DNA from: Citrobacter youngae ATCC 29220
GTDB lineage: Bacteria; Pseudomonadota; Gammaproteobacteria; Enterobacterales; Enterobacteriaceae
NCBI RefSeq assembly: GCF_000155975.1
Contig: NZ_GG730300.1
Location: 743 to 64,742 of the forward strand
Direction of reading: 5' to 3'
DNA length: 64,000 nt
The notes under the pieces are model-generated. The model did not search any database. It was not told the origin of the DNA and was given only the letters and a program-made list of their open reading frames with translations. Both the position numbers and the translations under genes were made by a program. Position 1 is the stretch's first letter. Each line of letters starts with the position of its first letter. Positions 1 to 64,000 of the stretch are shown one piece after another.

Positions 1-83
1 CATGCCGAACTCAGAAGTGAAACGCCGTAGCGCCGATGGTAGTGTGGGGTCTCCCCATGCGAGAGTAGGGAACTGCCAGGCAT
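1..83 (+). rRNA. rrfC: 5S rRNA, 3' part (cut by window edge)
   Basis: These 83 bases match the 3' two thirds of an enterobacterial 5S rRNA, about nucleotides 38-120, ending in the typical AACTGCCAGGCAT. The first 37 or so bases lie outside the window. tRNA-Asp and tRNA-Trp follow directly, which is the arrangement of the rrnC operon in E. coli, so this is probably rrfC. The operon letter is inferred from the neighbours only. Confidence 0.95.
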
Positions 84-136
84 CAAATTGCAGTAAACCG
101 GGATGAATAATCCGGGTAGTGACAAAGAAATTCGGT

Positions 137-213
137 GGAGCGGTAGTTCAGTTGGTTAGAATACCTGCCTGTCACGCAGGGGGTCGCGGGTTCGAGTCCC
201 GTCCGTTCCGCCA
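137..213 (+). tRNA. aspT: tRNA-Asp (anticodon GTC)
   Basis: A 77-base tRNA with encoded CCA end. The anticodon GTC is at 171-173, the acceptor stem pairs GGAGCGG with CCGTTCC, and the T loop is TTCGAGT. It is a distal rRNA-operon tRNA, separated from the 5S gene by about 50 bases and followed by tRNA-Trp. Confidence 0.97.
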
Positions 214-225
214 CTTATTAGAAAA

Positions 226-251
226 TTAAGCCTGCTACCAAGCAGGCTTAA
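226..251 (+). other. inter-tRNA hairpin
   Basis: A perfect 11-bp inverted repeat, ttaagcctgct and agcaggcttaa, with loop ACCA lies between tRNA-Asp and tRNA-Trp. No T run follows, so it is more likely a processing structure in the co-transcript than a terminator. The function is inferred. Confidence 0.6.
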
Positions 252-265
252 TGATAAGAAAATTT

Positions 266-341
266 AGGGGCGTAGCTCAGTTGGTAGAGCACCGGTCTCC
301 AAAACCGGGTGTCGCGAGTTCGAGTCTCTCCGCCCCTGCCA
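266..341 (+). tRNA. trpT: tRNA-Trp (anticodon CCA)
   Basis: A 76-base tRNA with anticodon CCA at 299-301 and encoded CCA end. Acceptor stem AGGGGCG/CGCCCCT, D stem GCTC/GAGC and anticodon stem CCGGT/ACCGG pair fully. The T stem reads GCGAG on the 5' side and CTCTC on the 3' side, leaving a C50-U64 mismatch where E. coli has a G-U wobble. The altered stretch resembles the adjacent tRNA-Asp. It is still a convincing tRNA and the last gene of the rRNA operon. Confidence 0.96.
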
Positions 342-346
342 GAAAC

Positions 347-378
347 AATCCTTAGCATTATTGCTAAGGATTTTTTTT
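347..378 (+). terminator. rrnC-type operon terminator
   Basis: An 11-bp perfect stem, aatccttagca and tgctaaggatt, with a 4-base loop runs into eight T residues just after tRNA-Trp. This is a textbook intrinsic terminator ending the rRNA/tRNA operon. Confidence 0.93.
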
Positions 379-440
379 ATCTGCAATTTAAGCAGTTCCT
401 TTCGGCTGTTTTGTCCCCGGCATCCTTGCCCGTATTTTCT

Positions 441-1274
441 TTAATCTTCCAGAATCTTTGTTCTTAGCAGATCGCAAATAAGCGCATGTTTGTCGCTATT
501 TTGCAGCCAGACTGCATATAAAGGGCGTGACAGCGTTGTACTTTCGGTCAGCGTGTGTAGATCGCTTTTGGCTTTAGCCCAGTTAACGGGCAACCAACTG
601 AAGCCCTTAAGGACAGAAAGTTGCTGCCGGGCCAGTTCTGCTGAGCTGGTAGTGAGCACCGGCACTTCATCTCCTGCAATTAATCCCGCTTCGTGTTGTT
701 GAAAATCAGGCCCCCATTCCAGACGCAGATAATTCAGTTCATCTTTGGTTTGCGAAGGGGTGCTGCAATAGAGCGCCAGCGTGAAATAACCCAGCAGTTG
801 GCTGCTAAATTCGTCCATTTTGGGTGTTTCGGTAGTAATAAGCAGATCAAGCTGTCGTTCATGAAGCTGTTTTACTAACGACTGACGTTGAGCGATCCGT
901 GCTTCAAACTGCAGGCTGGATTGTGGCTCCTGAGATTGATACAAACGCCTCAACCAGTCATTAAGCATACATTCCCACAGGGATGCGCTGGCGCCGATTG
1001 AAAACTCGTTATGTCGCGAGGTATTCGCGACCTCCTTGCGCGCAGCTTGCCACGTATTCATCAGCGTTTCAGCGTAAGGCAATAATTTCTCACCCGCCGC
1101 GGTTAAACGGATATTGTTTCTATGTCGGGTGAACAGGTTTACACCCAATTGATTTTCCAGTTGTCTGATCCGAAAACTAACCGCCGATTGGGTCAGATAG
1201 AGCGCTTCAGCAGCCCTGCCAAAGTGGCGTGTCCGGCTAACTTCCAGGAAAGTTTTTAACAATTCCGTATCCAC
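441..1274 (-). CDS. hdfR: HdfR, LysR-family regulator
   Basis: A 277-residue LysR-type regulator matching E. coli HdfR, which represses the flagellar master operon flhDC and also affects glutamate synthase expression. The winged helix-turn-helix is in the first 60 residues ([20 protein letters not shown]), followed by an effector-binding domain. I chose the GTG at 1274, which gives the family start DTELLK and has GGAG eight bases upstream. An in-frame ATG at 1286 overlaps that ribosome site and would add MERV. It is divergent from maoP, which shares a 118-bp promoter region, as in E. coli. Confidence 0.93.
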
Positions 1275-1320
1275 AACTCGCTCCATAAAATTATTTGTCG
1301 TGATGATTTAAATCTTTTGT

Positions 1321-1348
1321 TTGACGCTCTGTCAAGCGTAACTAATAC
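1321..1348 (+). promoter_or_regulatory. maoP promoter with inverted repeat over the -35
   Basis: TTGACG (1321-1326), a 16-bp spacer and TAATAC (1343-1348) form a good sigma-70 promoter firing toward maoP. The -35 box is inside the inverted repeat ttgac-gctct-gtcaa (1321-1335), an operator-like arrangement typical of LysR-type targets. In E. coli the macrodomain site maoS lies close to maoP. I cannot identify maoS here from memory of its sequence. Confidence 0.6.
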
Positions 1349-1392
1349 TCCGCGCCATAAATAGCTCGGCCAAAGAATTAGGAGCGTGCAGG

Positions 1393-1731
1393 ATGGCGGA
1401 AAGCTTTACGACGACTAATCGATATTTCGACAATAAATATTATCCCCGCGGATTCTCCCGTCATGGTGATTTCACCATTAAAGAAGCACAACTGCTTGAG
1501 CGTCACGGTTATGCTTTTAACGAGCTGGATCTGGGCAAACGTGAGCCGGTAACTGAAGAAGAAAAACTGTTTGTTGCGGTATGCCGTGGTGAACGTGAAC
1601 CGGTTACTGAAGCTGAACGCGTGTGGTCTAAATATATGACGCGCATTAAGCGTCCAAAACGTTTCCACACGCTGTCTGGTGGGAAACCTCAGGTGGAAGG
1701 TGCAGAAGACTACACCGAATCTGATGATTAA
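1393..1731 (+). CDS. maoP: MaoP, Ori macrodomain organisation protein
   Basis: A 112-residue small basic/acidic protein matching E. coli MaoP (formerly YifE). With the DNA site maoS it constrains long-range contacts in the Ori macrodomain of the chromosome. The protein is highly charged, with no signal peptide or membrane segment; the motif [17 protein letters not shown] is a conserved family block. AGGAGC precedes the ATG by about 10 bases. It is a single-gene transcript ending at the bidirectional terminator 1733-1758. The role is taken from the E. coli ortholog. Confidence 0.95.
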
Positions 1732-1732
1732 T

Positions 1733-1758
1733 AAAAAAAGGGCGAAAGCCCTTTTTTT
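1733..1758. terminator. bidirectional terminator between maoP and yifB
   Basis: The palindrome aaaaaaagggc-gaaa-gcccttttttt serves the convergent genes maoP (+) and yifB (-); it overlaps the last two bases of the yifB stop codon. Confidence 0.92.
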
Positions 1759-3277
1759 ATGTCAGTAGTTTCTGCAAATGAATGAGTAACCTGTCTATTG
1801 CCCGATACCCAACGGCCTCCTGTAAGTGCTGGCGGGTGATGTAGTCACATTGTTCAAGATCCGCAATAGTGCGGGCGACCTTTATCAATCGCAGCCAGGC
1901 GCGGATAGACAATCCAAGATGCGCCAATGTCTCTTCAAGCCACTGCGCATCGTCACTGCGAAGTTGGCAATATTCATGTATATCCTGACTGTCCAGATGC
2001 GCGTTTAACTTATTCTGCCGCCGAAACTGACGCTCTCGTGCGGCAATAACGCGTTGCTTCACCGTTGCGCTATCTTCCCCTTTCATCGCACTCTGGCTGA
2101 GTATACCGGGAGGCGGTAAAGGGATTTCGAGGGAGAGATCGAAACGGTCAAGAAACGGTCCTGATAATCGATTGAGGTAACGTAGCGTCTGCTCTGGGGT
2201 GCAGCGGTTATGGTTCCCCTGGTAATGACCTGTTGGGCTTGGATTCATTGCCGCAATGAGTTGAAAGCGTGCTGGGTAGGTTATTTTTGCCCGGGTGCGG
2301 GATAAATGGATCTGCCCGGACTCTATTGGTTCACGCAGGGCATCCAGCGTGCGCCGCTCAAACTCAGGTAATTCATCCAGAAATAGTATGCCGTTATGCG
2401 CCAGAGAGATCTCTCCTGGCGCAGGAATAGACCCGCCACCCACCATGGCGGTGAGTGACGCACTGTGATGCGGTGAGCGAAAAGGGCGCTGCTTCCACTG
2501 TTTATGTATCGTTGCGGAATTGACCAGACTGAGTATCGCAGCGCTTTCCAGCGCCTCATCGTTGCTAAGAGGCGGAAGCAGCCCTCTGAGGCGACTGGCC
2601 AGCATAGTCTTTCCCGTACCCGGAGGGCCGATGAGCAAGAGATTGTGGCCGCCAGCCGCGGTGAGCTCCAGTCCTCGTTTACCCTGTTCCTGACCGATAA
2701 CATCGCTCAGGTCATCGGTTAATGCGTCTGGCGTAAAGTCTGCCGATAATGGTCTGTCTAAATCGTGCTTTCCTTCGAGAAATGCGCAAACGGCCTGCAG
2801 GTGCTCGGCAATCAGACACCCTTCACCGTGTATCAATCCAACCTCAGCGGCATTCTCTTTTGCGACAATAATTCTTCTGCCTGCACGTATTGCTTCGGTT
2901 GCGCTTGAAATCGCTCCGGGAACGCCGCGTAGCGTGCCTGTAAGCGCTAATTCGCCTACCAGCTCATAGGTATCGAGATTATGGGCTGTAAGCTGCTCAG
3001 AAGCGGCCAGAAGCGCAATGGCGATAGGTAAATCATATCGCCCTCCTTCTTTGGGGAGATCGGCCGGAGCGAGGTTAATGGTTATCTTCTTTGCCGGGAA
3101 TTCATAACCACTATTAATAATCGCACTGCGAACCCGATCGCGGGCCTCTTTCACTGTTGTTTCTGGTAACCCCACCATGGTTAATCCAGGCAGACCATTG
3201 CTGATATGTACCTCGATGGTAATGGCTGGCGCATTCACGCCAAGCGCGGCGCGTGTGTGAACAATCGATAGCGACAT
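1757..3277 (-). CDS. yifB: YifB, AAA+ Mg-chelatase-like (ComM-type) ATPase
   Basis: A 506-residue protein of the YifB/ComM family. An N-terminal ribosomal-S5-like Lon domain (about 1-170) precedes a Mg-chelatase AAA+ module with Walker A GPPGTGKT at 217-224 and the Walker B region NGILFLDELPEF. A C-terminal chelatase domain follows. ComM homologs are hexameric helicases that promote branch migration in natural transformation; in enterics the role is not settled. The ATG at 3277 has AGGAGG seven bases upstream, and earlier in-frame ATGs (3298, 3358) lack such a site. The length equals the E. coli protein. Confidence 0.94.
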   Translation of the reverse strand: MSLSIVHTRAALGVNAPAITIEVHISNGLPGLTMVGLPETTVKEARDRVRSAIINSGYEFPAKKITINLAPADLPKEGGRYDLPIAIALLAASEQLTAHNLDTYELVGELALTGTLRGVPGAISSATEAIRAGRRIIVAKENAAEVGLIHGEGCLIAEHLQAVCAFLEGKHDLDRPLSADFTPDALTDDLSDVIGQEQGKRGLELTAAGGHNLLLIGPPGTGKTMLASRLRGLLPPLSNDEALESAAILSLVNSATIHKQWKQRPFRSPHHSASLTAMVGGGSIPAPGEISLAHNGILFLDELPEFERRTLDALREPIESGQIHLSRTRAKITYPARFQLIAAMNPSPTGHYQGNHNRCTPEQTLRYLNRLSGPFLDRFDLSLEIPLPPPGILSQSAMKGEDSATVKQRVIAARERQFRRQNKLNAHLDSQDIHEYCQLRSDDAQWLEETLAHLGLSIRAWLRLIKVARTIADLEQCDYITRQHLQEAVGYRAIDRLLIHLQKLLT

Positions 3278-3627
3278 AACCCCTCCTGATGAAGGCATTA
3301 TGCGGTAATGTATCGTGGCATGATTTAACTTAATTGCGGCTTTTAGGTACTCATTCACGTTTTTTTGTGCAATTTAAATCTTTTTCATGAAGTCTGGAAT
3401 AACGCTCGCAAACGTATTTATGCGGTGTGGTCGTGGAGAGCGTGTGCTCAAGAATGACCTGAAACGTGAAATATTTTCATTTTTGATTTTTTGTATAAAA
3501 AACAAAGCGATTTATCAAAATCGTTAACGGCGTCAGAAAAACAAATGAAAAAATATCTTGTGTAATTTGCAAATTCTATGGTAACTCTTTAGGCATTCCT
3601 TCGAACAAGATGCAAGAAAATACAAAA
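3278..3627 (+). promoter_or_regulatory. upstream control region of the ilv operon
   Basis: This 350-bp stretch without a gene separates yifB from ilvL. It becomes very AT-rich from about 3470, with runs such as gattttttgtataaaaaac and an IHF-like stretch around 3513-3526 (tatcaaaatcgtta). E. coli ilvP2 is activated by IHF bound to an upstream AT-rich, easily unpaired region, so this is probably the equivalent. From the usual leader length (about 185 nt to the attenuator) the transcript should start near 3597. I could not fix the -35 and -10 boxes with confidence. Confidence 0.55.
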
Positions 3628-3726
3628 ATGACAGCCCTTCTACGAGTGATTAGCCTGGTCGTGATTAGCGTGGTGGTGATTATTATCCCACCGTGCGGGG
3701 CTGCACTTGGACGAGGAAAGGCTTAG
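3628..3726 (+). CDS. ilvL: IlvL, attenuation leader peptide
   Basis: A 32-residue leader peptide, MTALLRVISLVV...GRGKA, containing five Ile, six Val and four Leu codons, many consecutive. Ribosome stalling at these codons when charged tRNAs are short prevents formation of the downstream terminator (3750-3781). It is apparently identical to the E. coli leader as I remember it. It is the first translated element of the ilvXGMEDA transcript. Confidence 0.96.
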   Translation: MTALLRVISLVVISVVVIIIPPCGAALGRGKA

Positions 3727-3749
3727 AAAACAAGCCTTAACGAACTAAG

Positions 3750-3781
3750 ACCCCCGCACCGAAAGGTCCGGGGGTTTTTTT
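3750..3781 (+). terminator. ilvL attenuator (transcription terminator)
   Basis: A GC-rich hairpin, acccccg...cc-GAAA-gg...cgggggt, followed by seven T residues sits 24 bases after the leader stop codon. This is the attenuator that controls read-through into ilvX-ilvG according to Ile, Val and Leu supply. Confidence 0.94.
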
Positions 3782-3811
3782 GACCTTAAAAACAGACATG
3801 TGGAGCAGAAC

Positions 3812-3862
3812 GTGAGCGGTAGCATAAAATTCTGTTTCTCTAGATTTACGGCGGGGATGTAA
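3812..3862 (+). CDS. ilvX: IlvX, 16-residue small protein
   Basis: A 16-codon [19 protein letters not shown], starting with GTG and preceded by TGGAG seven bases upstream. The core KFCFSRF is shared with E. coli IlvX (MNNSTKFCFSRFRTGN), which is made as a small protein. Its stop is two bases before the ilvG ATG, so translational coupling to ilvG is likely. The biochemical function is unknown. The start differs from E. coli (GTG for ATG), and only the C-terminal two thirds are conserved. Confidence 0.75.
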
Positions 3863-3864
3863 CT

Positions 3865-5511
3865 ATGAATGGGGCACAGTGGGTGGTACATGCGTTGCGT
3901 GCACAAGGGGTTCAAACCGTCTTTGGTTATCCCGGTGGCGCAATTATGCCGGTTTACGATGCGTTGTATGACGGCGGCGTAGAACACCTGTTGTGCCGAC
4001 ACGAGCAGGGCGCGGCGATGGCGGCGATTGGCTATGCCCGTGCGACCGGTAAAACCGGTGTGTGTATCGCGACTTCAGGCCCAGGCGCTACCAACCTGAT
4101 CACCGGTCTTGCCGATGCGCTGTTAGATTCTGTTCCCGTTGTGGCGATCACCGGTCAGGTGGCATCACCTTTCATCGGAACGGATGCGTTCCAGGAAGTG
4201 GACGTTCTTGGCATGTCCCTGTCCTGCACCAAACACAGTTTCCTGGTGCAGTCCCTGGAAGAGTTGCCGCGCATCATGGCAGAGGCTTTCGACGTGGCGA
4301 ACGCTGGTCGTCCGGGTCCCGTTCTGGTCGATATCCCGAAAGACATCCAGTTAGCCAGCGGTACGCTGGAACCGTATTTCACGACCGTCGGAAACGTAGA
4401 AACTTTCCCCCATGCTGACGTTGAGCAGGCGCGTAACATGCTGGCTCAGGCGCAAAAACCCATCCTGTACGTGGGGGGCGGCGTGGGCATGGCGCAGGCG
4501 GTTCCGGCCCTGCGTGAGTTTATCGCGCTTACCCAAATGCCAGTTGCCTGCACGTTGAAAGGCCTGGGCGCAGTAGAAGCGGACTATCCGTACTATTTGG
4601 GCATGCTGGGAATGCACGGTACTAAAGCGGCTAATTTCGCGGTGCAAGAGTGTGATTTACTGATCGCTGTGGGCGCACGTTTTGATGACCGGGTAACCGG
4701 CAAGCTGAATACTTTCGCCCCTAACGCCAGCGTCATCCATATGGATATCGACCCGGCGGAAATGAACAAGCTGCGTCAGGCACACGTCGCGTTGCAGGGC
4801 GATTTAAACTCGCTGTTGCCAGCGTTACAGCAACCGCTGAAGATCGACGCATGGCGTCAGTACTGTGCAGAACTGCGCGCAGAATATGCCTGGCGCTACG
4901 ATCATCCGGGTGACGCTATCTACGCGCCGCTGTTGTTAAAACAGCTGTCCGAACGCAAACCTGCGGATAGCGTGGTGACGACGGATGTTGGTCAGCATCA
5001 GATGTGGTCGGCGCAGCATATGACCTACACCCGTCCGGAAAATTTCATCACCTCCAGCGGTCTGGGTACGATGGGTTTTGGTCTGCCAGCCGCCGTTGGC
5101 GCGCAGGTAGCTCGCCCGAACGATACGGTAATCTGTATCTCCGGTGACGGTTCCTTCATGGTGAATGTACAGGAACTGGGCACCGTAAAACGCAGGCAGT
5201 TGCCGCTGAAGATAGTCTTACTCGACAACCAGCGGTTAGGTATGGTGCGACAATGGCAACAGCTGTTTTTCCAGGAACGTTATAGCGAAACCACCCTTAC
5301 CGATAACCCCGATTTCCTCATGTTGGCCAGCGCCTTCGGCATACCTGGTCAACACATCACCCGTAAAGACCAGGTTGAAGCGGCACTCGACACCATGCTG
5401 AACAGCGAGGGGCCATACCTGCTTCATGTCTCAATCGACGAACTTGAGAATGTCTGGCCTCTGGTGCCGCCTGGCGCCAGCAACTCAGAAATGCTGGAGA
5501 AATTATCATGA
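3865..5511 (+). CDS. ilvG: IlvG, acetolactate synthase II large subunit (intact)
   Basis: The 548-residue ThDP-dependent catalytic subunit of acetohydroxyacid synthase II. It condenses pyruvate with pyruvate or 2-oxobutyrate to give acetolactate or acetohydroxybutyrate. The catalytic Glu47 (CRHEQGAA), the ThDP-binding [14 protein letters not shown] block and Trp464 (MVRQWQ), which gives preference for 2-oxobutyrate, are all present. Isozyme II is insensitive to valine. The gene is full length and open, unlike E. coli K-12 where a frameshift inactivates ilvG. It overlaps ilvM by four bases (ATGA) and lies downstream of the ilvL attenuator. Confidence 0.98.
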
Positions 5512-5771
5512 TGCATCATCAGGTCGCCGTTGAGGCTCGTTTCAATCCGGAAACGTTAGAACGTGTTTTACGCGTGGTACGTCATCGCGGTTTTCAGGTG
5601 TGCTCCATGAATATGGCCGCCGCCAGCGATGCGCAGAATATAAATATCGAATTGACCGTTGCCAGCCCCCGGTCGGTCGACTTACTGTTTAGTCAGTTAA
5701 GTAAACTGGTAGACGTTGCACATGTTGCTATCTGCCAGAGCACAACCACATCACAACAAATCCGCGCCTGA
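5508..5771 (+). CDS. ilvM: IlvM, acetolactate synthase II small subunit
   Basis: An 87-residue regulatory subunit of acetohydroxyacid synthase II with a single ACT-like fold ([24 protein letters not shown]). It is needed for full activity of IlvG. Its ATG overlaps the ilvG stop, so the two subunits are translationally coupled. It is the same length as the E. coli protein, and ilvE follows after 17 bases. Confidence 0.97.
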
Positions 5772-5788
5772 GCGCAAAAGGAAGAAAA

Positions 5789-6718
5789 ATGACGACGAAA
5801 AAAGCTGATTACATTTGGTCTAATGGCGAGATGATTCGTTGGGAAGACGCGAAGGTCCACGTGATGTCCCACGCGCTGCACTACGGTACTTCTGTATTTG
5901 AAGGCATCCGTTGCTACGATTCTCACAAAGGGCCGGTGGTGTTCCGTCATCGCGAACATATGCAGCGTCTGCGTGATTCAGCCAAGATCTATCGTTTTCC
6001 GGTCTCTCAGAGCGTTGATGAACTGATGGAAGCCTGCCGCGAAGTGATCCGCAAAAACAACCTGACCAGCGCCTATATTCGTCCGCTGGTATTCGTTGGC
6101 GACGTCGGGATGGGCGTGAACCCACCTGCTGGATACACCACTGATGTGATCATCGCTGCGTTCCCGTGGGGAGCTTACCTCGGTGCAGAAGCGCTGGAGC
6201 AGGGGATCGATGCGATGGTTTCCTCCTGGAACCGCGTTGCGCCAAACACTATCCCTACCGCTGCTAAAGCGGGCGGTAACTATCTGTCTTCGCTGCTGGT
6301 GGGCAGCGAAGCGCGTCGTCATGGTTATCAGGAAGGTATCGCGCTGGACGTAAATGGCTATATCTCCGAAGGCGCGGGTGAAAACCTGTTTGAAGTTAAA
6401 GACGGCATTCTGTTTACCCCACCGTTTACCTCTTCTGCACTGCCGGGTATCACCCGTGACGCGATCATCAAGCTGGCGAAAGATCTTGATATCGAAGTGC
6501 GTGAGCAGGTGCTGTCCCGTGAATCTCTGTACCTGGCCGACGAAGTGTTCATGTCCGGTACTGCGGCGGAAATCACTCCGGTACGCAGCGTCGATGGTAT
6601 TCAGGTAGGCGAAGGCCGCTGCGGCCCTGTCACCAAACGCATCCAGCAGGCCTTCTTCGGCCTCTTTACCGGTGAAACGGAAGATAAATACGGCTGGTTG
6701 GATCAGGTTAATCAATAA
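5789..6718 (+). CDS. ilvE: IlvE, branched-chain amino acid aminotransferase
   Basis: A 309-residue class IV PLP aminotransferase catalysing the last step of Ile, Val and Leu synthesis with glutamate as donor. The PLP lysine is Lys160 in IPTAAKAGGNYLSS, and the YISEGAGENLFEVKDG signature is present. AGGAAG lies a few bases upstream of the ATG. It is the third enzyme gene of the operon; a 9-bp hairpin follows before ilvD. Confidence 0.98.
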   Translation: MTTKKADYIWSNGEMIRWEDAKVHVMSHALHYGTSVFEGIRCYDSHKGPVVFRHREHMQRLRDSAKIYRFPVSQSVDELMEACREVIRKNNLTSAYIRPLVFVGDVGMGVNPPAGYTTDVIIAAFPWGAYLGAEALEQGIDAMVSSWNRVAPNTIPTAAKAGGNYLSSLLVGSEARRHGYQEGIALDVNGYISEGAGENLFEVKDGILFTPPFTSSALPGITRDAIIKLAKDLDIEVREQVLSRESLYLADEVFMSGTAAEITPVRSVDGIQVGEGRCGPVTKRIQQAFFGLFTGETEDKYGWLDQVNQ

Positions 6719-6726
6719 ACATAAAT

Positions 6727-6750
6727 TTGGGACGGCACGCACCGTCCCAA
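6727..6750 (+). other. intercistronic hairpin ilvE-ilvD
   Basis: A perfect 9-bp inverted repeat, ttgggacgg and ccgtcccaa, with a 6-base loop lies nine bases after the ilvE stop and has no T run. It cannot be a strong intrinsic terminator. It could stabilise the upstream mRNA or tune ilvD expression. The function is inferred. Confidence 0.6.
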
Positions 6751-6778
6751 TTATTAGACAGACGGGAGTTAATCAAGC

Positions 6779-8629
6779 ATGCCTAAGTATCGTTCTGCCA
6801 CCACCACCCACGGACGTAATATGGCGGGTGCCCGCGCACTGTGGCGCGCCACCGGGATGACCGATGATGACTTCGGTAAACCGATTATCGCTGTGGTGAA
6901 CTCCTTTACCCAGTTTGTGCCGGGTCACGTACACCTGCGCGATCTCGGTAAGCTGGTTGCCGAACAAATCGAAGCCTCAGGCGGCGTGGCGAAAGAGTTC
7001 AACACCATCGCTGTGGATGATGGTATCGCTATGGGTCATGGCGGCATGCTGTATTCACTGCCATCGCGCGAGCTTATCGCCGACTCAGTGGAATACATGG
7101 TGAACGCCCACTGCGCCGACGCGATGGTCTGTATCTCCAACTGCGACAAAATCACCCCCGGGATGTTAATGGCCTCTCTGCGCCTGAATATTCCGGTGAT
7201 CTTTGTTTCCGGCGGCCCGATGGAGGCCGGGAAAACCAAACTCTCCGACCAAATCATCAAGCTCGACCTGGTCGATGCGATGATTCAGGGCGCGGACCCG
7301 AAAGTCTCCGACTCGCAAAGCGAGCAGGTTGAACGTTCCGCCTGCCCAACCTGCGGCTCCTGCTCCGGGATGTTCACCGCCAACTCGATGAACTGCCTGA
7401 CCGAAGCGCTGGGACTGTCGCAGCCGGGCAACGGTTCGCTGCTGGCGACTCACGCCGACCGTAAAGAGCTGTTCCTCACCGCAGGTCAACGCATCGTTGA
7501 GCTGACCAAACGCTATTACGAGCAGAATGATGACTCTGCGCTGCCACGCAATATTGCCAGCAAGGCGGCGTTTGAGAACGCCATGACGCTGGATATCGCT
7601 ATGGGTGGTTCTACCAACACCGTACTGCACCTGCTGGCGGCGGCGCAGGAAGCGGAAATCGACTTCACCATGAGCGATATCGACAAGCTGTCTCGCAAGG
7701 TACCTCAGCTGTGTAAAGTGGCGCCGAGTACGCAGAAATACCACATGGAAGACGTGCACCGCGCTGGCGGCGTGCTGGGTATTTTAGGCGAACTGGATCG
7801 CGCCGGGTTACTGAACCGCGATGTGAAAAACGTGCTGGGCCTGACGCTGCCACAAACGCTGGAGCAATACGACATCACCGTCACCCAGGACGAAGCGGTC
7901 AAAAAAATGTTCCGTGCCGGTCCGGCGGGTATCCGCACCACCCAGGCCTTCTCGCAGGATTGCCGTTGGGATTCGCTGGATGACGATCGCGCCGCAGGCT
8001 GTATCCGCTCGCTGGAGCACGCCTACAGCAAAGACGGCGGTCTGGCTGTTCTGTACGGCAACTTCGCGGAAAACGGCTGTATCGTGAAAACCGCAGGCGT
8101 CGACGACAGCATCCTCAAATTCACCGGTCCGGCGAAGGTCTACGAAAGCCAGGACGAAGCGGTTGAGGCTATCCTCGGCGGGAAAGTGGTCGAAGGCGAC
8201 GTGGTGGTGATTCGCTACGAAGGGCCAAAAGGCGGGCCGGGCATGCAGGAAATGCTCTATCCAACCACCTTCCTGAAATCGATGGGCCTTGGTAAAGCCT
8301 GTGCGCTGATCACCGACGGCCGTTTCTCCGGCGGTACTTCGGGACTCTCCATCGGTCACGTTTCGCCGGAAGCCGCCAGCGGCGGTAACATCGCGATCAT
8401 CGAAGATGGCGACATGATTGCTATCGATATTCCGAATCGTGGTATTCAGCTGCAACTGAGCGAGGCGGAAATTGCGGCGCGACGCGAAGCGCAGGAAGCT
8501 CGCGGCGACAAAGCCTGGACGCCAAAAGATCGTCAGCGTCAGGTCTCTTTTGCGCTGCGCGCCTACGCCAGCCTGGCAACCAGCGCCGATAAAGGCGCGG
8601 TGCGCGATAAATCGAAACTGGGGGGGTAA
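6779..8629 (+). CDS. ilvD: IlvD, dihydroxy-acid dehydratase
   Basis: A 616-residue Fe-S dehydratase of the IlvD/Edd family that converts dihydroxy acids to 2-oxo acids in Ile and Val synthesis. The conserved cysteines are in [13 protein letters not shown] and in the signature [19 protein letters not shown]; the C-terminal [12 protein letters not shown] motif is intact. GGGAG stands upstream of the ATG. Its stop codon overlaps the ilvA region by one base. The length equals E. coli IlvD. Confidence 0.98.
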
Positions 8630-8634
8630 TGACC

Positions 8635-10179
8635 ATGGCGGATTCACAACCCTTATCCGCCGCCCCCGAGGGGGCGGAATATTTGAGAGCAGTGCTGCGT
8701 GCGCCGGTGTACGAAGCGGCGCAGGTAACGCCGCTACAAAAAATGGAAAAACTCTCTTCGCGCCTCGACAACGTCATTCTGGTGAAGCGTGAAGACAGAC
8801 AGCCCGTTCACAGCTTCAAGCTGCGCGGGGCCTACGCCATGATGGCGGGCCTGACCGAAGAGCAAAAAGCGCACGGCGTGATTACCGCATCGGCAGGTAA
8901 TCACGCCCAGGGCGTGGCTTTCTCTTCTGCGCGATTAGGGGTGAAGGCGCTGATTGTCATGCCAACGGCAACCGCCGACATCAAAGTCGACGCCGTTCGC
9001 GGCTTTGGCGGCGAAGTATTGCTGCACGGCGCGAATTTTGATGAAGCCAAAGCCAAAGCGATTGAGCTGGCGCAACAGCAGGGCTTCACCTGGGTTCCGC
9101 CGTTTGACCATCCAATGGTCATTGCCGGGCAGGGCACGCTGGCGCTGGAATTACTGCAGCAGGACGCCCACCTCGACCGCGTTTTTGTGCCGGTGGGCGG
9201 CGGTGGATTAGCGGCGGGCGTGGCGGTGCTGATCAAACAGCTGATGCCGCAGATCAAGGTGATCGCCGTCGAAGCGGAAGATTCAGCCTGCCTGAAAGCG
9301 GCGCTGGATGCCGGCCATCCGGTGGATCTGCCGCGCGTGGGTCTCTTCGCCGAAGGCGTCGCGGTAAAGCGCATTGGCGATGAAACCTTCCGCCTGTGTC
9401 AGGAATATCTCGATGACATCATCACTGTCGATAGCGACGCGATCTGTGCGGCGATGAAAGACCTGTTCGAAGACGTGCGCGCTGTGGCGGAGCCTTCCGG
9501 AGCGCTGGCGCTGGCGGGGATGAAAAAATATATCGCCCAGCACAACATTCGCGGCGAACGTCTGGCGCATATCCTTTCCGGGGCTAACGTTAACTTCCAC
9601 TGCCTGCGCTACGTTTCCGAGCGCTGCGAGCTGGGGGAGCAGCGCGAAGCATTGTTGGCGGTAACTATTCCGGAAGAGAAAGGCAGCTTCCTGAAGTTTT
9701 GCCAGCTGCTGGGTGGGCGCTCGGTTACCGAGTTCAACTACCGTTTTGCTGATGCGAAAGACGCCTGCATTTTTGTCGGCGTACGTCTGAGTCGTGGGCT
9801 GGAAGAGCGTAAGGAAATTCTGCAACTGCTCAACGAGGGTGGCTACAGCGTGGTGGATCTGTCCGACGATGAAATGGCGAAGCTGCACGTACGCTATATG
9901 GTCGGCGGGCGTCCGTCAAAACCCTTGCAGGAGCGGCTGTACAGCTTCGAATTCCCGGAATCGCCGGGGGCGTTGCTCAAATTCCTGCATACCCTGGGAA
10001 CGCACTGGAATATCTCTCTGTTCCACTATCGCAGTCACGGCACCGATTATGGTCGCGTACTGGCGGCGTTCGAGCTGGGCGAACACGAGCCTGATTTCGA
10101 AACGCGGTTGAACGAACTGGGCTACGACTGTCACGATGAAACGCATAACCCGGCGTTCAGGTTCTTCCTGGCGGGTTAA
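8635..10179 (+). CDS. ilvA: IlvA, biosynthetic threonine deaminase
   Basis: A 514-residue PLP enzyme that deaminates threonine to 2-oxobutyrate, the committed step to isoleucine, and is inhibited by isoleucine. The PLP lysine is Lys62 in HSFKLRGAYAMM. The phosphate-binding loop is GGGGLAAG, and two ACT-like regulatory domains occupy about 330-514. I chose the second ATG (8635), with seven G residues eight bases upstream and the E. coli length. An ATG at 8629 overlapping the ilvD stop would add Met-Thr. It is the last gene of ilvXGMEDA and ends at the terminator 10190-10224. Confidence 0.97.
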   Translation: MADSQPLSAAPEGAEYLRAVLRAPVYEAAQVTPLQKMEKLSSRLDNVILVKREDRQPVHSFKLRGAYAMMAGLTEEQKAHGVITASAGNHAQGVAFSSARLGVKALIVMPTATADIKVDAVRGFGGEVLLHGANFDEAKAKAIELAQQQGFTWVPPFDHPMVIAGQGTLALELLQQDAHLDRVFVPVGGGGLAAGVAVLIKQLMPQIKVIAVEAEDSACLKAALDAGHPVDLPRVGLFAEGVAVKRIGDETFRLCQEYLDDIITVDSDAICAAMKDLFEDVRAVAEPSGALALAGMKKYIAQHNIRGERLAHILSGANVNFHCLRYVSERCELGEQREALLAVTIPEEKGSFLKFCQLLGGRSVTEFNYRFADAKDACIFVGVRLSRGLEERKEILQLLNEGGYSVVDLSDDEMAKLHVRYMVGGRPSKPLQERLYSFEFPESPGALLKFLHTLGTHWNISLFHYRSHGTDYGRVLAAFELGEHEPDFETRLNELGYDCHDETHNPAFRFFLAG

Positions 10180-10189
10180 CGGCGGCCAT

Positions 10190-10224
10190 AAAAAAAGGGT
10201 TCATGGAGACATGAACCCTTTTTT
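10190..10224. terminator. bidirectional terminator between ilvA and fabV
   Basis: A stem gggttcatg/catgaaccc with loop GAGA is flanked by seven A residues on the left and six T on the right. It can end transcription from ilvA (+) and fabV (-). Confidence 0.92.
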
Positions 10225-10241
10225 ACATCTGAATCAGAGAA

Positions 10242-11435
10242 TTACAGCGTGATGACGTCGAATTCGACTTCGGTATTCACGTCAGCATCGTAATCCACAC
10301 CGTCGAGGGCAAAACCGAACAGGTTCAGGAACTCCTGCTTGTAACCTGCATAGTCAGTTTCTTGTGCCAGGTTTTCGGTGGTGATCAGCGGCCACAGATC
10401 GCGACAGGCTTGCTGAATGTCGTCACGCAGTTCCCAGTCATCCATACGGATACGCTGGTTGTCATCAAGCGCCACTTTATCGCCGTACAGGCTGGTGGTC
10501 ATCAGACGGTTGATCTGCTCGATGCAGCCTTCGTGAATGCCCTGTTCTTTCATCAGCTTGAAGACCATGGAGATGTACAGCGGCATCACCGGAATAGCAG
10601 AAGAGGCCTGCGTGATAACCGATTTCAGTACCGCTACGTTGGCAGAACCGTTCAGCGGCGCCAGCTGATTACGCAGCGCGCCCGCCGCGCGGTCGAGGTC
10701 TTCTTTCGCTTTGCCCAGCGCGCCGTGCCAGTAGATTGGCCAGGTCAGGTCGGTACCGATGTAGGAGTAAGCCACGGTTTTCACGCCGTCAGCCAGCACG
10801 CCCGCTTCGCTCAGCGCGCCCATCCACAGTTCCCAGTCTTCGCCGCCCATGACGGTGACGGTATTCTGCACTTCTTCATCCGTTGCCGGCTCAATGCTGG
10901 CGGTGATGATCTGATCTTTGTTGGTATCAATCGCTTTAGAGGTGTAAACCTCACCGATCGGCTTCAGCGCAGAACGGACGATTTCACCGGTTTTCGGCAT
11001 TTTACGCACCGGAGAGGCCAGTGAGTAAACCACCAAATCAATCTGACCCAAGTCTTCTTTGATCAGTTTGATCACTTCATCGCGGCACTCGTCGGAGAAC
11101 GCGTCGCCGTTGATGCTTTTGGAGTACAAACCTTCGCGTTTTGCGGCTTCATCGAAGGCGGCAGAGTTATACCAGCCCGCGGAACCTGGTTTGGTTTCCG
11201 TGCCCGGCTTTTCGAAAAATACGCCGATAGTGGCGGCACCGCTGCCAAATGCGGCGGAAATTCTGGAGGCAAGGCCATAACCGGTGGAAGCACCGATCAC
11301 CAGCACGCGGGAAGGGCCGTTCTCTATTTTCCCGTTCTGCTTAACATACTCGATCTGTTTTTCCACGTTGACTTTGCAGCCAGTCGGATGAGTCGTTGTA
11401 CAGATGAATCCACGAATTTTTGGTTTGATTATCAT
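10242..11435 (-). CDS. fabV: FabV, enoyl-ACP reductase / trans-2-enoyl-CoA reductase (NADH)
   Basis: A 397-residue member of the FabV/Ter family of single-domain enoyl reductases, much longer than FabI (about 260). It reduces trans-2-enoyl-ACP or -CoA with NADH in fatty-acid elongation. The nucleotide-binding motif [15 protein letters not shown] is at about 44-58, and the family catalytic Tyr-X8-Lys is in [12 protein letters not shown]. The usual N-terminal [17 protein letters not shown] is present. FabV enzymes of Vibrio and Pseudomonas resist triclosan; resistance here is inferred. The gene is a single unit between the operons for ilvA and ilvY. No clear ribosome site precedes the ATG. It is absent from this position in E. 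coli K-12. Confidence 0.94.
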
Positions 11436-11609
11436 AATGATGGCTAATTAAGTTGTATTTTCGCTGTCAAGTGCGCAATGACACCGTCTGTTCTGGCCTG
11501 CTTAACGTGATGGTTAACAAGCCCCCCACATCTATTATGGCACGCGACATTATACAGAAAAGGAGCGTGAATACTGAATCTACCACTCTTTTTCGGCCCC
11601 GCGCGGGGG

Positions 11610-12512
11610 CTATTCGGTCGTTTTACGCTCCAGAACTATCTTCCAGAACGCGTCCACCAACGGCTCATGCAGCCGTTTTTTCTGCACGCAGACGCCCAGT
11701 TCAAACGGCGTTTTCTCATCGCTGCGCTCAAGAATCATCACGCGATTACGCACCGGCTCCGGGCTATTCTCCAGCACCACTTCCGGAATCAGAGCTACGC
11801 CGCAGCCCAGCGCCACCATCGACACCATCGCCTCGTGGCCGCCAACGGTCGCATAAATCGACGGGTTGCTGATTTTATGGCGACGGAACCACAGTTCAAT
11901 GCGGCGGCGCACAGGGCCTTGGTCGGCCATGATAAACGGCACGGTCGACCAGTCGGGCTTATCGGTGGAAACCTGGTTGCGCACCGGGCAGGGCAGCGCC
12001 GGAGCGATCAGCACCACCGCCAGATTTTCCAGCATCGAAAACGCCACCGCGCCCGGCAGCGTTTCCGGCTTACCGGCAATCGCCAGGTCCGCTTCGCCGG
12101 TCACCACTTTTTCCATCGCATCGGCGGCGTCGCCGGTGGTGAGCTTAATTTCCACCGAGGGGTGCTCGGCGCGAAAGCGGTCAAGGATCGGCGGCAGGTG
12201 GCTGTACGCGGCGGTTACCGAACAGAAAATATGCAGTTCGCCGGAAAGTGACGGTCCCTGCTGATCGAGCGTATGGCGTAGTTGCTGATACTGCAACAGC
12301 GTCTGCTGGGCAAATACGCGCAGCTCTTCGCCCGCTTCGGTGAGTGTGACCGTGCGGTTATCGCGTACAAACAGCGGCTGGCCGAGGTCTTCTTCGAGGC
12401 GCTGAATCTGTCGGGATAGCGTGGAGGGACTGACGTGCATCGCCCGCGCACTGCGGCCAAAATGGCGGCTTTCCGCCAGATGCAGGAAGGTTTTCAGATC
12501 GCGTAAATCCAC
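11610..12512 (-). CDS. ilvY: IlvY, LysR-type activator of ilvC
   Basis: A 300-residue LysR-type regulator. The helix-turn-helix is at about 18-37 (HFGRSARAMHVSPSTLSRQI), with a periplasmic-binding-like effector domain after residue 90. IlvY binds tandem operators in the ilvY-ilvC intergenic region and activates ilvC when acetolactate or acetohydroxybutyrate accumulates, while repressing its own gene. It is divergent from ilvC by 158 bases. It is three residues longer at the C terminus than E. coli IlvY. Confidence 0.97.
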   Translation of the reverse strand: MDLRDLKTFLHLAESRHFGRSARAMHVSPSTLSRQIQRLEEDLGQPLFVRDNRTVTLTEAGEELRVFAQQTLLQYQQLRHTLDQQGPSLSGELHIFCSVTAAYSHLPPILDRFRAEHPSVEIKLTTGDAADAMEKVVTGEADLAIAGKPETLPGAVAFSMLENLAVVLIAPALPCPVRNQVSTDKPDWSTVPFIMADQGPVRRRIELWFRRHKISNPSIYATVGGHEAMVSMVALGCGVALIPEVVLENSPEPVRNRVMILERSDEKTPFELGVCVQKKRLHEPLVDAFWKIVLERKTTE

Positions 12513-12535
12513 CGGCTAACCCCTTAATTTTTACG

Positions 12536-12600
12536 TTGCAGAAATTGCAATGTGACGTTGTGAATATATCAATTTCCGCAATAAATTTCCTGTTGTAATG
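12536..12600. promoter_or_regulatory. IlvY operators and ilvY/ilvC divergent promoters
   Basis: The palindrome ttgca-gaaat-tgcaa at 12536-12550 is the likely first IlvY operator (LysR-type T-N11-A form). An AT-rich second site around 12571-12600 covers the expected ilvC promoter. The assignment rests on the position between divergent ilvY and ilvC and on the known O1/O2 layout in E. coli. Confidence 0.6.
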
Positions 12601-12670
12601 TGAGTCTATTCTCGCTGAACAGCGAACCGAATAATAAGCACCACAACACAACATCACGGAGTACACCACC

Positions 12671-14146
12671 ATGGCTAACTACTTTAATACACTGAACCTG
12701 CGCCAGCAGCTGGCACAGCTGGGTAAATGTCGCTTTATGGGCCGCGACGAATTTGCTGACGGCGCGAGCTACCTGCAGGGTAAAAAAGTGGTCATCGTCG
12801 GCTGTGGCGCACAGGGTCTGAACCAGGGCCTGAACATGCGTGACTCCGGTCTGGATATCGCCTACGCGCTGCGTAAAGAAGCGATTGCTGAGAAGCGCGC
12901 CTCCTGGCGTAAAGCGACCGAAAACGGCTTCAAAGTGGGTACCTACGAAGAGCTGATCCCGCAGGCTGACCTGGTGGTTAACCTGACGCCGGACAAACAG
13001 CACTCCGACGTTGTGCGTTCCGTACAGCCGCTAATGAAAGACGGCGCGGCGCTGGGTTACTCCCACGGCTTCAATATCGTGGAAGTGGGCGAGCAGATCC
13101 GTAAAGACATCACCGTGGTGATGGTGGCGCCGAAGTGTCCGGGTACCGAAGTGCGTGAAGAGTACAAACGTGGTTTTGGTGTACCGACTTTGATCGCGGT
13201 TCACCCGGAAAACGATCCAAAAGGCGAAGGCATGGCGATTGCCAAAGCCTGGGCCGCAGCAACCGGCGGTCACCGCGCGGGCGTGCTGGAGTCGTCCTTC
13301 GTGGCGGAAGTGAAATCTGACCTGATGGGCGAGCAGACTATCCTGTGCGGTATGCTGCAGGCGGGTTCTCTGCTGTGCTTCGACAAGCTGGTGGCAGAAG
13401 GCACCGACCCGGCATACGCGGAAAAACTGATTCAGTTCGGCTGGGAAACCATCACCGAAGCGCTGAAGCAGGGCGGCATCACCCTGATGATGGACCGTCT
13501 GTCTAACCCGGCGAAACTGCGCGCTTATGCGCTGTCAGAACAGTTAAAAGAGATCATGGCGCCGCTGTTCCAGAAACACATGGACGACATCATCTCCGGT
13601 GAATTCTCTTCCGGCATGATGGCTGACTGGGCCAACGACGATAAGAAACTGCTGACCTGGCGTGAAGAGACCGGTAAAACCGCGTTCGAAACCGCACCGC
13701 AGTTTGAAGGTAAAATCGGCGAGCAGGAGTACTTCGATAAAGGCGTGCTGATGATCGCGATGGTGAAAGCGGGCGTTGAGCTGGCGTTCGAAACCATGGT
13801 GGATTCCGGCATCATCGAAGAATCGGCTTACTACGAATCACTGCACGAGCTGCCGCTTATCGCCAACACCATTGCGCGTAAGCGTCTGTACGAAATGAAC
13901 GTGGTTATCTCCGATACCGCAGAATACGGTAACTATCTGTTCTCTTACGCTTGCGTACCGCTGCTGAAAGAGTTCATGACGACCTTGCAGACCGGCGACC
14001 TGGGCAAAGCGATTGCTGAAGGCGCAGTAGATAATGCGCAACTGCGTGATGTGAACGACGCCATTCGCGGCCATGCTATCGAGAAAGTCGGCCAGAAACT
14101 GCGTGGCTACATGACGGATATGAAGCGTATCGCAGTAGCGGGTTGA
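12671..14146 (+). CDS. ilvC: IlvC, ketol-acid reductoisomerase (class II)
   Basis: A 491-residue NADPH-dependent enzyme converting acetolactate and acetohydroxybutyrate to dihydroxy acids. The Rossmann motif [17 protein letters not shown] is at about 45-61, and acidic metal-ligand motifs lie in the duplicated C-terminal knotted domain, giving the long class II form. CGGAG stands a few bases upstream of the ATG. It is expressed from the IlvY-activated promoter as a single gene, followed by REP elements and a terminator. Confidence 0.98.
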
Positions 14147-14153
14147 TAAACTT

Positions 14154-14227
14154 TGTCGGGTGGCACTGCGCTTACCCGACCTACAAATGTTGCAACGTAG
14201 GCCTGATAAGCGAAGCGCCATCAGGCA
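14154..14227. repeat. pair of REP elements after ilvC
   Basis: Two palindromic units in opposite orientation lie here. One is at 14154-14184 (gtcgggtggc...cttacccgac), and one at 14197-14227 (gtaggcctgataagcg...ccatcaggca). This is a small BIME in the 3' untranslated region of ilvC, next to the shared terminator. Confidence 0.85.
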
Positions 14228-14260
14228 AAAAAGCCCGGAGGTTTATACTCCGGGCTTTTT
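14227..14260. terminator. bidirectional terminator between ilvC and ppiC
   Basis: A stem agcccggag/ctccgggct with a 7-base loop is preceded by six A and followed by five T, so it can act on both convergent genes. Confidence 0.93.
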
Positions 14261-14261
14261 A

Positions 14262-14591
<330 letters not shown>

Positions 14592-14628
14592 TTATTCTCC
14601 CCTCCCGATTTTCATTGAGTGATCTTTT

Positions 14629-16650
14629 ATGCGTTTGAACCCCGGACAACAACAAGCCGTCGAATTCGTCACCGGACCCTGCCTGGTGCTGGCGGGTGCG
14701 GGTTCCGGTAAGACGCGTGTTATCACTAACAAAATCGCGCATCTGATTCGCGAGTGTGGCTACCAGGCCCGGCATATTGCGGCAGTGACCTTTACCAATA
14801 AAGCCGCGCGCGAGATGAAAGAGCGTGTGGCGCAAACGCTGGGTCGCAAAGAGGCGCGTGGGTTGATGATCTCCACCTTCCATACCCTGGGGCTGGATGT
14901 CATTAAGCGTGAATATGCGGCGCTGGGGATGAAGTCGAATTTCTCGCTGTTTGACGATACCGACCAGGTGGCCCTGCTCAAGGAGCTGACCGAAGGACTA
15001 ATTGAAGACGATAAGCTTATCCTGCAACAGCTGATCTCGACGATCTCCAACTGGAAAAACGATCTGATGACCCCGGCGCAGGCGGCAGCCAGCGCAAAGG
15101 GCGAACGCGATCGTATTTTTGCTCACTGCTATGGTCTGTATGACGCCCATATGAAGGCGTGTAATGTTCTCGATTTTGACGATCTGATCCTGCTCCCCAC
15201 GCTGCTGCTGCAGCGCAATGAAGAGGTGCGCGAGCGCTGGCAGAACAAAATTCGTTACCTGCTGGTGGATGAGTATCAGGATACCAATACCAGCCAGTAC
15301 GAACTGGTGAAGCTGCTGGTGGGGAAACGCGCGCGCTTCACCGTGGTGGGCGATGACGATCAGTCGATTTACTCCTGGCGTGGCGCGCGTCCGCAGAACC
15401 TGGTGCTGCTGAGCAAAGATTTTCCGGCTCTGCAGGTGGTTAAACTGGAGCAGAACTACCGCTCTTCAGGGCGCATCCTGAAGGCGGCGAATATTCTCAT
15501 TGCTAACAACCCGCACGTGTTTGAAAAGCGGCTCTTTTCCGAGCTGGGTTACGGCGCAGAGCTAAAAGTATTGAGCGCCAATAACGAAGAGCACGAAGCG
15601 GAGCGCGTCACCGGCGAGCTGATTGCCCATCACTTCGTTAATAAGACGCAATATAAAGACTACGCGATTCTGTATCGTGGCAACCATCAGTCGCGGGTGT
15701 TCGAAAAATTCCTGATGCAGAACCGCATCCCGTACAAAATTTCCGGCGGCACGTCGTTCTTCTCTCGCCCGGAGATTAAAGACCTGCTGGCCTATTTACG
15801 GGTGCTAAGCAACCCGGATGACGACAGCGCGTTCCTGCGTATCGTTAACACGCCAAAGCGCGAGATTGGTTCGGCAACGCTGCAAAAGCTGGGCGAGTGG
15901 GCGATGACCCGCAACAAAAGCCTGTTCACTGCCAGCTTTGATATGGGGTTGAGCCAGACGCTGACCGGGCGGGGTTATGATTCTCTGACCCGCTTTACGC
16001 ACTGGCTGGGTGAAATTCAGCGCCTGGCGGAGCGTGAGCCGGTTGCCGCCGTGCGCGACCTGATCCACGGCATTGATTACGAGTCCTGGCTGTATGAAAC
16101 CTCGCCCAGCCCGAAAGCGGCAGAAATGCGCATGAAGAACGTCAACACGCTGTTTGGCTGGATGACGGAGATGCTGGAAGGCAGCGAGCTGGAAGAGCCA
16201 ATGACCCTGACCCAGGTGGTTACCCGTTTTACTCTGCGTGACATGATGGAACGCGGCGAAAGCGAAGAAGAGCTGGATCAGGTGCAGTTGATGACGCTGC
16301 ATGCTTCAAAAGGACTGGAGTTTCCGTACGTGTTTATGGTGGGAATGGAAGAAGGGTTTTTGCCGCATCAGAGCAGCATCGATGAAGACAATATCGATGA
16401 AGAGCGTCGTCTGGCTTACGTAGGGATTACCCGTGCGCAGAAAGAGCTCATCTTCACGCTGTGTAAAGAACGCCGCCAGTACGGCGAGCTGGTACGTCCG
16501 GAACCGAGCCGTTTCCTGTTAGAACTGCCACAGGATGACGTTATCTGGGAACAGGAGCGTAAAGTGGTCAGCGCCGAGGAGCGGATGCAAAAAGGGCAGG
16601 CCAGCATCGCTAATATTCGGGCAATGATGGCGAAGGCCAAAGAGAAGTAA
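14629..16650 (+). CDS. rep: Rep, ATP-dependent 3'-5' DNA helicase
   Basis: A 673-residue UvrD/Rep superfamily 1A helicase that assists replication forks past protein blocks and contacts DnaB. Walker [10 protein letters not shown] (Lys28) starts the protein, followed by motif II ([10 protein letters not shown]), motif III ([14 protein letters not shown]) and motif VI ([14 protein letters not shown]). The C-terminal tail is basic and Ala/Lys-rich, as in the DnaB-contacting tail of E. coli Rep. The length is the same as E. coli. Confidence 0.98.
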
Positions 16651-16657
16651 TATTTGG

Positions 16658-16688
16658 TAGGCCGGATAAGCGTAAGCGCCATCCGGCA
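16658..16688. repeat. REP element after rep
   Basis: A single REP unit, taggccggataagcg...gccatccggca, lies between the convergent genes rep and gppA. It may act as an mRNA 3' stabiliser or gyrase site; the role is inferred. Confidence 0.88.
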
Positions 16689-16697
16689 AATTAGCGC

Positions 16698-18179
16698 TTA
16701 ATGAACGTCCAGCGGCCAGTGAACATAGCTTTGCCACTCACTTTCCTGATCGATAAGTTCTTTACCTAGCGGGTGATGTTCCAGCCAGCCTTCAGGCAGC
16801 GTGACCGTCAGGTGCTCATCGCTTGCATCCAGCTGAATTTCCGGCACTAAATCATCGCGGCGGCGGCTGGCGAAAATGATCGCCAGACGTAGCAAACGGC
16901 AAAGGTGCTCCGCGATGCGCGGCGGCACGGCGTTTTGTTGATGGAGTGAGGAGAGATCGACCGGGTTAGTCTGGTTGAGCAACAGCGTGGCTAACAGTTT
17001 TTTCTGCGCTGGCGTGAAACCCGGAAGATCGAGATTGCGCACCAGATAAGCGGCATGCTGTGGCGCCTGTTTAAAATCAACGCTCAGCCCTATTTCATGC
17101 AGCTGACAGGCACTAATTAGCAGTTCACGGCTAATTGTCTCCAGATGCCACTTATTTGCTACCTGATCGAAGAATTTAGCCGCTAAGTTGGCAACACGAT
17201 GCGCTTGCTCTGTATCGACCATAAATCGACGCTGAATATTGCGTAACGTGCGGCTGCGAATATCCTGATCCACCGCCAGATGTAGCATGCCGTAAACCAG
17301 CCCTTCGCGTAATGCGCCGCCAGCGAGGGTCATGCATTGAATATTCAATTCGGTGAAAATGGCGATCAGGATCGCCAGCCCGCTGGGGAAAACCAGCGCG
17401 CGTTCCAGCGTTAATCCTTCAATTTCCAGCTCTTCCAGACGTCCGCAATGAATGGCGCGCTGCTTTAGCTGTTGGAGTTTCGCCAGCGTAATGCGCTCAT
17501 CCATGCCTTGCGCCATCATGATTTCCTGTAACGCCTGGACGGTGCCAGAGGCACCCACGCAGACTTTCCAGCCATGAAAACGCAGTTTGTCCGCGACCGG
17601 GCGCAGCACTTCGCGCGCAGCCTTCTCGGCCTGGTCGAAGTTTTCCTGCGCCAGATTACGATCGGTGAAATACCGTTCCAGCCAGGTGACGCAGCCCATT
17701 GACAGGCTAAACAGGGAGGTGGTTTGCGCGCCGGAGCCGGTAACCAGTTCCGTGCTGGCGCCGCCAATATCAACGACCAGACGCTGATCGGCACCGCCGG
17801 TAGTGTGGGCAACACCCTGATAAATCAGCCGGGCTTCTTCTTCGCCGCTAATAACCTGCACCGGACAGCCGAGGATTTCTTGCGCTTTGGCGATAAATAC
17901 ATCGGCATTGACGGCGATGCGTAACGTTGCCGTGGCGACCACGCGGATTTGCGGGTGAGGAATATCCTGCAGACGTTCAGCAAACAGGCGCAGGCATTGC
18001 CAACCACGCTCCATCGCCTCTGTGGAGAGAACGTAGTCACTATTGAGTCCAGCGGCCAGACGCACTTTGCGTTTAATACGCGTGAGCGTCTGGATGCTTC
18101 CCGCCACCTCGCGTACGACCAGCATATGAAAGCTATTGGAGCCGAGATCGATTGCTGCGTATAGCGAAGTAGAATTCAT
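16698..18179 (-). CDS. gppA: GppA, pppGpp 5'-phosphatase / exopolyphosphatase
   Basis: A 493-residue member of the Ppx/GppA family that hydrolyses pppGpp to ppGpp. The sugar-kinase/actin fold begins with [15 protein letters not shown], the phosphate loop [12 protein letters not shown] is at about 143-154, and a C-terminal HD-like domain contains the motif [12 protein letters not shown] chose the ATG at 18179, with AAGG nine bases upstream and the family start NSTSLY. An ATG at 18188 lies too close to that site. It lies downstream of rhlB on the same strand, with an ERIC element in the gap, so it may be co-transcribed. Confidence 0.95.
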
Positions 18180-18183
18180 ACAC

Positions 18184-18376
18184 TTCATCCTTCAACCTGT
18201 ATCTGTGTTGGCTGCTTTCATTATTAGATTAGGCCCATTCCTGGGCCTAACCCCTACGGGGCTGTTGCAAGCAACGTTCAAATCTGTTCCTGACAGATTT
18301 GTCACCCGAATCACTTACTTTTGTAAGCTCATCGGGATTCGTTTTCTTGCCGCCTTGATACAGGCTGAATGATTTT
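18184..18376. repeat. ERIC (IRU) element with about 80 extra bases
   Basis: The core tcacttacttttgtaagctc and the downstream cttgccgcctt are diagnostic of the enterobacterial repetitive intergenic consensus. The terminal arms ttcaacctgtatc (18191-18203) and gatacaggctgaa (18357-18369) pair as the outer palindrome. Compared with the second copy (near 59760) the left half is 80 bases longer. The extra part, about 18229-18300, consists of four back-to-back perfect hairpins. ERIC elements with an insertion of about 70 bp are known. It lies in the rhlB-gppA gap and would be part of their mRNA. Confidence 0.85.
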
Positions 18377-18395
18377 GTGTATGGCATAACTTTTC

Positions 18396-19664
18396 TTAAC
18401 CTGAACGACGACGATTACGCGGAGCGCCACCGGCACGACGCGGACCATTGCCTGTGCGCGGGCGCGTCAGGCGCAGCGGCTTCGGCAGATCGGTCATCAG
18501 CGCATCCGGATTGTACTTGCTGACCGGAATCGAGTGGCCGATATAGGTCTCGATGGCGGGTAAATTCAGCGCGTATTCTTCGCAGGCCAGGCTGATAGAG
18601 TGACCGCTTGCGCCGGCACGACCGGTACGACCGATGCGGTGAACGTAATCTTCGCAGTCATCCGGCAGGTCATAGTTAAACACGTGCGTTACGGCTGGGA
18701 TATGCAGACCACGCGCGGCGACGTCAGTCGCAACGAGAATGTCGAGATCGCCACGGGTGAACTCATCCAGGATACGCAGGCGTTTTTTCTGCGCCACGTC
18801 ACCGGTCAGCAGACCGACGCGATGACCGTCCGCAGCGAGGCTGCCCCAGATATCTTCACAACGGTGCTTGGTGTTAGCAAAGACGATGGCGCGATCTGGC
18901 CACTCCTCTTCAATCAACGTTTGCAGCAAGCGCATTTTTTCTTCGTTGGAAGGGTAGAAGAGCTCTTCTTTAATACGGTGACCCGTCTTTTGTTCCGGTT
19001 CGACTTCAACGTACTCAGCGTTATTCATCTGTTCGAATGCCAGTTCGCGAACGCGGTAAGAGAGCGTTGCAGAAAACAGCATGTTCAGACGTTGAGTGGT
19101 TGGCGGCATACGACGGAACAGCCAACGGATATCTTTAATAAAGCCCAGATCGTACATACGATCGGCTTCATCCAGTACCACGACCTGAATCGCGCCCAGG
19201 TTAATGTGATTCTGCTTTGCATAGTCGATGAGACGACCGGTCGTGCCGATAAGAATATCGACGCCGCTTTCCAGCACTTTCAGCTGTTTGTCGTAGCCGT
19301 CGCCGCCATAAGCCAGGCCTAATTTCAGGCCGGTGGTCTGTGCCAACGGCTCGGCATCGGCGTGGATCTGCACGGCTAACTCACGCGTCGGCGCCATGAT
19401 TAACGCACGCGGTTGGTTCACCTTGCTATCGGCAATCGCGGGATGAGAGAGAAGATAATGAAACGTTGACGTCAGGAACGCCATCGTTTTTCCGGTACCG
19501 GTTTGCGCCTGCCCTGCAACGTCACGACCTGCCAGCGTTAGCGGCAGCGCGAGAGCCTGAATGGGCGTGCAGTTATAAAACCCTTTATTTTCAAGGGCTT
19601 CTATCACCTTTGGGTGCAGGGCGAAGTCGGAAAACTTCTGTTCTGTTAAATGTGTTTTGCTCAT
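18396..19664 (-). CDS. rhlB: RhlB, DEAD-box RNA helicase of the degradosome
   Basis: A 422-residue DEAD-box helicase that unwinds structured mRNA for RNase E and polynucleotide phosphorylase. The Q motif precedes Walker A AQTGTGKT (53-60). [13 protein letters not shown] is motif II, SAT is motif III and [10 protein letters not shown] is motif VI. The C-terminal tail is Arg/Gly-rich ([12 protein letters not shown]...), as in E. coli. It is divergent from trxA across a 131-bp region. Confidence 0.98.
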
Positions 19665-19795
19665 AGTGTGGTAGAATATCAGCTTACTATTGCTTTACGA
19701 AAGCGTATCCGGTGAAATAAAGTCAACCTTTAGTTGGTTAATGCTACACCAACAGCCTACACCAACACGCCAGGCTTATTCCTGTGGAGTTATAT

Positions 19796-20125
19796 ATGAG
19801 CGATAAAATTATTCACCTGACTGACGACAGTTTTGACACGGATGTACTCAAAGCGGACGGAGCGATCCTCGTTGATTTCTGGGCAGAGTGGTGCGGTCCG
19901 TGCAAAATGATCGCTCCGATTCTGGATGAAATCGCTGACGAATATCAGGGCAAACTGACGGTTGCTAAACTGAATATTGACCAAAACCCAGGCACCGCGC
20001 CGAAGTATGGTATTCGTGGTATCCCGACCCTGCTGCTGTTTAAAAACGGCGAAGTAGCGGCGACTAAGGTCGGCGCACTGTCCAAAGGTCAGTTGAAAGA
20101 ATTCCTCGACGCGAATTTGGCGTAA
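19796..20125 (+). CDS. trxA: TrxA, thioredoxin 1
   Basis: A 109-residue cytoplasmic disulfide reductase that donates electrons to ribonucleotide reductase, methionine sulfoxide reductase and others. The active site WCGPC has Cys33 and Cys36 (counting Met). The cis-proline motif [10 protein letters not shown] is intact. The chosen ATG (19796) gives the family start SDKIIHL and has TGGAG seven bases upstream; an earlier in-frame ATG at 19784 overlaps that site. It is followed by the rho leader region. Confidence 0.99.
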
Positions 20126-20138
20126 GGACATCTCATGA

Positions 20139-20183
20139 TCGGGCGACCATACTTCGAAATGATTCGGATGACTGGACGCCCGA
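20139..20183 (+). other. large stem-loop between trxA and the rho promoter
   Basis: An 11-base arm tcgggcgacca (20139-20149) pairs with tggacgcccga (20173-20183), with one mismatch and a 23-base loop. No T run follows. It is probably the 3' end structure of the trxA mRNA. The function is inferred. Confidence 0.45.
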
Positions 20184-20205
20184 CTTGAGTCGTGCTAAGT
20201 TAGTG

Positions 20206-20234
20206 TTGACTTCGTATTAAACATACCTTATTAA
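20206..20234 (+). promoter_or_regulatory. rho operon promoter
   Basis: TTGACT (20206-20211), a 17-bp spacer and TATTAA (20229-20234) match sigma-70 well. This gives a rho leader of about 220 nt that includes rhoL. The position corresponds to the E. coli rho promoter. Confidence 0.7.
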
Positions 20235-20283
20235 GTTTGAATCTGGTTATATCCCATACTTCCCGTTGTTTCTCGCGCGAGAA

Positions 20284-20385
20284 GTGGACAGATTCAGGGC
20301 CTTATCACTCAATCCGTCTTGTCGTTTCAGTTCTGCGTACTTTCCTGTGACCAGACAGCGAACAGACATGAGTCGATGGCCGTAA
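20284..20385 (+). CDS. rhoL: RhoL leader peptide (variant, GTG start)
   Basis: A 33-residue ORF, MDRFRALSLNPSCRFSSAY...DMSRWP. The block SLNPSCRFSSAY-PVTRQR-DMSR matches the E. coli rho leader peptide RhoL. The E. coli ATG is replaced here by GCG (20277-20279) and is out of frame by one base. The GTG at 20284 is the plausible start, but its ribosome site is weak. The stop is TAA at 20383-20385, two codons past the E. coli stop, and the frame equals that of rho. Translation is unproven; the conservation of the C-terminal block supports it. Confidence 0.55.
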   Translation: MDRFRALSLNPSCRFSSAYFPVTRQRTDMSRWP

Positions 20386-20463
20386 ACAGGCATGGATGAC
20401 CCTGCCATACCATTCACAACATTAAGTTCGAGATTTACCCCAAGTTTAAGAACTCACACCATT

Positions 20464-21723
20464 ATGAATCTTACCGAATTAAAGAATACGCCGGTTTCTG
20501 AGCTGATCACTCTCGGCGAAAATATGGGCCTTGAAAACTTGGCTCGTATGCGCAAGCAGGACATTATTTTTGCCATCCTGAAGCAGCACGCAAAGAGTGG
20601 CGAGGATATCTTTGGTGACGGTGTGCTGGAGATATTGCAGGACGGATTTGGTTTCCTCCGCTCTGCAGACAGCTCCTACCTCGCCGGTCCTGATGACATC
20701 TACGTTTCTCCCAGCCAAATCCGCCGTTTCAACCTCCGCACTGGTGATACCATTTCTGGTAAGATTCGCCCGCCGAAAGAAGGTGAACGCTACTTTGCGC
20801 TGTTGAAAGTTAACGAAGTTAACTACGACAAACCAGAAAACGCCCGTAACAAAATCCTCTTTGAGAACTTAACGCCGCTGCACGCAAACTCTCGTCTGCG
20901 TATGGAACGTGGTAACGGTTCTACTGAAGACTTAACGGCGCGTGTACTGGACCTGGCATCGCCGATCGGTCGTGGCCAGCGTGGTCTGATTGTTGCTCCG
21001 CCGAAAGCGGGTAAAACCATGCTGCTGCAGAACATCGCGCAGAGCATTGCTTACAACCATCCAGACTGCGTGCTGATGGTGCTGCTGATTGACGAACGTC
21101 CGGAAGAAGTTACCGAGATGCAGCGTCTGGTGAAAGGTGAAGTGGTTGCTTCGACCTTTGACGAACCGGCATCCCGTCACGTTCAGGTTGCGGAAATGGT
21201 TATTGAGAAGGCGAAACGTCTGGTTGAACACAAGAAAGACGTGATCATCCTGCTCGACTCCATCACCCGTCTGGCGCGTGCCTATAACACCGTAGTTCCG
21301 GCTTCCGGTAAAGTACTGACCGGTGGTGTGGATGCCAACGCCCTGCATCGTCCGAAGCGTTTCTTCGGTGCTGCGCGTAACGTGGAAGAGGGCGGCAGCC
21401 TGACCATCATCGCGACTGCGCTGATCGATACCGGCTCTAAAATGGATGAAGTTATCTACGAAGAGTTTAAAGGCACCGGTAACATGGAACTGCACCTCTC
21501 TCGTAAGATTGCTGAAAAACGCGTCTTCCCGGCTATCGACTACAACCGTTCCGGTACCCGTAAAGAAGAGCTGCTCACCACCCAGGAAGAGCTGCAGAAA
21601 ATGTGGATCCTGCGCAAAATCATCCATCCGATGGGTGAAATCGACGCGATGGAATTCCTCATTAACAAGCTGGCGATGACCAAGACCAACGACGACTTCT
21701 TCGATATGATGAAGCGTTCCTGA
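20464..21723 (+). CDS. rho: Rho, transcription termination factor
   Basis: A 419-residue hexameric RNA-dependent ATPase that releases transcripts at Rho-dependent terminators. An N-terminal OB-fold RNA-binding domain (DGFGFLR RNP1 at about 60-66) precedes Walker A (APPKAGKT, about 178-185), Walker B ([12 protein letters not shown]), the Q loop and the R loop ([17 protein letters not shown]). The start at 20464 gives MNLTELKN, as in E. coli. An in-frame upstream ATG (20392) would add 24 unlikely residues. Rho controls its own leader in E. coli. It ends at the terminator 21739-21766. Confidence 0.99.
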
Positions 21724-21738
21724 TCCTGGCTCTATCTG

Positions 21739-21770
21739 AAAACGCCACGTTTTTACGTGGCGTTTTGCTT
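21739..21770 (+). terminator. rho terminator
   Basis: A 12-bp perfect stem aaaacgccacgt/acgtggcgtttt with a TTTT loop, followed by GCTTTTG, lies 15 bases after the rho stop codon. Confidence 0.85.
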
Positions 21771-21961
21771 TTGTGGATGTAATCTTAACGACACAACAAC
21801 AATAATACGGTATGACATACAGCCAGGCGAAGAAGGGTTGTAATTCGTATTTTGTGGTTAATAATCATACAGAACCACTTGATATGGAATCGGGTTTCTC
21901 TTCTGAATATTCGCCTTGATGGTTATACTTCATATATTGATATTCTCCGAGAGTATGTATA

Positions 21962-23065
21962 GTGAATTTACTGACAGCAGGTACTGATCTCATCAGTATT
22001 TTTTTATTCACAACGCTGTTTCTTTTCTTTGCCCGCAAGGTCGCGAAAAAGATAGGATTGGTGGATAAACCCAACTTCCGCAAACGTCATCAGGGACTGA
22101 TTCCACTGGTTGGGGGGATTTCGGTTTACGCAGGCATTTGCTTTACGTTCCTCATCGCCGATTACTACATCCCGCATGCTACTCTCTACCTGGCCTGTGC
22201 CGGGGTTCTGGTATTTATCGGTGCCCTGGACGACCGTTATGATATCAGTGTAAAAATCCGCGCAACCATCCAGGCCATAATCGGCATCATTATGATGGCG
22301 GTGGGTAAGCTCTATCTGCTGAGTCTTGGGTATATTTTTGGCCCCTGGGAGATGGTGCTCGGTCCCTTTGGTTATTTCCTTACTCTTTTTGCCGTCTGGG
22401 CGGCGATTAACGCCTTCAATATGGTTGATGGCATTGATGGTCTGTTAGGCGGGTTATCCAGCGTTTCATTTGCCGCGATGGGGCTTATCCTGTGGTTCGA
22501 TGGTCAGACAAGCCTGGCTATCTGGTGTTTTGCCATGATTGCCGCCATCCTGCCTTACATCATGCTGAACCTGGGCATTCTCGGACGCCGCTATAAAGTT
22601 TTTATGGGCGATGCGGGAAGTACGCTAATTGGCTTCACGGTGATCTGGATCCTGCTGGAGACCACACAAGGCACAACACACCCTATTAGCCCGGTCACTG
22701 CTCTGTGGATTATCGCCATTCCGTTAATGGATATGGTGGCGATTATGTATCGTCGTTTACGTAAAGGCATGAGCCCTTTCTCCCCGGATCGCCAACATAT
22801 TCACCATTTAATTATGCGCGCCGGATTTACCTCCCGACAGGCATTTGTTCTGATCACGCTGGCCGCAGCGATTCTGGCCTCTATCGGCGTACTGGCTGAA
22901 TATACTCATATTGTCCCTGAATGGGTGATGCTGGTGCTCTTTTTACTGGCATTTGTTCTGTACGACTATTGTATTAAACGTGCCTGGAAGGTAGCGAGAT
23001 TTATCAAACGTTTGAAACGCAAGCTGCGTAGAAACCGTGAAAGTAAACCAAACTTAACCAAATAA
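21962..23065 (+). CDS. wecA: WecA, UDP-GlcNAc:undecaprenyl-P GlcNAc-1-phosphate transferase
   Basis: A 367-residue polytopic membrane enzyme (about 11 membrane helices) that makes lipid I of enterobacterial common antigen and also primes many O antigens. The MraY/WecA family motifs are GALDDRYD (Mg site), NAFNMVDGIDGL, FMGDAGST and the cytoplasmic SPFSPDRQHIHHLIM. The start is GTG, giving MNLLT as in E. coli. The C-terminal tail is very basic (KRLKRKLRRNRESK). It is the first gene of the ECA operon, with a 190-bp upstream region free of other genes. Confidence 0.98.
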   Translation: MNLLTAGTDLISIFLFTTLFLFFARKVAKKIGLVDKPNFRKRHQGLIPLVGGISVYAGICFTFLIADYYIPHATLYLACAGVLVFIGALDDRYDISVKIRATIQAIIGIIMMAVGKLYLLSLGYIFGPWEMVLGPFGYFLTLFAVWAAINAFNMVDGIDGLLGGLSSVSFAAMGLILWFDGQTSLAIWCFAMIAAILPYIMLNLGILGRRYKVFMGDAGSTLIGFTVIWILLETTQGTTHPISPVTALWIIAIPLMDMVAIMYRRLRKGMSPFSPDRQHIHHLIMRAGFTSRQAFVLITLAAAILASIGVLAEYTHIVPEWVMLVLFLLAFVLYDYCIKRAWKVARFIKRLKRKLRRNRESKPNLTK

Positions 23066-23077
23066 ATTGAGGGTACG

Positions 23078-24124
23078 ATGGCACAACCATTACCGGGGGA
23101 ACACGCAGTGAGCGCTGAAAATGAACTGGACATCCGTGGGTTGTTTCGTACCTTGTGGAAAGGGAAGGTGTGGATCGTCGGTATGGCGCTCGCCTTTGCG
23201 ATAGTCGCTCTCGCCTATACATTTTTTGCACGTCAGGAGTGGAGCGCTACCGCGATTTCAGACAAGCCAACGGTTAATATGTTGGGTGGTTATTACTCTC
23301 AACAGCAGTTTTTGCGTAACCTGGATATTAAGGCCAGCCTCGCATCTGCGGACCAACCGTCGGTGATGGACGAAGCCTATAAAGAATTCATCATGCAGCT
23401 TGCCTCCTGGGATACGCGCCGCGAATTCTGGCAGCAGACTGATTACTATAAGCAACGTATGGTGGGTAACAGTAAAGCCGATGCGGCGATGCTGGATGAG
23501 CTAATCGGGAACATTCAGTTTATGCCTGGCGATGCGCTGCGTAATACCAACGACAGCGTGAAGCTCATCGCGGAGACGGCTCCTGACGCCAACAATCTGC
23601 TGCGTCAGTACGTCGCTTTTGCCAGCGAGCGCGCGGCGCGTCATCTGAACGATGAATTAAAAGGCGCCTGGGCTGCACGCACCGTGCAGATGAAAGCGCA
23701 GGTGAAGCGCCAGGAAGAAGTGGCGAAATCGCTATTCTCCCGCCGTGTCCATAGTATTGAACAAGCGCTCAAAATTGCTGAACAGCATAATATTTCTCGA
23801 ACTTCCACCGATGTTCCTGCTGATGAGTTGCCGGATTCTGAACTATTTCTGCTGGGTCGTCCTATGCTGCAGGCGCGACTCGAAAACCTACAATCCGTTG
23901 GTCCGGATTTTGATCTGGATTACTTCCAAAACCGAGCCATGCTTAACACACTGAACGTTGGGCCAACTCTGGATCCACGTTTTCAGACCTATCGTTATTT
24001 GCGTACGCCAGAGGAACCGGTAAAACGTGACAGTCCGCGCCGTGCCTTCCTGATGATCATGTGGGGCATCGTGGGGGCTCTGATCGGTGCTGGTGTCGCG
24101 TTAACCCGTCGCCGCGCGATTTAG
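23078..24124 (+). CDS. wzzE: WzzE, ECA chain-length regulator
   Basis: A 348-residue polysaccharide co-polymerase (PCP-1) that sets the modal length of ECA chains, including cyclic ECA. A first membrane segment is at about 30-50 and a C-terminal one at about 322-342 ([15 protein letters not shown]), flanking a large periplasmic domain with coiled-coil character. The proline-rich [16 protein letters not shown] before the second segment is the family motif. It follows wecA by 12 bases. Confidence 0.97.
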
Positions 24125-24134
24125 CAATACCGTT

Positions 24135-24160
24135 GCAGTGAGGGGCTGGGCCCTCACTGC
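24135..24160 (+). other. intercistronic hairpin wzzE-wecB
   Basis: A perfect 10-bp inverted repeat, gcagtgaggg and ccctcactgc, with loop GCTGGG starts eleven bases after the wzzE stop, 20 bases before the wecB GTG. There is no T run. It may modulate wecB translation or protect the upstream mRNA. The function is inferred. Confidence 0.65.
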
Positions 24161-24179
24161 TAATCCGAAGAGAATCGAT

Positions 24180-25310
24180 GTGAAAGTACTGACTGTATTT
24201 GGCACGCGACCGGAGGCTATAAAAATGGCACCTCTGGTTCATGCGTTGGCAAAAGATCCTGATTTTGAGGCGAAAGTTTGCGTCACGGCGCAGCATCGGG
24301 AGATGCTCGATCAGGTATTGAGCCTTTTTTCCATTGTACCTGACTACGATCTCAATATTATGCAGCCAGGTCAGGGGCTAACAGAAATTACCTGCCGAAT
24401 CCTTGAAGGATTAAAGCCAATTCTGGCTGATTTCAAACCTGATGTGGTGTTAGTCCACGGTGATACCACGACCACTATTGCCACCAGTTTGGCTGCGTTT
24501 TATCAGCGCATACCGGTGGGGCATGTTGAGGCTGGTTTACGTACCGGCGATCTCTACTCTCCCTGGCCGGAAGAGGCGAACCGTACGCTGACCGGTCATT
24601 TGGCAATGTATCATTTTGCGCCAACAGAAAACTCCCGCCAAAACCTGCTACGGGAAAATATCCCTGATAGCCGCATTTTTGTTACGGGTAATACGGTAAT
24701 TGATGCGTTGATCTGGGTACGCGATCGCGTACTGGCGAGCGATGCGCTGCGGGCTGAACTGGCTGAGCATTACCCTTTCCTGGCCGCTGATAAAAAGATG
24801 ATACTGGTGACCGGTCATCGCCGGGAAAGCTTCGGCCGCGGCTTTGAGCAGATTTGCCACGCGTTGGCGGAAATTGCCGCGGCTAATCAGAATGTTCAAA
24901 TTGTTTATCCGGTACACCTGAACCCTAACGTCAGCGAGCCGGTCAATCGCATCCTGGGTCACGTTGAAAACGTCATTCTGATTGAACCGCAGGACTACAT
25001 GCCATTCGTCTGGCTGATGAATCACGCCTGGTTGATCCTGACCGATTCCGGCGGAATTCAGGAGGAAGCTCCGTCTCTGGGGAAACCTGTGCTGGTGATG
25101 CGCGAAACAACAGAACGCCCTGAAGCCATTACCGCAGGTACCGTACGTCTGGTTGGGACAGACCCGCAGCGTATTGTAGAAGAAGTCACGCGTTTGCTGC
25201 ATGACGACAATGAATATCAGACCATGAGCCGCGCCCATAATCCGTATGGTGACGGGCAGGCGTGTGGCCGCATTTTACACGCGTTAAAAAATAATCGGGT
25301 ATCGCTATGA
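24180..25310 (+). CDS. wecB: WecB, UDP-GlcNAc 2-epimerase
   Basis: A 376-residue non-hydrolysing epimerase that makes UDP-ManNAc for ECA. The N-terminal [12 protein letters not shown] and the C-terminal [20 protein letters not shown] are the family signatures. Catalytic acidic and histidine residues lie in [10 protein letters not shown] and [10 protein letters not shown] chose the GTG at 24180 (start MKVLTVFG); an upstream in-frame ATG or GTG extension would run through the hairpin. Its stop overlaps wecC by four bases. Confidence 0.97.
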
Positions 25311-26569
25311 GTTTTACGACCATTTCTGTCATTGGGCTGGGTTATATCGGACTGCCAACGGCGGCTGCCTTTGCTTCCCGTCAAAAACATGTAATAGGCG
25401 TAGATGTAAATCAACATGCGGTAGATACCATTAATCGTGGTGAAATTCACATCGTTGAGCCCGATCTGGGCGTCGTGGTGAAAACGGCGGTCGAAAAGGG
25501 ATTTCTTCGTGCAACCACAACGCCTGTAGACGCTGATGCGTATCTGATTGCTGTGCCCACCCCGTTCAAGGGAGAACATGAACCCGATATGGTCTATGTT
25601 GAAGCCGCGGCGAAGTCTCTTGCGCCAGTGCTGAAAAAAGGCGCGTTAGTGATACTTGAATCGACGTCACCGGTCGGGGCAACTGAACAAATGGCAGCAT
25701 GGCTTGCAGAAATGCGGCCTGATCTGACTTTCCCGCAGCAGGTCGGTGAACAGGCCGACGTTAACATTGCTTATTGCCCGGAACGCGTGCTGCCAGGCCA
25801 GGTTATGGTCGAACTGATTAAAAACGACCGCGTGATTGGGGGGATGACCTCCGTCTGTTCCGCGCGTGCCAGCGAGCTATATAACATCTTCCTTGAAGGC
25901 GAATGTGTTGTGACCAACGCCCGCACTGCGGAGATGTGCAAGCTGACTGAGAACAGCTTCCGCGACGTCAATATCGCCTTCGCCAATGAACTATCGTTAA
26001 TTTGCGCCGATCAGGGGATTAACGTCTGGGAACTGATTCGTCTGGCAAATCGTCATCCGCGCGTAAATATTCTGCAACCGGGTCCGGGCGTGGGTGGGCA
26101 CTGTATCGCCGTCGATCCGTGGTTTATCGTGGCGCAGAACCCACAGCAGGCGAAATTGATTCGCACCGCGCGTGAGGTAAATGACGGTAAGCCTCACTGG
26201 GTGGTCGATCGGGTTAAGGCTGCCGTGGCCGACTGCCTGGCGGATACTAACAAACGGGCCAGCGAAGTGAAAATTGCCTGCTTTGGTCTGGCATTTAAAC
26301 CGAATATTGATGATTTGCGTGAAAGCCCGGCGATGGGAATTGCGCAAAGCATCGCGCACTGGCACAAAGGTGAAATGCTGGTGGTGGAACCAAACATCCA
26401 TCAATTGCCGAAAAAACTGGACGGTATTTGCCAGCTGGCGACACTGAACGACGCGCTGGCTAGCGCCGACGTGCTGGTCATGCTGGTCGACCATAATGAA
26501 TTTAAAGCCATTAAAGGCGATGCGGTTCAACAGCAGTACATCGTTGATACCAAAGGAGTCTGGCGGTGA
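25307..26569 (+). CDS. wecC: WecC, UDP-ManNAc dehydrogenase
   Basis: A 420-residue NAD-dependent dehydrogenase of the UDP-Glc/GDP-Man family that oxidises UDP-ManNAc to UDP-ManNAcA. The Rossmann motif [10 protein letters not shown] is at about 6-15; the central block contains [14 protein letters not shown] and [15 protein letters not shown], the latter with the catalytic cysteine. The ATGA overlap with wecB and the GTGA overlap with wecD indicate tight translational coupling. Confidence 0.98.
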
Positions 26570-27243
26570 CCCTCCGCGCCAGTATTGAGCCGCTTAGCTG
26601 GGAAAATACGTTTTTTGGCGTGAATAGCGCCATTATACGTGTTGACCAACAGGCGCCGGTGCTGACGGTGGATGCGTTACGACCCTGGTCGCGGGTACAG
26701 GCAAAAATTCCTGCCGCAAATACCCATGAATTAGACGCCTTGCAGCAGTTAGGTTTTTCACTGGTCGAAGGCGAAGTGGATTTTGTACTGCCAGTGGCGT
26801 GTGCCAGCGGCAACTCCGGTGCGCAGATCGCTCAAACTGCGGATATCCCGGCATTACGCCGCCTGGCGGAACAGGCGTTCGCGCAAAGCCGTTTTCGCGC
26901 CCCGTGGTATGCCGCCGATGCCAGTTCGCGTTTTTACGCGCAGTGGATTGAAAATGCGGTGCTGGGGACGTTCGATCATCAGTGCCTCGTTTTACGCACG
27001 CCGATAGGTGAAATTCGTGGTTATGTCTCGCTGCGCGAATTGAATACGACCGAGGCGCGAATAGGCCTGCTGGCTGGGCGTGGTGCGGGCGCGGAACTGA
27101 TGCAGGCAGCGCTTTGCTGGGCGCAGGATCGCGGTAAAACAACATTGCGCGTGGCGACCCAAATGGGTAACACCGCTGCGCTTAAACGTTACATACACAG
27201 TGGTGCGAATGTGGAAAGCACCGCGTATTGGTTATACAGGTGA
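26566..27243 (+). CDS. wecD: WecD, TDP-fucosamine N-acetyltransferase
   Basis: A 225-residue GNAT-fold acetyltransferase that acetylates TDP-4-amino-4,6-dideoxygalactose to TDP-Fuc4NAc. The acetyl-CoA pocket is in [18 protein letters not shown]. The start is GTG overlapping the wecC stop. It is more diverged from E. coli than its neighbours in residues 20-100, which is usual for this gene. It ends four bases before wecE. Confidence 0.95.
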
Positions 27244-27247
27244 CTTG

Positions 27248-28378
27248 ATGATTCCATTTAATGCACCGCCGGTGGTGGGAACTGAACTCGATTACATGCA
27301 GTCCGCGATGAACAGCGGCAAGCTGTGTGGTGACGGCGGCTATACCCGTCGCTGTCAGCAGTGGCTGGAGCAACATTTTGGCAGCGAGAAGGTTCTGCTG
27401 ACGCCATCCTGTACAGCTTCGCTTGAGATGGCGGCATTGCTGCTGGACATTCAGCCTGGCGATGAAGTCATCATGCCGAGCTACACGTTTGTCTCCACGG
27501 CCAATGCGTTCGTTTTGCGTGGGGCGAAAATCGTCTTTGTTGATATCCGTCCGGATACGATGAACATTGACGAAACGCTGATTGAAGCGGCGATCACCGA
27601 CAAAACTCGCGCTATCGTACCGGTGCACTACGCGGGCGTGGCCTGCGAAATGGATACCATTATGGCGCTGGCCGCTAAACATAACCTGTATGTGGTGGAA
27701 GATGCGGCTCAGGGAGTCATGTCGACCTACAAAGGTCGGGCGCTGGGAACGATTGGCCACATTGGGTGCTTTAGCTTCCATGAGACCAAAAACTATACCG
27801 CAGGCGGCGAAGGCGGCGCGACGCTGATTAATGATAAAAAATTAGTCGAACGAGCAGAAATCATCCGTGAAAAAGGGACGAACCGCAGTCAGTTTTTCCG
27901 TGGTCAGGTCGATAAGTATACCTGGCGCGATATCGGCTCCAGCTATCTGATGTCCGATCTTCAGGCTGCCTATCTGTGGGCGCAACTGGAAGCGGCCGAC
28001 CGTATTAACCAGCAGCGTCTGGCGCTGTGGCAAAATTATTACGATGCCCTCGAGCCGCTGGCGCGTGCCGGACGTATTGACCTGCCCTCTGTACCAGAGG
28101 GTTGCGTGCAGAACGCCCACATGTTTTACATCAAGCTGCGCGATATTGACGATCGCACCGCGTTAATTAACTTCCTCAAAGAAGCCGAAATTATGGCGGT
28201 GTTCCACTATATTCCGCTGCATGATTGTCCGGCTGGCGATAAGTTTGGCGTGTTTGCCGGTGTTGATCGTTACACCACCAAAGAGAGCGAGCGTCTGCTG
28301 CGTTTACCGCTGTTCTACAACTTGTCGCCGGTAAACCAGCGTACCGTTATTACGACCTTACTCAACTATTTCGCCTGA
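27248..28378 (+). CDS. wecE: WecE, TDP-4-keto-6-deoxyglucose transaminase
   Basis: A 376-residue PLP sugar aminotransferase (DegT/DnrJ/EryC1 family) that makes TDP-Fuc4N for ECA. The PLP lysine is in GCFSFHETKNYTAGGEGG, and VVEDAAQGV holds the PLP-nitrogen aspartate. The ATG at 27248 gives MIPFNAPP; an upstream in-frame start inside wecD is rejected. It lies one base upstream of wzxE. Confidence 0.98.
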   Translation: MIPFNAPPVVGTELDYMQSAMNSGKLCGDGGYTRRCQQWLEQHFGSEKVLLTPSCTASLEMAALLLDIQPGDEVIMPSYTFVSTANAFVLRGAKIVFVDIRPDTMNIDETLIEAAITDKTRAIVPVHYAGVACEMDTIMALAAKHNLYVVEDAAQGVMSTYKGRALGTIGHIGCFSFHETKNYTAGGEGGATLINDKKLVERAEIIREKGTNRSQFFRGQVDKYTWRDIGSSYLMSDLQAAYLWAQLEAADRINQQRLALWQNYYDALEPLARAGRIDLPSVPEGCVQNAHMFYIKLRDIDDRTALINFLKEAEIMAVFHYIPLHDCPAGDKFGVFAGVDRYTTKESERLLRLPLFYNLSPVNQRTVITTLLNYFA

Positions 28379-28379
28379 T

Positions 28380-29630
28380 ATGTCGCTTGCAAAAGCGTCC
28401 TTATGGACGGCGGCCAGTACGCTGGTAAAAATTGGTGCGGGTTTGCTGGTCGTGAAACTGCTGGCAGTGTCATTTGGTCCGGCGGGTGTGGGTCAGGCCG
28501 GTAACTTTCGTCAGATGGTCACCGTGCTTGGCGTGTTGGCGGGCGCTGGAATTTTCAACGGCGTCACGAAATACGTTGCACAGCACCATGACGACCCGGC
28601 CCGGCTCCGTAAGGTGGTTGGCACATCTTCCGCGATGGTGCTGGGATTCTCGACGCTGATGGCGGCGATTTTCCTGCTGGCGGCCGCGCCCATCAGTCAG
28701 GGGTTATTTGGTCATACTCATTATCAGGGTCTGGTAAGACTGGTTGCGCTGGTGCAGATGGGCATTGCCTGGGCGAACCTGCTGCTGGCGCTGATGAAAG
28801 GCTTCCGCGATGCGGCAGGCAACGCGCTGTCGCTGATCGTGGGGAGCCTCGTGGGCGTGGCGGCTTACTATGGCTGCTATCGCCTGGGAGGATATGAAGG
28901 TGCCTTGCTCGGCCTGGCGCTGGTGCCTGCGCTGGTCGTCATTCCCGCCGCTATTATGCTGGTTAAGCGTGGGGCTATCCCCCTGCATTACCTGAAACCT
29001 TCATGGGATAACGGTCTGGCGGGGCAGTTAAGCAAGTTTACGCTGATGGCGTTGATTACCTCTGTGACGCTGCCTGTGGCATACGTGATGATGCGAAACC
29101 TGCTGGCGGCGCAATACAGCTGGGATGACGTGGGGATCTGGCAAGGTGTAAGCAGCATCTCTGATGCCTACCTGCAATTTATCACTGCATCATTTAGCGT
29201 TTACTTGCTGCCGACGTTGTCGCGTTTGAGCGAAAAGCGCGACATTACACGCGAGGTCATCAAGTCGTTGAAGTTTGTGCTGCCGGCGGTTGCCGCGGCG
29301 AGTTTTACCGTCTGGTTATTGCGTGATTTTGCGATTTGGCTGCTTTTCTCCGCAAAATTCACCGCCATGCGTGACCTGTTTGCCTGGCAGCTGGTCGGCG
29401 ATGTACTGAAAGTTGGCGCTTACGTCTTTGGGTATCTGGTGATCGCCAAAGCGTCGCTGCGGTTTTATATTTTGGCGGAAATTAGCCAGTTCATGTTATT
29501 GACGGCGTTTGCCCACTGGCTGATCCCGGCACACGGTGCGCTGGGAGCAGCGCAAGCGTATATGGCAACGTACATCGTCTATTTTTCTCTTTGTTGTGGC
29601 GTGTTTTTACTCTGGCGTAGGCGGGCATGA
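28380..29630 (+). CDS. wzxE: WzxE, ECA lipid III flippase
   Basis: A 416-residue polytopic membrane protein of the MOP exporter superfamily with about 12 hydrophobic segments. It flips undecaprenyl-PP-linked trisaccharide across the inner membrane. The N-terminal [20 protein letters not shown] is typical. It is the same length as the E. coli protein. Its stop overlaps wecF (ATGA). Confidence 0.97.
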
Positions 29631-30706
29631 CTGTACTGATTCACGTTCTGGGATCGGATATCCCTCACCATAACCATACCGTGCTGCGGTTTTTTAACGA
29701 TTCGCTGGCTGCGACGAGCGAGCATGCGCGCACGTTTATGGTTGCAGGCCAGGATGCTGGATTCAGTGAGAGCTGCCCGGCGTTATCGCTGAGTTTCTAC
29801 GGCGGGAAAAAGGCGCTGGCCGAAGCCGTTATTGCGAAGGCAAAAGCGGATCGCCAACAGCGTTTCTTCTTCCACGGTCAGTTCAACACCAGCCTGTGGC
29901 TGGCGCTACTGAGCGGGGGAATTAAACCGCAACAGTTTTACTGGCACATCTGGGGCGCTGATTTATATGAAGTTTCCAGTGGGCTGAAATTCCGACTGTT
30001 TTACCCGATTCGTCGCATGGCGCAGAATCGCGTAGGCTGCGTGTTCGCTACGCGAGGTGATTTACGCTATTTCTCTGGACTACATCCGCATGTCCGTGGC
30101 GAGCTGCTCTATTTCCCGACGCGGATGGATCCTTCGCTTAATACTATGAGCAGTGAACGTCAGCGCAGCGGCAAGATGACGGTGTTGGTTGGCAACTCCG
30201 GCGATCGCAGCAATGAGCATGTTGCCGCGTTACGTGCCGTTCACCAGCAGTTTGGCGACACGGTGAATGTGATAGTGCCGATGGGGTATCCTGCGAATAA
30301 TACGGCCTATATTGACGAAGTTCGTCAGGCGGGTCTGGCATTATTTAGCGCGGATAATTTGCAAATATTGCATGAAAAGCTGGAATTTGATGCCTATCTG
30401 GCATTATTGCGCCAGTGCGATCTTGGCTACTTTATTTTTGCCCGACAGCAAGGGATCGGCACCCTGTGTTTGTTGATCCAGGCCGGTATCCCGTGCGTAC
30501 TCAACCGTGAAAATCCTTTCTGGCAGGATATGGCAGAGCAAAATATCCCGGTCCTGTTTACAACAGACCAACTCAATGAAGGTCTGGTACGCGAAGCGCA
30601 GCGTCAACTGGCGTTGGTAGATAAAAATACGATCACCTTCTTTAGCCCGAATTATCTGCAGCCGTGGCATCACGCGCTGAGCATCGCTTCAGGAGAAACG
30701 GTATGA
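29627..30706 (+). CDS. wecF: WecF, TDP-Fuc4NAc:lipid II transferase
   Basis: A 359-residue glycosyltransferase (family GT56) that adds Fuc4NAc to lipid II, completing the ECA trisaccharide lipid III. The family start [17 protein letters not shown] and the block [12 protein letters not shown] are present. It has no membrane helix and is expected at the cytoplasmic face. It overlaps wzyE at the ATGA. Confidence 0.97.
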
Positions 30707-32058
30707 GCCTGATGCAATTCAGCGGTCTGCTGGTGGTCTGGCTGCTCTCCACTTTGTTTATCGCCACGCTGACCTGGTTTGAATTCCGCCGCGTGCGTTT
30801 TAACTTCAATGTCTTTTTCTCATTGCTGTTTTTGCTGACGTTCTTCTTCGGGTTCCCGTTGACCAGCATCCTGGTGTTTCGTTTTGATGTAGCGGTAGCC
30901 CCACCGGAGATTTTACTGCAGGCCTTGCTGTCAGCGGCCTGTTTCTATGCCGTTTACTATGTGACGTATAAAACGCGCCTGCGCAAGCGCGCAGAGGATA
31001 AGCCGCGCAGACCTCTATTCACCATTAATCGCGTGGAAGCCCATTTGACCTGGATTATCCTGATGGCGATTGCGTTGGTGAGCGTGGGCGTCTTCTTTAT
31101 GCACAACGGCTTCCTGCTGTTCAGACTGCAATCCTACAGCCAGATTTTTTCCAGCGAAGTATCTGGAGTGGCGCTGAAGCGCTTCTTCTACTTCTTTATT
31201 CCGGCAATGTTGGTGGTTTACTTCCTGCGTCAGGACAGCAAAGCGTGGCTGTTTTTCCTGGTCAGCACCGTCGCGTTTGGCTTGTTGACCTATATGATCG
31301 TGGGTGGAACGCGTGCCAATATTATTATCGCGTTTGCCATTTTTCTGTTTATCGGCATTATTCGCGGTTGGATTTCGCTGTGGATGCTGGCCGCTGCGGG
31401 CGTGTTGGGCATTGTCGGTATGTTCTGGCTGGCGCTGAAACGCTATGGGTTGAACGTTAGCGGCGACGAGGCGTTCTATACTTTCCTGTACCTCACGCGT
31501 GATACCTTCTCACCGTGGGAAAATCTGGCGCTGTTGCTGCAGAATTATCACAATATTGAGTTCCAGGGGCTGGCGCCGATCGTCCGTGATTTCTACGTCT
31601 TTATCCCCTCCTGGCTGTGGCCAGGGCGACCGAGTATCGTACTCAACTCCGCGAACTACTTTACCTGGGAAGTGTTGAATAACCACTCAGGGCTGGCGAT
31701 TTCACCGACGTTAATTGGGTCGCTGGTGGTGATGGGCGGGGCGCTATTTATACCGTTAGGCGCGATTGTCGTCGGGTTAATCATTAAATGGTTCGACTGG
31801 CTATATGAATTAGGTAACCGCGAAACCAATCGCTACAAGGCGGCCATTTTGCACAGTTTCTGTTTTGGCGCCATTTTCAATATGATCGTTTTGGCACGTG
31901 AAGGACTGGATTCGTTTGTCTCGCGAGTGGTCTTTTTCCTCGTGATTTTTGGCGTTTGTCTGCTGGCGGCAAAACTGCTGTTCTGGCTATTCGATAGCGC
32001 GGGACTTATCCATAAACGAATTAAATCGCTGCCCCGGACACAGATTGAAGGATCGTAA
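30703..32058 (+). CDS. wzyE: WzyE, ECA polymerase
   Basis: A 451-residue inner-membrane protein with about 11 hydrophobic segments that polymerises ECA trisaccharides on the periplasmic side. Family blocks include [32 protein letters not shown] and the periplasmic loop with [10 protein letters not shown]. The ATG at 30703 has AGGAGA eight bases upstream; an earlier in-frame GTG at 30664 lies within wecF and is rejected. The stop overlaps the wecG ATG by one base. Confidence 0.96.
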
Positions 32059-32798
32059 TGACGGATAACACAACTGCGCCGCTGTATGCGTTGCGCGGGC
32101 TACAACTGATTGGCTGGCGCGATATGCAGCATGCGTTAAATTACCTGTTTGCCGAAGGGCAGCTCAGGCCAGGGACGCTGGTGGCTATCAATGCCGAGAA
32201 AATGCTGACGGCAGAAGATAACCCTGAAGTACGGGATCTGATTAACGCCGCTGAGTTCAAATATGCGGATGGCATTAGCGTGGTGCGTTCGGTGCGTAAG
32301 AAATTCCCGCAGGCGCAGGTTTCACGGGTAGCCGGAGCTGACCTTTGGGAGGCGCTTATGGCGCGAGCCGGGCAGGAGGGAACACCTGTTTTCCTGATTG
32401 GCGGCAAGCCTGAGGTTTTGGCGCAAACCGAAGCAAAACTGCGTGCGCAGTGGCGTGTAAACATCGTGGGTAGCCAGGACGGTTATTTTACGCCGGAGCA
32501 GCGTCAGGCGTTGTTTGAACGTATCCACGCCAGCGGTGCGCAAATTGTGACGGTGGCGATGGGGTCACCGAAACAAGAGATCTTTATGCGTGATTGCCGG
32601 AAGATTCATCCTGAAGCGCTATATATGGGCGTGGGGGGGACCTACGACGTGTTTACCGGTCACGTTAAGCGTGCGCCTAAAATTTGGCAAAACCTGGGAC
32701 TGGAGTGGCTATATCGCTTACTGTCGCAGCCAAGCCGTATTACTCGCCAACTTCGCTTGTTACGCTATCTCCGCTGGCACTATACCGGCAACCTCTGA
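32058..32798 (+). CDS. wecG: WecG, UDP-ManNAcA transferase
   Basis: A 246-residue glycosyltransferase of family GT26 (WecG/TagA/CpsF). It transfers ManNAcA to GlcNAc-PP-undecaprenol to form ECA lipid II. The block [13 protein letters not shown] and the motif [18 protein letters not shown] are characteristic, and the C-terminal [19 protein letters not shown] is amphipathic and basic, a likely membrane-association element. It is the last ECA gene. Confidence 0.97.
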
Positions 32799-32812
32799 TG
32801 CTCTCTCCTCTG

Positions 32813-32846
32813 ATAAGTAGCGTAATCTGCTAATTACGCTACTTAT
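32813..32846. other. 14-bp perfect hairpin after wecG
   Basis: The arms ataagtagcgtaat (32813-32826) and attacgctacttat (32833-32846) pair perfectly around loop CTGCTA. There is no T run. It lies at the end of the ECA operon and is probably a 3' end or terminator-like structure. Confidence 0.6.
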
Positions 32847-33074
32847 TCACAACATAATCGCTGCTTTCTCGCACAATCTATTCATTTTTTGAATGCTTTA
32901 ATTGCCATTTAAGCGATTTTAGGAAACCATTCGCAACAATCATTACAGTGCCGTGGTGTATTTGGCGCCAACCGTAAAGCGGTCGGTGCCGTATGGCCTG
33001 TTATGGAATAACAAGATGTACCCATAACGAGAACCGGTAATACCGGACTGCATGCAAACACATCAAGAGGATTT

Positions 33075-34460
33075 ATGGCCGAGAACAAACCTGAGCTACA
33101 GCGTGGGCTGGAGGCTCGTCACATTGAATTAATTGCCCTTGGGGGCACTATTGGCGTCGGACTGTTTATGGGCGCCGCCAGTACCCTGAAATGGGCGGGG
33201 CCTTCGGTCCTGCTGGCGTATATCGTCGCCGGGCTGTTCGTCTTTTTCATTATGCGTTCTATGGGGGAGATGTTATTCCTCGAGCCAGTTGCTGGCTCAT
33301 TCGCGGTTTACGCCCACCGTTATATGAGCCCCTTCTTTGGCTATCTCACCGCCTGGTCGTACTGGTTTATGTGGATGGCGGTGGGGATATCAGAGATTAC
33401 CGCCATCGGGGTCTACGTCCAGTTCTGGTTCCCGGAAATGGCGCAATGGATACCCGCGCTGATTGCTGTTGGACTGGTTGCGCTGGCAAACCTCGCCGCG
33501 GTTCGTCTGTATGGTGAAATTGAGTTCTGGTTTGCCATGATCAAAGTGACCACCATCATTGTGATGATCGTCATTGGGTTAGGGGTGATTTTCTTCGGCT
33601 TTGGCAATGGCGGTCAGGCGATCGGCTTTGGCAACCTGACCGAGCATGGCGGTTTCTTTGCTGGCGGCTGGAAGGGCTTCCTGACGGCATTGTGCATTGT
33701 CGTCGCCTCTTACCAGGGCGTGGAGCTGATCGGTATTACTGCGGGTGAGGCGAAGAATCCGCAGGTCACGCTGCGTAGCGCGGTGGGCAAAGTGCTGTGG
33801 CGTATCCTGATTTTCTACGTCGGCGCGATTTTTGTTATCGTCACTATTTTCCCGTGGAATGAGATTGGCAGCAACGGTAGCCCATTTGTTCTCACTTTTG
33901 CCAAGATTGGTATTACCGCCGCGGCTGGAATTATTAACTTTGTGGTCCTGACGGCGGCGCTGTCAGGCTGCAACAGCGGCATGTACAGCTGCGGGCGTAT
34001 GCTCTACGCGCTGGCAAAGAACCGCCAGCTACCTGCGGCTGTGGGAAAAGTGTCCCGCCAGGGCGTGCCGGTTGCCGGTGTGGCTATTTCTATCGCGATC
34101 CTGCTGATTGGTTCGTGCCTGAACTACATCATTCCCAATCCGCAGCGCGTATTCGTTTATGTCTATAGCGCCAGCGTGCTGCCGGGGATGGTGCCATGGT
34201 TTGTGATCCTGATAAGCCAGCTGCGTTTCCGTCAGGCGCATAAAGCGGCGATTGCCAGTCATCCTTTCCGCTCGATTCTGTTCCCGTGGGCGAATTATTT
34301 GACGATGGCGTTCCTGATTTGCGTATTAATCGGTATGTACTTTAATGAAGATACCCGAATGTCGCTCTTTGTTGGCATTATCTTCTTACTGGCCGTGACG
34401 CTCATTTATAAGGTTTTTGGACTGAATCGCCACGGCACAGCCCAAAAATTGCAGGAATAA
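33075..34460 (+). CDS. yifK: YifK/ThrP, threonine/serine permease (APC family)
   Basis: A 461-residue amino acid permease with 12 predicted membrane helices. The APC signature [24 protein letters not shown] is at the N terminus, and the substrate segment [18 protein letters not shown] is typical. E. coli YifK was recently described as a threonine/serine:H+ symporter. AGAGG precedes the ATG. The 276-bp leader contains hairpins (33001-33027 and 33034-33046) and a CA-rich stretch gcaaacacatcaa just upstream of the ribosome site, of the kind bound by small RNA GcvB, which represses yifK in Salmonella. Confidence 0.95.
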
Positions 34461-34512
34461 GCGACAAAACGCACAAACCATGACCAAACGATAATTTATT
34501 TTAAAAAAGCAC

Positions 34513-34541
34513 TAGACAGCAGACCGAGACCTCCGTAATAT
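34513..34541 (+). promoter_or_regulatory. promoter of the argX-hisR-leuT-proM operon
   Basis: TAGACA (34513-34518), a 17-bp spacer and TAATAT (34536-34541) are followed by a GC-rich discriminator, ccagccccg, typical of stringently controlled stable RNA promoters. An AT-rich tract just upstream (taatttattttaaaaaa) could act as UP element or Fis region. Confidence 0.8.
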
Positions 34542-34562
34542 CCAGCCCCGCAACGGCGCTAA

Positions 34563-34639
<77 letters not shown>

Positions 34640-34693
34640 TTTAGTCAGGTGCCGAGCTGCGGTGGTTTTAATACCGCGTAAAAGATTTGCAGT

Positions 34694-34770
34694 GGTGGCT
34701 ATAGCTCAGTTGGTAGAGCCCTGGATTGTGATTCCAGTTGTCGTGGGTTCGAATCCCATTAGCCACCCCA
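34694..34770 (+). tRNA. hisR: tRNA-His (anticodon GTG)
   Basis: A 77-base tRNA including the extra 5' G (position -1) that marks tRNA-His, opposite C73. The anticodon GTG is at 34728-34730; CCA is encoded. Confidence 0.97.
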
Positions 34771-34790
34771 TTAATTTAAAGTTGTGAAAT

Positions 34791-34877
34791 GCGAAGGTGG
34801 CGGAATTGGTAGACGCGCTAGCTTCAGGTGTTAGTGTCCTTACGGACGTGGGGGTTCAAGTCCCCCCCCTCGCACCA
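34791..34877 (+). tRNA. leuT: tRNA-Leu (anticodon CAG)
   Basis: An 87-base class II tRNA with a long variable arm (tgtccttacggacg). The anticodon CAG is at 34825-34827; CCA is encoded. Confidence 0.97.
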
Positions 34878-34918
34878 CGACTTAAAGAATTGAACTAAAA
34901 ATTCAAAAAGCAGTAAAA

Positions 34919-34995
34919 CGGCGAGTAGCGCAGCTTGGTAGCGCAACTGGTTTGGGACCAGTGGGTCGGAGGTTCGAATCCTCTCTCGCCGACCA
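34919..34995 (+). tRNA. proM: tRNA-Pro (anticodon TGG)
   Basis: A 77-base tRNA with anticodon TGG at 34953-34955, acceptor CGGCGAG/CTCGCCG and encoded CCA. It is the last tRNA of the operon. Confidence 0.97.
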
Positions 34996-35001
34996 ATTTT
35001 G

Positions 35002-35030
35002 AACCCCGCTTCGGCGGGGTTTTTTGTTTT
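35002..35030 (+). terminator. tRNA operon terminator
   Basis: A stem aaccccgc/gcggggtt with a stable TTCG loop, followed by TTTTTGTTTT, lies six bases after tRNA-Pro. Confidence 0.95.
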
Positions 35031-35114
35031 CTGATGTTCCCTTCACCGCCCTCATTCCTGCGAATTACCTGATGTCTTAAAAAGTTCGAATTCATGTCTT
35101 TTGCAGTACAACCA

Positions 35115-35137
35115 TGGCATGCGTTGTGCAATAATAT
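35115..35137 (+). promoter_or_regulatory. glmZ promoter, sigma-54-like and sigma-70-like boxes overlapping
   Basis: TGGCAT (35115-35120) and GTGCA (35126-35130) have the spacing of a -24/-12 sigma-54 promoter, one base off consensus. TAATAT (35132-35137) can serve as a sigma-70 -10 box. In E. coli and Salmonella glmZ is transcribed from sigma-54 and/or sigma-70 promoters under GlrR control. The assignment follows from position and similarity. Confidence 0.6.
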
Positions 35138-35141
35138 ACGC

Positions 35142-35347
35142 GTAGATGCTCATTCCATCTCTTATGTTCGCCATCTGGCCTCATAAACTCAGGAATGATG
35201 CAGAGCCGTTTACGGTGCTTATCGTCCACTGACAGATGTCGCTCTTGCCTCATCAAACACCATGGACATAACGTTGAGTGAAGCACCCATTTATGTTGTC
35301 ATACAGACCTGTTTGACGCCTGCTCCTCACCGAGCGGGCGTTTTTTT
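35142..35347 (+). ncRNA. glmZ: GlmZ small RNA
   Basis: A stretch of about 206 bases closely follows the E. coli GlmZ sequence as I recall it (start gtagatgctcattccatctc). The central block gagccgtttacggtgcttatcg is present, and the end is an intrinsic terminator with arms cgcctgctc (35317-35325) and gagcgggcg (35332-35340) plus seven T. GlmZ, with Hfq, activates glmS mRNA translation and is inactivated by RapZ/RNase E cleavage when glucosamine-6-phosphate is plentiful. In E. coli it lies between aslA and hemY. Here the asl genes are missing and glmZ directly follows the tRNA operon. Confidence 0.93.
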
Positions 35348-35405
35348 ATGCCTACAAGTTGCCTCGAAGCATCCCGACTGGTTTTGTCTATACGATTGAA
35401 ATAAG

Positions 35406-35436
35406 TAGGCCCGGTAAGCGAAGCGCCACCGGGCAA
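35406..35436. repeat. REP element between glmZ and hemY
   Basis: A REP unit, taggcccggtaagcg...gccaccgggca, lies in the tail-to-tail gap of glmZ (+) and hemY (-). Confidence 0.85.
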
Positions 35437-35443
35437 GAGGGAA

Positions 35444-36643
35444 TTACTGCGAGGGATTGTTGTTCTGCAGGGTCAACATCAGGCCATCACGACGCATGGT
35501 GGCGGCTTCTTCCGGCTGATGCAGTCGGTCCAGCGCGTCAGCAAGCCAGGCGTAGTCGTAGGCGTCCGGGCGCTGTTTGAGCGCTGCGCGGAAGGCGAGC
35601 GTAGCTTCCTGCCATTCGCCATGCTTCATTAACGATTGCCCCAGCGTGCTCCACAGCAACGGGCGATCGCCTACGGCCTTAATCTGCTGGCGCAGCACTT
35701 TTTCTATCTGTTCCGGATTGTTGGTTTTCAGGCGCGGGATCGGCAGCACCAGACGGTCATCGTACTGACGTTTCAGACCGTCAATGATGACCTGCTGCGC
35801 CGTATCGTGATCGTCGCACTCAATCAGATGTTCAGCCATCGCCACCTGCAGGGCAACCTGATGACGGGTTTTACGGTTCTGGTTTTTCCACCAGGCACGT
35901 AGCCCCTCGCTGCCCTGATCGGCGCGAACCTGATCCATCAGACCCACCCATGCCTGCTGTTCCAGCATAGCGCGGTGCTCTTCATCACCCACATGCGCTT
36001 TAGCCATAGAAGGGATGATATCCAGTAACGAACTCCATGCGCCGGTGCGAATGTAAGCCTGCTCAGCCAGACGCAGCACTTCCGGATGACGCGGCGTCAC
36101 TTCCAGCAGTTTATCTACGCTGTGGCGCGCGGCGTGATTTTCATTACGAGCAAGCTGCAGACGAACGCGAGCGATTTCTACCGGGATCGTATCGTTCCCG
36201 GCCAGTTCAGCGGCACGCTCAAGGTGTTGATTCGCGCGCGCTTCATCGCCACGTTGCTGAGCCGCTTCTGCCGCCAGCAGGTAATTCACTACCGGTTGTT
36301 CTGCATGATCGGCATTTTTCGACATCAGCTTTTCAACCTGCTGATAATCGCCTTCTGCCAGCTTGAGCAGCGCCTGCTCGGTCTGCTTACGGGCGCGACG
36401 ACGCTTACGGCCTACAAACCAACCGCGGGTATGTGCGCCAGTGCGGAAAATTCGGCGCAACAGCCATTCAATCGCAAACAGGATGACCATCGCGACGATC
36501 AGGATGATTACCAGGCCCGTCACGCTGGTCTCAATGTTGTAATTATCCGTCTGGATCAGCACGTAGCCCTGATGACCGGCCATCATCGGACCGACAACGA
36601 TCCCGGCAATCAACAGTACAAAGAGCAATAATACTTTTAGCAT
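35444..36643 (-). CDS. hemY: HemY, haem-operon inner-membrane TPR protein
   Basis: A 399-residue protein with two N-terminal membrane segments (about 1-25 and 40-62), followed by a tetratricopeptide-rich cytoplasmic or periplasmic region (NYLLAAEAAQQRGDEARANQHLERAAEL). It is encoded at the end of the hemCDXY operon. The precise role is unsettled; it is thought to aid late haem synthesis, and it is distinct from the protoporphyrinogen oxidase called HemY in Bacillus. I chose the second of two adjacent ATGs (36643, AGGAG at seven bases); the first would overlap the hemX stop by one base. Confidence 0.93.
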   Translation of the reverse strand: MLKVLLLFVLLIAGIVVGPMMAGHQGYVLIQTDNYNIETSVTGLVIILIVAMVILFAIEWLLRRIFRTGAHTRGWFVGRKRRRARKQTEQALLKLAEGDYQQVEKLMSKNADHAEQPVVNYLLAAEAAQQRGDEARANQHLERAAELAGNDTIPVEIARVRLQLARNENHAARHSVDKLLEVTPRHPEVLRLAEQAYIRTGAWSSLLDIIPSMAKAHVGDEEHRAMLEQQAWVGLMDQVRADQGSEGLRAWWKNQNRKTRHQVALQVAMAEHLIECDDHDTAQQVIIDGLKRQYDDRLVLPIPRLKTNNPEQIEKVLRQQIKAVGDRPLLWSTLGQSLMKHGEWQEATLAFRAALKQRPDAYDYAWLADALDRLHQPEEAATMRRDGLMLTLQNNNPSQ

Positions 36644-36645
36644 CA

Positions 36646-37821
36646 TTATTCTCCTTGCGGCGCGGTTGCCGGAGTGTCTGCCGAAGGCGCGGGCGCTGCG
36701 GCAACCGGAGAGGTTGTCGGCTGGGCCAGTAAATTACGTACGCGGGTCTGCATTAACTTGTCGAGAATAGCCTGGCTCTGAAGCGTTTCCGGTACGTCCA
36801 TGCTGATGCTTTGCTGACTCAGCTGGTCCACCTCGTCAAGGAACGCTTTGGTCGTTGCATCGTCGGTGTCGTAGTAGGCGCGCACCCAGGTGGAGACATT
36901 TTCCAGCGCCTGGCGGTATGTCTCTTCCTGATGGCGCGGCACGGCCTGGGCGGCCACTAGCAGGCGAGAACGGATGTTTTCACGTAAGTATACGTCCTGG
37001 TTCGGCGCCAGCAGGGGAACGGCGGTTTCATCTCGACGGCGAATAGTGATAAAGCTGTCCATAAAGTTCTGCCAGCTTTTTTGTAGATTGACGCGCCATT
37101 CGCTAATTGAGCTGGACAGCTCGCTGCTGTCGGAATCCATCGGCGAATCGTCGGTGTCGTTGTCGGCCAGACGCAGGTTATCGATCTGGTTAGAGAGCTG
37201 ATTCACTTTCAGGATAATGCCGTCATAATCGACCTGAGTCACCGCCGAGAGGCTCGCGATATCGTCGGTAATCGCGCGACGGGCGGTAATCAGGCTTGGG
37301 TCATTCATATCCGCCAGGCTGGCGTCAGCGCTTTTCAGCAGCGCCGCGGCGGTGGTAACGTCCTGATCGCTCCATAATTTACGACCGGCCAGTTTCACCA
37401 GGAAATCAGCCTGCGCCAGCAGCCATGTCCCTGCGTCGCTGCCGGAGATCGTGGCGACTTTTTGCTGTACTTCATCAAGCTGTTTGACCAGCGCGGCCTG
37501 CTGGCGAGTGGCTTCATCAAGCTGCGTTGCCTGCTGTTTAATAATGCCTTCCAGCTCAGCCTTTTGGGCTTCTTGCGCTTTTTGCAGCGCCGTAAGCTGA
37601 TTCGCCAGCGCATCGCTGGTAGCCGTCTGCGTCGTTGCCTGCTGTTTCCCCCAGCCATATAGCCCCACACCTGCCGCCAGCGCGATAGCAATCGCCACCG
37701 CGCTCAGGATCAGCGCCGTGCTGTTGTGACCCTTTTTTTCAGTATTGACTGGCTGTGATGTGGTTTCCACGGCCTCCCTGGTCTCTTCAACCACGGCGGA
37801 GGATTTTTCTTGTTCCGTCAT
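36646..37821 (-). CDS. hemX: HemX, membrane protein of the hem operon
   Basis: A 391-residue single-pass protein. A short acidic cytoplasmic N terminus precedes a membrane helix at about 33-53 ([21 protein letters not shown]) and a coiled coil at about 70-125 ([18 protein letters not shown]...). The large C-terminal domain ends in a Pro/Ala-rich tail. It was once annotated as uroporphyrinogen methyltransferase, but catalytic motifs of that family are not visible. It follows hemD and is coupled to hemY. Confidence 0.93.
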
Positions 37822-37842
37822 TATGGCATCCCATTATGAGAG

Positions 37843-38583
37843 TTATTGTAATGCGCGTAATAGCGCATCGTTGTCGGCGTTATCAGCGACCTTAATATCT
37901 TGCCAGCCCAGTTCCCGGGCGAGGTGCGCCAGACGCTCACTGACGACCAGCAGCCGACAGCGTAGTAACCAGTGCTCACGATACCACTGCGGAATGAGCG
38001 ACCAGAGCTGTTGTAGCATCTCTCCGCTGGTGACCACCAACGTGGTCACGCCGCGAGATTGCCAGCGCATTGCTTCTTCCGCACCCGCGTAATTTTTTGC
38101 ACTGCGTTGATAACATTCACAAAAATCAACATCGGCTCCGCGTGCCGTCAGGGTTTCACCTATCAGCTCACGGCCACCGTTGCCGCGTAAAATAAGCGCG
38201 CGTTTTCCTGCAATATTTTGTAATTCAGGTAATTGTAGCAAGACTTCGCTGATTTCCCGATCCTGAGGATAGTGAATATTGAAGCTGCTAACAGTATGCA
38301 GCGCCAGCGCCGTTGTGCGGCCAATGGCAAAATAACGCGGGAGGGAGGGCCAGCTTTTCCCTTGCTGGTGAAGTTCAGCATCTGCAAAGGTAACCGCGTG
38401 CTGCGAGAGGGCGAAGAGCAGATCGTTCTCCGTCAGCGCCGACAGTCGGGAGGGAAGCGTTGCCAGTTCCTGACCCGGGGAAAACTCGATGAGCGGAAAA
38501 CTCCAGGCCACCTGCCCCAGTGCGCGCAGACGGCTCACTAACTCTTCCCCTGCGGGAGACGGGCGGGTGACCAGAATACTCAT
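37843..38583 (-). CDS. hemD: HemD, uroporphyrinogen III synthase
   Basis: A 246-residue enzyme that closes hydroxymethylbilane with inversion of ring D to uroporphyrinogen III. The start [18 protein letters not shown] is typical, as is the C-terminal [17 protein letters not shown] block. The sequence is poorly conserved overall, as is usual for HemD. The ATG at 38583 overlaps the hemC stop (ATGA); an upstream in-frame extension lies inside hemC and is rejected. Confidence 0.97.
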
Positions 38584-39521
38584 GCGGGGGCATCTCCATT
38601 GTAAACGTCGGCCAGAATGGCGCGCGCACCGTTTTCCAGCAGCTCTTCTGCCAGAGAGATGCCCATTTGTTCGGCATCCTGCACGGCGCCGCGCCGTTCT
38701 CCGCATACCATCTGCGAACCGTCAGGCGCGCCGACCAGCGCGCGTAGCCAAATCTCACCATTGATGAGTTCAGCATAACTGCCGATAGGGACCTGACATC
38801 CCCCTTCGAGGCGGGTGTTCATGGCGCGTTCGGCTTTGACGCGTAGCGCGGTCTCTTCATGGTTGAGCGGCGCTAACAGCGCCCGAGTGCGCATATCATC
38901 CAGTCGGCACTCTATGCCAACCGCGCCTTGCCCGACAGCGGGCAGGGAGACTTCTGGCGGCAGTGCGGTGCGGACCCGCGACTCAAGCCCCAAACGTTTT
39001 AATCCAGCGACCGCCAGAATAATGGCGTCATAATCGCCGTTATCCAGTTTGCCGAGGCGCGTGCCAACGTTGCCGCGCAGCGAACGGATGATGAGATCCG
39101 GGCGACGCTTCGCTAACTGGCACTGACGACGCAAACTGGATGTCCCGACAATACTACCTGCGGGGAGGTCATCCAGCGTGTTGTACTTATTTGAGACGAA
39201 AGCATCACGCGGATCTTCACGCTCGCAAATGGTGACCAGCCCAAGACCGTCAGGGAACTCAACCGGCACATCCTTCATGGAATGCACGGCGATATCGGCG
39301 CGTTTTTCCAGCAGCGCGACTTCCAGCTCTTTAACAAACAGCCCTTTCCCCCCGACCTTCGCCAGCGGAGTATCAAGGATCACATCGCCACGGGTTACCA
39401 TAGGAACCAGTTCCACGATCAGACCGGGATGATTTGCCATTAAGGCGTCTTTGACATAATGTGCCTGCCAGAGCGCAAGGGGGCTTTGGCGTGTGGCAAT
39501 TCTCAAAACATTGTCTAACAT
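38580..39521 (-). CDS. hemC: HemC, hydroxymethylbilane synthase
   Basis: A 313-residue porphobilinogen deaminase that polymerises four porphobilinogens. The dipyrromethane-cofactor cysteine is in [12 protein letters not shown] (Cys242 in the family), and the catalytic aspartate region is [11 protein letters not shown] chose the ATG at 39521 ([14 protein letters not shown]), the usual start; an ATG at 39542 would add seven residues. It is the first gene of hemCDXY, divergent from cyaA. Confidence 0.96.
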
Positions 39522-39915
39522 GCTTGTTACCGTCATTATCAATCATTGACCATCCTAACATCCTTATCAAAGGGATGTCAGCGTTACGCTCAAACGTAAG
39601 TGAGAGGAAAAGGTGCTGCATCATCAGTGGCAGTGAATAATGACGAGAAACCTTCCGACCGTATGAAGGAATTTACACGTAACGAACGGTGCTACACTTG
39701 TATGTAGCGCATCTTTCTTTACGGTCAATGAGCAAGGTGTTAAATTGATCACGTTTTAGACCATTTTTTCGGCTGTACAGCGTAAAAAAATACGGGCGAA
39801 AAACAGGTAACGGTTATTTTTGACATACGGTTTATCCGAATTGATGACGATAATGGTGAGCGCTTGCGCCGCAGCAATCGACAACATGACGGATAGCAAC
39901 ATCAGGCGATACGTC
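39522..39915. promoter_or_regulatory. hemC/cyaA divergent control region
   Basis: A region of nearly 400 bp without a gene between divergent hemC and cyaA. It holds the CRP site at 39735-39756. AT-rich tracts at 39755-39800 would be part of the cyaA leader. I see no other gene, repeat or small RNA in it. Confidence 0.7.
39735..39756. promoter_or_regulatory. CRP site in the cyaA promoter
   Basis: TGTTA-N6-TCACG (39738-39753) is a good match to TGTGA-N6-TCACA. It sits at the position of the CRP site by which cAMP-CRP represses the main cyaA promoter in E. coli and Salmonella. Confidence 0.75.
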
Positions 39916-42462
39916 TTGTACCTCTATATTGAGACTCTGAAACAGAGACTGGATGCCATAAATCAACTGCGTGTGGATCGCGCGCTTGCTGCCATGGGAC
40001 CTGCCTTCCAGCAGGTATACAGTCTGCTGCCGACATTACTGCACTACCACCATCCGCTAATGCCGGGTTACCTCGATGGTAACGTTCCCAAAGGCATATG
40101 CTTTTATACGCCTGATGAAACCCAACGCCACTACCTCAACGAGCTGGAACTGTACCGCGGTATGTCACCGCAAGAACCACCCAAGGGCGAACTGCCGATC
40201 ACCGGCGTTTACTCAATGGGCAGCACCTCTTCGGTAGGGCAAAGCTGTTCTTCAGACCTTGATATCTGGGTCTGCCACCAATCCTGGCTGGATAGCGAAG
40301 AGCGCCAGCTGTTGCAGCGTAAATGTAGCCTGCTGGAAAGCTGGGCCGCTTCGCTGGGCGTGGAAGTCAGTTTCTTCCTGATTGATGAAAACCGTTTCCG
40401 TCATAATGAAAGCGGCAGTCTCGGTGGTGAAGACTGTGGCTCGACGCAGCATATCCTGCTGCTTGATGAATTCTATCGCACCGCCGTGCGCCTCGCGGGC
40501 AAGCGTATTCTGTGGAATATGGTGCCGGGCAACGAAGAAGAGCATTACGACGATTACGTCATGACGCTCTACGCACAGGGGGTGTTAACGCCAAACGAAT
40601 GGCTGGATCTCGGCGGACTCAGTTCGCTCTCCGCCGAAGAGTACTTTGGCGCCAGCCTCTGGCAGCTGTACAAGAGTATCGACTCTCCTTACAAAGCGGT
40701 GCTGAAAACGCTGCTGCTGGAAGCCTATTCCTGGGAATATCCCAATCCACGCCTGTTGGCGAAAGACATTAAACAGCGCCTGCACGATGGCGAGATCGTC
40801 TCTTTTGGTCTCGACCCGTACTGCATGATGCTGGAGCGCGTTACCGAGTACCTCACGGCGATCGAAGACCCGACCCGTCTGGATTTAGTGCGTCGATGTT
40901 TCTACTTAAAAGTGTGTGAGAAACTGAGCCGCGAGCGCGCCTGCGTCGGCTGGCGTCGTGAAGTATTAAGTCAGTTAGTGCAAGAGTGGGGCTGGGATGA
41001 CGCCCGTCTGACTATGCTGGATAATCGCGCTAACTGGAAAATTGACCAGGTACGCGAAGCGCACAACGAGCTGCTCGACGCGATGATGCAGAGCTATCGT
41101 AATCTGATCCGTTTTGCGCGGCGTAACAACCTCAGCGTTAGCGCCAGCCCGCAGGATATCGGCGTACTGACCCGTAAGCTGTATGCCGCGTTTGAAGCAT
41201 TGCCGGGCAAAGTGACGCTGGTGAACCCGCAGATTTCACCCGATCTCTCGGAACCGAATCTGACCTTTATCCATGTGCCGCCGGGCCGCGCCAACCGTTC
41301 GGGTTGGTATCTCTACAACCGCGCCCCGAATATGGATTCGATCATCAGCCATCAGCCGCTGGAATATAACCGCTACCTCAACAAGCTGGTGGCGTGGGCC
41401 TGGTTCAACGGTCTGCTGACATCGCGTACGCATTTGTTTATTAAGGGCAACGGCATTGTCGATTTGCCGAAGCTGCAGGAGATGGTCGCCGATGTATCGC
41501 ACCACTTCCCGCTGCGCCTGCCGGCACCAACGCCGAAAGCGCTCTACAGCCCGTGTGAAATTCGCCATCTGGCGATTATCGTTAACCTTGAATATGACCC
41601 GACGGCAGCGTTCCGTAATCAGGTAGTGCATTTTGATTTCCGTAAGCTGGACGTGTTCAGCTTTGGCGAAGAGCAAAATTGCCTGGTGGGCAGCGTAGAC
41701 CTGCTGTATCGCAACTCGTGGAATGAGGTGCGTACGCTGCACTTCAACGGCGAGCAGGCGATGATCGAAGCGTTAAAAACGATTCTGGGCAAAATGCACC
41801 AGGACGCCGCGCCGCCCGATAGCGTCGAGGTCTTCTGCTACAGCCAGCATCTGCGCGGGTTAATTCGTACCCGTGTGCAGCAACTGGTCTCTGAGTGTAT
41901 TGAGCTGCGCCTTTCCAGTACCCGCCAGGAAACCGGGCGCTTCAAAGCGCTGCGCGTGTCCGGCCAGACGTGGGGACTGTTCTTCGAGCGTCTGAACGTA
42001 TCGGTACAGAAACTGGAAAACGCCATTGAATTCTATGGGGCGATTTCACACAACAAACTGCACGGCCTTTCCGTCCAGGTTGAGACGAACCATGTGAAAC
42101 TCCCGTCGGTGGTGGACGGCTTTGCCAGCGAAGGGATCATTCAGTTCTTTTTCGAAGAAACGGGTGATGAGCAGGGCTTTAATATTTATATACTCGATGA
42201 GAGCAACCGCGCGGAGGTGTATCACCACTGTGAGGGGAGCAAAGAAGAGCTGGTACGTGATGTCAGCCGTTTTTACTCATCGTCGCACGATCGTTTTACC
42301 TACGGCTCAAGCTTCATCAACTTTAACCTGCCGCAGTTCTATCAGATTGTGAAAACCGACGGACGTGCGCAGGTGATTCCGTTCCGCACCCAGCCGATCA
42401 ACCCGGTTCCTCCGGCCAATCAGGATAACGACACGCCGATGTTACAGCAGTATTTCTCCTGA
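39916..42462 (+). CDS. cyaA: CyaA, adenylate cyclase (class I)
   Basis: An 848-residue class I adenylate cyclase that makes cAMP and is stimulated by phosphorylated EIIA-Glc under sugar limitation. The N-terminal catalytic half has the nucleotidyltransferase motif [17 protein letters not shown] with Asp114 and Asp116; the C-terminal half is regulatory. The start is TTG ([10 protein letters not shown]), the same rare start that keeps translation low in E. coli. Upstream in-frame codons exist, but they are not conserved in character. CRP represses the promoter. Confidence 0.97.
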
Positions 42463-42470
42463 GGCTTTTC

Positions 42471-42533
42471 GCCCGGTGGCGGCTACGCCTTACCGGGCCT
42501 ACAGTAGGCCGGATAAGCAAAGCGCATCCGGCA
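42471..42533. repeat. two REP elements after cyaA
   Basis: Head-to-head REP units at 42471-42502 (gcccggtggcggctacgcc...) and 42504-42533 (gtaggccggataagc...catccggca) lie between the convergent genes cyaA and cyaY. Confidence 0.9.
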
Positions 42534-42539
42534 AATAAA

Positions 42540-42860
42540 TCAACGGAAGCTCACCTCTTCACCCGCCTGCTGCGTTGCCGCCTGTTCCAGCAGATCCCAG
42601 AACGTTTCGCCGCTACGGTCGCAGATCCACTCGTCGCCTTTCAGGTCAAAGTGGTAGCCGCCCTGTTTAGTCGCCAGCCACACCTGATGCAGAGGCTCCT
42701 GACGGTTAATGATAATTTTGCTACCGTTTTCAAAGCTGATGGTCAGCACGCCGCCGTTGATCTCACAATCGATATCGCTGTCGCCATCCCAGTCATCCAG
42801 ACGCTCTTCAATGGCCATCCACAGGGTGTCAGCAAGGCGATGAAATTCACTGTCGTTCAT
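42540..42860 (-). CDS. cyaY: CyaY, bacterial frataxin
   Basis: A 106-residue frataxin homolog that binds iron and modulates IscS-driven Fe-S cluster assembly. The acidic N-terminal helix ([34 protein letters not shown]) and the conserved beta-strand block [21 protein letters not shown] are present. It is divergent from lptM. Confidence 0.97.
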
Positions 42861-42998
42861 TTTCTTATCCTGTTTTTCGTGATGACGCCAGTATAACCTG
42901 AAACAAAACGCGTTGCAGATTACAGGCTAACTCTTGCTTTTACGCCTTCTCCTGCGATGATAGAAAACAGAAAGCATGAACTTTACAGGCAATCAATA

Positions 42999-43202
42999 AT
43001 GAAAAACGTGTTAAAGCCACTCGCTGTCATTTTAACTCTGTTCAGCCTGACGGGCTGTGGGCTAAAAGGCCCGCTCTATTTCCCGCCAGCAGATAAAACC
43101 GCGCCGCCTCCGACCAAGAGCGTTCAGCCGCAATCGCAATCCACGACGCCTGAGAAAAACGATCGTGGGATTAGTGACGGGCCTTCTCAGGTGAATTACT
43201 GA
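42999..43202 (+). CDS. lptM: LptM, LPS-assembly lipoprotein (YifL)
   Basis: A 67-residue lipoprotein with signal peptide and lipobox LTGC (lipidated Cys20), followed by GLKGPLYFPPADK and a Pro/Gln-rich tail. E. coli LptM (YifL) binds the LptD/LptE translocon and promotes correct disulfide formation of LptD. The ATG at 42999 fits the signal peptide; an upstream in-frame ATG (42957) would precede it with charged residues. It stands upstream of dapF on the same strand. Confidence 0.95.
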   Translation: MKNVLKPLAVILTLFSLTGCGLKGPLYFPPADKTAPPPTKSVQPQSQSTTPEKNDRGISDGPSQVNY

Positions 43203-43238
43203 CGGTAAGTTTCTGTACCCGCGTGAACGGAGTGAATA

Positions 43239-44063
43239 ATGCAATTCTCTAAAATGCATGGCCTTGGCAACGATTTTATGGTCGTCGACGCGGTAACGCA
43301 GAATGTCTTTTTCTCACCGGAGCTGATCCGTCGCCTGTCCGACAGGCATCTTGGCGTTGGGTTCGATCAGCTGCTGGTCGTTGAACCTCCGTATGACCCG
43401 GAGCTGGATTTTCACTACCGTATTTTTAACGCTGACGGCAGTGAAGTGTCGCAGTGTGGTAACGGCGCCCGCTGTTTTGCCCGCTTTGTTCGCCTGAAAG
43501 GGCTGACCAATAAGCGTGATATTCGCGTCAGTACGGCGAATGGCCGCATGGTATTAACCGTAACCGACGACGAGTTGGTGCGGGTGAACATGGGGGAACC
43601 CAACTTTGAACCCTCGCAGGTCCCTTTTCGCGCCAACAAAGCAGAGAAGACCTATATTATGCGCGCGGCCGAACAGACAGTATTGTGCGGCGTGGTTTCA
43701 ATGGGAAACCCGCACTGCGTGATTCAGGTTGATGATGTTGATACCGCCACGGTAGAGACGCTGGGCCCGGTTCTGGAAAGCCATGAACGTTTCCCGGAAC
43801 GCGCTAACATCGGGTTTATGCAGGTGGTGAAGCGCGAGCATATCCGGCTGCGCGTTTATGAACGCGGCGCGGGTGAAACGCAGGCCTGCGGCAGCGGCGC
43901 GTGCGCCGCTGTTGCGGTAGGTATTCAGCAGGGCCTGCTGGCAGAAGAAGTGAGGGTGGAGTTACCTGGCGGTCGACTTGATATCGCCTGGAAAGGTCCG
44001 GGTCATCCGCTGTATATGACTGGCCCGGCGGCACATGTCTACGACGGATTTATTCACTTATGA
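43239..44063 (+). CDS. dapF: DapF, diaminopimelate epimerase
   Basis: A 274-residue cofactor-independent epimerase converting LL- to meso-diaminopimelate for lysine and peptidoglycan. The catalytic pair is Cys73 (SQCGNGARC) and Cys217 ([12 protein letters not shown]). Start [15 protein letters not shown] is typical. It overlaps yigA by ATGA, giving the conserved dapF-yigA-xerC-yigB cluster. Confidence 0.98.
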
Positions 44064-44767
44064 AGCAACCAGGGGAAGAACTACAGGAAACGCTCATGGA
44101 GCTCGACGATCGGGCGGTCGTCGATTATCTGCAACGTAATCCTGAGTTTTTTATCCGTAATGCCCAGGCAGTCGAAGCGATGCGCGTCCCGCACCCGGTG
44201 CGGGGTACGGTCTCTTTAGTTGAATGGCATATGGCGCGGGCACGTAATCATATTAACGTGCTGGAAGAGAACATGGCGTTATTGATGGAACAAGCCAACG
44301 CCAATGAAAGCCTGTTCTATCGTCTGCTAAATCTGCAAAGCCGCCTGGTCTCGGCCAGCAGTCTTGACGATATGCTGATGCGATTTCATCGCTGGGCGCG
44401 TGAGTTAGGGCTGGCCGGCGCGACGGTCCGTCTGTTCCCGGATCGCTGGCGACTTGGCGCGCCGTCAAAGTTCACGCATCTGGCATTAAGCCGTCAGGCC
44501 TTTGAACCGCTGCGTATTCAGCGTCTGGGGCAATCGCAGCACTACCTTGGCCCACTTAACGGCCCGGAGCTGCTGGTCATGATGCCGGAGGCGAAAGCGA
44601 TCGGTTCGGTGGCGATGTCGATGTTGGGCCAGGATGGATCCCTGGGCGTGATGCTGTTCAGCAGCCGCGACGTGAATCATTACCAGCAGGGTCAGGGGAC
44701 GCAGTTATTGCAGGAAATCTCGCTAATGTTGCCGGAGCTGCTGGAGCGCTGGATTGAACGCGTATGA
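44060..44767 (+). CDS. yigA: YigA, DUF484 protein
   Basis: A 235-residue DUF484-family cytoplasmic protein. The N-terminal helix ([20 protein letters not shown]) precedes a GAF-like fold at about 80-220. The function is unknown. It is always found between dapF and xerC in enterics, with four-base overlaps on both sides, so it is co-expressed with the recombinase. Confidence 0.95.
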
Positions 44768-45666
44768 CTGATTCACCGCTTTCTCAGGACGTGGCGCGCT
44801 TTTTGCGCTATCTGGGCGTTGAGCGCCAGCTAAGCCCAATCACGTTACTCAATTATCAGCGTCAGCTTGATGCCATCATCGCGTTAGCCGGAGAAACCGG
44901 TCTGCAAAGCTGGCAACAATGTGACGCTGCGATGGTACGCAGTTTTGCCGTGCGCAGCCGTCGTAAAGGGCTGGGACCGGCGAGCCTGGCGCTGCGTCTC
45001 TCCGCGCTACGCAGTTTCTTCGACTGGCTGGTCAATCAGGGCGAGTTGAAAGCCAATCCGGCAAAAAGCGTTTCCGCGCCGAAAGCACCGCGCCACTTAC
45101 CAAAAAATATCGACGTCGATGATGTTAATCGTCTGCTGGATATCGATCTCAACGATCCCCTTGCCGTGCGCGATCGTGCGATGTTAGAAGTGATGTACGG
45201 CGCGGGATTGCGTTTATCTGAACTGGTTGGGCTGGATATTAAACATCTCGATCTCGACACCGGCGAAGTGTGGGTAATGGGCAAGGGTAGTAAAGAACGT
45301 CGCCTGCCGATTGGTCGCAATGCGGTGGCGTGGATAGAGCACTGGCTGGATCTGCGCGGCTTATTTGGCGGGGACGACGATGCGTTGTTTCTGTCAAAAC
45401 TGGGCAAGCGTATCTCTGCGCGTAACGTGCAGAAACGTTTTGCGGAGTGGGGGATCAAACAGGGGCTGAACAGCCACGTCCATCCCCACAAATTGCGTCA
45501 CTCTTTTGCGACGCATATGCTGGAGTCGAGCGGCGATCTGCGTGGGGTGCAAGAGTTATTGGGTCATGCCAATCTTTCGACCACTCAAATCTATACCCAT
45601 CTTGATTTTCAACACCTGGCCTCAGTGTACGATGCGGCGCATCCGCGCGCTAAACGGGGGAAATAA
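44764..45666 (+). CDS. xerC: XerC, site-specific tyrosine recombinase
   Basis: A 300-residue tyrosine recombinase that, with XerD, resolves chromosome dimers at dif and plasmid multimers. The catalytic residues are Arg150 (GAGLRLSEL), Lys174 (GKGSKERR), His242 and Arg245 ([12 protein letters not shown]), His268 (LLGHANL) and nucleophile Tyr277 (TTQIYTHL). It is two residues longer than E. coli XerC. Overlaps: ATGA with yigA and TAATG with yigB. Confidence 0.98.
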
Positions 45667-46382
45667 TGCGTTTTTACCGGCCTTTGGGGCGCATTTCTGC
45701 GCTCACCTTTGACCTTGATGACACCCTTTACGATAACCGTCCCGTTATCACACGCACCGAGCAGGAAGCGCTCGCGTTTGTACAGAATTATCATCCGGCA
45801 TTGAATTCACTGCAAAATAGCGACCTGCAGCGCTTACGTCAGGCCGTTCGTGATGCCGAGCCGGAAATCTACCACGACGTTACCCAATGGCGTCACCGCG
45901 CCGTAGAGCGCGCTATGCTGGAAGCGGGTCTGTCCGCAGCAGAAGCGCTGGCGGGGGCGAATGCGGCGATGATGAATTTCGCCAAATGGCGTAGCCGCAT
46001 TGATGTTCCGCAATCGACGCATGACACGCTGAAGGCGCTGGCCCACAAATGGCCGCTGGTGGCGATCACTAACGGTAACGCGCAGCCGGAGCTGTTTGGT
46101 CTGGGCGATTACTTTGAATTTGTGCTGCGCGCCGGTCCCGATGGGCGATCAAAACCGTTCAGCGACATGTACGCGCTGGCGGCGGAAAAACTGAAAATGC
46201 CGGTGGGTGAGATTCTGCACGTGGGCGATGACCTGACGACAGACGTTGCAGGAGCCATTCGTTGCGGTATGCAGGCCTGCTGGATCAAACCGGAAAATGC
46301 CGACCTGATGCAAACCGCAGACAGTCGTTTGCTGCCGCATATCGAAATTTCACAGTTGGCATCTCTGACCTCGCTGATATAA
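45666..46382 (+). CDS. yigB: YigB, HAD-family flavin-pathway phosphatase
   Basis: A 238-residue haloacid-dehalogenase-like phosphatase. Motif I is FDLDDTLYD, motif II is AITNGN and motif IV is [14 protein letters not shown]. coli YigB dephosphorylates FMN and 5-amino-6-(5-phosphoribitylamino)uracil, so it can serve riboflavin synthesis. It overlaps xerC by one base and is followed by the uvrD promoter. Confidence 0.95.
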
Positions 46383-46396
46383 TCACCAGCAGAACT

Positions 46397-46412
46397 CTGT
46401 ATATATACCCAG
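46397..46412. promoter_or_regulatory. LexA box of uvrD
   Basis: CTGTATATATACCCAG is a CTG-N10-CAG SOS box 58 bp upstream of the uvrD start codon. It matches the known E. coli uvrD box. Confidence 0.93.
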
Positions 46413-46418
46413 CTTTTT

Positions 46419-46444
46419 GGCGGATGGCGCTACGCTTATCCGCC
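46419..46444. repeat. REP-like hairpin in the uvrD leader
   Basis: A unit ggcggatggcgctacgcttatccgcc, directly after a CTTTTT run, lies between the LexA box and the uvrD start. It is inside the uvrD 5' leader, where an attenuating structure has been reported for E. coli. Confidence 0.7.
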
Positions 46445-46470
46445 TTACCTACTTTTACGCGGCGGTGCCA

Positions 46471-48633
46471 ATGGACGTTTCTTACCTGCTCGACAGCCTT
46501 AATGATAAACAGCGTGAAGCGGTGGCCGCGCCACGCAGCAATATGCTGGTTCTGGCAGGCGCGGGGAGTGGTAAAACGCGCGTGCTGGTGCACCGTATCG
46601 CCTGGTTACTAACGGTTGAGAACAACTCGCCGTACTCCATTATGGCGGTCACCTTTACCAACAAAGCGGCGGCGGAAATGCGCCACCGTATTGGTCAGAT
46701 CATGGGAACCAGCCAGGGCGGTATGTGGGTGGGGACGTTCCACGGTCTGGCGCACCGTCTGCTGCGCGCGCACCATATGGATGCGAACCTGCCGCAGGAT
46801 TTCCAGATCCTCGACAGTGAAGACCAGCTTCGCCTGCTCAAGCGTCTGATTAAGGCGATGAACCTTGATGAGAAGCAGTGGCCGCCGCGCCAGGCGATGT
46901 GGTTTATCAACAGCCAGAAAGACGAAGGGCTGCGCCCGCACCATCTGCAGAGCTACGGCAACCCGGTTGAGCAAACCTGGCAGAAGGTTTATCAGGCCTA
47001 TCAGGAAGCGTGCGACCGCGCGGGGCTGGTGGATTTCGCCGAGCTGCTGCTGCGCGCTCACGAGCTGTGGCTCAACAAGCCGCACATTCTGCAGCACTAC
47101 CGCGAACGCTTTACCAACATTCTGGTGGACGAATTCCAGGATACCAACAACATTCAGTACGCGTGGATTCGCCTGCTGGCGGGCGACACCGGCAAAGTGA
47201 TGATCGTGGGCGATGACGATCAGTCGATCTACGGCTGGCGTGGGGCGCAGGTGGAGAACATTCAGCGCTTCCTCAACGACTTCCCGGGCGCAGAAACCAT
47301 TCGTCTGGAGCAGAACTACCGTTCGACCAACAATATTCTTAGCGCAGCTAACGCCCTGATTGAGAATAACAACGGGCGCTTGGGTAAAAAACTGTGGACC
47401 GACGGCGTCGACGGCGAGCCGATCTCGCTGTATTGCGCGTTCAACGAACTTGATGAAGCGCGCTTTGTGGTCAATCGCATCAAGACCTGGCAGGACAACG
47501 GCGGCGCGCTGGAACAATGCGCCATTCTGTATCGCAGCAACGCCCAGTCGCGCGTGCTGGAAGAAGCCTTACTACAGGCCAGCATGCCGTACCGGATCTA
47601 CGGCGGGATGCGCTTCTTCGAACGCCAGGAAATCAAAGATGCGCTCTCGTACCTGCGCCTGATCGCCAACCGCAATGATGACGCCGCCTTCGAGCGTGTG
47701 GTAAATACGCCAACCCGCGGGATTGGCGATCGTACTTTAGATGTGGTGCGTCAGACCTCGCGTGATCGCCAGCTAACGCTGTGGCAGGCCTGTCGTGAGC
47801 TGTTGCAGGAAAAAGCCCTCGCCGGGCGCGCCGCCAGCGCCCTACAGCGCTTTATGGAACTGGTTGACGCGCTGGCGCAGGAGACCGCCGATATGCCGCT
47901 GCACGTGCAGACTGACCGGGTGATTAAAGATTCCGGCCTGCGCATGATGTACGAGCAGGAAAAAGGCGAAAAAGGTCAGACGCGAATCGAAAACTTAGAC
48001 GAACTGGTGACGGCAACGCGCCAGTTCAGCTACAACGAAGAAGACGAAGACTTAATGCCGCTGCAGGCGTTCCTCTCCCACGCTGCGCTGGAAGCCGGGG
48101 AAGGGCAGGCGGATACCTGGCAGGACGCGGTACAGCTGATGACCCTGCATTCGGCGAAAGGGCTGGAGTTCCCGCAGGTATTTATCGTGGGTATGGAAGA
48201 AGGCATGTTCCCGAGCCAGATGTCGCTGGATGAAGGCGGTCGTCTCGAAGAGGAACGTCGCCTGGCCTACGTGGGCGTCACCCGTGCGATGCAGAAGCTG
48301 ACGCTGACCTACGCCGAAACGCGCCGTTTGTACGGCAAAGAGGTTTACCATCGCCCGTCGCGTTTTATTGGTGAACTGCCGGAAGCGTGCGTTGAAGAAG
48401 TGCGTCTGCGCGCCACGGTGAGCCGCCCGGTGAGCCATCAGCGGATGGGCACGCCAATGGCGGAAAATGATACCGGCTACAAGCTCGGCCAGCGCGTGCG
48501 CCACGCCAAGTTTGGCGAGGGCACCATCGTCAACCTCGAAGGAAGCGGCGAGCACAGTCGTTTGCAGGTCGCGTTCCAGGGGCAGGGGATTAAATGGCTG
48601 GTTGCCGCCTATGCGAGGCTGGAAACCGTGTGA
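46471..48633 (+). CDS. uvrD: UvrD, DNA helicase II
   Basis: A 720-residue superfamily 1A 3'-5' helicase for mismatch repair, nucleotide excision repair and removal of RecA filaments. Walker [10 protein letters not shown] has Lys35; NILVDEFQDTNN is motif [16 protein letters not shown] motif III and RRLAYVGVTRAMQK motif VI. The C-terminal RNAP- and DNA-binding Tudor-like domain (YKLGQRVRHAKFGEGTIV) is complete. The ATG at 46471 is the family start; upstream in-frame codons lie in the REP hairpin. It is SOS-regulated through 46397-46412. Confidence 0.98.
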   Translation: MDVSYLLDSLNDKQREAVAAPRSNMLVLAGAGSGKTRVLVHRIAWLLTVENNSPYSIMAVTFTNKAAAEMRHRIGQIMGTSQGGMWVGTFHGLAHRLLRAHHMDANLPQDFQILDSEDQLRLLKRLIKAMNLDEKQWPPRQAMWFINSQKDEGLRPHHLQSYGNPVEQTWQKVYQAYQEACDRAGLVDFAELLLRAHELWLNKPHILQHYRERFTNILVDEFQDTNNIQYAWIRLLAGDTGKVMIVGDDDQSIYGWRGAQVENIQRFLNDFPGAETIRLEQNYRSTNNILSAANALIENNNGRLGKKLWTDGVDGEPISLYCAFNELDEARFVVNRIKTWQDNGGALEQCAILYRSNAQSRVLEEALLQASMPYRIYGGMRFFERQEIKDALSYLRLIANRNDDAAFERVVNTPTRGIGDRTLDVVRQTSRDRQLTLWQACRELLQEKALAGRAASALQRFMELVDALAQETADMPLHVQTDRVIKDSGLRMMYEQEKGEKGQTRIENLDELVTATRQFSYNEEDEDLMPLQAFLSHAALEAGEGQADTWQDAVQLMTLHSAKGLEFPQVFIVGMEEGMFPSQMSLDEGGRLEEERRLAYVGVTRAMQKLTLTYAETRRLYGKEVYHRPSRFIGELPEACVEEVRLRATVSRPVSHQRMGTPMAENDTGYKLGQRVRHAKFGEGTIVNLEGSGEHSRLQVAFQGQGIKWLVAAYARLETV

Positions 48634-48634
48634 T

Positions 48635-48720
48635 TGCCTGATGTCGCTGCGCTTATCAGGCCTACGAGGAACGTAATATTTTGATTTGTAGGCCGGATAA
48701 CGCGAAGCCGCCATCCGGCA
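48635..48720. repeat. two REP elements after uvrD
   Basis: Units at 48635-48665 (tgcctgatgtcgctgcgc...aggcctac) and 48688-48720 (gtaggccggataacgcg...catccggca) follow the uvrD stop codon. Confidence 0.88.
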
Positions 48721-48819
48721 ATCAGTTGCTTAATGTTCTGAAATCATAGATAAATCCCTTCTTTCTGCTAACCTTGTTGCGCGAGGGGAAATTATTACTT
48801 TTTCGCCATCCGTTGCGTG

Positions 48820-48848
48820 TTGACGTCAAAATTTTGCTGGCGTAACAT
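48820..48848 (+). promoter_or_regulatory. corA promoter
   Basis: TTGACG (48820-48825), a 17-bp spacer and TAACAT (48843-48848) match sigma-70 well and give a corA leader of about 235 nt. Confidence 0.75.
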
Positions 48849-48880
48849 GCGCGCACGATTACGCTAAGAGGACATTCGCC

Positions 48881-48937
48881 TTGGACACACCCAGTAGATA
48901 CTGGCTCATTATCCTGTCATCCAGGATCAACTCCTAA
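48881..48937 (+). CDS. corL: CorL, corA leader peptide (18 residues, TTG start)
   Basis: An 18-residue ORF, MDTPSRYWLIILSSRINS, with AAGAGGA eight bases upstream of a TTG start. Its stop codon begins the 9-bp hairpin 48936-48963. In Salmonella the translation state of corL in the corA leader determines whether Rho ends transcription early, linking corA expression to Mg2+. Identity rests on position, size and ribosome site; I could not compare it with the published corL sequence. Confidence 0.65.
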   Translation: MDTPSRYWLIILSSRINS

Positions 48938-48963
48938 GGCTATCCCTTTTTGCTGATAGCCTT
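48936..48963 (+). promoter_or_regulatory. corA leader hairpin overlapping the corL stop
   Basis: The arms aaggctatc (48936-48944) and gatagcctt (48955-48963) pair perfectly around a 10-base loop (cctttttgct). The left arm includes the last two bases of the corL stop, so a ribosome ending on corL would block it. This fits a translation-coupled leader switch. Inference. Confidence 0.6.
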
Positions 48964-49091
48964 CGCGGTTGTCAGCGACCTTCTGTTTTTTCCCGTCGCG
49001 CTGAGTCAGGCTGTTTAATGGTCTGAAACCCAATTTGTTTCTGTGTGCCCTCCGAACTGTCCGATAATTTTTTGCATTGGGAGTCCCGGTC

Positions 49092-50042
49092 ATGCTGAGC
49101 GCATTTCAACTGGAAAACAATCGTTTAACTCGCCTTGAGGCAGACGAGATCGAGCACCTGGCCAGTTCGGTGTGGGTCGATTTAGTCGAGCCGGATGACG
49201 AAGAACGAAACCGTGTGCAAAAGGACTTGGGCCAGAATCTGGCCACGCGCCCTGAACTGGAAGACATCGAAGCATCCGCACGTTTTTTTGAAGACGAAGA
49301 TGGCCTGCACATTCACTCCTTCTTCTTCTATGAAGACGCTGACGATCATGCGGGTAACTCAACCGTCGCATTTACCATTCGCGAAGGTCGCCTGTTTACC
49401 CTGCGTGAGCGCGAACTGCCGGCGTTTCGCCTGTACCGCATGCGTGCGCGTAATCAGGCGATGGTGGATGGCAACGCCTACGAGTTGCTACTCGACCTGT
49501 TCGAAACCAAAATCGAACAGCTGGCGGATGAGATTGAAAACATCTACAGCGACCTGGAAAAACTTAGCCGTGTGATCATGGAAGGGCGTCAGGGTGATGA
49601 ATATGACGAAGCGCTTTCCACGCTGGCGGAACAGGAAGACATCGGCTGGAAAGTACGTCTGTGTCTGATGGATACCCAGCGCGCACTGAACTTCCTGGTG
49701 CGTAAAGCGCGTTTGCCGGGTAGTCAGCTGGAACAGGCGCGTGAGATCCTGCGTGATATCGAATCTCTGCTGCCGCATAACGAATCACTGTTCCAGAAAG
49801 TTAACTTCCTGATGCAGGCGGCGATGGGCTTTATCAATATCGAGCAGAACCGCATCATCAAGATCTTCTCGGTGGTCTCGGTGGTGTTTCTGCCGCCGAC
49901 GCTGGTGGCTTCCAGCTACGGTATGAACTTTGAATTCATGCCGGAACTGCACTGGAGCTTTGGTTACCCAGGCGCGATAGTCTTCATGATGCTCGCGGGT
50001 CTGGCGCCATATCTGTACTTCAAACGTAAGAACTGGCTGTAA
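49092..50042 (+). CDS. corA: CorA, Mg2+/Co2+/Ni2+ channel
   Basis: A 316-residue homopentameric divalent cation channel. The long acidic cytoplasmic N-terminal domain (1-255) is followed by two C-terminal membrane helices. The family signature [11 protein letters not shown] is in the loop after the first, and the basic end KRKNWL is intact. The ATG at 49092 gives [10 protein letters not shown], with GGGAG 10 bases upstream. It has a long leader with corL. It is a single gene followed by REP elements. yigE, which lies between uvrD and corA in E. coli, is missing. Confidence 0.98.
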
Positions 50043-50047
50043 TGATA

Positions 50048-50126
50048 TGCCGGATGGCGCTTCGCTTTATCCGGCCTACAAAAGCACATCTCCGTAGGCC
50101 GGATAAGGCATAGCCGCCATCCGGCA
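50048..50126. repeat. two REP elements between corA and rarD
   Basis: Units at 50048-50079 (tgccggatggcgcttcgc...) and 50094-50126 (gtaggccggataaggc...catccggca) lie between two convergent genes. The E. coli genes yigF and yigG are missing here. Confidence 0.9.
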
Positions 50127-50131
50127 CTTCT

Positions 50132-51025
50132 TCAGCTCCGACGCACCCGTCTCTGCGTATAAATCGCATCCATCACGAAAATCGCCAGCGCTACCCAGAT
50201 GAACGCAAACGTGACCATTTTATCCGCTCCCGGAACCTCGCCGTAAAAAGTGATCGCCAGCAGGAACATCAGGGTTGGTCCGATATACTGGAAAAAGCCC
50301 AGCGTGGACAGACGCAGGCGGGTCGCTGCGCCGGTAAAGCACAGCAGCGGAATGGTGGTCACGATACCGGCGGCAATCAGTAGCAGATTGAGCGACATCG
50401 GGTTTTGCCCCATGTGGCTGGTTGGGCTATCCGCAATGCCAAACAGGTAGATAGCGGCAACGGGTAAGAGCCACAGGGTTTCAATCAGCATGCCGGTTTG
50501 CGCTTCAACGGCAATCTTCTTACGCACCAGACCATAAAAAGCAAAGCTGAACGCCAGTCCCAGCGCGATTATCGGCAACGAGCCGAAGGTCCACAGCTGC
50601 ACCAGTACGCCGCAGGCGGCTAACAGTACCGCCAGCCACTGCATGCGACGAAAGCGCTCGCCGAGAAAAAGCATCCCGAGCACGATATTCACCAGCGGGT
50701 TAATAAAATACCCCAGGCTGGCTTCCAGCATGTGGTGGTTATTGACTGCCCAAATGAACAGCAGCCAGTTTCCGCCGATGAGCACCGCAGAGAGCGCCAG
50801 CAGGAAGATCTTCTTTGGCGTTTGTAGCAGCGTTTTAACACCTGACCACTGGCGGCTGATGCTCATCAGCACCACCATAAAGAAAAATGACCAGATGACG
50901 CGGTGCGTCAGGATCTCATCTGCCGGGACATAGTAAATCAGTTTGAAGTAGGCGGGAGCGATACCCCAAATAAAATAGGCAGCAAGAGCGAGTAACACGC
51001 CCTGCCGCGTTTGTTTAGCATCCAT
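50132..51025 (-). CDS. rarD: RarD, DMT-superfamily permease
   Basis: A 297-residue inner-membrane protein of the EamA/RarD drug-metabolite transporter superfamily with ten hydrophobic segments. Family blocks YFIWGIAPAYFKLIYYV and LGFFQYIGPTLMFLLAITFYGE are present. The substrate is unknown, despite an early link to chloramphenicol. It is followed upstream by yigI on the same strand, so a two-gene unit is possible. Confidence 0.93.
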   Translation of the reverse strand: MDAKQTRQGVLLALAAYFIWGIAPAYFKLIYYVPADEILTHRVIWSFFFMVVLMSISRQWSGVKTLLQTPKKIFLLALSAVLIGGNWLLFIWAVNNHHMLEASLGYFINPLVNIVLGMLFLGERFRRMQWLAVLLAACGVLVQLWTFGSLPIIALGLAFSFAFYGLVRKKIAVEAQTGMLIETLWLLPVAAIYLFGIADSPTSHMGQNPMSLNLLLIAAGIVTTIPLLCFTGAATRLRLSTLGFFQYIGPTLMFLLAITFYGEVPGADKMVTFAFIWVALAIFVMDAIYTQRRVRRS

Positions 51026-51076
51026 CGGGAAAACTCATTGCAGAAATGTAACAGCAGTTTACCTTTTTTTGAGCGC

Positions 51077-51544
51077 TTACCCCACCATATAAGTGGCGGT
51101 TGCGCTGGCGATATAAAGCTGTTCTTCGTTATGCAGTTCCACGCGCGCAACGGCAACTTTATTGCCCGCCCGCAGCAGGCTGCTGGTGGCGGTAAAGCGA
51201 TTACCCCGGCCCGGGCGCAGGTAATCAACGCGTAAATCGATCGTACCCATGCGCGACATCCGCTGACGCAGTTCATCCTCGCTGATCGTTTCGTGGCGGG
51301 TCAGCGTACTGCCTACGCACACCAGCCCGGCGGCGACATCCAGCGCTGAGGCGATCACCCCGCCATGCAGAATGCTTTGTGCCCAGTTGCCGACCATCAT
51401 CGGTTGATTATTAAACGCTAATTGAGCAAATTCTTTTTCATACCGTTCCAGTTCCAGCCCCAGCGCACGGTTAAACGGCATATGATAAACAAACATTTCA
51501 CCCACTAACTTCAGGGCTTCTTCAGCGGTCAGTACAGCAGACAT
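51077..51544 (-). CDS. yigI: YigI, hotdog-fold acyl-CoA thioesterase
   Basis: A 155-residue hotdog-fold protein of the PaaI-like thioesterase type, with the block [21 protein letters not shown] carrying the active-site region. E. coli YigI has been assigned medium- to long-chain acyl-CoA thioesterase activity; I take this from the family. It lies upstream of rarD and is divergent from pldA. Confidence 0.92.
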
Positions 51545-51709
51545 ACGATCTCAATACCTGGTTGGTTAACTAAATGTTGATATTATGCTTATTATTTGTT
51601 GTTTTCTACTTTAAGACGGGATGACTAACGAGGAGCGAGCTAAGTATGTAGAATACTTGCCAGAAAATTATACAATTCATCAATATTTTGGTTCAGGAGA
51701 ACATTACCG

Positions 51710-52579
51710 ATGCGGGCGATTCTGGGATGGTTACTACCAGCAGTCATGCTGCCGTTGACCGCGTATGCGCAGGAAGCGACAGTTAAAGAAATTCACGATG
51801 CACCAGCGGTTCGCGGCAGTATTATCGCCAATATGCTGCAAGAGCATGATAACCCTTTCACGCTTTACCCCTATGACACCAACTATCTCATCTACACCAA
51901 TACCAGCGACATGAACAAAGAGGCGATCAGCAGCTATAGCTGGTCGGATAATGCGCGCAAAGATGAGGTTAAGTTTCAGCTAAGCCTGGCGTTTCCGCTC
52001 TGGCGCGGAATATTAGGTCCGAACTCGGTGCTGGGCGGTTCATATACCCAGAAGTCCTGGTGGCAGCTTTCTAATAGCGAAGAATCTTCACCGTTTCGCG
52101 AAACTAACTACGAACCGCAATTGTTCCTTGGCTTTGCCACCGACTATCGCTTTGCAGGCTGGACGCTGCGGGATGTGGAAATGGGCTATAACCATGATTC
52201 CAACGGGCGCTCCGATCCCACCTCCCGTAGCTGGAACCGCCTGTATACCCGCCTGATGGCCGAAAACGGTAATTGGCTGGCGGAAGTAAAGCCGTGGTAC
52301 GTCATTGGCAGTACCGATGATAACCCCGACATCACCAAATACATGGGCTATTATCAGCTTAAAATGGGGTATCACCTGGGCGATGCCGTCATCAGCGTGA
52401 AGGGCCAGTACAACTGGAATACCGGCTACGGCGGCGCTGAACTCGGTGCAAGTTATCCCATCACGAAGCACGTTCGTCTATACACCCAGGTTTATAGCGG
52501 CTACGGCGAATCGCTGATTGACTACAATTTTAATCAGACGCGCGTAGGCGTGGGCGTAATGCTCAACGATATCTTCTGA
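51710..52579 (+). CDS. pldA: PldA, outer-membrane phospholipase A
   Basis: A 289-residue 12-stranded outer-membrane phospholipase A1/A2. The signal peptide (about 1-20, ending AYA) is followed by the mature start QEATVKE. The active-site motif YNHDSNGRSDPTSRSWNR carries the His-Ser pair and Asn of the catalytic triad. The last residue is Phe (MLNDIF), the outer-membrane sorting signal. It removes phospholipids from the outer leaflet. It ends at the terminator 52619-52649. Confidence 0.98.
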   Translation: MRAILGWLLPAVMLPLTAYAQEATVKEIHDAPAVRGSIIANMLQEHDNPFTLYPYDTNYLIYTNTSDMNKEAISSYSWSDNARKDEVKFQLSLAFPLWRGILGPNSVLGGSYTQKSWWQLSNSEESSPFRETNYEPQLFLGFATDYRFAGWTLRDVEMGYNHDSNGRSDPTSRSWNRLYTRLMAENGNWLAEVKPWYVIGSTDDNPDITKYMGYYQLKMGYHLGDAVISVKGQYNWNTGYGGAELGASYPITKHVRLYTQVYSGYGESLIDYNFNQTRVGVGVMLNDIF

Positions 52580-52618
52580 TCGACATTGATAGCATTTTAA
52601 TCATTGCAGTTTCTCTCG

Positions 52619-52649
52619 CAGGCGCTGAAAATAGCGCCTGTTTTTCTTT
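52619..52649 (+). terminator. pldA terminator
   Basis: A stem caggcgct/agcgcctg with a 6-base loop followed by TTTTTCTTT lies 40 bases after the stop codon and just before recQ. Confidence 0.88.
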
Positions 52650-52667
52650 AAGGCTAATGGGGTTAAT

Positions 52668-54497
52668 GTGGCGCAGGCGGAAGTGTTGAATCTGGAAATG
52701 GGCGCTAAACAGGTTTTGCAGGAAACCTTTGGCTACCAACAGTTTCGCCCAGGCCAGGAAGAAATCATCGACACCGTGCTCTCTGGTCGCGACTGCCTGG
52801 TCGTTATGCCCACCGGTGGCGGCAAATCCCTGTGCTATCAAATTCCCGCATTATTACTCAACGGACTCACCGTTGTTGTTTCACCGCTGATTTCCCTGAT
52901 GAAAGACCAGGTCGATCAACTGCTGGCCAACGGTGTGGCGGCGGCGTGCCTGAACTCGACCCAAAGTCGTGAGCAGCAGCTTGAGGTGATGGCCGGCTGT
53001 CGCAGCGGGCAGGTTCGCTTACTGTATATTGCCCCCGAACGCCTGATGCTGGATAACTTCCTTGAGCATCTTGGGCACTGGAATCCGGTGCTACTGGCGG
53101 TGGATGAAGCGCACTGTATTTCGCAGTGGGGGCATGACTTCCGCCCAGAGTATGCCGCGCTGGGCCAGCTGCGCCAGCGTTTCCCGACGCTGCCGTTTGT
53201 GGCGCTGACCGCGACCGCGGATGAAACTACCCGGCTGGATATCGTGCGTCTGCTGGGCCTCAACGAGCCGTTAATTCAGATCAGCAGCTTTGACCGCCCA
53301 AATATTCGCTACATGCTGATGGAGAAGTTTAAGCCGCTCGATCAGCTGATGCGCTACGTGCAGGAGCAGCGCGGTAAATCCGGCATTATTTATTGTAACA
53401 GCCGCGCCAAAGTCGAAGACACCGCGGCACGTCTGCAAAGCCGCGGCATCAGCGCGGGAGCCTATCATGCCGGGCTGGAAAACAGCGTCCGCGCGGAGGT
53501 GCAGGAGAAATTCCAGCGCGACGACCTGCAAATCGTGGTGGCAACCGTGGCGTTCGGTATGGGGATCAACAAACCCAACGTGCGCTTCGTGGTGCACTTT
53601 GATATTCCGCGCAACATTGAATCTTACTATCAGGAAACCGGTCGTGCCGGGCGTGATGGCCTGCCAGCGGAAGCGATGCTGTTTTACGATCCGGCTGATA
53701 TGGCATGGCTACGCCGTTGTCTTGAAGAAAAACCAGCCGGACAGCTGCTGGATATCGAACGCCATAAGCTCAATGCGATGGGAGCGTTTGCGGAGGCGCA
53801 AACCTGTCGTCGTCTGGTACTGCTGAATTATTTTGGCGAGGGGCGTCAGGAGCCGTGCGGTAACTGCGATATCTGCCTCGATCCGCCAAAACAGTACGAC
53901 GGCTTAAACGATGCGCAGATTGCGCTTTCCACGATTGGCCGGGTCAATCAGCGCTTTGGTATGGGATATGTGGTGGAAGTTCTGCGCGGGGCGAATAATC
54001 AGCGTATCCGCGAGTTGGGCCACGATAAACTCAAGGTTTATGGCATGGGGCGCGATAAAAGCCATGAACACTGGGTGAGCGTCATTCGCCAGCTTATCCA
54101 TCTTGGGCTGGTGACGCAAAATATCGCTCAGCATTCCGCACTGCAGATGACCGATGCCGCGCGTCCGGTACTGCGCGGCGAAGTCCCGTTGCAGCTTGCT
54201 GTACCGCGAATCGTGGCGCTGAAACCGCGCGCGATGCAGAAATCCTTCGGCGGCAATTACGATCGCAAACTGTTTGCCAAATTGCGTAAGCTGCGTAAAG
54301 CCATTGCCGATGAAGAAAATATCCCGCCGTATGTGGTCTTCAACGACGCTACGCTGATTGAAATGGCTGAACAGATGCCGGTTTCACCAAGTGAAATGCT
54401 GAGCGTCAACGGCGTCGGGATGCGTAAGCTTGAGCGTTTCGGCAAAGAGTTTATGGCGCTTATTCGCGCCCACGTCGATGGTGACGACGAAGAGTAG
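52668..54497 (+). CDS. recQ: RecQ, ATP-dependent DNA helicase
   Basis: A 609-residue 3'-5' helicase of the RecF pathway. Walker A MPTGGGKS has Lys53; VDEAHCISQWGHDFRPEY is motif II plus the aromatic-rich loop. The RecQ-C-terminal zinc cluster is CRRLVLL...CGNCDIC, the winged helix follows, and the HRDC domain is at about 525-609. The start is GTG (AQAEVLNLE), the same as E. coli. It lies 28 bases after the T run of the pldA terminator. Confidence 0.98.
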   Translation: MAQAEVLNLEMGAKQVLQETFGYQQFRPGQEEIIDTVLSGRDCLVVMPTGGGKSLCYQIPALLLNGLTVVVSPLISLMKDQVDQLLANGVAAACLNSTQSREQQLEVMAGCRSGQVRLLYIAPERLMLDNFLEHLGHWNPVLLAVDEAHCISQWGHDFRPEYAALGQLRQRFPTLPFVALTATADETTRLDIVRLLGLNEPLIQISSFDRPNIRYMLMEKFKPLDQLMRYVQEQRGKSGIIYCNSRAKVEDTAARLQSRGISAGAYHAGLENSVRAEVQEKFQRDDLQIVVATVAFGMGINKPNVRFVVHFDIPRNIESYYQETGRAGRDGLPAEAMLFYDPADMAWLRRCLEEKPAGQLLDIERHKLNAMGAFAEAQTCRRLVLLNYFGEGRQEPCGNCDICLDPPKQYDGLNDAQIALSTIGRVNQRFGMGYVVEVLRGANNQRIRELGHDKLKVYGMGRDKSHEHWVSVIRQLIHLGLVTQNIAQHSALQMTDAARPVLRGEVPLQLAVPRIVALKPRAMQKSFGGNYDRKLFAKLRKLRKAIADEENIPPYVVFNDATLIEMAEQMPVSPSEMLSVNGVGMRKLERFGKEFMALIRAHVDGDDEE

Positions 54498-54560
54498 TCA
54501 GCCAGGCGAAAAAGTGCCAGGATGGTGACTCACTGAACTATTCCCCTGCGAGTTATTTTT

Positions 54561-55181
54561 ATGTTAACGCTATTTTTCACCGTTGCGTTGGTGCATATCG
54601 TTGCGCTGATGAGCCCCGGTCCCGATTTCTTCTTTGTTTCTCAAACCGCCGTTAGCCGTTCGCGCAAAGAAGCCATGATGGGCGTGCTGGGTATTACCTG
54701 CGGCGTCATGGTTTGGGCAGGCGTGGCGCTGCTCGGCCTGCACCTGATTATCGAAAAAATGGCCTGGCTACACACAATTATTATGGTGGGCGGCGGTCTG
54801 TATCTGTGCTGGATGGGCTACCAGATGCTGCGCGGCGCGTTTAAAAAACAGGAGGCTTCGGCACCTGCACCTCAGGTTGAGCTGGCGCAGAGCGGACGCA
54901 GCTTTTTGAAAGGTCTGCTGACTAATCTGGCGAACCCGAAAGCGATTATCTATTTTGGCTCCGTGTTCTCGCTGTTTGTCGGCGATAGCGTCGGTGCCGG
55001 CGCGCGTTGGGGGATCTTTGCCCTGATCATCGTGGAAACGCTGGCGTGGTTTACCGTGGTCGCCAGCCTGTTTGCATTACCGAAAATGCGTCGCGGCTAT
55101 CAGCGTATGGCGAAGTGGATCGATGGATTCGCCGGTGCGCTGTTCGCGGGCTTCGGTATCCACCTGATTATTTCGCGCTAA
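54561..55181 (+). CDS. rhtC: RhtC, threonine exporter (LysE family)
   Basis: A 206-residue LysE/RhtB-family exporter with about six membrane helices and the N-terminal SPGPDFFFVSQTAVSRSRKEA signature. In E. coli RhtC confers resistance to high threonine and exports threonine. It is convergent with the paralogous rhtB. Confidence 0.96.
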   Translation: MLTLFFTVALVHIVALMSPGPDFFFVSQTAVSRSRKEAMMGVLGITCGVMVWAGVALLGLHLIIEKMAWLHTIIMVGGGLYLCWMGYQMLRGAFKKQEASAPAPQVELAQSGRSFLKGLLTNLANPKAIIYFGSVFSLFVGDSVGAGARWGIFALIIVETLAWFTVVASLFALPKMRRGYQRMAKWIDGFAGALFAGFGIHLIISR

Positions 55182-55191
55182 GCTCCCTTCA

Positions 55192-55220
55192 TGCCGGATA
55201 AGCGCTAACGCCATCCGGCA
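55192..55220. repeat. REP element between rhtC and rhtB
   Basis: A REP unit, tgccggataagcg...catccggca, lies in the tail-to-tail gap of rhtC and rhtB. Confidence 0.88.
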
Positions 55221-55226
55221 CCGTTA

Positions 55227-55847
55227 TCAGGCATGCCTTGCCGATGCCAGCAGGGCGCCAATTAGCATAAACAGTGAACCAAATGCTTTGTTCAGCGCTT
55301 TCATTTGTTTTGGTCCTTTAATCCAGCCAGCAATGCGCGTGGCCAGCGTCGCGTAACCGATCATCACAATGATATCGACCACAATGGTCGTGACGCCAAG
55401 CACTACGTACTGCATCAACTGCGGTTCCCGCGGCAGGATAAACTGTGGGAACAGAGCGGCAAGAAAAACAATGCTTTTGGGGTTGGTCAGATTCACAAAG
55501 ACCGCGCGTTTGAACAGGCGGCTGCGCGATTGTGTGTTCGCCATGGTGTTCAGATCGATAGCGCCCGCCGCTCGCCATTGCTGAATCCCTAGCCAAATCA
55601 GGTAAGCCGCGCCCGCCCACTTCAGCACTTCAAACGCGATAGCTGAACGTGAAAATAGCGTTCCCAGCCCTACACCAACCAAAACGATATGGATACCAAG
55701 TCCGGTTTGTAACCCTGCAATCGATGCGCTGGCACCGCGATAACCGTGACTGATGGCGGTGGTCATTGTGTTGATTGCGCCAGAGCCTGGGGACAAGCTC
55801 AAAATAATCGAGGTCAGCAGGTAGGCGAACCACCATTCAAAGGTCAT
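55227..55847 (-). CDS. rhtB: RhtB, homoserine/homoserine-lactone exporter (LysE family)
   Basis: A 206-residue LysE-family exporter with six hydrophobic segments and the block [23 protein letters not shown]. In E. coli RhtB exports homoserine, its lactone and to some extent threonine. It is divergent from pldB across a short region. Confidence 0.96.
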
Positions 55848-55957
55848 GAGAAACTCCCTGATTGTCTATTTTTATGCCACAATACGCTACTGCCGATGCG
55901 TTGTATCATACCTGGCAAAAAAAACGATTTTACTTGGTCAGCGAGGCTGGATACCCG

Positions 55958-56974
55958 ATGTTTCAGCAGCAAAAAGACTGGGAAACAAGAGAAAACGCGT
56001 TTGCCGCTTTTTCCATGGGACCACTGACAGATTTCTGGCGTCAGCGGGAAGAGGCGGAATTTACGGGCGTAGATAATGTTCCCGTACGCTTTGTTCGCTT
56101 TCATGCGGAAAAAAACGATCGCGTCATCGTCGTATGTCCTGGGCGCATTGAAAGCTACGTAAAATACGCCGAACTGGCGTATGACCTGTTTTATTCGGGG
56201 TTCGATGTTCTCATTATCGACCACCGCGGCCAGGGGCGTTCCGGGCGTATGCTTTCGGACCCGCATCGTGGTCATGTCGATAATTTTAATGACTATGTTG
56301 ATGATTTTACTGCCTTCTGGCAGCAGGAAGTATTACCCGGTCCGTGGCGGAAACGCTATATCCTGGCGCATTCTATGGGCGGGGCGATTGCCACATTGTT
56401 CCTGCAGCGTCACCCGAATCAGTGTGATGCCATTGCGCTTTGCGCGCCGATGTTTGGTATTGTGATGCGCTTTCCCGACTGGATGGTGCGTCAAATTCTG
56501 GACTGGGCTGAAGGGCATCCGCGTATTCGCGAAGGCTATGCAATGGGGACCGGGCGCTGGCGGGCGCTGCCGTTCGGCATGAATGCGGTAACCCATAGCC
56601 GACAGCGCTATCGGCGTAATTTGCGCTTCTATGCTGATGATCCCCAACTGCGCGTGGGCGGTCCCACCTACCACTGGGTACGTGAAGGCATTCAGGCCGG
56701 TGAGCAGGTCCTGGCCGGGGCAGGCGATGACGCAACGCCAACATTGCTGATTCAGGCCGAAGAAGAGCGTTTGGTGGATAACCGCATGCACGATCGCTTT
56801 TGTGAACTCCGCGCCGCAGCGGGCCATCCCGTAGAGGGAGGTCAGCCGCTGGTTATCAAAGGCGCGTACCATGAGATCCTTTTTGAAAAGGACGCAATGC
56901 GCTCAGTCGCGCTTAACGCTATTGTCGAATTTTTCGACAAGCATAACTCATCCAGCGGAACCCGCTTTGCCTAG
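55958..56974 (+). CDS. pldB: PldB, lysophospholipase L2
   Basis: A 338-residue alpha/beta-hydrolase that degrades lysophospholipids, at the inner membrane in E. coli. The nucleophile elbow is AHSMGGA, and the oxyanion/lid region DHRGQGRSGR is typical. I used the E. coli start MFQQQKDWETRE (55958). The frame is open to an ATG at 55862, which would add 32 residues; no strong ribosome site decides between them. The end of the pldB message is where SgrS stabilises a yigL-containing fragment in Salmonella. Confidence 0.9.
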   Translation: MFQQQKDWETRENAFAAFSMGPLTDFWRQREEAEFTGVDNVPVRFVRFHAEKNDRVIVVCPGRIESYVKYAELAYDLFYSGFDVLIIDHRGQGRSGRMLSDPHRGHVDNFNDYVDDFTAFWQQEVLPGPWRKRYILAHSMGGAIATLFLQRHPNQCDAIALCAPMFGIVMRFPDWMVRQILDWAEGHPRIREGYAMGTGRWRALPFGMNAVTHSRQRYRRNLRFYADDPQLRVGGPTYHWVREGIQAGEQVLAGAGDDATPTLLIQAEEERLVDNRMHDRFCELRAAAGHPVEGGQPLVIKGAYHEILFEKDAMRSVALNAIVEFFDKHNSSSGTRFA

Positions 56975-56989
56975 AGGTTTAATTTTCTT

Positions 56990-57790
56990 ATGTATCAGGT
57001 TGTTGCGTCTGATTTAGACGGTACGCTGCTTTCTCCCGACCATACGCTGTCCCCTTATGCCAAAGAGACACTGAAATTATTGACCGCACGTGGCGTTAAC
57101 TTCGTGTTTGCGACCGGCCGTCATCATGTTGATGTGGGGCAAATTCGCGATAACCTCGGTATTAAAACCTACATGATCACGTCCAACGGCGCGCGCGTGC
57201 ACGATTCTACCGGGAATCTGGTGTTTACCCATAACCTGGATCGCGACATTGCCAGCGACCTGTTCGGCGTGGTCAATGCCAATCCGGACATCGTGACCAA
57301 CGTTTATCGTGATGATGAATGGTTTATGAATCGCCATCGTCCGGACGAAATGCGTTTCTTTAAAGAAGCGGTGTTTAACTATTCCCTGTTTGAACCTGCG
57401 CTACTGGAGCCTGAAGGCGTCAGCAAGGTGTTTTTCACCACCGATTCTCATGAAAGGCTGCTGCCGCTGGAGCAGGCGATTAACGCCCGCTGGGGCGATC
57501 GCGTCAACGTCAGTTTCTCCACGCTGACGTGTCTGGAAGTGATGGCTGGCGGCGTGTCGAAAGGTCATGCGCTGGAGGCGGTGGCGAACGCGATGGGCTA
57601 CAGCCTGAAGGACTGCATTGCTTTCGGTGATGGCATGAACGACGCGGAAATGCTCTCTATGGCAGGCAAAGGCTGCATCATGGGTAATGCGCACCAGCGC
57701 CTGAAGGATCTGCACCCAGAACTGGACGTCATTGGACTCAACGCCGACGATGCCGTGCCGCACTATCTGCGTAAGCTATTTTTACAGTAA
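56990..57790 (+). CDS. yigL: YigL, HAD sugar/pyridoxal phosphatase
   Basis: A 266-residue Cof-type HAD phosphatase. Motif I is DLDGTLLS, motif III holds Lys in the KGHALEAV block, and motif IV is AFGDGMNDAEM. It dephosphorylates sugar phosphates and pyridoxal phosphate. In Salmonella, SgrS small RNA pairs within the upstream pldB coding region and spares yigL mRNA during sugar-phosphate stress. It lies 15 bases after pldB, consistent with a dicistron. Confidence 0.96.
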   Translation: MYQVVASDLDGTLLSPDHTLSPYAKETLKLLTARGVNFVFATGRHHVDVGQIRDNLGIKTYMITSNGARVHDSTGNLVFTHNLDRDIASDLFGVVNANPDIVTNVYRDDEWFMNRHRPDEMRFFKEAVFNYSLFEPALLEPEGVSKVFFTTDSHERLLPLEQAINARWGDRVNVSFSTLTCLEVMAGGVSKGHALEAVANAMGYSLKDCIAFGDGMNDAEMLSMAGKGCIMGNAHQRLKDLHPELDVIGLNADDAVPHYLRKLFLQ

Positions 57791-57802
57791 TGTCACTGTT
57801 CG

Positions 57803-57840
57803 TTAGTTGACCAGTTGTCAACTAAAAACTTCGCTACAAT
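57803..57840. promoter_or_regulatory. yigM promoter with operator-like inverted repeat
   Basis: The perfect 9-bp inverted repeat ttagttgac (57803-57811) and gtcaactaa (57817-57825) lies just upstream of a TACAAT -10 box (57835-57840), covering the -35 region. This is the layout of a repressor site. BirA is a natural candidate because yigM encodes a biotin transporter, but the spacing differs from the classic bioO operator. Confidence 0.55.
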
Positions 57841-57870
57841 GGGTGTACCTTTTGTTAAGAGACATCCATT

Positions 57871-58770
57871 GTGGCGTTACTCATCATTACCACCATTCTG
57901 TGGGCCTTTTCCTTTAGTCTGTTTGGCGAGTACCTTGCTGGTCATGTCGATAGCTATTTTGCGGTGCTGGTGCGCGTTGGGCTGGCGGCGCTGGTGTTCC
58001 TGCCGTTTTTACGTACCCGTGGGCACAGCGTAAAAACGATCGCGCTGTATATGCTGGTGGGGGCTATGCAGCTTGGCATTATGTATATGCTGAGTTTCCA
58101 CGCCTATCTGTACCTGACGGTTTCAGAGCTGCTGCTTTTTACCGTGCTGACGCCGCTCTACATTACGCTGATTTATGACCTGATGAGCAGGCGCCGGTTA
58201 CGCTGGAGCTATGCCTTCAGTGCGTTGCTGGCGGTAATTGGCGCAGGGATCATTCGTTACGATCAGGTGACCAGCCACTTCTGGACCGGCCTGCTGCTGG
58301 TGCAGTTGTCCAATATCAGCTTTGCCATTGGCATGGTGGGCTACAAGCGTCTGATGGAAACGCGGCCAATGCCGCAGCACAACGCCTTTGCCTGGTTTTA
58401 CATGGGGGCCTTTATGGTGGCGATAGTGGCCTGGTTCATGCTGGGTAACGCGCAGAAAATGCCTGCAACTACGCTACAGTGGGGCATCCTGGTGTTTCTT
58501 GGCGTGGCGGCGTCCGGCATTGGTTACTTTATGTGGAACTACGGCGCGACGCAGGTGGATGCGGGTACGCTGGGCATCATGAACAATATGCATGTGCCGG
58601 CCGGGCTGCTGGTTAACCTGGCTATCTGGCATCAACAGCCTCACTGGCCGAGCTTCATCATTGGTGCGGCTGTGATAGTGGCCTCACTGTGGGTACATCG
58701 AAAGTGGGTCGTTCCGCATTCCGTACAAACGGCAGGTGATCGCAGGCGTGATTCCGCGCTGAGCGAATAA
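57871..58770 (+). CDS. yigM: YigM/BioP, biotin transporter (DMT family)
   Basis: A 299-residue DMT/EamA permease with ten hydrophobic segments, starting from GTG ([24 protein letters not shown]). In E. coli YigM is the high-affinity biotin importer. Its last 113 bases overlap the 3' end of metR on the other strand. The C-terminal tail after the last helix ([21 protein letters not shown]) lies in that overlap. Confidence 0.94.
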
Positions 58771-59611
58771 ACGCTTCCGTGACCGGCTGTCGCTGTTCGC
58801 CATCTCGCACGGCGGCGTACAGTCGACTCCACAATCCATCTCCCAGGGTTTTGGTCACCACCAGACCCTGGCGTTCAAAACTCTCCACCACCCAGTGTGG
58901 TAAAGCGGCGATACCCATTTTGGCTGCAACCATCTGAATCAGCAGTAGGGTGTTATCCACGCTCTTCAACGACGGACTAACGCCTGCGGGCTGCAGGAAA
59001 TGCCGCCAGACATCCAGCCGACTCCGTTGTACCGGATAAATAAGCAGCGTTTCGCTGGCTAAATCCTCCGGCGTGATCTGCGTTTTGCTGGCCAGCGGAT
59101 GGTCCGGCGCCAGGACCAGGCGGACCTCAAAATCAAACATCGGTGAGTAGTGCAATCCGCTGCGCGGCAGAATGTCGGAGGTCAGCACCAGATCCAGCTC
59201 ATCCTGCTGTAGCGCCGGTTGCGGATCGAACGTCACGCCGGACTTAAAGTCCATCTCCACCTGCGGCCAGTTGGCACGAAAATTCTCCAGCGCGGGCGTC
59301 AGCCATTGAATACAGCTGTGGCATTCAATCGCGATGCGCAGCCGGGTTTGCTGCGGTTCGTTGCAGGCCTGCAGCGCACGACCGATTTGCGGCAACACCT
59401 GATTTGCCAGCTGCAGCAAAATTTCGCCCTGCGGCGTAAAGCGCAGAGGTTGGCTTTTACGGATAAAAAGTCGAAAGCCAAGGCGCTGCTCCAGATCGCT
59501 GAACTGGTGAGAAAGGGCGGATTGGGTCTGATGCAACGTTGCCGCTGCGGCTGCCAGCGAACCACTATTCCGCAACGCCTGGAGCGTTTTCAGGTGTTTA
59601 ATCTCGATCAT
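58658..59611 (-). CDS. metR: MetR, LysR-type activator of metE and metH
   Basis: A 317-residue LysR-type regulator. The helix-turn-helix ([25 protein letters not shown] region) is at about 17-40, and the effector domain senses homocysteine. It activates metE, divergent here, and metH. The start codon overlaps a TGAA-N5-TTCA site (59611-59623). The final 113 bases are shared, antisense, with yigM. Confidence 0.97.
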
Positions 59612-59623
59612 GAAAGTCCTTCA
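59611..59623. promoter_or_regulatory. MetR binding site
   Basis: TGAA-AGTCC-TTCA exactly matches the MetR consensus TGAA-N5-TTCA and abuts the metR start codon, where it can activate metE and repress metR. A degenerate half (ATGAAC near 59631) follows. Confidence 0.85.
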
Positions 59624-59674
59624 CTTCGGCATGAACAAATTGCGCTTGAGGAATATACAGTAACCGCCAATTAT

Positions 59675-59706
59675 GGATGTGTAAACATCTGGACGGCTAA
59701 AATCCT
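59675..59706. promoter_or_regulatory. MetJ operator (four tandem Met boxes)
   Basis: Four consecutive 8-mers, ggatgtgt, aaacatct, ggacggct and aaaatcct, match AGACGTCT at about 5, 6, 6 and 4 positions. Tandem weak boxes are typical of MetJ-SAM operators and fit the metR/metE regulatory region. Confidence 0.75.
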
Positions 59707-59708
59707 TC

Positions 59709-59815
59709 GTCTTTTAAATTTATGGTGCGTTGGCTTCGTTTCCCCACCCCAGTCACTTACTTCAGTAAGCTCCTGGGGATGAGCAAACTTGCCGCCTTCC
59801 CTAAATTCAAAATCC
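59709..59815. repeat. ERIC (IRU) element in the metE leader
   Basis: The core accccagtcacttacttcagtaagctcctgggga is the ERIC consensus hairpin, and cttgccgcctt follows as in the first copy. The outer arms ttttaaattta (59712-59722) and taaattcaaaa (59802-59812) pair. It lies between the MetJ operator and the metE ribosome site, so it is transcribed as part of the metE 5' leader. A second small hairpin, aaatcc-ata-ggattt, ends it at 59810-59824. Confidence 0.9.
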
Positions 59816-59846
59816 ATAGGATTTACATATAATTAGAGGAAGAAAA

Positions 59847-62108
59847 ATGACAATATTGAATCACACCCTCGGTTTCCCTCGCGTTGGCCTGCGTCGCGAG
59901 CTGAAAAAAGCGCAAGAAAGCTACTGGGCGGGAAATTCTTCCCGTGAAGATTTGCTGACCGTTGGTCGTGAGCTGCGCGCCCGCCACTGGGATCAGCAGA
60001 AACAGGCGGGCGTTGACCTGCTGCCGGTGGGCGATTTTGCCTGGTACGATCACGTGCTGACCACCAGCCTGCTGCTCGGCAACGTCCCGGCCCGCCACCA
60101 GAATAAAGATGGCTCGGTCGACATTGATACCTTATTCCGCATTGGCCGCGGTCGCGCCCCGACGGGTGAGCCAGCGGCGGCGGCAGAAATGACCAAATGG
60201 TTTAACACCAACTATCACTACATGGTGCCGGAGTTCACCAAAGGCCAGCAGTTCAAACTGACCTGGACCCAACTGCTGGATGAAGTGGACGAAGCGCTGG
60301 CGCTCGGCCATAAGGTGAAGCCCGTGCTGTTGGGGCCGGTTACCTACCTGTGGCTGGGGAAAGTGAAAGGCGAGCCGTTTGACCGCCTGAGCCTGTTGAA
60401 CGACATTCTGCCGGTTTACCAGCAGGTGCTGGCTGAACTGGCGAAACGTGGTATTGAGTGGGTACAGATCGATGAACCCGCGTTGGTGCTGGAACTGCCT
60501 CAGGTTTGGCTCAACGCCTTCAAACCCGCATACGACGCGCTGACGGGTCAGGTGAAGTTGCTGCTGACCACCTATTTTGAGGGCGTAACGCCAAACCTGG
60601 ATACCATTACCGCGCTGCCGGTGCAGGGGCTGCACGTTGATTTCGTTCATGGCAAAGATGACGTTGCCGAGCTGCACCAGCGCCTGCCTGCCGACTGGCT
60701 GCTGTCAGCCGGGCTGGTGAATGGCCGCAACGTCTGGCGCGCCGATCTCAGCGGAAAGTATGCACAAATTAAGGACATCGTCGGGAAACGTGCGCTGTGG
60801 GTGGCCTCTTCCTGTTCCCTGTTACACAGCCCGATTGATTTGAGCGTGGAAACTCGCCTGGATGCGGAAGTCAAAAGCTGGTTCGCCTTTGCGCTACAAA
60901 AATGCGGTGAGCTGGCGCTGCTGCGCGATGCGTTGAATAGCGGTGATACGGCGGCAATTGTGGCGTGGAGCGCCCCAATCCAGGCGCGTCGTCACTCCAC
61001 CCGCGTACATAACGCCGCGGTGGAAAAACGTCTGGCGGCGATCACCGCGCAGGACAGCCAGCGTGCTAACGCTTACCCGGAACGCGCCAGAGCGCAGCGT
61101 GCCCGCTTTAATCTCCCGGCCTGGCCGACCACCACGATTGGCTCATTCCCGCAAACTACGGAGATTCGCGGCCTGCGCCTGGACTTCAAAAAGGGCAACC
61201 TGGATGCCGGTAATTATCGCACTGGTATCGCGGAACATATCAAACAGGCGATCGTTGAACAGGAACGTCTGGGGCTCGACGTGCTGGTGCACGGTGAGGC
61301 TGAACGTAACGACATGGTGGAATATTTTGGCGAGCATCTGGACGGTTTCGTCTTTACCCAGAACGGTTGGGTGCAGAGCTACGGCTCTCGCTGCGTGAAG
61401 CCGCCGGTGGTCATTGGCGACGTCAGCCGCCCGGAAGCGATCACCGTGGACTGGGCGAAGTACGCGCAGTCGCTGACCGACAAGCCGGTAAAAGGCATGT
61501 TGACCGGTCCGGTGACCATTCTTTGCTGGTCGTTCCCGCGTGAAGACGTAACGCGTGAAACCATCGCGAAGCAGATTGCGCTGGCGCTGCGTGATGAGGT
61601 GGCGGATCTGGAAGCGGCGGGCATCGGCATCATTCAGATCGACGAACCGGCGCTGCGCGAAGGTCTGCCGCTGCGGCGCAGCGACTGGGCCGCGTATCTG
61701 GAGTGGGGCGTGGAAGCTTTCCGCATTAACGCGGCAGTGGCGAAGGATGAAACCCAGATCCACACCCACATGTGTTACTGCGAGTTCAACGACATCATGG
61801 ATTCCATTGCGGCGCTGGATGCGGACGTGATCACCATTGAGACCTCACGCTCCGACATGGAGCTACTGGAATCGTTTGAAGAGTTCGACTATCCAAACGA
61901 AATCGGGCCGGGCGTGTACGACATTCACTCGCCGAACGTCCCGAGCGTGGAGTGGATTGAGGCCCTGCTGAAGAAGGCCGGGCAGCGTATTCCGGCGGAG
62001 CGACTGTGGGTGAACCCGGACTGCGGCCTGAAAACGCGCGGCTGGCCGGAAACCCGAGCCGCGCTGGCTAACATGGTCAAAGCCGCGCAAAATCTGCGTC
62101 AGGCGTAA
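59847..62108 (+). CDS. metE: MetE, cobalamin-independent methionine synthase
   Basis: A 753-residue enzyme that transfers a methyl group from methyltetrahydrofolate triglutamate to homocysteine without B12. The N- and C-terminal barrels derive from a duplication. Zinc ligands are in HTHMCYCEF and [12 protein letters not shown]. The N-terminal [19 protein letters not shown] motif is typical. AGAGGAAG precedes the ATG. It is activated by MetR-homocysteine and repressed by MetJ, both with visible sites. Confidence 0.99.
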
Positions 62109-62163
62109 TTTTGTACCCGGTAAGCGCTGGCGCTTATCGCGGTTACAGAAAGTCGCAACAGTT

Positions 62164-62196
62164 GTAGGCCCGGTAAGGCATCGCCGCCACCGGGCA
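62164..62196. repeat. REP element after metE
   Basis: A REP unit, gtaggcccggtaaggc...gccaccgggca, lies between the convergent genes metE and ysgA. A degenerate REP-like unit at about 62115-62145 precedes it. Confidence 0.87.
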
Positions 62197-62204
62197 ATTA
62201 ATGT

Positions 62205-63011
62205 TTATTTCTTCCCGCCGTATTGCGCGAACCACTCCAGCATTCTCTGCCAGCCATCTTTGGCGGACTCTTCGTGGTAGCTCGGGCGATAATCGGCGTT
62301 AAACGCATGTCCGGCATCGGGATAAACCACAATTTCCGCTTTGGCATTGGCGGCACGTAGCGCCTGACGCATTGTTTCAACGGTATCTTGCGGAATACTG
62401 GTGTCCTGGCCGCCATACAGTCCCAACACGGGAGCATTCAGATCGGTGGCAATATCAACAGGGTGTTTCGGGGCGTTAAGCGTTTTATCGCCCACCAGTT
62501 TGCCATACCACGCTACCGCTGCTTTTAACTGCGGATTGTGCGCCGCATACAGCCAGGTGATGCGGCCGCCCCAGCAAAACCCGGTGATCGCTAATCGATG
62601 CGCGTCACCGCCGTTGCGGGAGGCCCAACTGGCGACGTGGTCCAGATCGGCCAGTACCTGAGAGTCAGGCACTTTGGCGACAAGGCCGCTGAGCAGCGTG
62701 GGGATATCGGCAAAGTCATTGGGATCGCCTTCGCGGAAATAGAGCTCTGGTGCGATAGCCAGATATCCTTCCAGGGCCAGGCGGCGACAAACGTCACGAA
62801 TGTGTTCATGAATGCCAAAAATCTCCTGCACGACAATGACCACTGGCAGCGGGCCATCGGTCTGTTTTGGTCGTGCGTGATACGCTGGCATATCATCGCC
62901 TTGGGAAGGTATGGACGTTACACCGGCGATGATTGCATTATCCGGTGTGTGAACCGTGGTAGACGTCGGTGGAGATACAGCAGGTGCAAAGCCAGATTGT
63001 CGTGTTGTCAT
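62205..63011 (-). CDS. ysgA: YsgA, dienelactone-hydrolase-family protein
   Basis: A 268-residue alpha/beta hydrolase of the dienelactone (carboxymethylenebutenolide) hydrolase family. The nucleophile motif ITGFCWGGRI carries the catalytic Cys; VVIVVQEIFGIHEHIRD and DAGHAFNADYRPSYHEESA carry the Glu and His regions. The enteric substrate is unknown. No signal peptide is evident. It is divergent from udp. Confidence 0.93.
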   Translation of the reverse strand: MTTRQSGFAPAVSPPTSTTVHTPDNAIIAGVTSIPSQGDDMPAYHARPKQTDGPLPVVIVVQEIFGIHEHIRDVCRRLALEGYLAIAPELYFREGDPNDFADIPTLLSGLVAKVPDSQVLADLDHVASWASRNGGDAHRLAITGFCWGGRITWLYAAHNPQLKAAVAWYGKLVGDKTLNAPKHPVDIATDLNAPVLGLYGGQDTSIPQDTVETMRQALRAANAKAEIVVYPDAGHAFNADYRPSYHEESAKDGWQRMLEWFAQYGGKK

Positions 63012-63136
63012 GGTATTCTCCGTACCCTTAAATATTCAGCCAAAAAGCGCATTATTAACTATAGACATATGCAACGAACCACATTGCCTTAAACGGTCTA
63101 TCTTTTGTGCAAGGCATCCTTACATCACGCCATTTA

Positions 63137-63204
63137 TGTGATGAATATCACTATTTGATGGTAATTGAATGCAATTGATTTACATCATAGTGATGGCTGT
63201 CACG
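63137..63204. promoter_or_regulatory. udp regulatory region: two CRP sites flanking a CytR region
   Basis: TGTGA-N6-TCACT (63137-63152) and AGTGA-N6-TCACG (63189-63204) have centres 52 bp apart. That is the spacing of CRP sites at -41.5 and -93.5 in E. coli udp, with CytR binding in between. This predicts a start near 63238, with a TAAAGT -10 at 63226-63231. Confidence 0.82.
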
Positions 63205-63276
63205 AAAATTTGTTCATGCCTTCGGTAAAGTGTGTTTTTGCTTCTTCTGACAAAACCGATTCACAGAGGAGTTTTT

Positions 63277-64000
63277 ATGTCTAAGTCTGATGTTTTTCAT
63301 CTCGGCCTCACTAAGAACGATTTACAAGGGGCTCAGCTCGCTATCGTCCCTGGCGACCCGGAGCGTGTGGAAAAGATCGCCGCGCTGATGGATAAGCCGG
63401 TTAAGCTGGCATCCCATCGCGAGTTCACTACCTGGCGTGCTGAGCTGGATGGTAAAGCAGTGATCGTTTGCTCTACCGGTATCGGCGGCCCGTCCACCTC
63501 TATTGCCGTAGAAGAACTGGCGCAACTGGGCATTCGTACCTTCCTGCGTATCGGTACGACTGGCGCAATTCAGCCGCATATCAATGTTGGCGACGTGCTG
63601 GTCACCACCGCGTCTGTTCGTCTGGATGGCGCAAGCCTGCACTTCGCGCCAATGGAATTCCCGGCCGTTGCGGACTTCGAGTGCACCACCGCGCTGGTGG
63701 AAGCGGCGAAATCTATCGGTGCCACCACCCACGTCGGCGTTACCGCATCTTCTGACACCTTCTACCCGGGCCAGGAGCGTTATGACACCTTCTCTGGCCG
63801 TGTAGTGAGCCGTTTCAAAGGCTCCATGGAAGAGTGGCAGTCTATGGGCGTGATGAACTACGAAATGGAATCTGCAACGTTGCTGACCATGTGCGCAAGC
63901 CAGGGCCTGCGTGCAGGTATGGTTGCTGGCGTTATCGTTAACCGTACTCAGCAAGAGATCCCAAATGCGGAAACGATGAAACAAACGGAAAGCCACGCGG
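63277..64000 (+). CDS. udp: Udp, uridine phosphorylase (3' end beyond window)
   Basis: The first 241 residues of uridine phosphorylase (253 in E. coli) are present; the gene runs off the right edge. It cleaves uridine with phosphate to uracil and ribose-1-phosphate. The phosphate-binding motif [12 protein letters not shown] and the family signature [20 protein letters not shown] are present; [10 protein letters not shown] binds the ribose. GAGGAG lies seven bases upstream of the ATG. It is controlled by CRP and CytR through the sites at 63137-63204. Confidence 0.98.

Follow-up and report, generated by a model that had tools for sequence, protein, structure and literature searches.

An ERIC element between rhlB and gppA carries an RrB-like RNA module, and the repeat may thereby spread CsrA binding sites into ordinary mRNAs

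In a 64,000-nt stretch of the Citrobacter youngae ATCC 29220 genome (contig NZ_GG730300.1, genome size 5.15 Mb; the stretch is hereafter called the window), the gap between rhlB and gppA is filled by an ERIC element with an 80-bp insert of four hairpins. Based on comparisons of orthologous loci and structure-based searches, we propose that this insert is best explained as an RrB/RtT-like RNA module in mobile form, which ERIC elements captured at a fixed internal site. The identification of the element as an ERIC carrying an RrB-like RNA module is well supported and very probably correct, and the fuller reading, namely that through ERIC the rhlB-gppA mRNA has gained an RrB-like module that binds CsrA, is given a probability of about 0.6. 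The locus is composed of the following features.

18396..19664, minus strand: rhlB, the upstream gene, from its open reading frame and tblastn, which finds rhlB ahead of gppA at all 80 related loci
18177..18383, minus strand: ERIC element, terminal repeat to terminal repeat, from its inverted arms, matches of an ERIC HMM and alignment to orthologous ERICs
18304..18356, minus strand: ERIC core with the central hairpin, from the fold and the alignment of orthologous ERICs
18224..18303, minus strand: four-hairpin module (the insert), its sense being the rhlB/gppA strand, from covariance models and its lack in orthologous ERICs
18279..18301, minus strand: hairpin 1, loop CAGGA with GGA at 18288-18290, from sequence and predicted fold
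18264..18275, minus strand: hairpin 2 (GTTGC/GCAAC), loop sequence unconserved in the family, from sequence and family alignment
18251..18261, minus strand: hairpin 3 (CCCC/GGGG), from sequence and family alignment
18229..18250, minus strand: hairpin 4, loop AGGAAT (in the family mostly ANGGAT) with GGA at 18239-18241, from sequence and predicted fold
18177..18193, minus strand: ERIC end giving a Shine-Dalgarno-like GAAGGA (18188-18193) and the likely gppA ATG (18177-18179), paired within the ERIC hairpin in the predicted fold
16698..18188, minus strand: gppA, the downstream gene (longest open reading frame; likely start 18179), from its open reading frame and GppA relatives up to 98% identical

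A preliminary description, made from the letters of the window, had taken the element for a transcribed ERIC with an 80-base insert of four adjacent perfect hairpins, and this holds: the gap measures 207 bp as compared to 127 bp for the insert-free ERIC of C. werkmanii, the hairpins are in place and perfectly paired, and the element lies between rhlB and gppA on the strand of both genes. Terminal inverted repeats (18177-18203 and 18357-18383, 27 nt, 81% complementary), the central ERIC hairpin and the intergenic position identify it as ERIC, and an HMM derived from orthologous gaps matches both of its halves. Along the direction of transcription, the left terminal repeat is followed by the core hairpin, GGGTGA, the module and GCAGCCAAC, and the right terminal repeat closes the element. 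Judged by the E. coli locus L171, gppA likely starts at the ATG 18177-18179. The closest GppA in the named collection, from which the nearest records may be left out, is that of C. werkmanii (98%). Elsewhere in the window, at 3553-3845, the Rfam family Rev39_5p_UTR, named after soft-rot Enterobacteriaceae, is found with 151 bits in this genome.

The same locus in relatives was compared using the best 80 of 219 loci of a GppA scan, all of them named. The gap spans 0-19 bp in 60 of the 80, 125-127 bp (ERIC without insert) in 14 and 82-105 bp (shortened ERIC) in four, with one further locus (L181) having a gap of 464 bp, and Enterobacter sp. 10-1, the sole locus of its kind among the best 80 of 219, has ERIC plus module in a 199-bp gap. 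The aligned gaps reveal one and the same ERIC in two forms, with the module and lacking it; the module is located between GGGTGA and AGCC, and the insert has no counterpart in the orthologous ERICs that lack it. Hence, the insert does not align end to end with ordinary ERIC sequence and precise ERIC pairs with and without it do exist, contrary to the two outcomes that the preliminary description had held to speak against an insertion. Since ERIC occurs at the orthologous site in both forms, the element is common to the genera and the module arrived or left within it; either repeated capture or an exchange among ERIC copies would account for this. Among 17 genomes of the genus, including that of the window, no second module was seen at rhlB-gppA: the flanking pieces match without module in 15 of the 16 others, and the locus of G062 is not among the matches listed. 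As none of the others was seen to carry the module here, nothing shows selection at this locus. In sister genomes without it at rhlB-gppA, ERIC plus module is located about 19 kb away (L066:1501-1578 in G023; same-genus matches in G063 and G068), adjoining glmZ in G023.

The fold of the element, which the preliminary description had named as a check, is more stable than that of shuffled sequences. The ERIC RNA reaches -87 kcal/mol compared to -45.7 (sd 4.0) for shuffles, the whole element thereby beating 200 of 200 dinucleotide shuffles (z -10.2), and the insert alone also folds better than 200 of 200 (z -4.5). In the longer predicted fold the terminal repeats pair, the four hairpins form side arms and the GGAs of hairpins 1 and 4 are unpaired, whereas the 91-nt module folded alone breaks up hairpin 3 differently, which is why this hairpin is the least certain. 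Loop 4 of the window copy carries GGAA, as opposed to the common NGGA.

All four stems covary. In an alignment of 40 distinct, hand-picked modules, produced with MAFFT and unfitted to structure, 98.9% of cells pair and both sides change in 17 of 21 pairs, with 148 double-change cells; shuffles give 41 (sd 5.3) and slid partners 9-21. For 34 modules hand-picked from 57 copies at the same internal ERIC site (site A), both sides change in 11 of 22 pairs, with 60 double-change cells versus 19 (sd 3.4) shuffled and 1-8 slid. This covariation rules out chance stem-loops.

The loops of hairpins 1 and 4 are conserved on changing stems: GGA is kept in loop 1 in 38 of the 40 modules on 14 different inner stems, and in loop 4, likewise in 38 of 40, on 11 different stems. 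Both loops carry it together in 37 of 40 modules, and in 29 of 34 within ERICs. In the 34 site-A copies the entropy is 0.24-0.25 at the GGA positions, 0.31-0.47 in the stems and 1.04-1.56 in loops 2 and 3 as well as at all remaining loop positions. Because GGA copies had served to train the first covariance model (R1), for which only six ERIC inserts were used, a second one (R2; 16 sequences) was built with loops 1 and 4 masked, which still models loop length and GGA-type stems. R2 matches 48 of 143 genomes of the class (E up to 1e-4). The best copy in 29 of these 48 has GGA in loops 1, 2, 3 and 4 in 25, 5, 3 and 21 cases, respectively, and all 42 distinct copies from those loci in 36, 6, 7 and 32. 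We thus discard the notion that the enrichment is an artefact of the search model, as it persists with R2, itself trained on GGA-type copies and modelling loop length. A cruder count of GGA near loops 1/4 gives 54/53 of 57 copies at site A, 12/17 of 25 at a second ERIC site (site B), 22/22 of 29 adjacent to tRNA genes, 8/8 of 9 in rRNA operons and 84/85 of 110 elsewhere. GGA is found in neither loop in 52 of 218 distinct copies, by a mechanical parse that picks the wrong hairpin in some cases; the figures relied on here are those from fixed alignment columns (the sets of 40 and 34 and the R2 sets).

The window module scores 91.5 bits with R1 and 73.9 bits with R2, being one of the six and one of the 16 source sequences, respectively. 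In its own genome, 53 blastn pieces match the 193 bp of the preliminary description at E up to 10, and three ERICs carry the insert at the same site. R1 detects 17 places at E up to 10, namely these three ERICs, three rrn T1-T2 terminator spacers (53.9 bits; one with the 5S gene in view, the other two next to a stretch of N where a contig ends), the ERICs L055 and L056 with a second-site module on the other arm, L051 outside ERIC, and eight weak matches, at least three of them in tRNA spacers. For the T1-T2 spacer downstream of the own 5S gene, the E-value is 9e-12. This spacer matches 3951 of 5426 E. coli genomes, the best match being 97.7% identical and located 51 nt behind 5S. The second-site modules (L055:1501-1570, L056:1501-1569) are related and have no GGA loops. 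Modules at both ERIC sites occur in L114, L118 and others (G042, G022).

Beyond this genome, R1 matches 30 of 60 family genomes including the own (E up to 0.1) and, at E up to 1e-5, 40 of 119 genomes at order level and 57 of 143 at class level, the own again included. Its matches across Gammaproteobacteria include rrn terminator spacers, an RtT region and positions adjoining tRNA and tmRNA genes. The 239 distinct copies classified comprise 57 at site A and 25 at site B of ERIC, nine at other ERIC positions, nine belonging to rRNA operons and 29 with a tRNA gene at most 250 nt away, and the remaining 110 lie elsewhere or are unclassified; these proportions are no census because the loci were taken mostly from the best-scoring matches. 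Rfam annotation places copy L342 84 nt behind tmRNA and L111 in a 23S-5S spacer, and shows L337 to overlap RtT; the own-genome copy L381, found with R2, is itself the Rfam RtT (99.8 bits). Orthologous ERICs without insert at 14 loci, combined with the 57 site-A copies, identify the window element as an ERIC with a long internal insertion of a recurring type, the preliminary description having mentioned the known ERIC insertions of about 70 bp as a possibility, and the R1 and R2 matches establish homology in sequence and structure to the RrB/RtT/tRNA-linked repeat family. No tRNA or rRNA gene is found near the window locus, and owing to its position between rhlB and gppA, outside any tRNA or rRNA operon, the module is called TLR-like and not a TLR (tRNA-linked repeat).

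Direction is a shared property of the copies. ERIC and module point the same way in 90 of the 91 copies with a called ERIC strand, and the tRNA is on the same strand in 26 of the 29 tRNA-adjacent copies, upstream in 21 of these 26. Relative to genes, 90 loci were considered, of which four beside RNA genes were set aside (L052, L066, L072, L079); among the remaining 86, 20 have no two flanking ORFs within 600 bases and 31 are convergent or divergent, leaving 35 co-directional pairs from mechanically called ORFs. Here 25 modules are sense and 10 antisense (p 0.017), as compared to six sense and four antisense for 22 own ERICs without module, a bias that is weak and not significant genome by genome; a looser count without these limits gives 35 to 14. 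Several module copies without ERIC call have near-identical flanks (L094-L097 in G025, L142-L143 in G027). A TwoAYGGAY-like RNA adjoins these modules (51.4 bits in L142, 32.6 in L094), and no rRNA match was found near L094 and L142, the two that were scanned. RU-3 was dismissed as source of the insert, its printed sequence being REP-like in appearance and unlike the module.

The candidate ligand follows from the relatives in rRNA operons. Stenum 2021 reports that the E. coli rrn T1-T2 spacer RNAs RrA, RrB and RrF bind CsrA, that CsrA is the protein most enriched in pull-downs with these RNAs, that the KD of RrB-short and CsrA is about 100 nM, and that changing three GGAs to UUU, two of them in predicted loops, leaves no shift in the tested range (PMC8144298). 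CsrA sites are GGAs in hairpin loops (PMC8144298, PMC4333381), usually paired (PMC4333381). Loops 1 and 4 presumably are the two loops meant by Stenum, as judged from the alignment. In the window module, the GGAs of hairpins 1 and 4 form such a pair of loop GGAs, unpaired in the predicted fold and spaced by 49 nt. CsrA bridges sites tens of nucleotides apart. In view of these properties, the window copy would probably bind CsrA.

Several points count against this reading, namely that the module does not track csrA, that copies without GGA exist, that no other genome of the genus was seen with the module here, that the sense bias relative to genes, itself a point in favour, is weak, that loop 4 of this copy reads GGAA, that the window stays below the cut-off of RF02902, and that the reported phenotypes are modest. 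Modules are carried by 50 of 120 genomes with csrA and seven of 23 without (Fisher p 0.36), and a link between csrA and module presence is rejected as non-significant; four of the seven csrA-lacking carriers are 73-90% complete, G200 is listed at 100%, and G310 was counted as csrA-lacking because it is missing from the 120 listed. The modest phenotypes are alike for deletion and overexpression of the rrn spacer RNAs, 19 other tRNA-linked repeats have low predicted CsrA scores, CsrB binds CsrA far more strongly, probing suggests that one GGA loop forms only with Hfq, and an early claim linking the tyrT repeat to starvation has since been withdrawn, all as given by Stenum (PMC8144298). In eight genomes of the class the module lies within about 1.5 kb of csrA (G202:C54, G222:C167, G230:C18, G277:C64, G312:C1, G313:C30, G318:C256 and G320:C23), seven times downstream, on the same strand and within 0.7 kb. 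This proximity may stem from tRNA genes located behind csrA, an arrangement also present in the own genome (csrA C8:352909, module C8:353916).

From the layout of the GGAs and the gppA start, the following mechanism can be proposed. Upon transcription of rhlB-gppA, the module would fold into the four hairpins, two of which expose loop GGAs 49 nt apart, and a CsrA dimer would bind those of hairpins 1 and 4. The ERIC end would form GAAGGA and the gppA start codon; the GGA that it supplies is located about 50 nt beyond that of hairpin 4, and the gppA leader differs in the five ERIC-free loci compared. The most likely consequence of CsrA binding would be reduced gppA translation or an altered stability of the rhlB-gppA transcript, and the module could slightly titrate CsrA. 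Such an effect of the module on gppA is doubtful.

How do other explanations compare? The hairpins could be pure DNA palindromes without RNA function, perfected through template switching at replication and spread along with ERIC. Template switching alters both arms in a matching way. The perfection of the stems is unusual, at least 79 matches are present in each of G022 and G042, and 51 of the 57 site-A copies are ERIC copies in other loci, many of them from these two genomes. Palindromes leave unexplained, however, why entropy is so low at the GGA of loops 1 and 4 relative to the other loop positions, why tRNA-adjacent copies lie on the strand of the tRNA, and why GGA loops are kept while stems are replaced, as the loop-masked R2 set indicates, which renders this explanation unlikely. 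Alternatively, the insert might serve as recognition site, rich in hairpins and single-stranded, for an enzyme of DNA mobility in transposition of ERIC or the module, compatible with the two recurrent ERIC insertion sites and the nearly uniform orientation. Yet 22 unique own-genome ERICs have no module at these sites, meaning that ERIC spreads without it, and the module also occurs outside ERIC beside rRNA, tRNA and tmRNA genes; we consider such a role very unlikely.

A processing or pausing element, as suggested in the preliminary description, would be a stack cut by RNase III or RNase E, or slowing the polymerase, between rhlB and gppA. Relatives are found in tRNA and rRNA operons, the transcripts of which are processed, and ERICs of Yersinia affect mRNA levels via RNase E (PMC10969869). 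On the other hand, the search at 18150-18450 found no terminator-like or promoter-like site, so that a terminator or promoter was rejected, and a plain structural block needs no conserved loop identity. A specific pausing or processing role is hence not supported and appears improbable, while cleavage of the module by RNase E or RNase III is possible. Taken together, the relatives, the covariation and the conserved GGA loops point to a CsrA-docking RNA instead.

These findings provide the internal insert of ERIC with an identity and link three things that were described apart: long ERICs, tRNA-linked repeats/RtT and the CsrA-binding RrB. In the open-licence literature, outside of which key ERIC papers lie so that an earlier mention is possible, no link of ERIC inserts to tRNA-linked repeats or CsrA was found. 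As a tentative extension, with the odds against it, ERIC could pick up a growth-coupled RNA domain that binds CsrA from rRNA and tRNA operons and deposit copies of it in mRNA leaders and trailers, dozens of times in some genomes. A miniature transposon would then remodel the Csr regulon in a strain-specific manner, and the parent modules next to stable RNA genes across Gammaproteobacteria would together act as a general sponge for CsrA, coupled to growth rate. Since sister species differ in the mobile copies at one and the same locus, the function of the module can be tested directly.

Finally, the module can be placed among known systems. Wilson and Sharp (2006) reportedly described ERIC elements with an internal insertion of about 70 bp; as in the window ERIC, the insert is located at a fixed internal site, whereas here the insert proves to be an RNA module whose relatives are also found outside ERIC. 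For RrA/RrB/RrF, the own T1-T2 spacer aligns with the insert along the full set of hairpins and has GGA in the first and the fourth loop, but the window module, a candidate CsrA binder, resides within the ERIC of a protein operon and not between rrn terminators. Stenum places RrA/RrB/RrF among the tRNA-linked repeats, and the text of that paper never mentions ERIC (PMC8144298). RtT and its relatives are already known (PMC4986893, PMC2965389). The likeness to tRNA-linked repeats and RtT (RF00391) lies in the RtT of the own genome being recovered by R2 and in the R1 match overlapping RtT in L337. In contrast, the window module has no tRNA or rRNA gene upstream, its comparison with RF00391 gave no match at E up to 5 and stayed short of the curated cut-off, and the own tRNA-spacer copies L059-L061 have neither hairpin 1 nor the GGA of hairpin 4.

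AaHKsRNA22 (RF02902) resembles the module in having four hairpins, in their order and in the linkers, but the window reaches 30.0 bits, below the curated cut-off of 39.8, which one sister ERIC copy passes (40.2). TwoAYGGAY RNA (RF01731), predicted to bind CsrA (PMC4333381), shares the GGA-loop hairpins and adjoins the module in L142, but its architecture is another one and the window copy is unmatched at E up to 5. In the E. coli plasmid pH222-1, which has the ybt genes, an ERIC with the module inserted at this very site occupies the ybtA-ybtP gap, measuring 203 bp between terminal repeats (L045:1453-1655). The Salmonella plasmid pESI has a 201-bp insertion in the ybtA leader, a putative counterpart of the pH222-1 copy, that is called different from ERIC (PMC11225919). 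The Yersinia repeat RU-2/YPAL (PMC2759123) contains two palindromes with NGGAT loops (ccaaggatgg and tacatggatgta), and therefore more than one miniature element may carry hairpins of the CsrA type.
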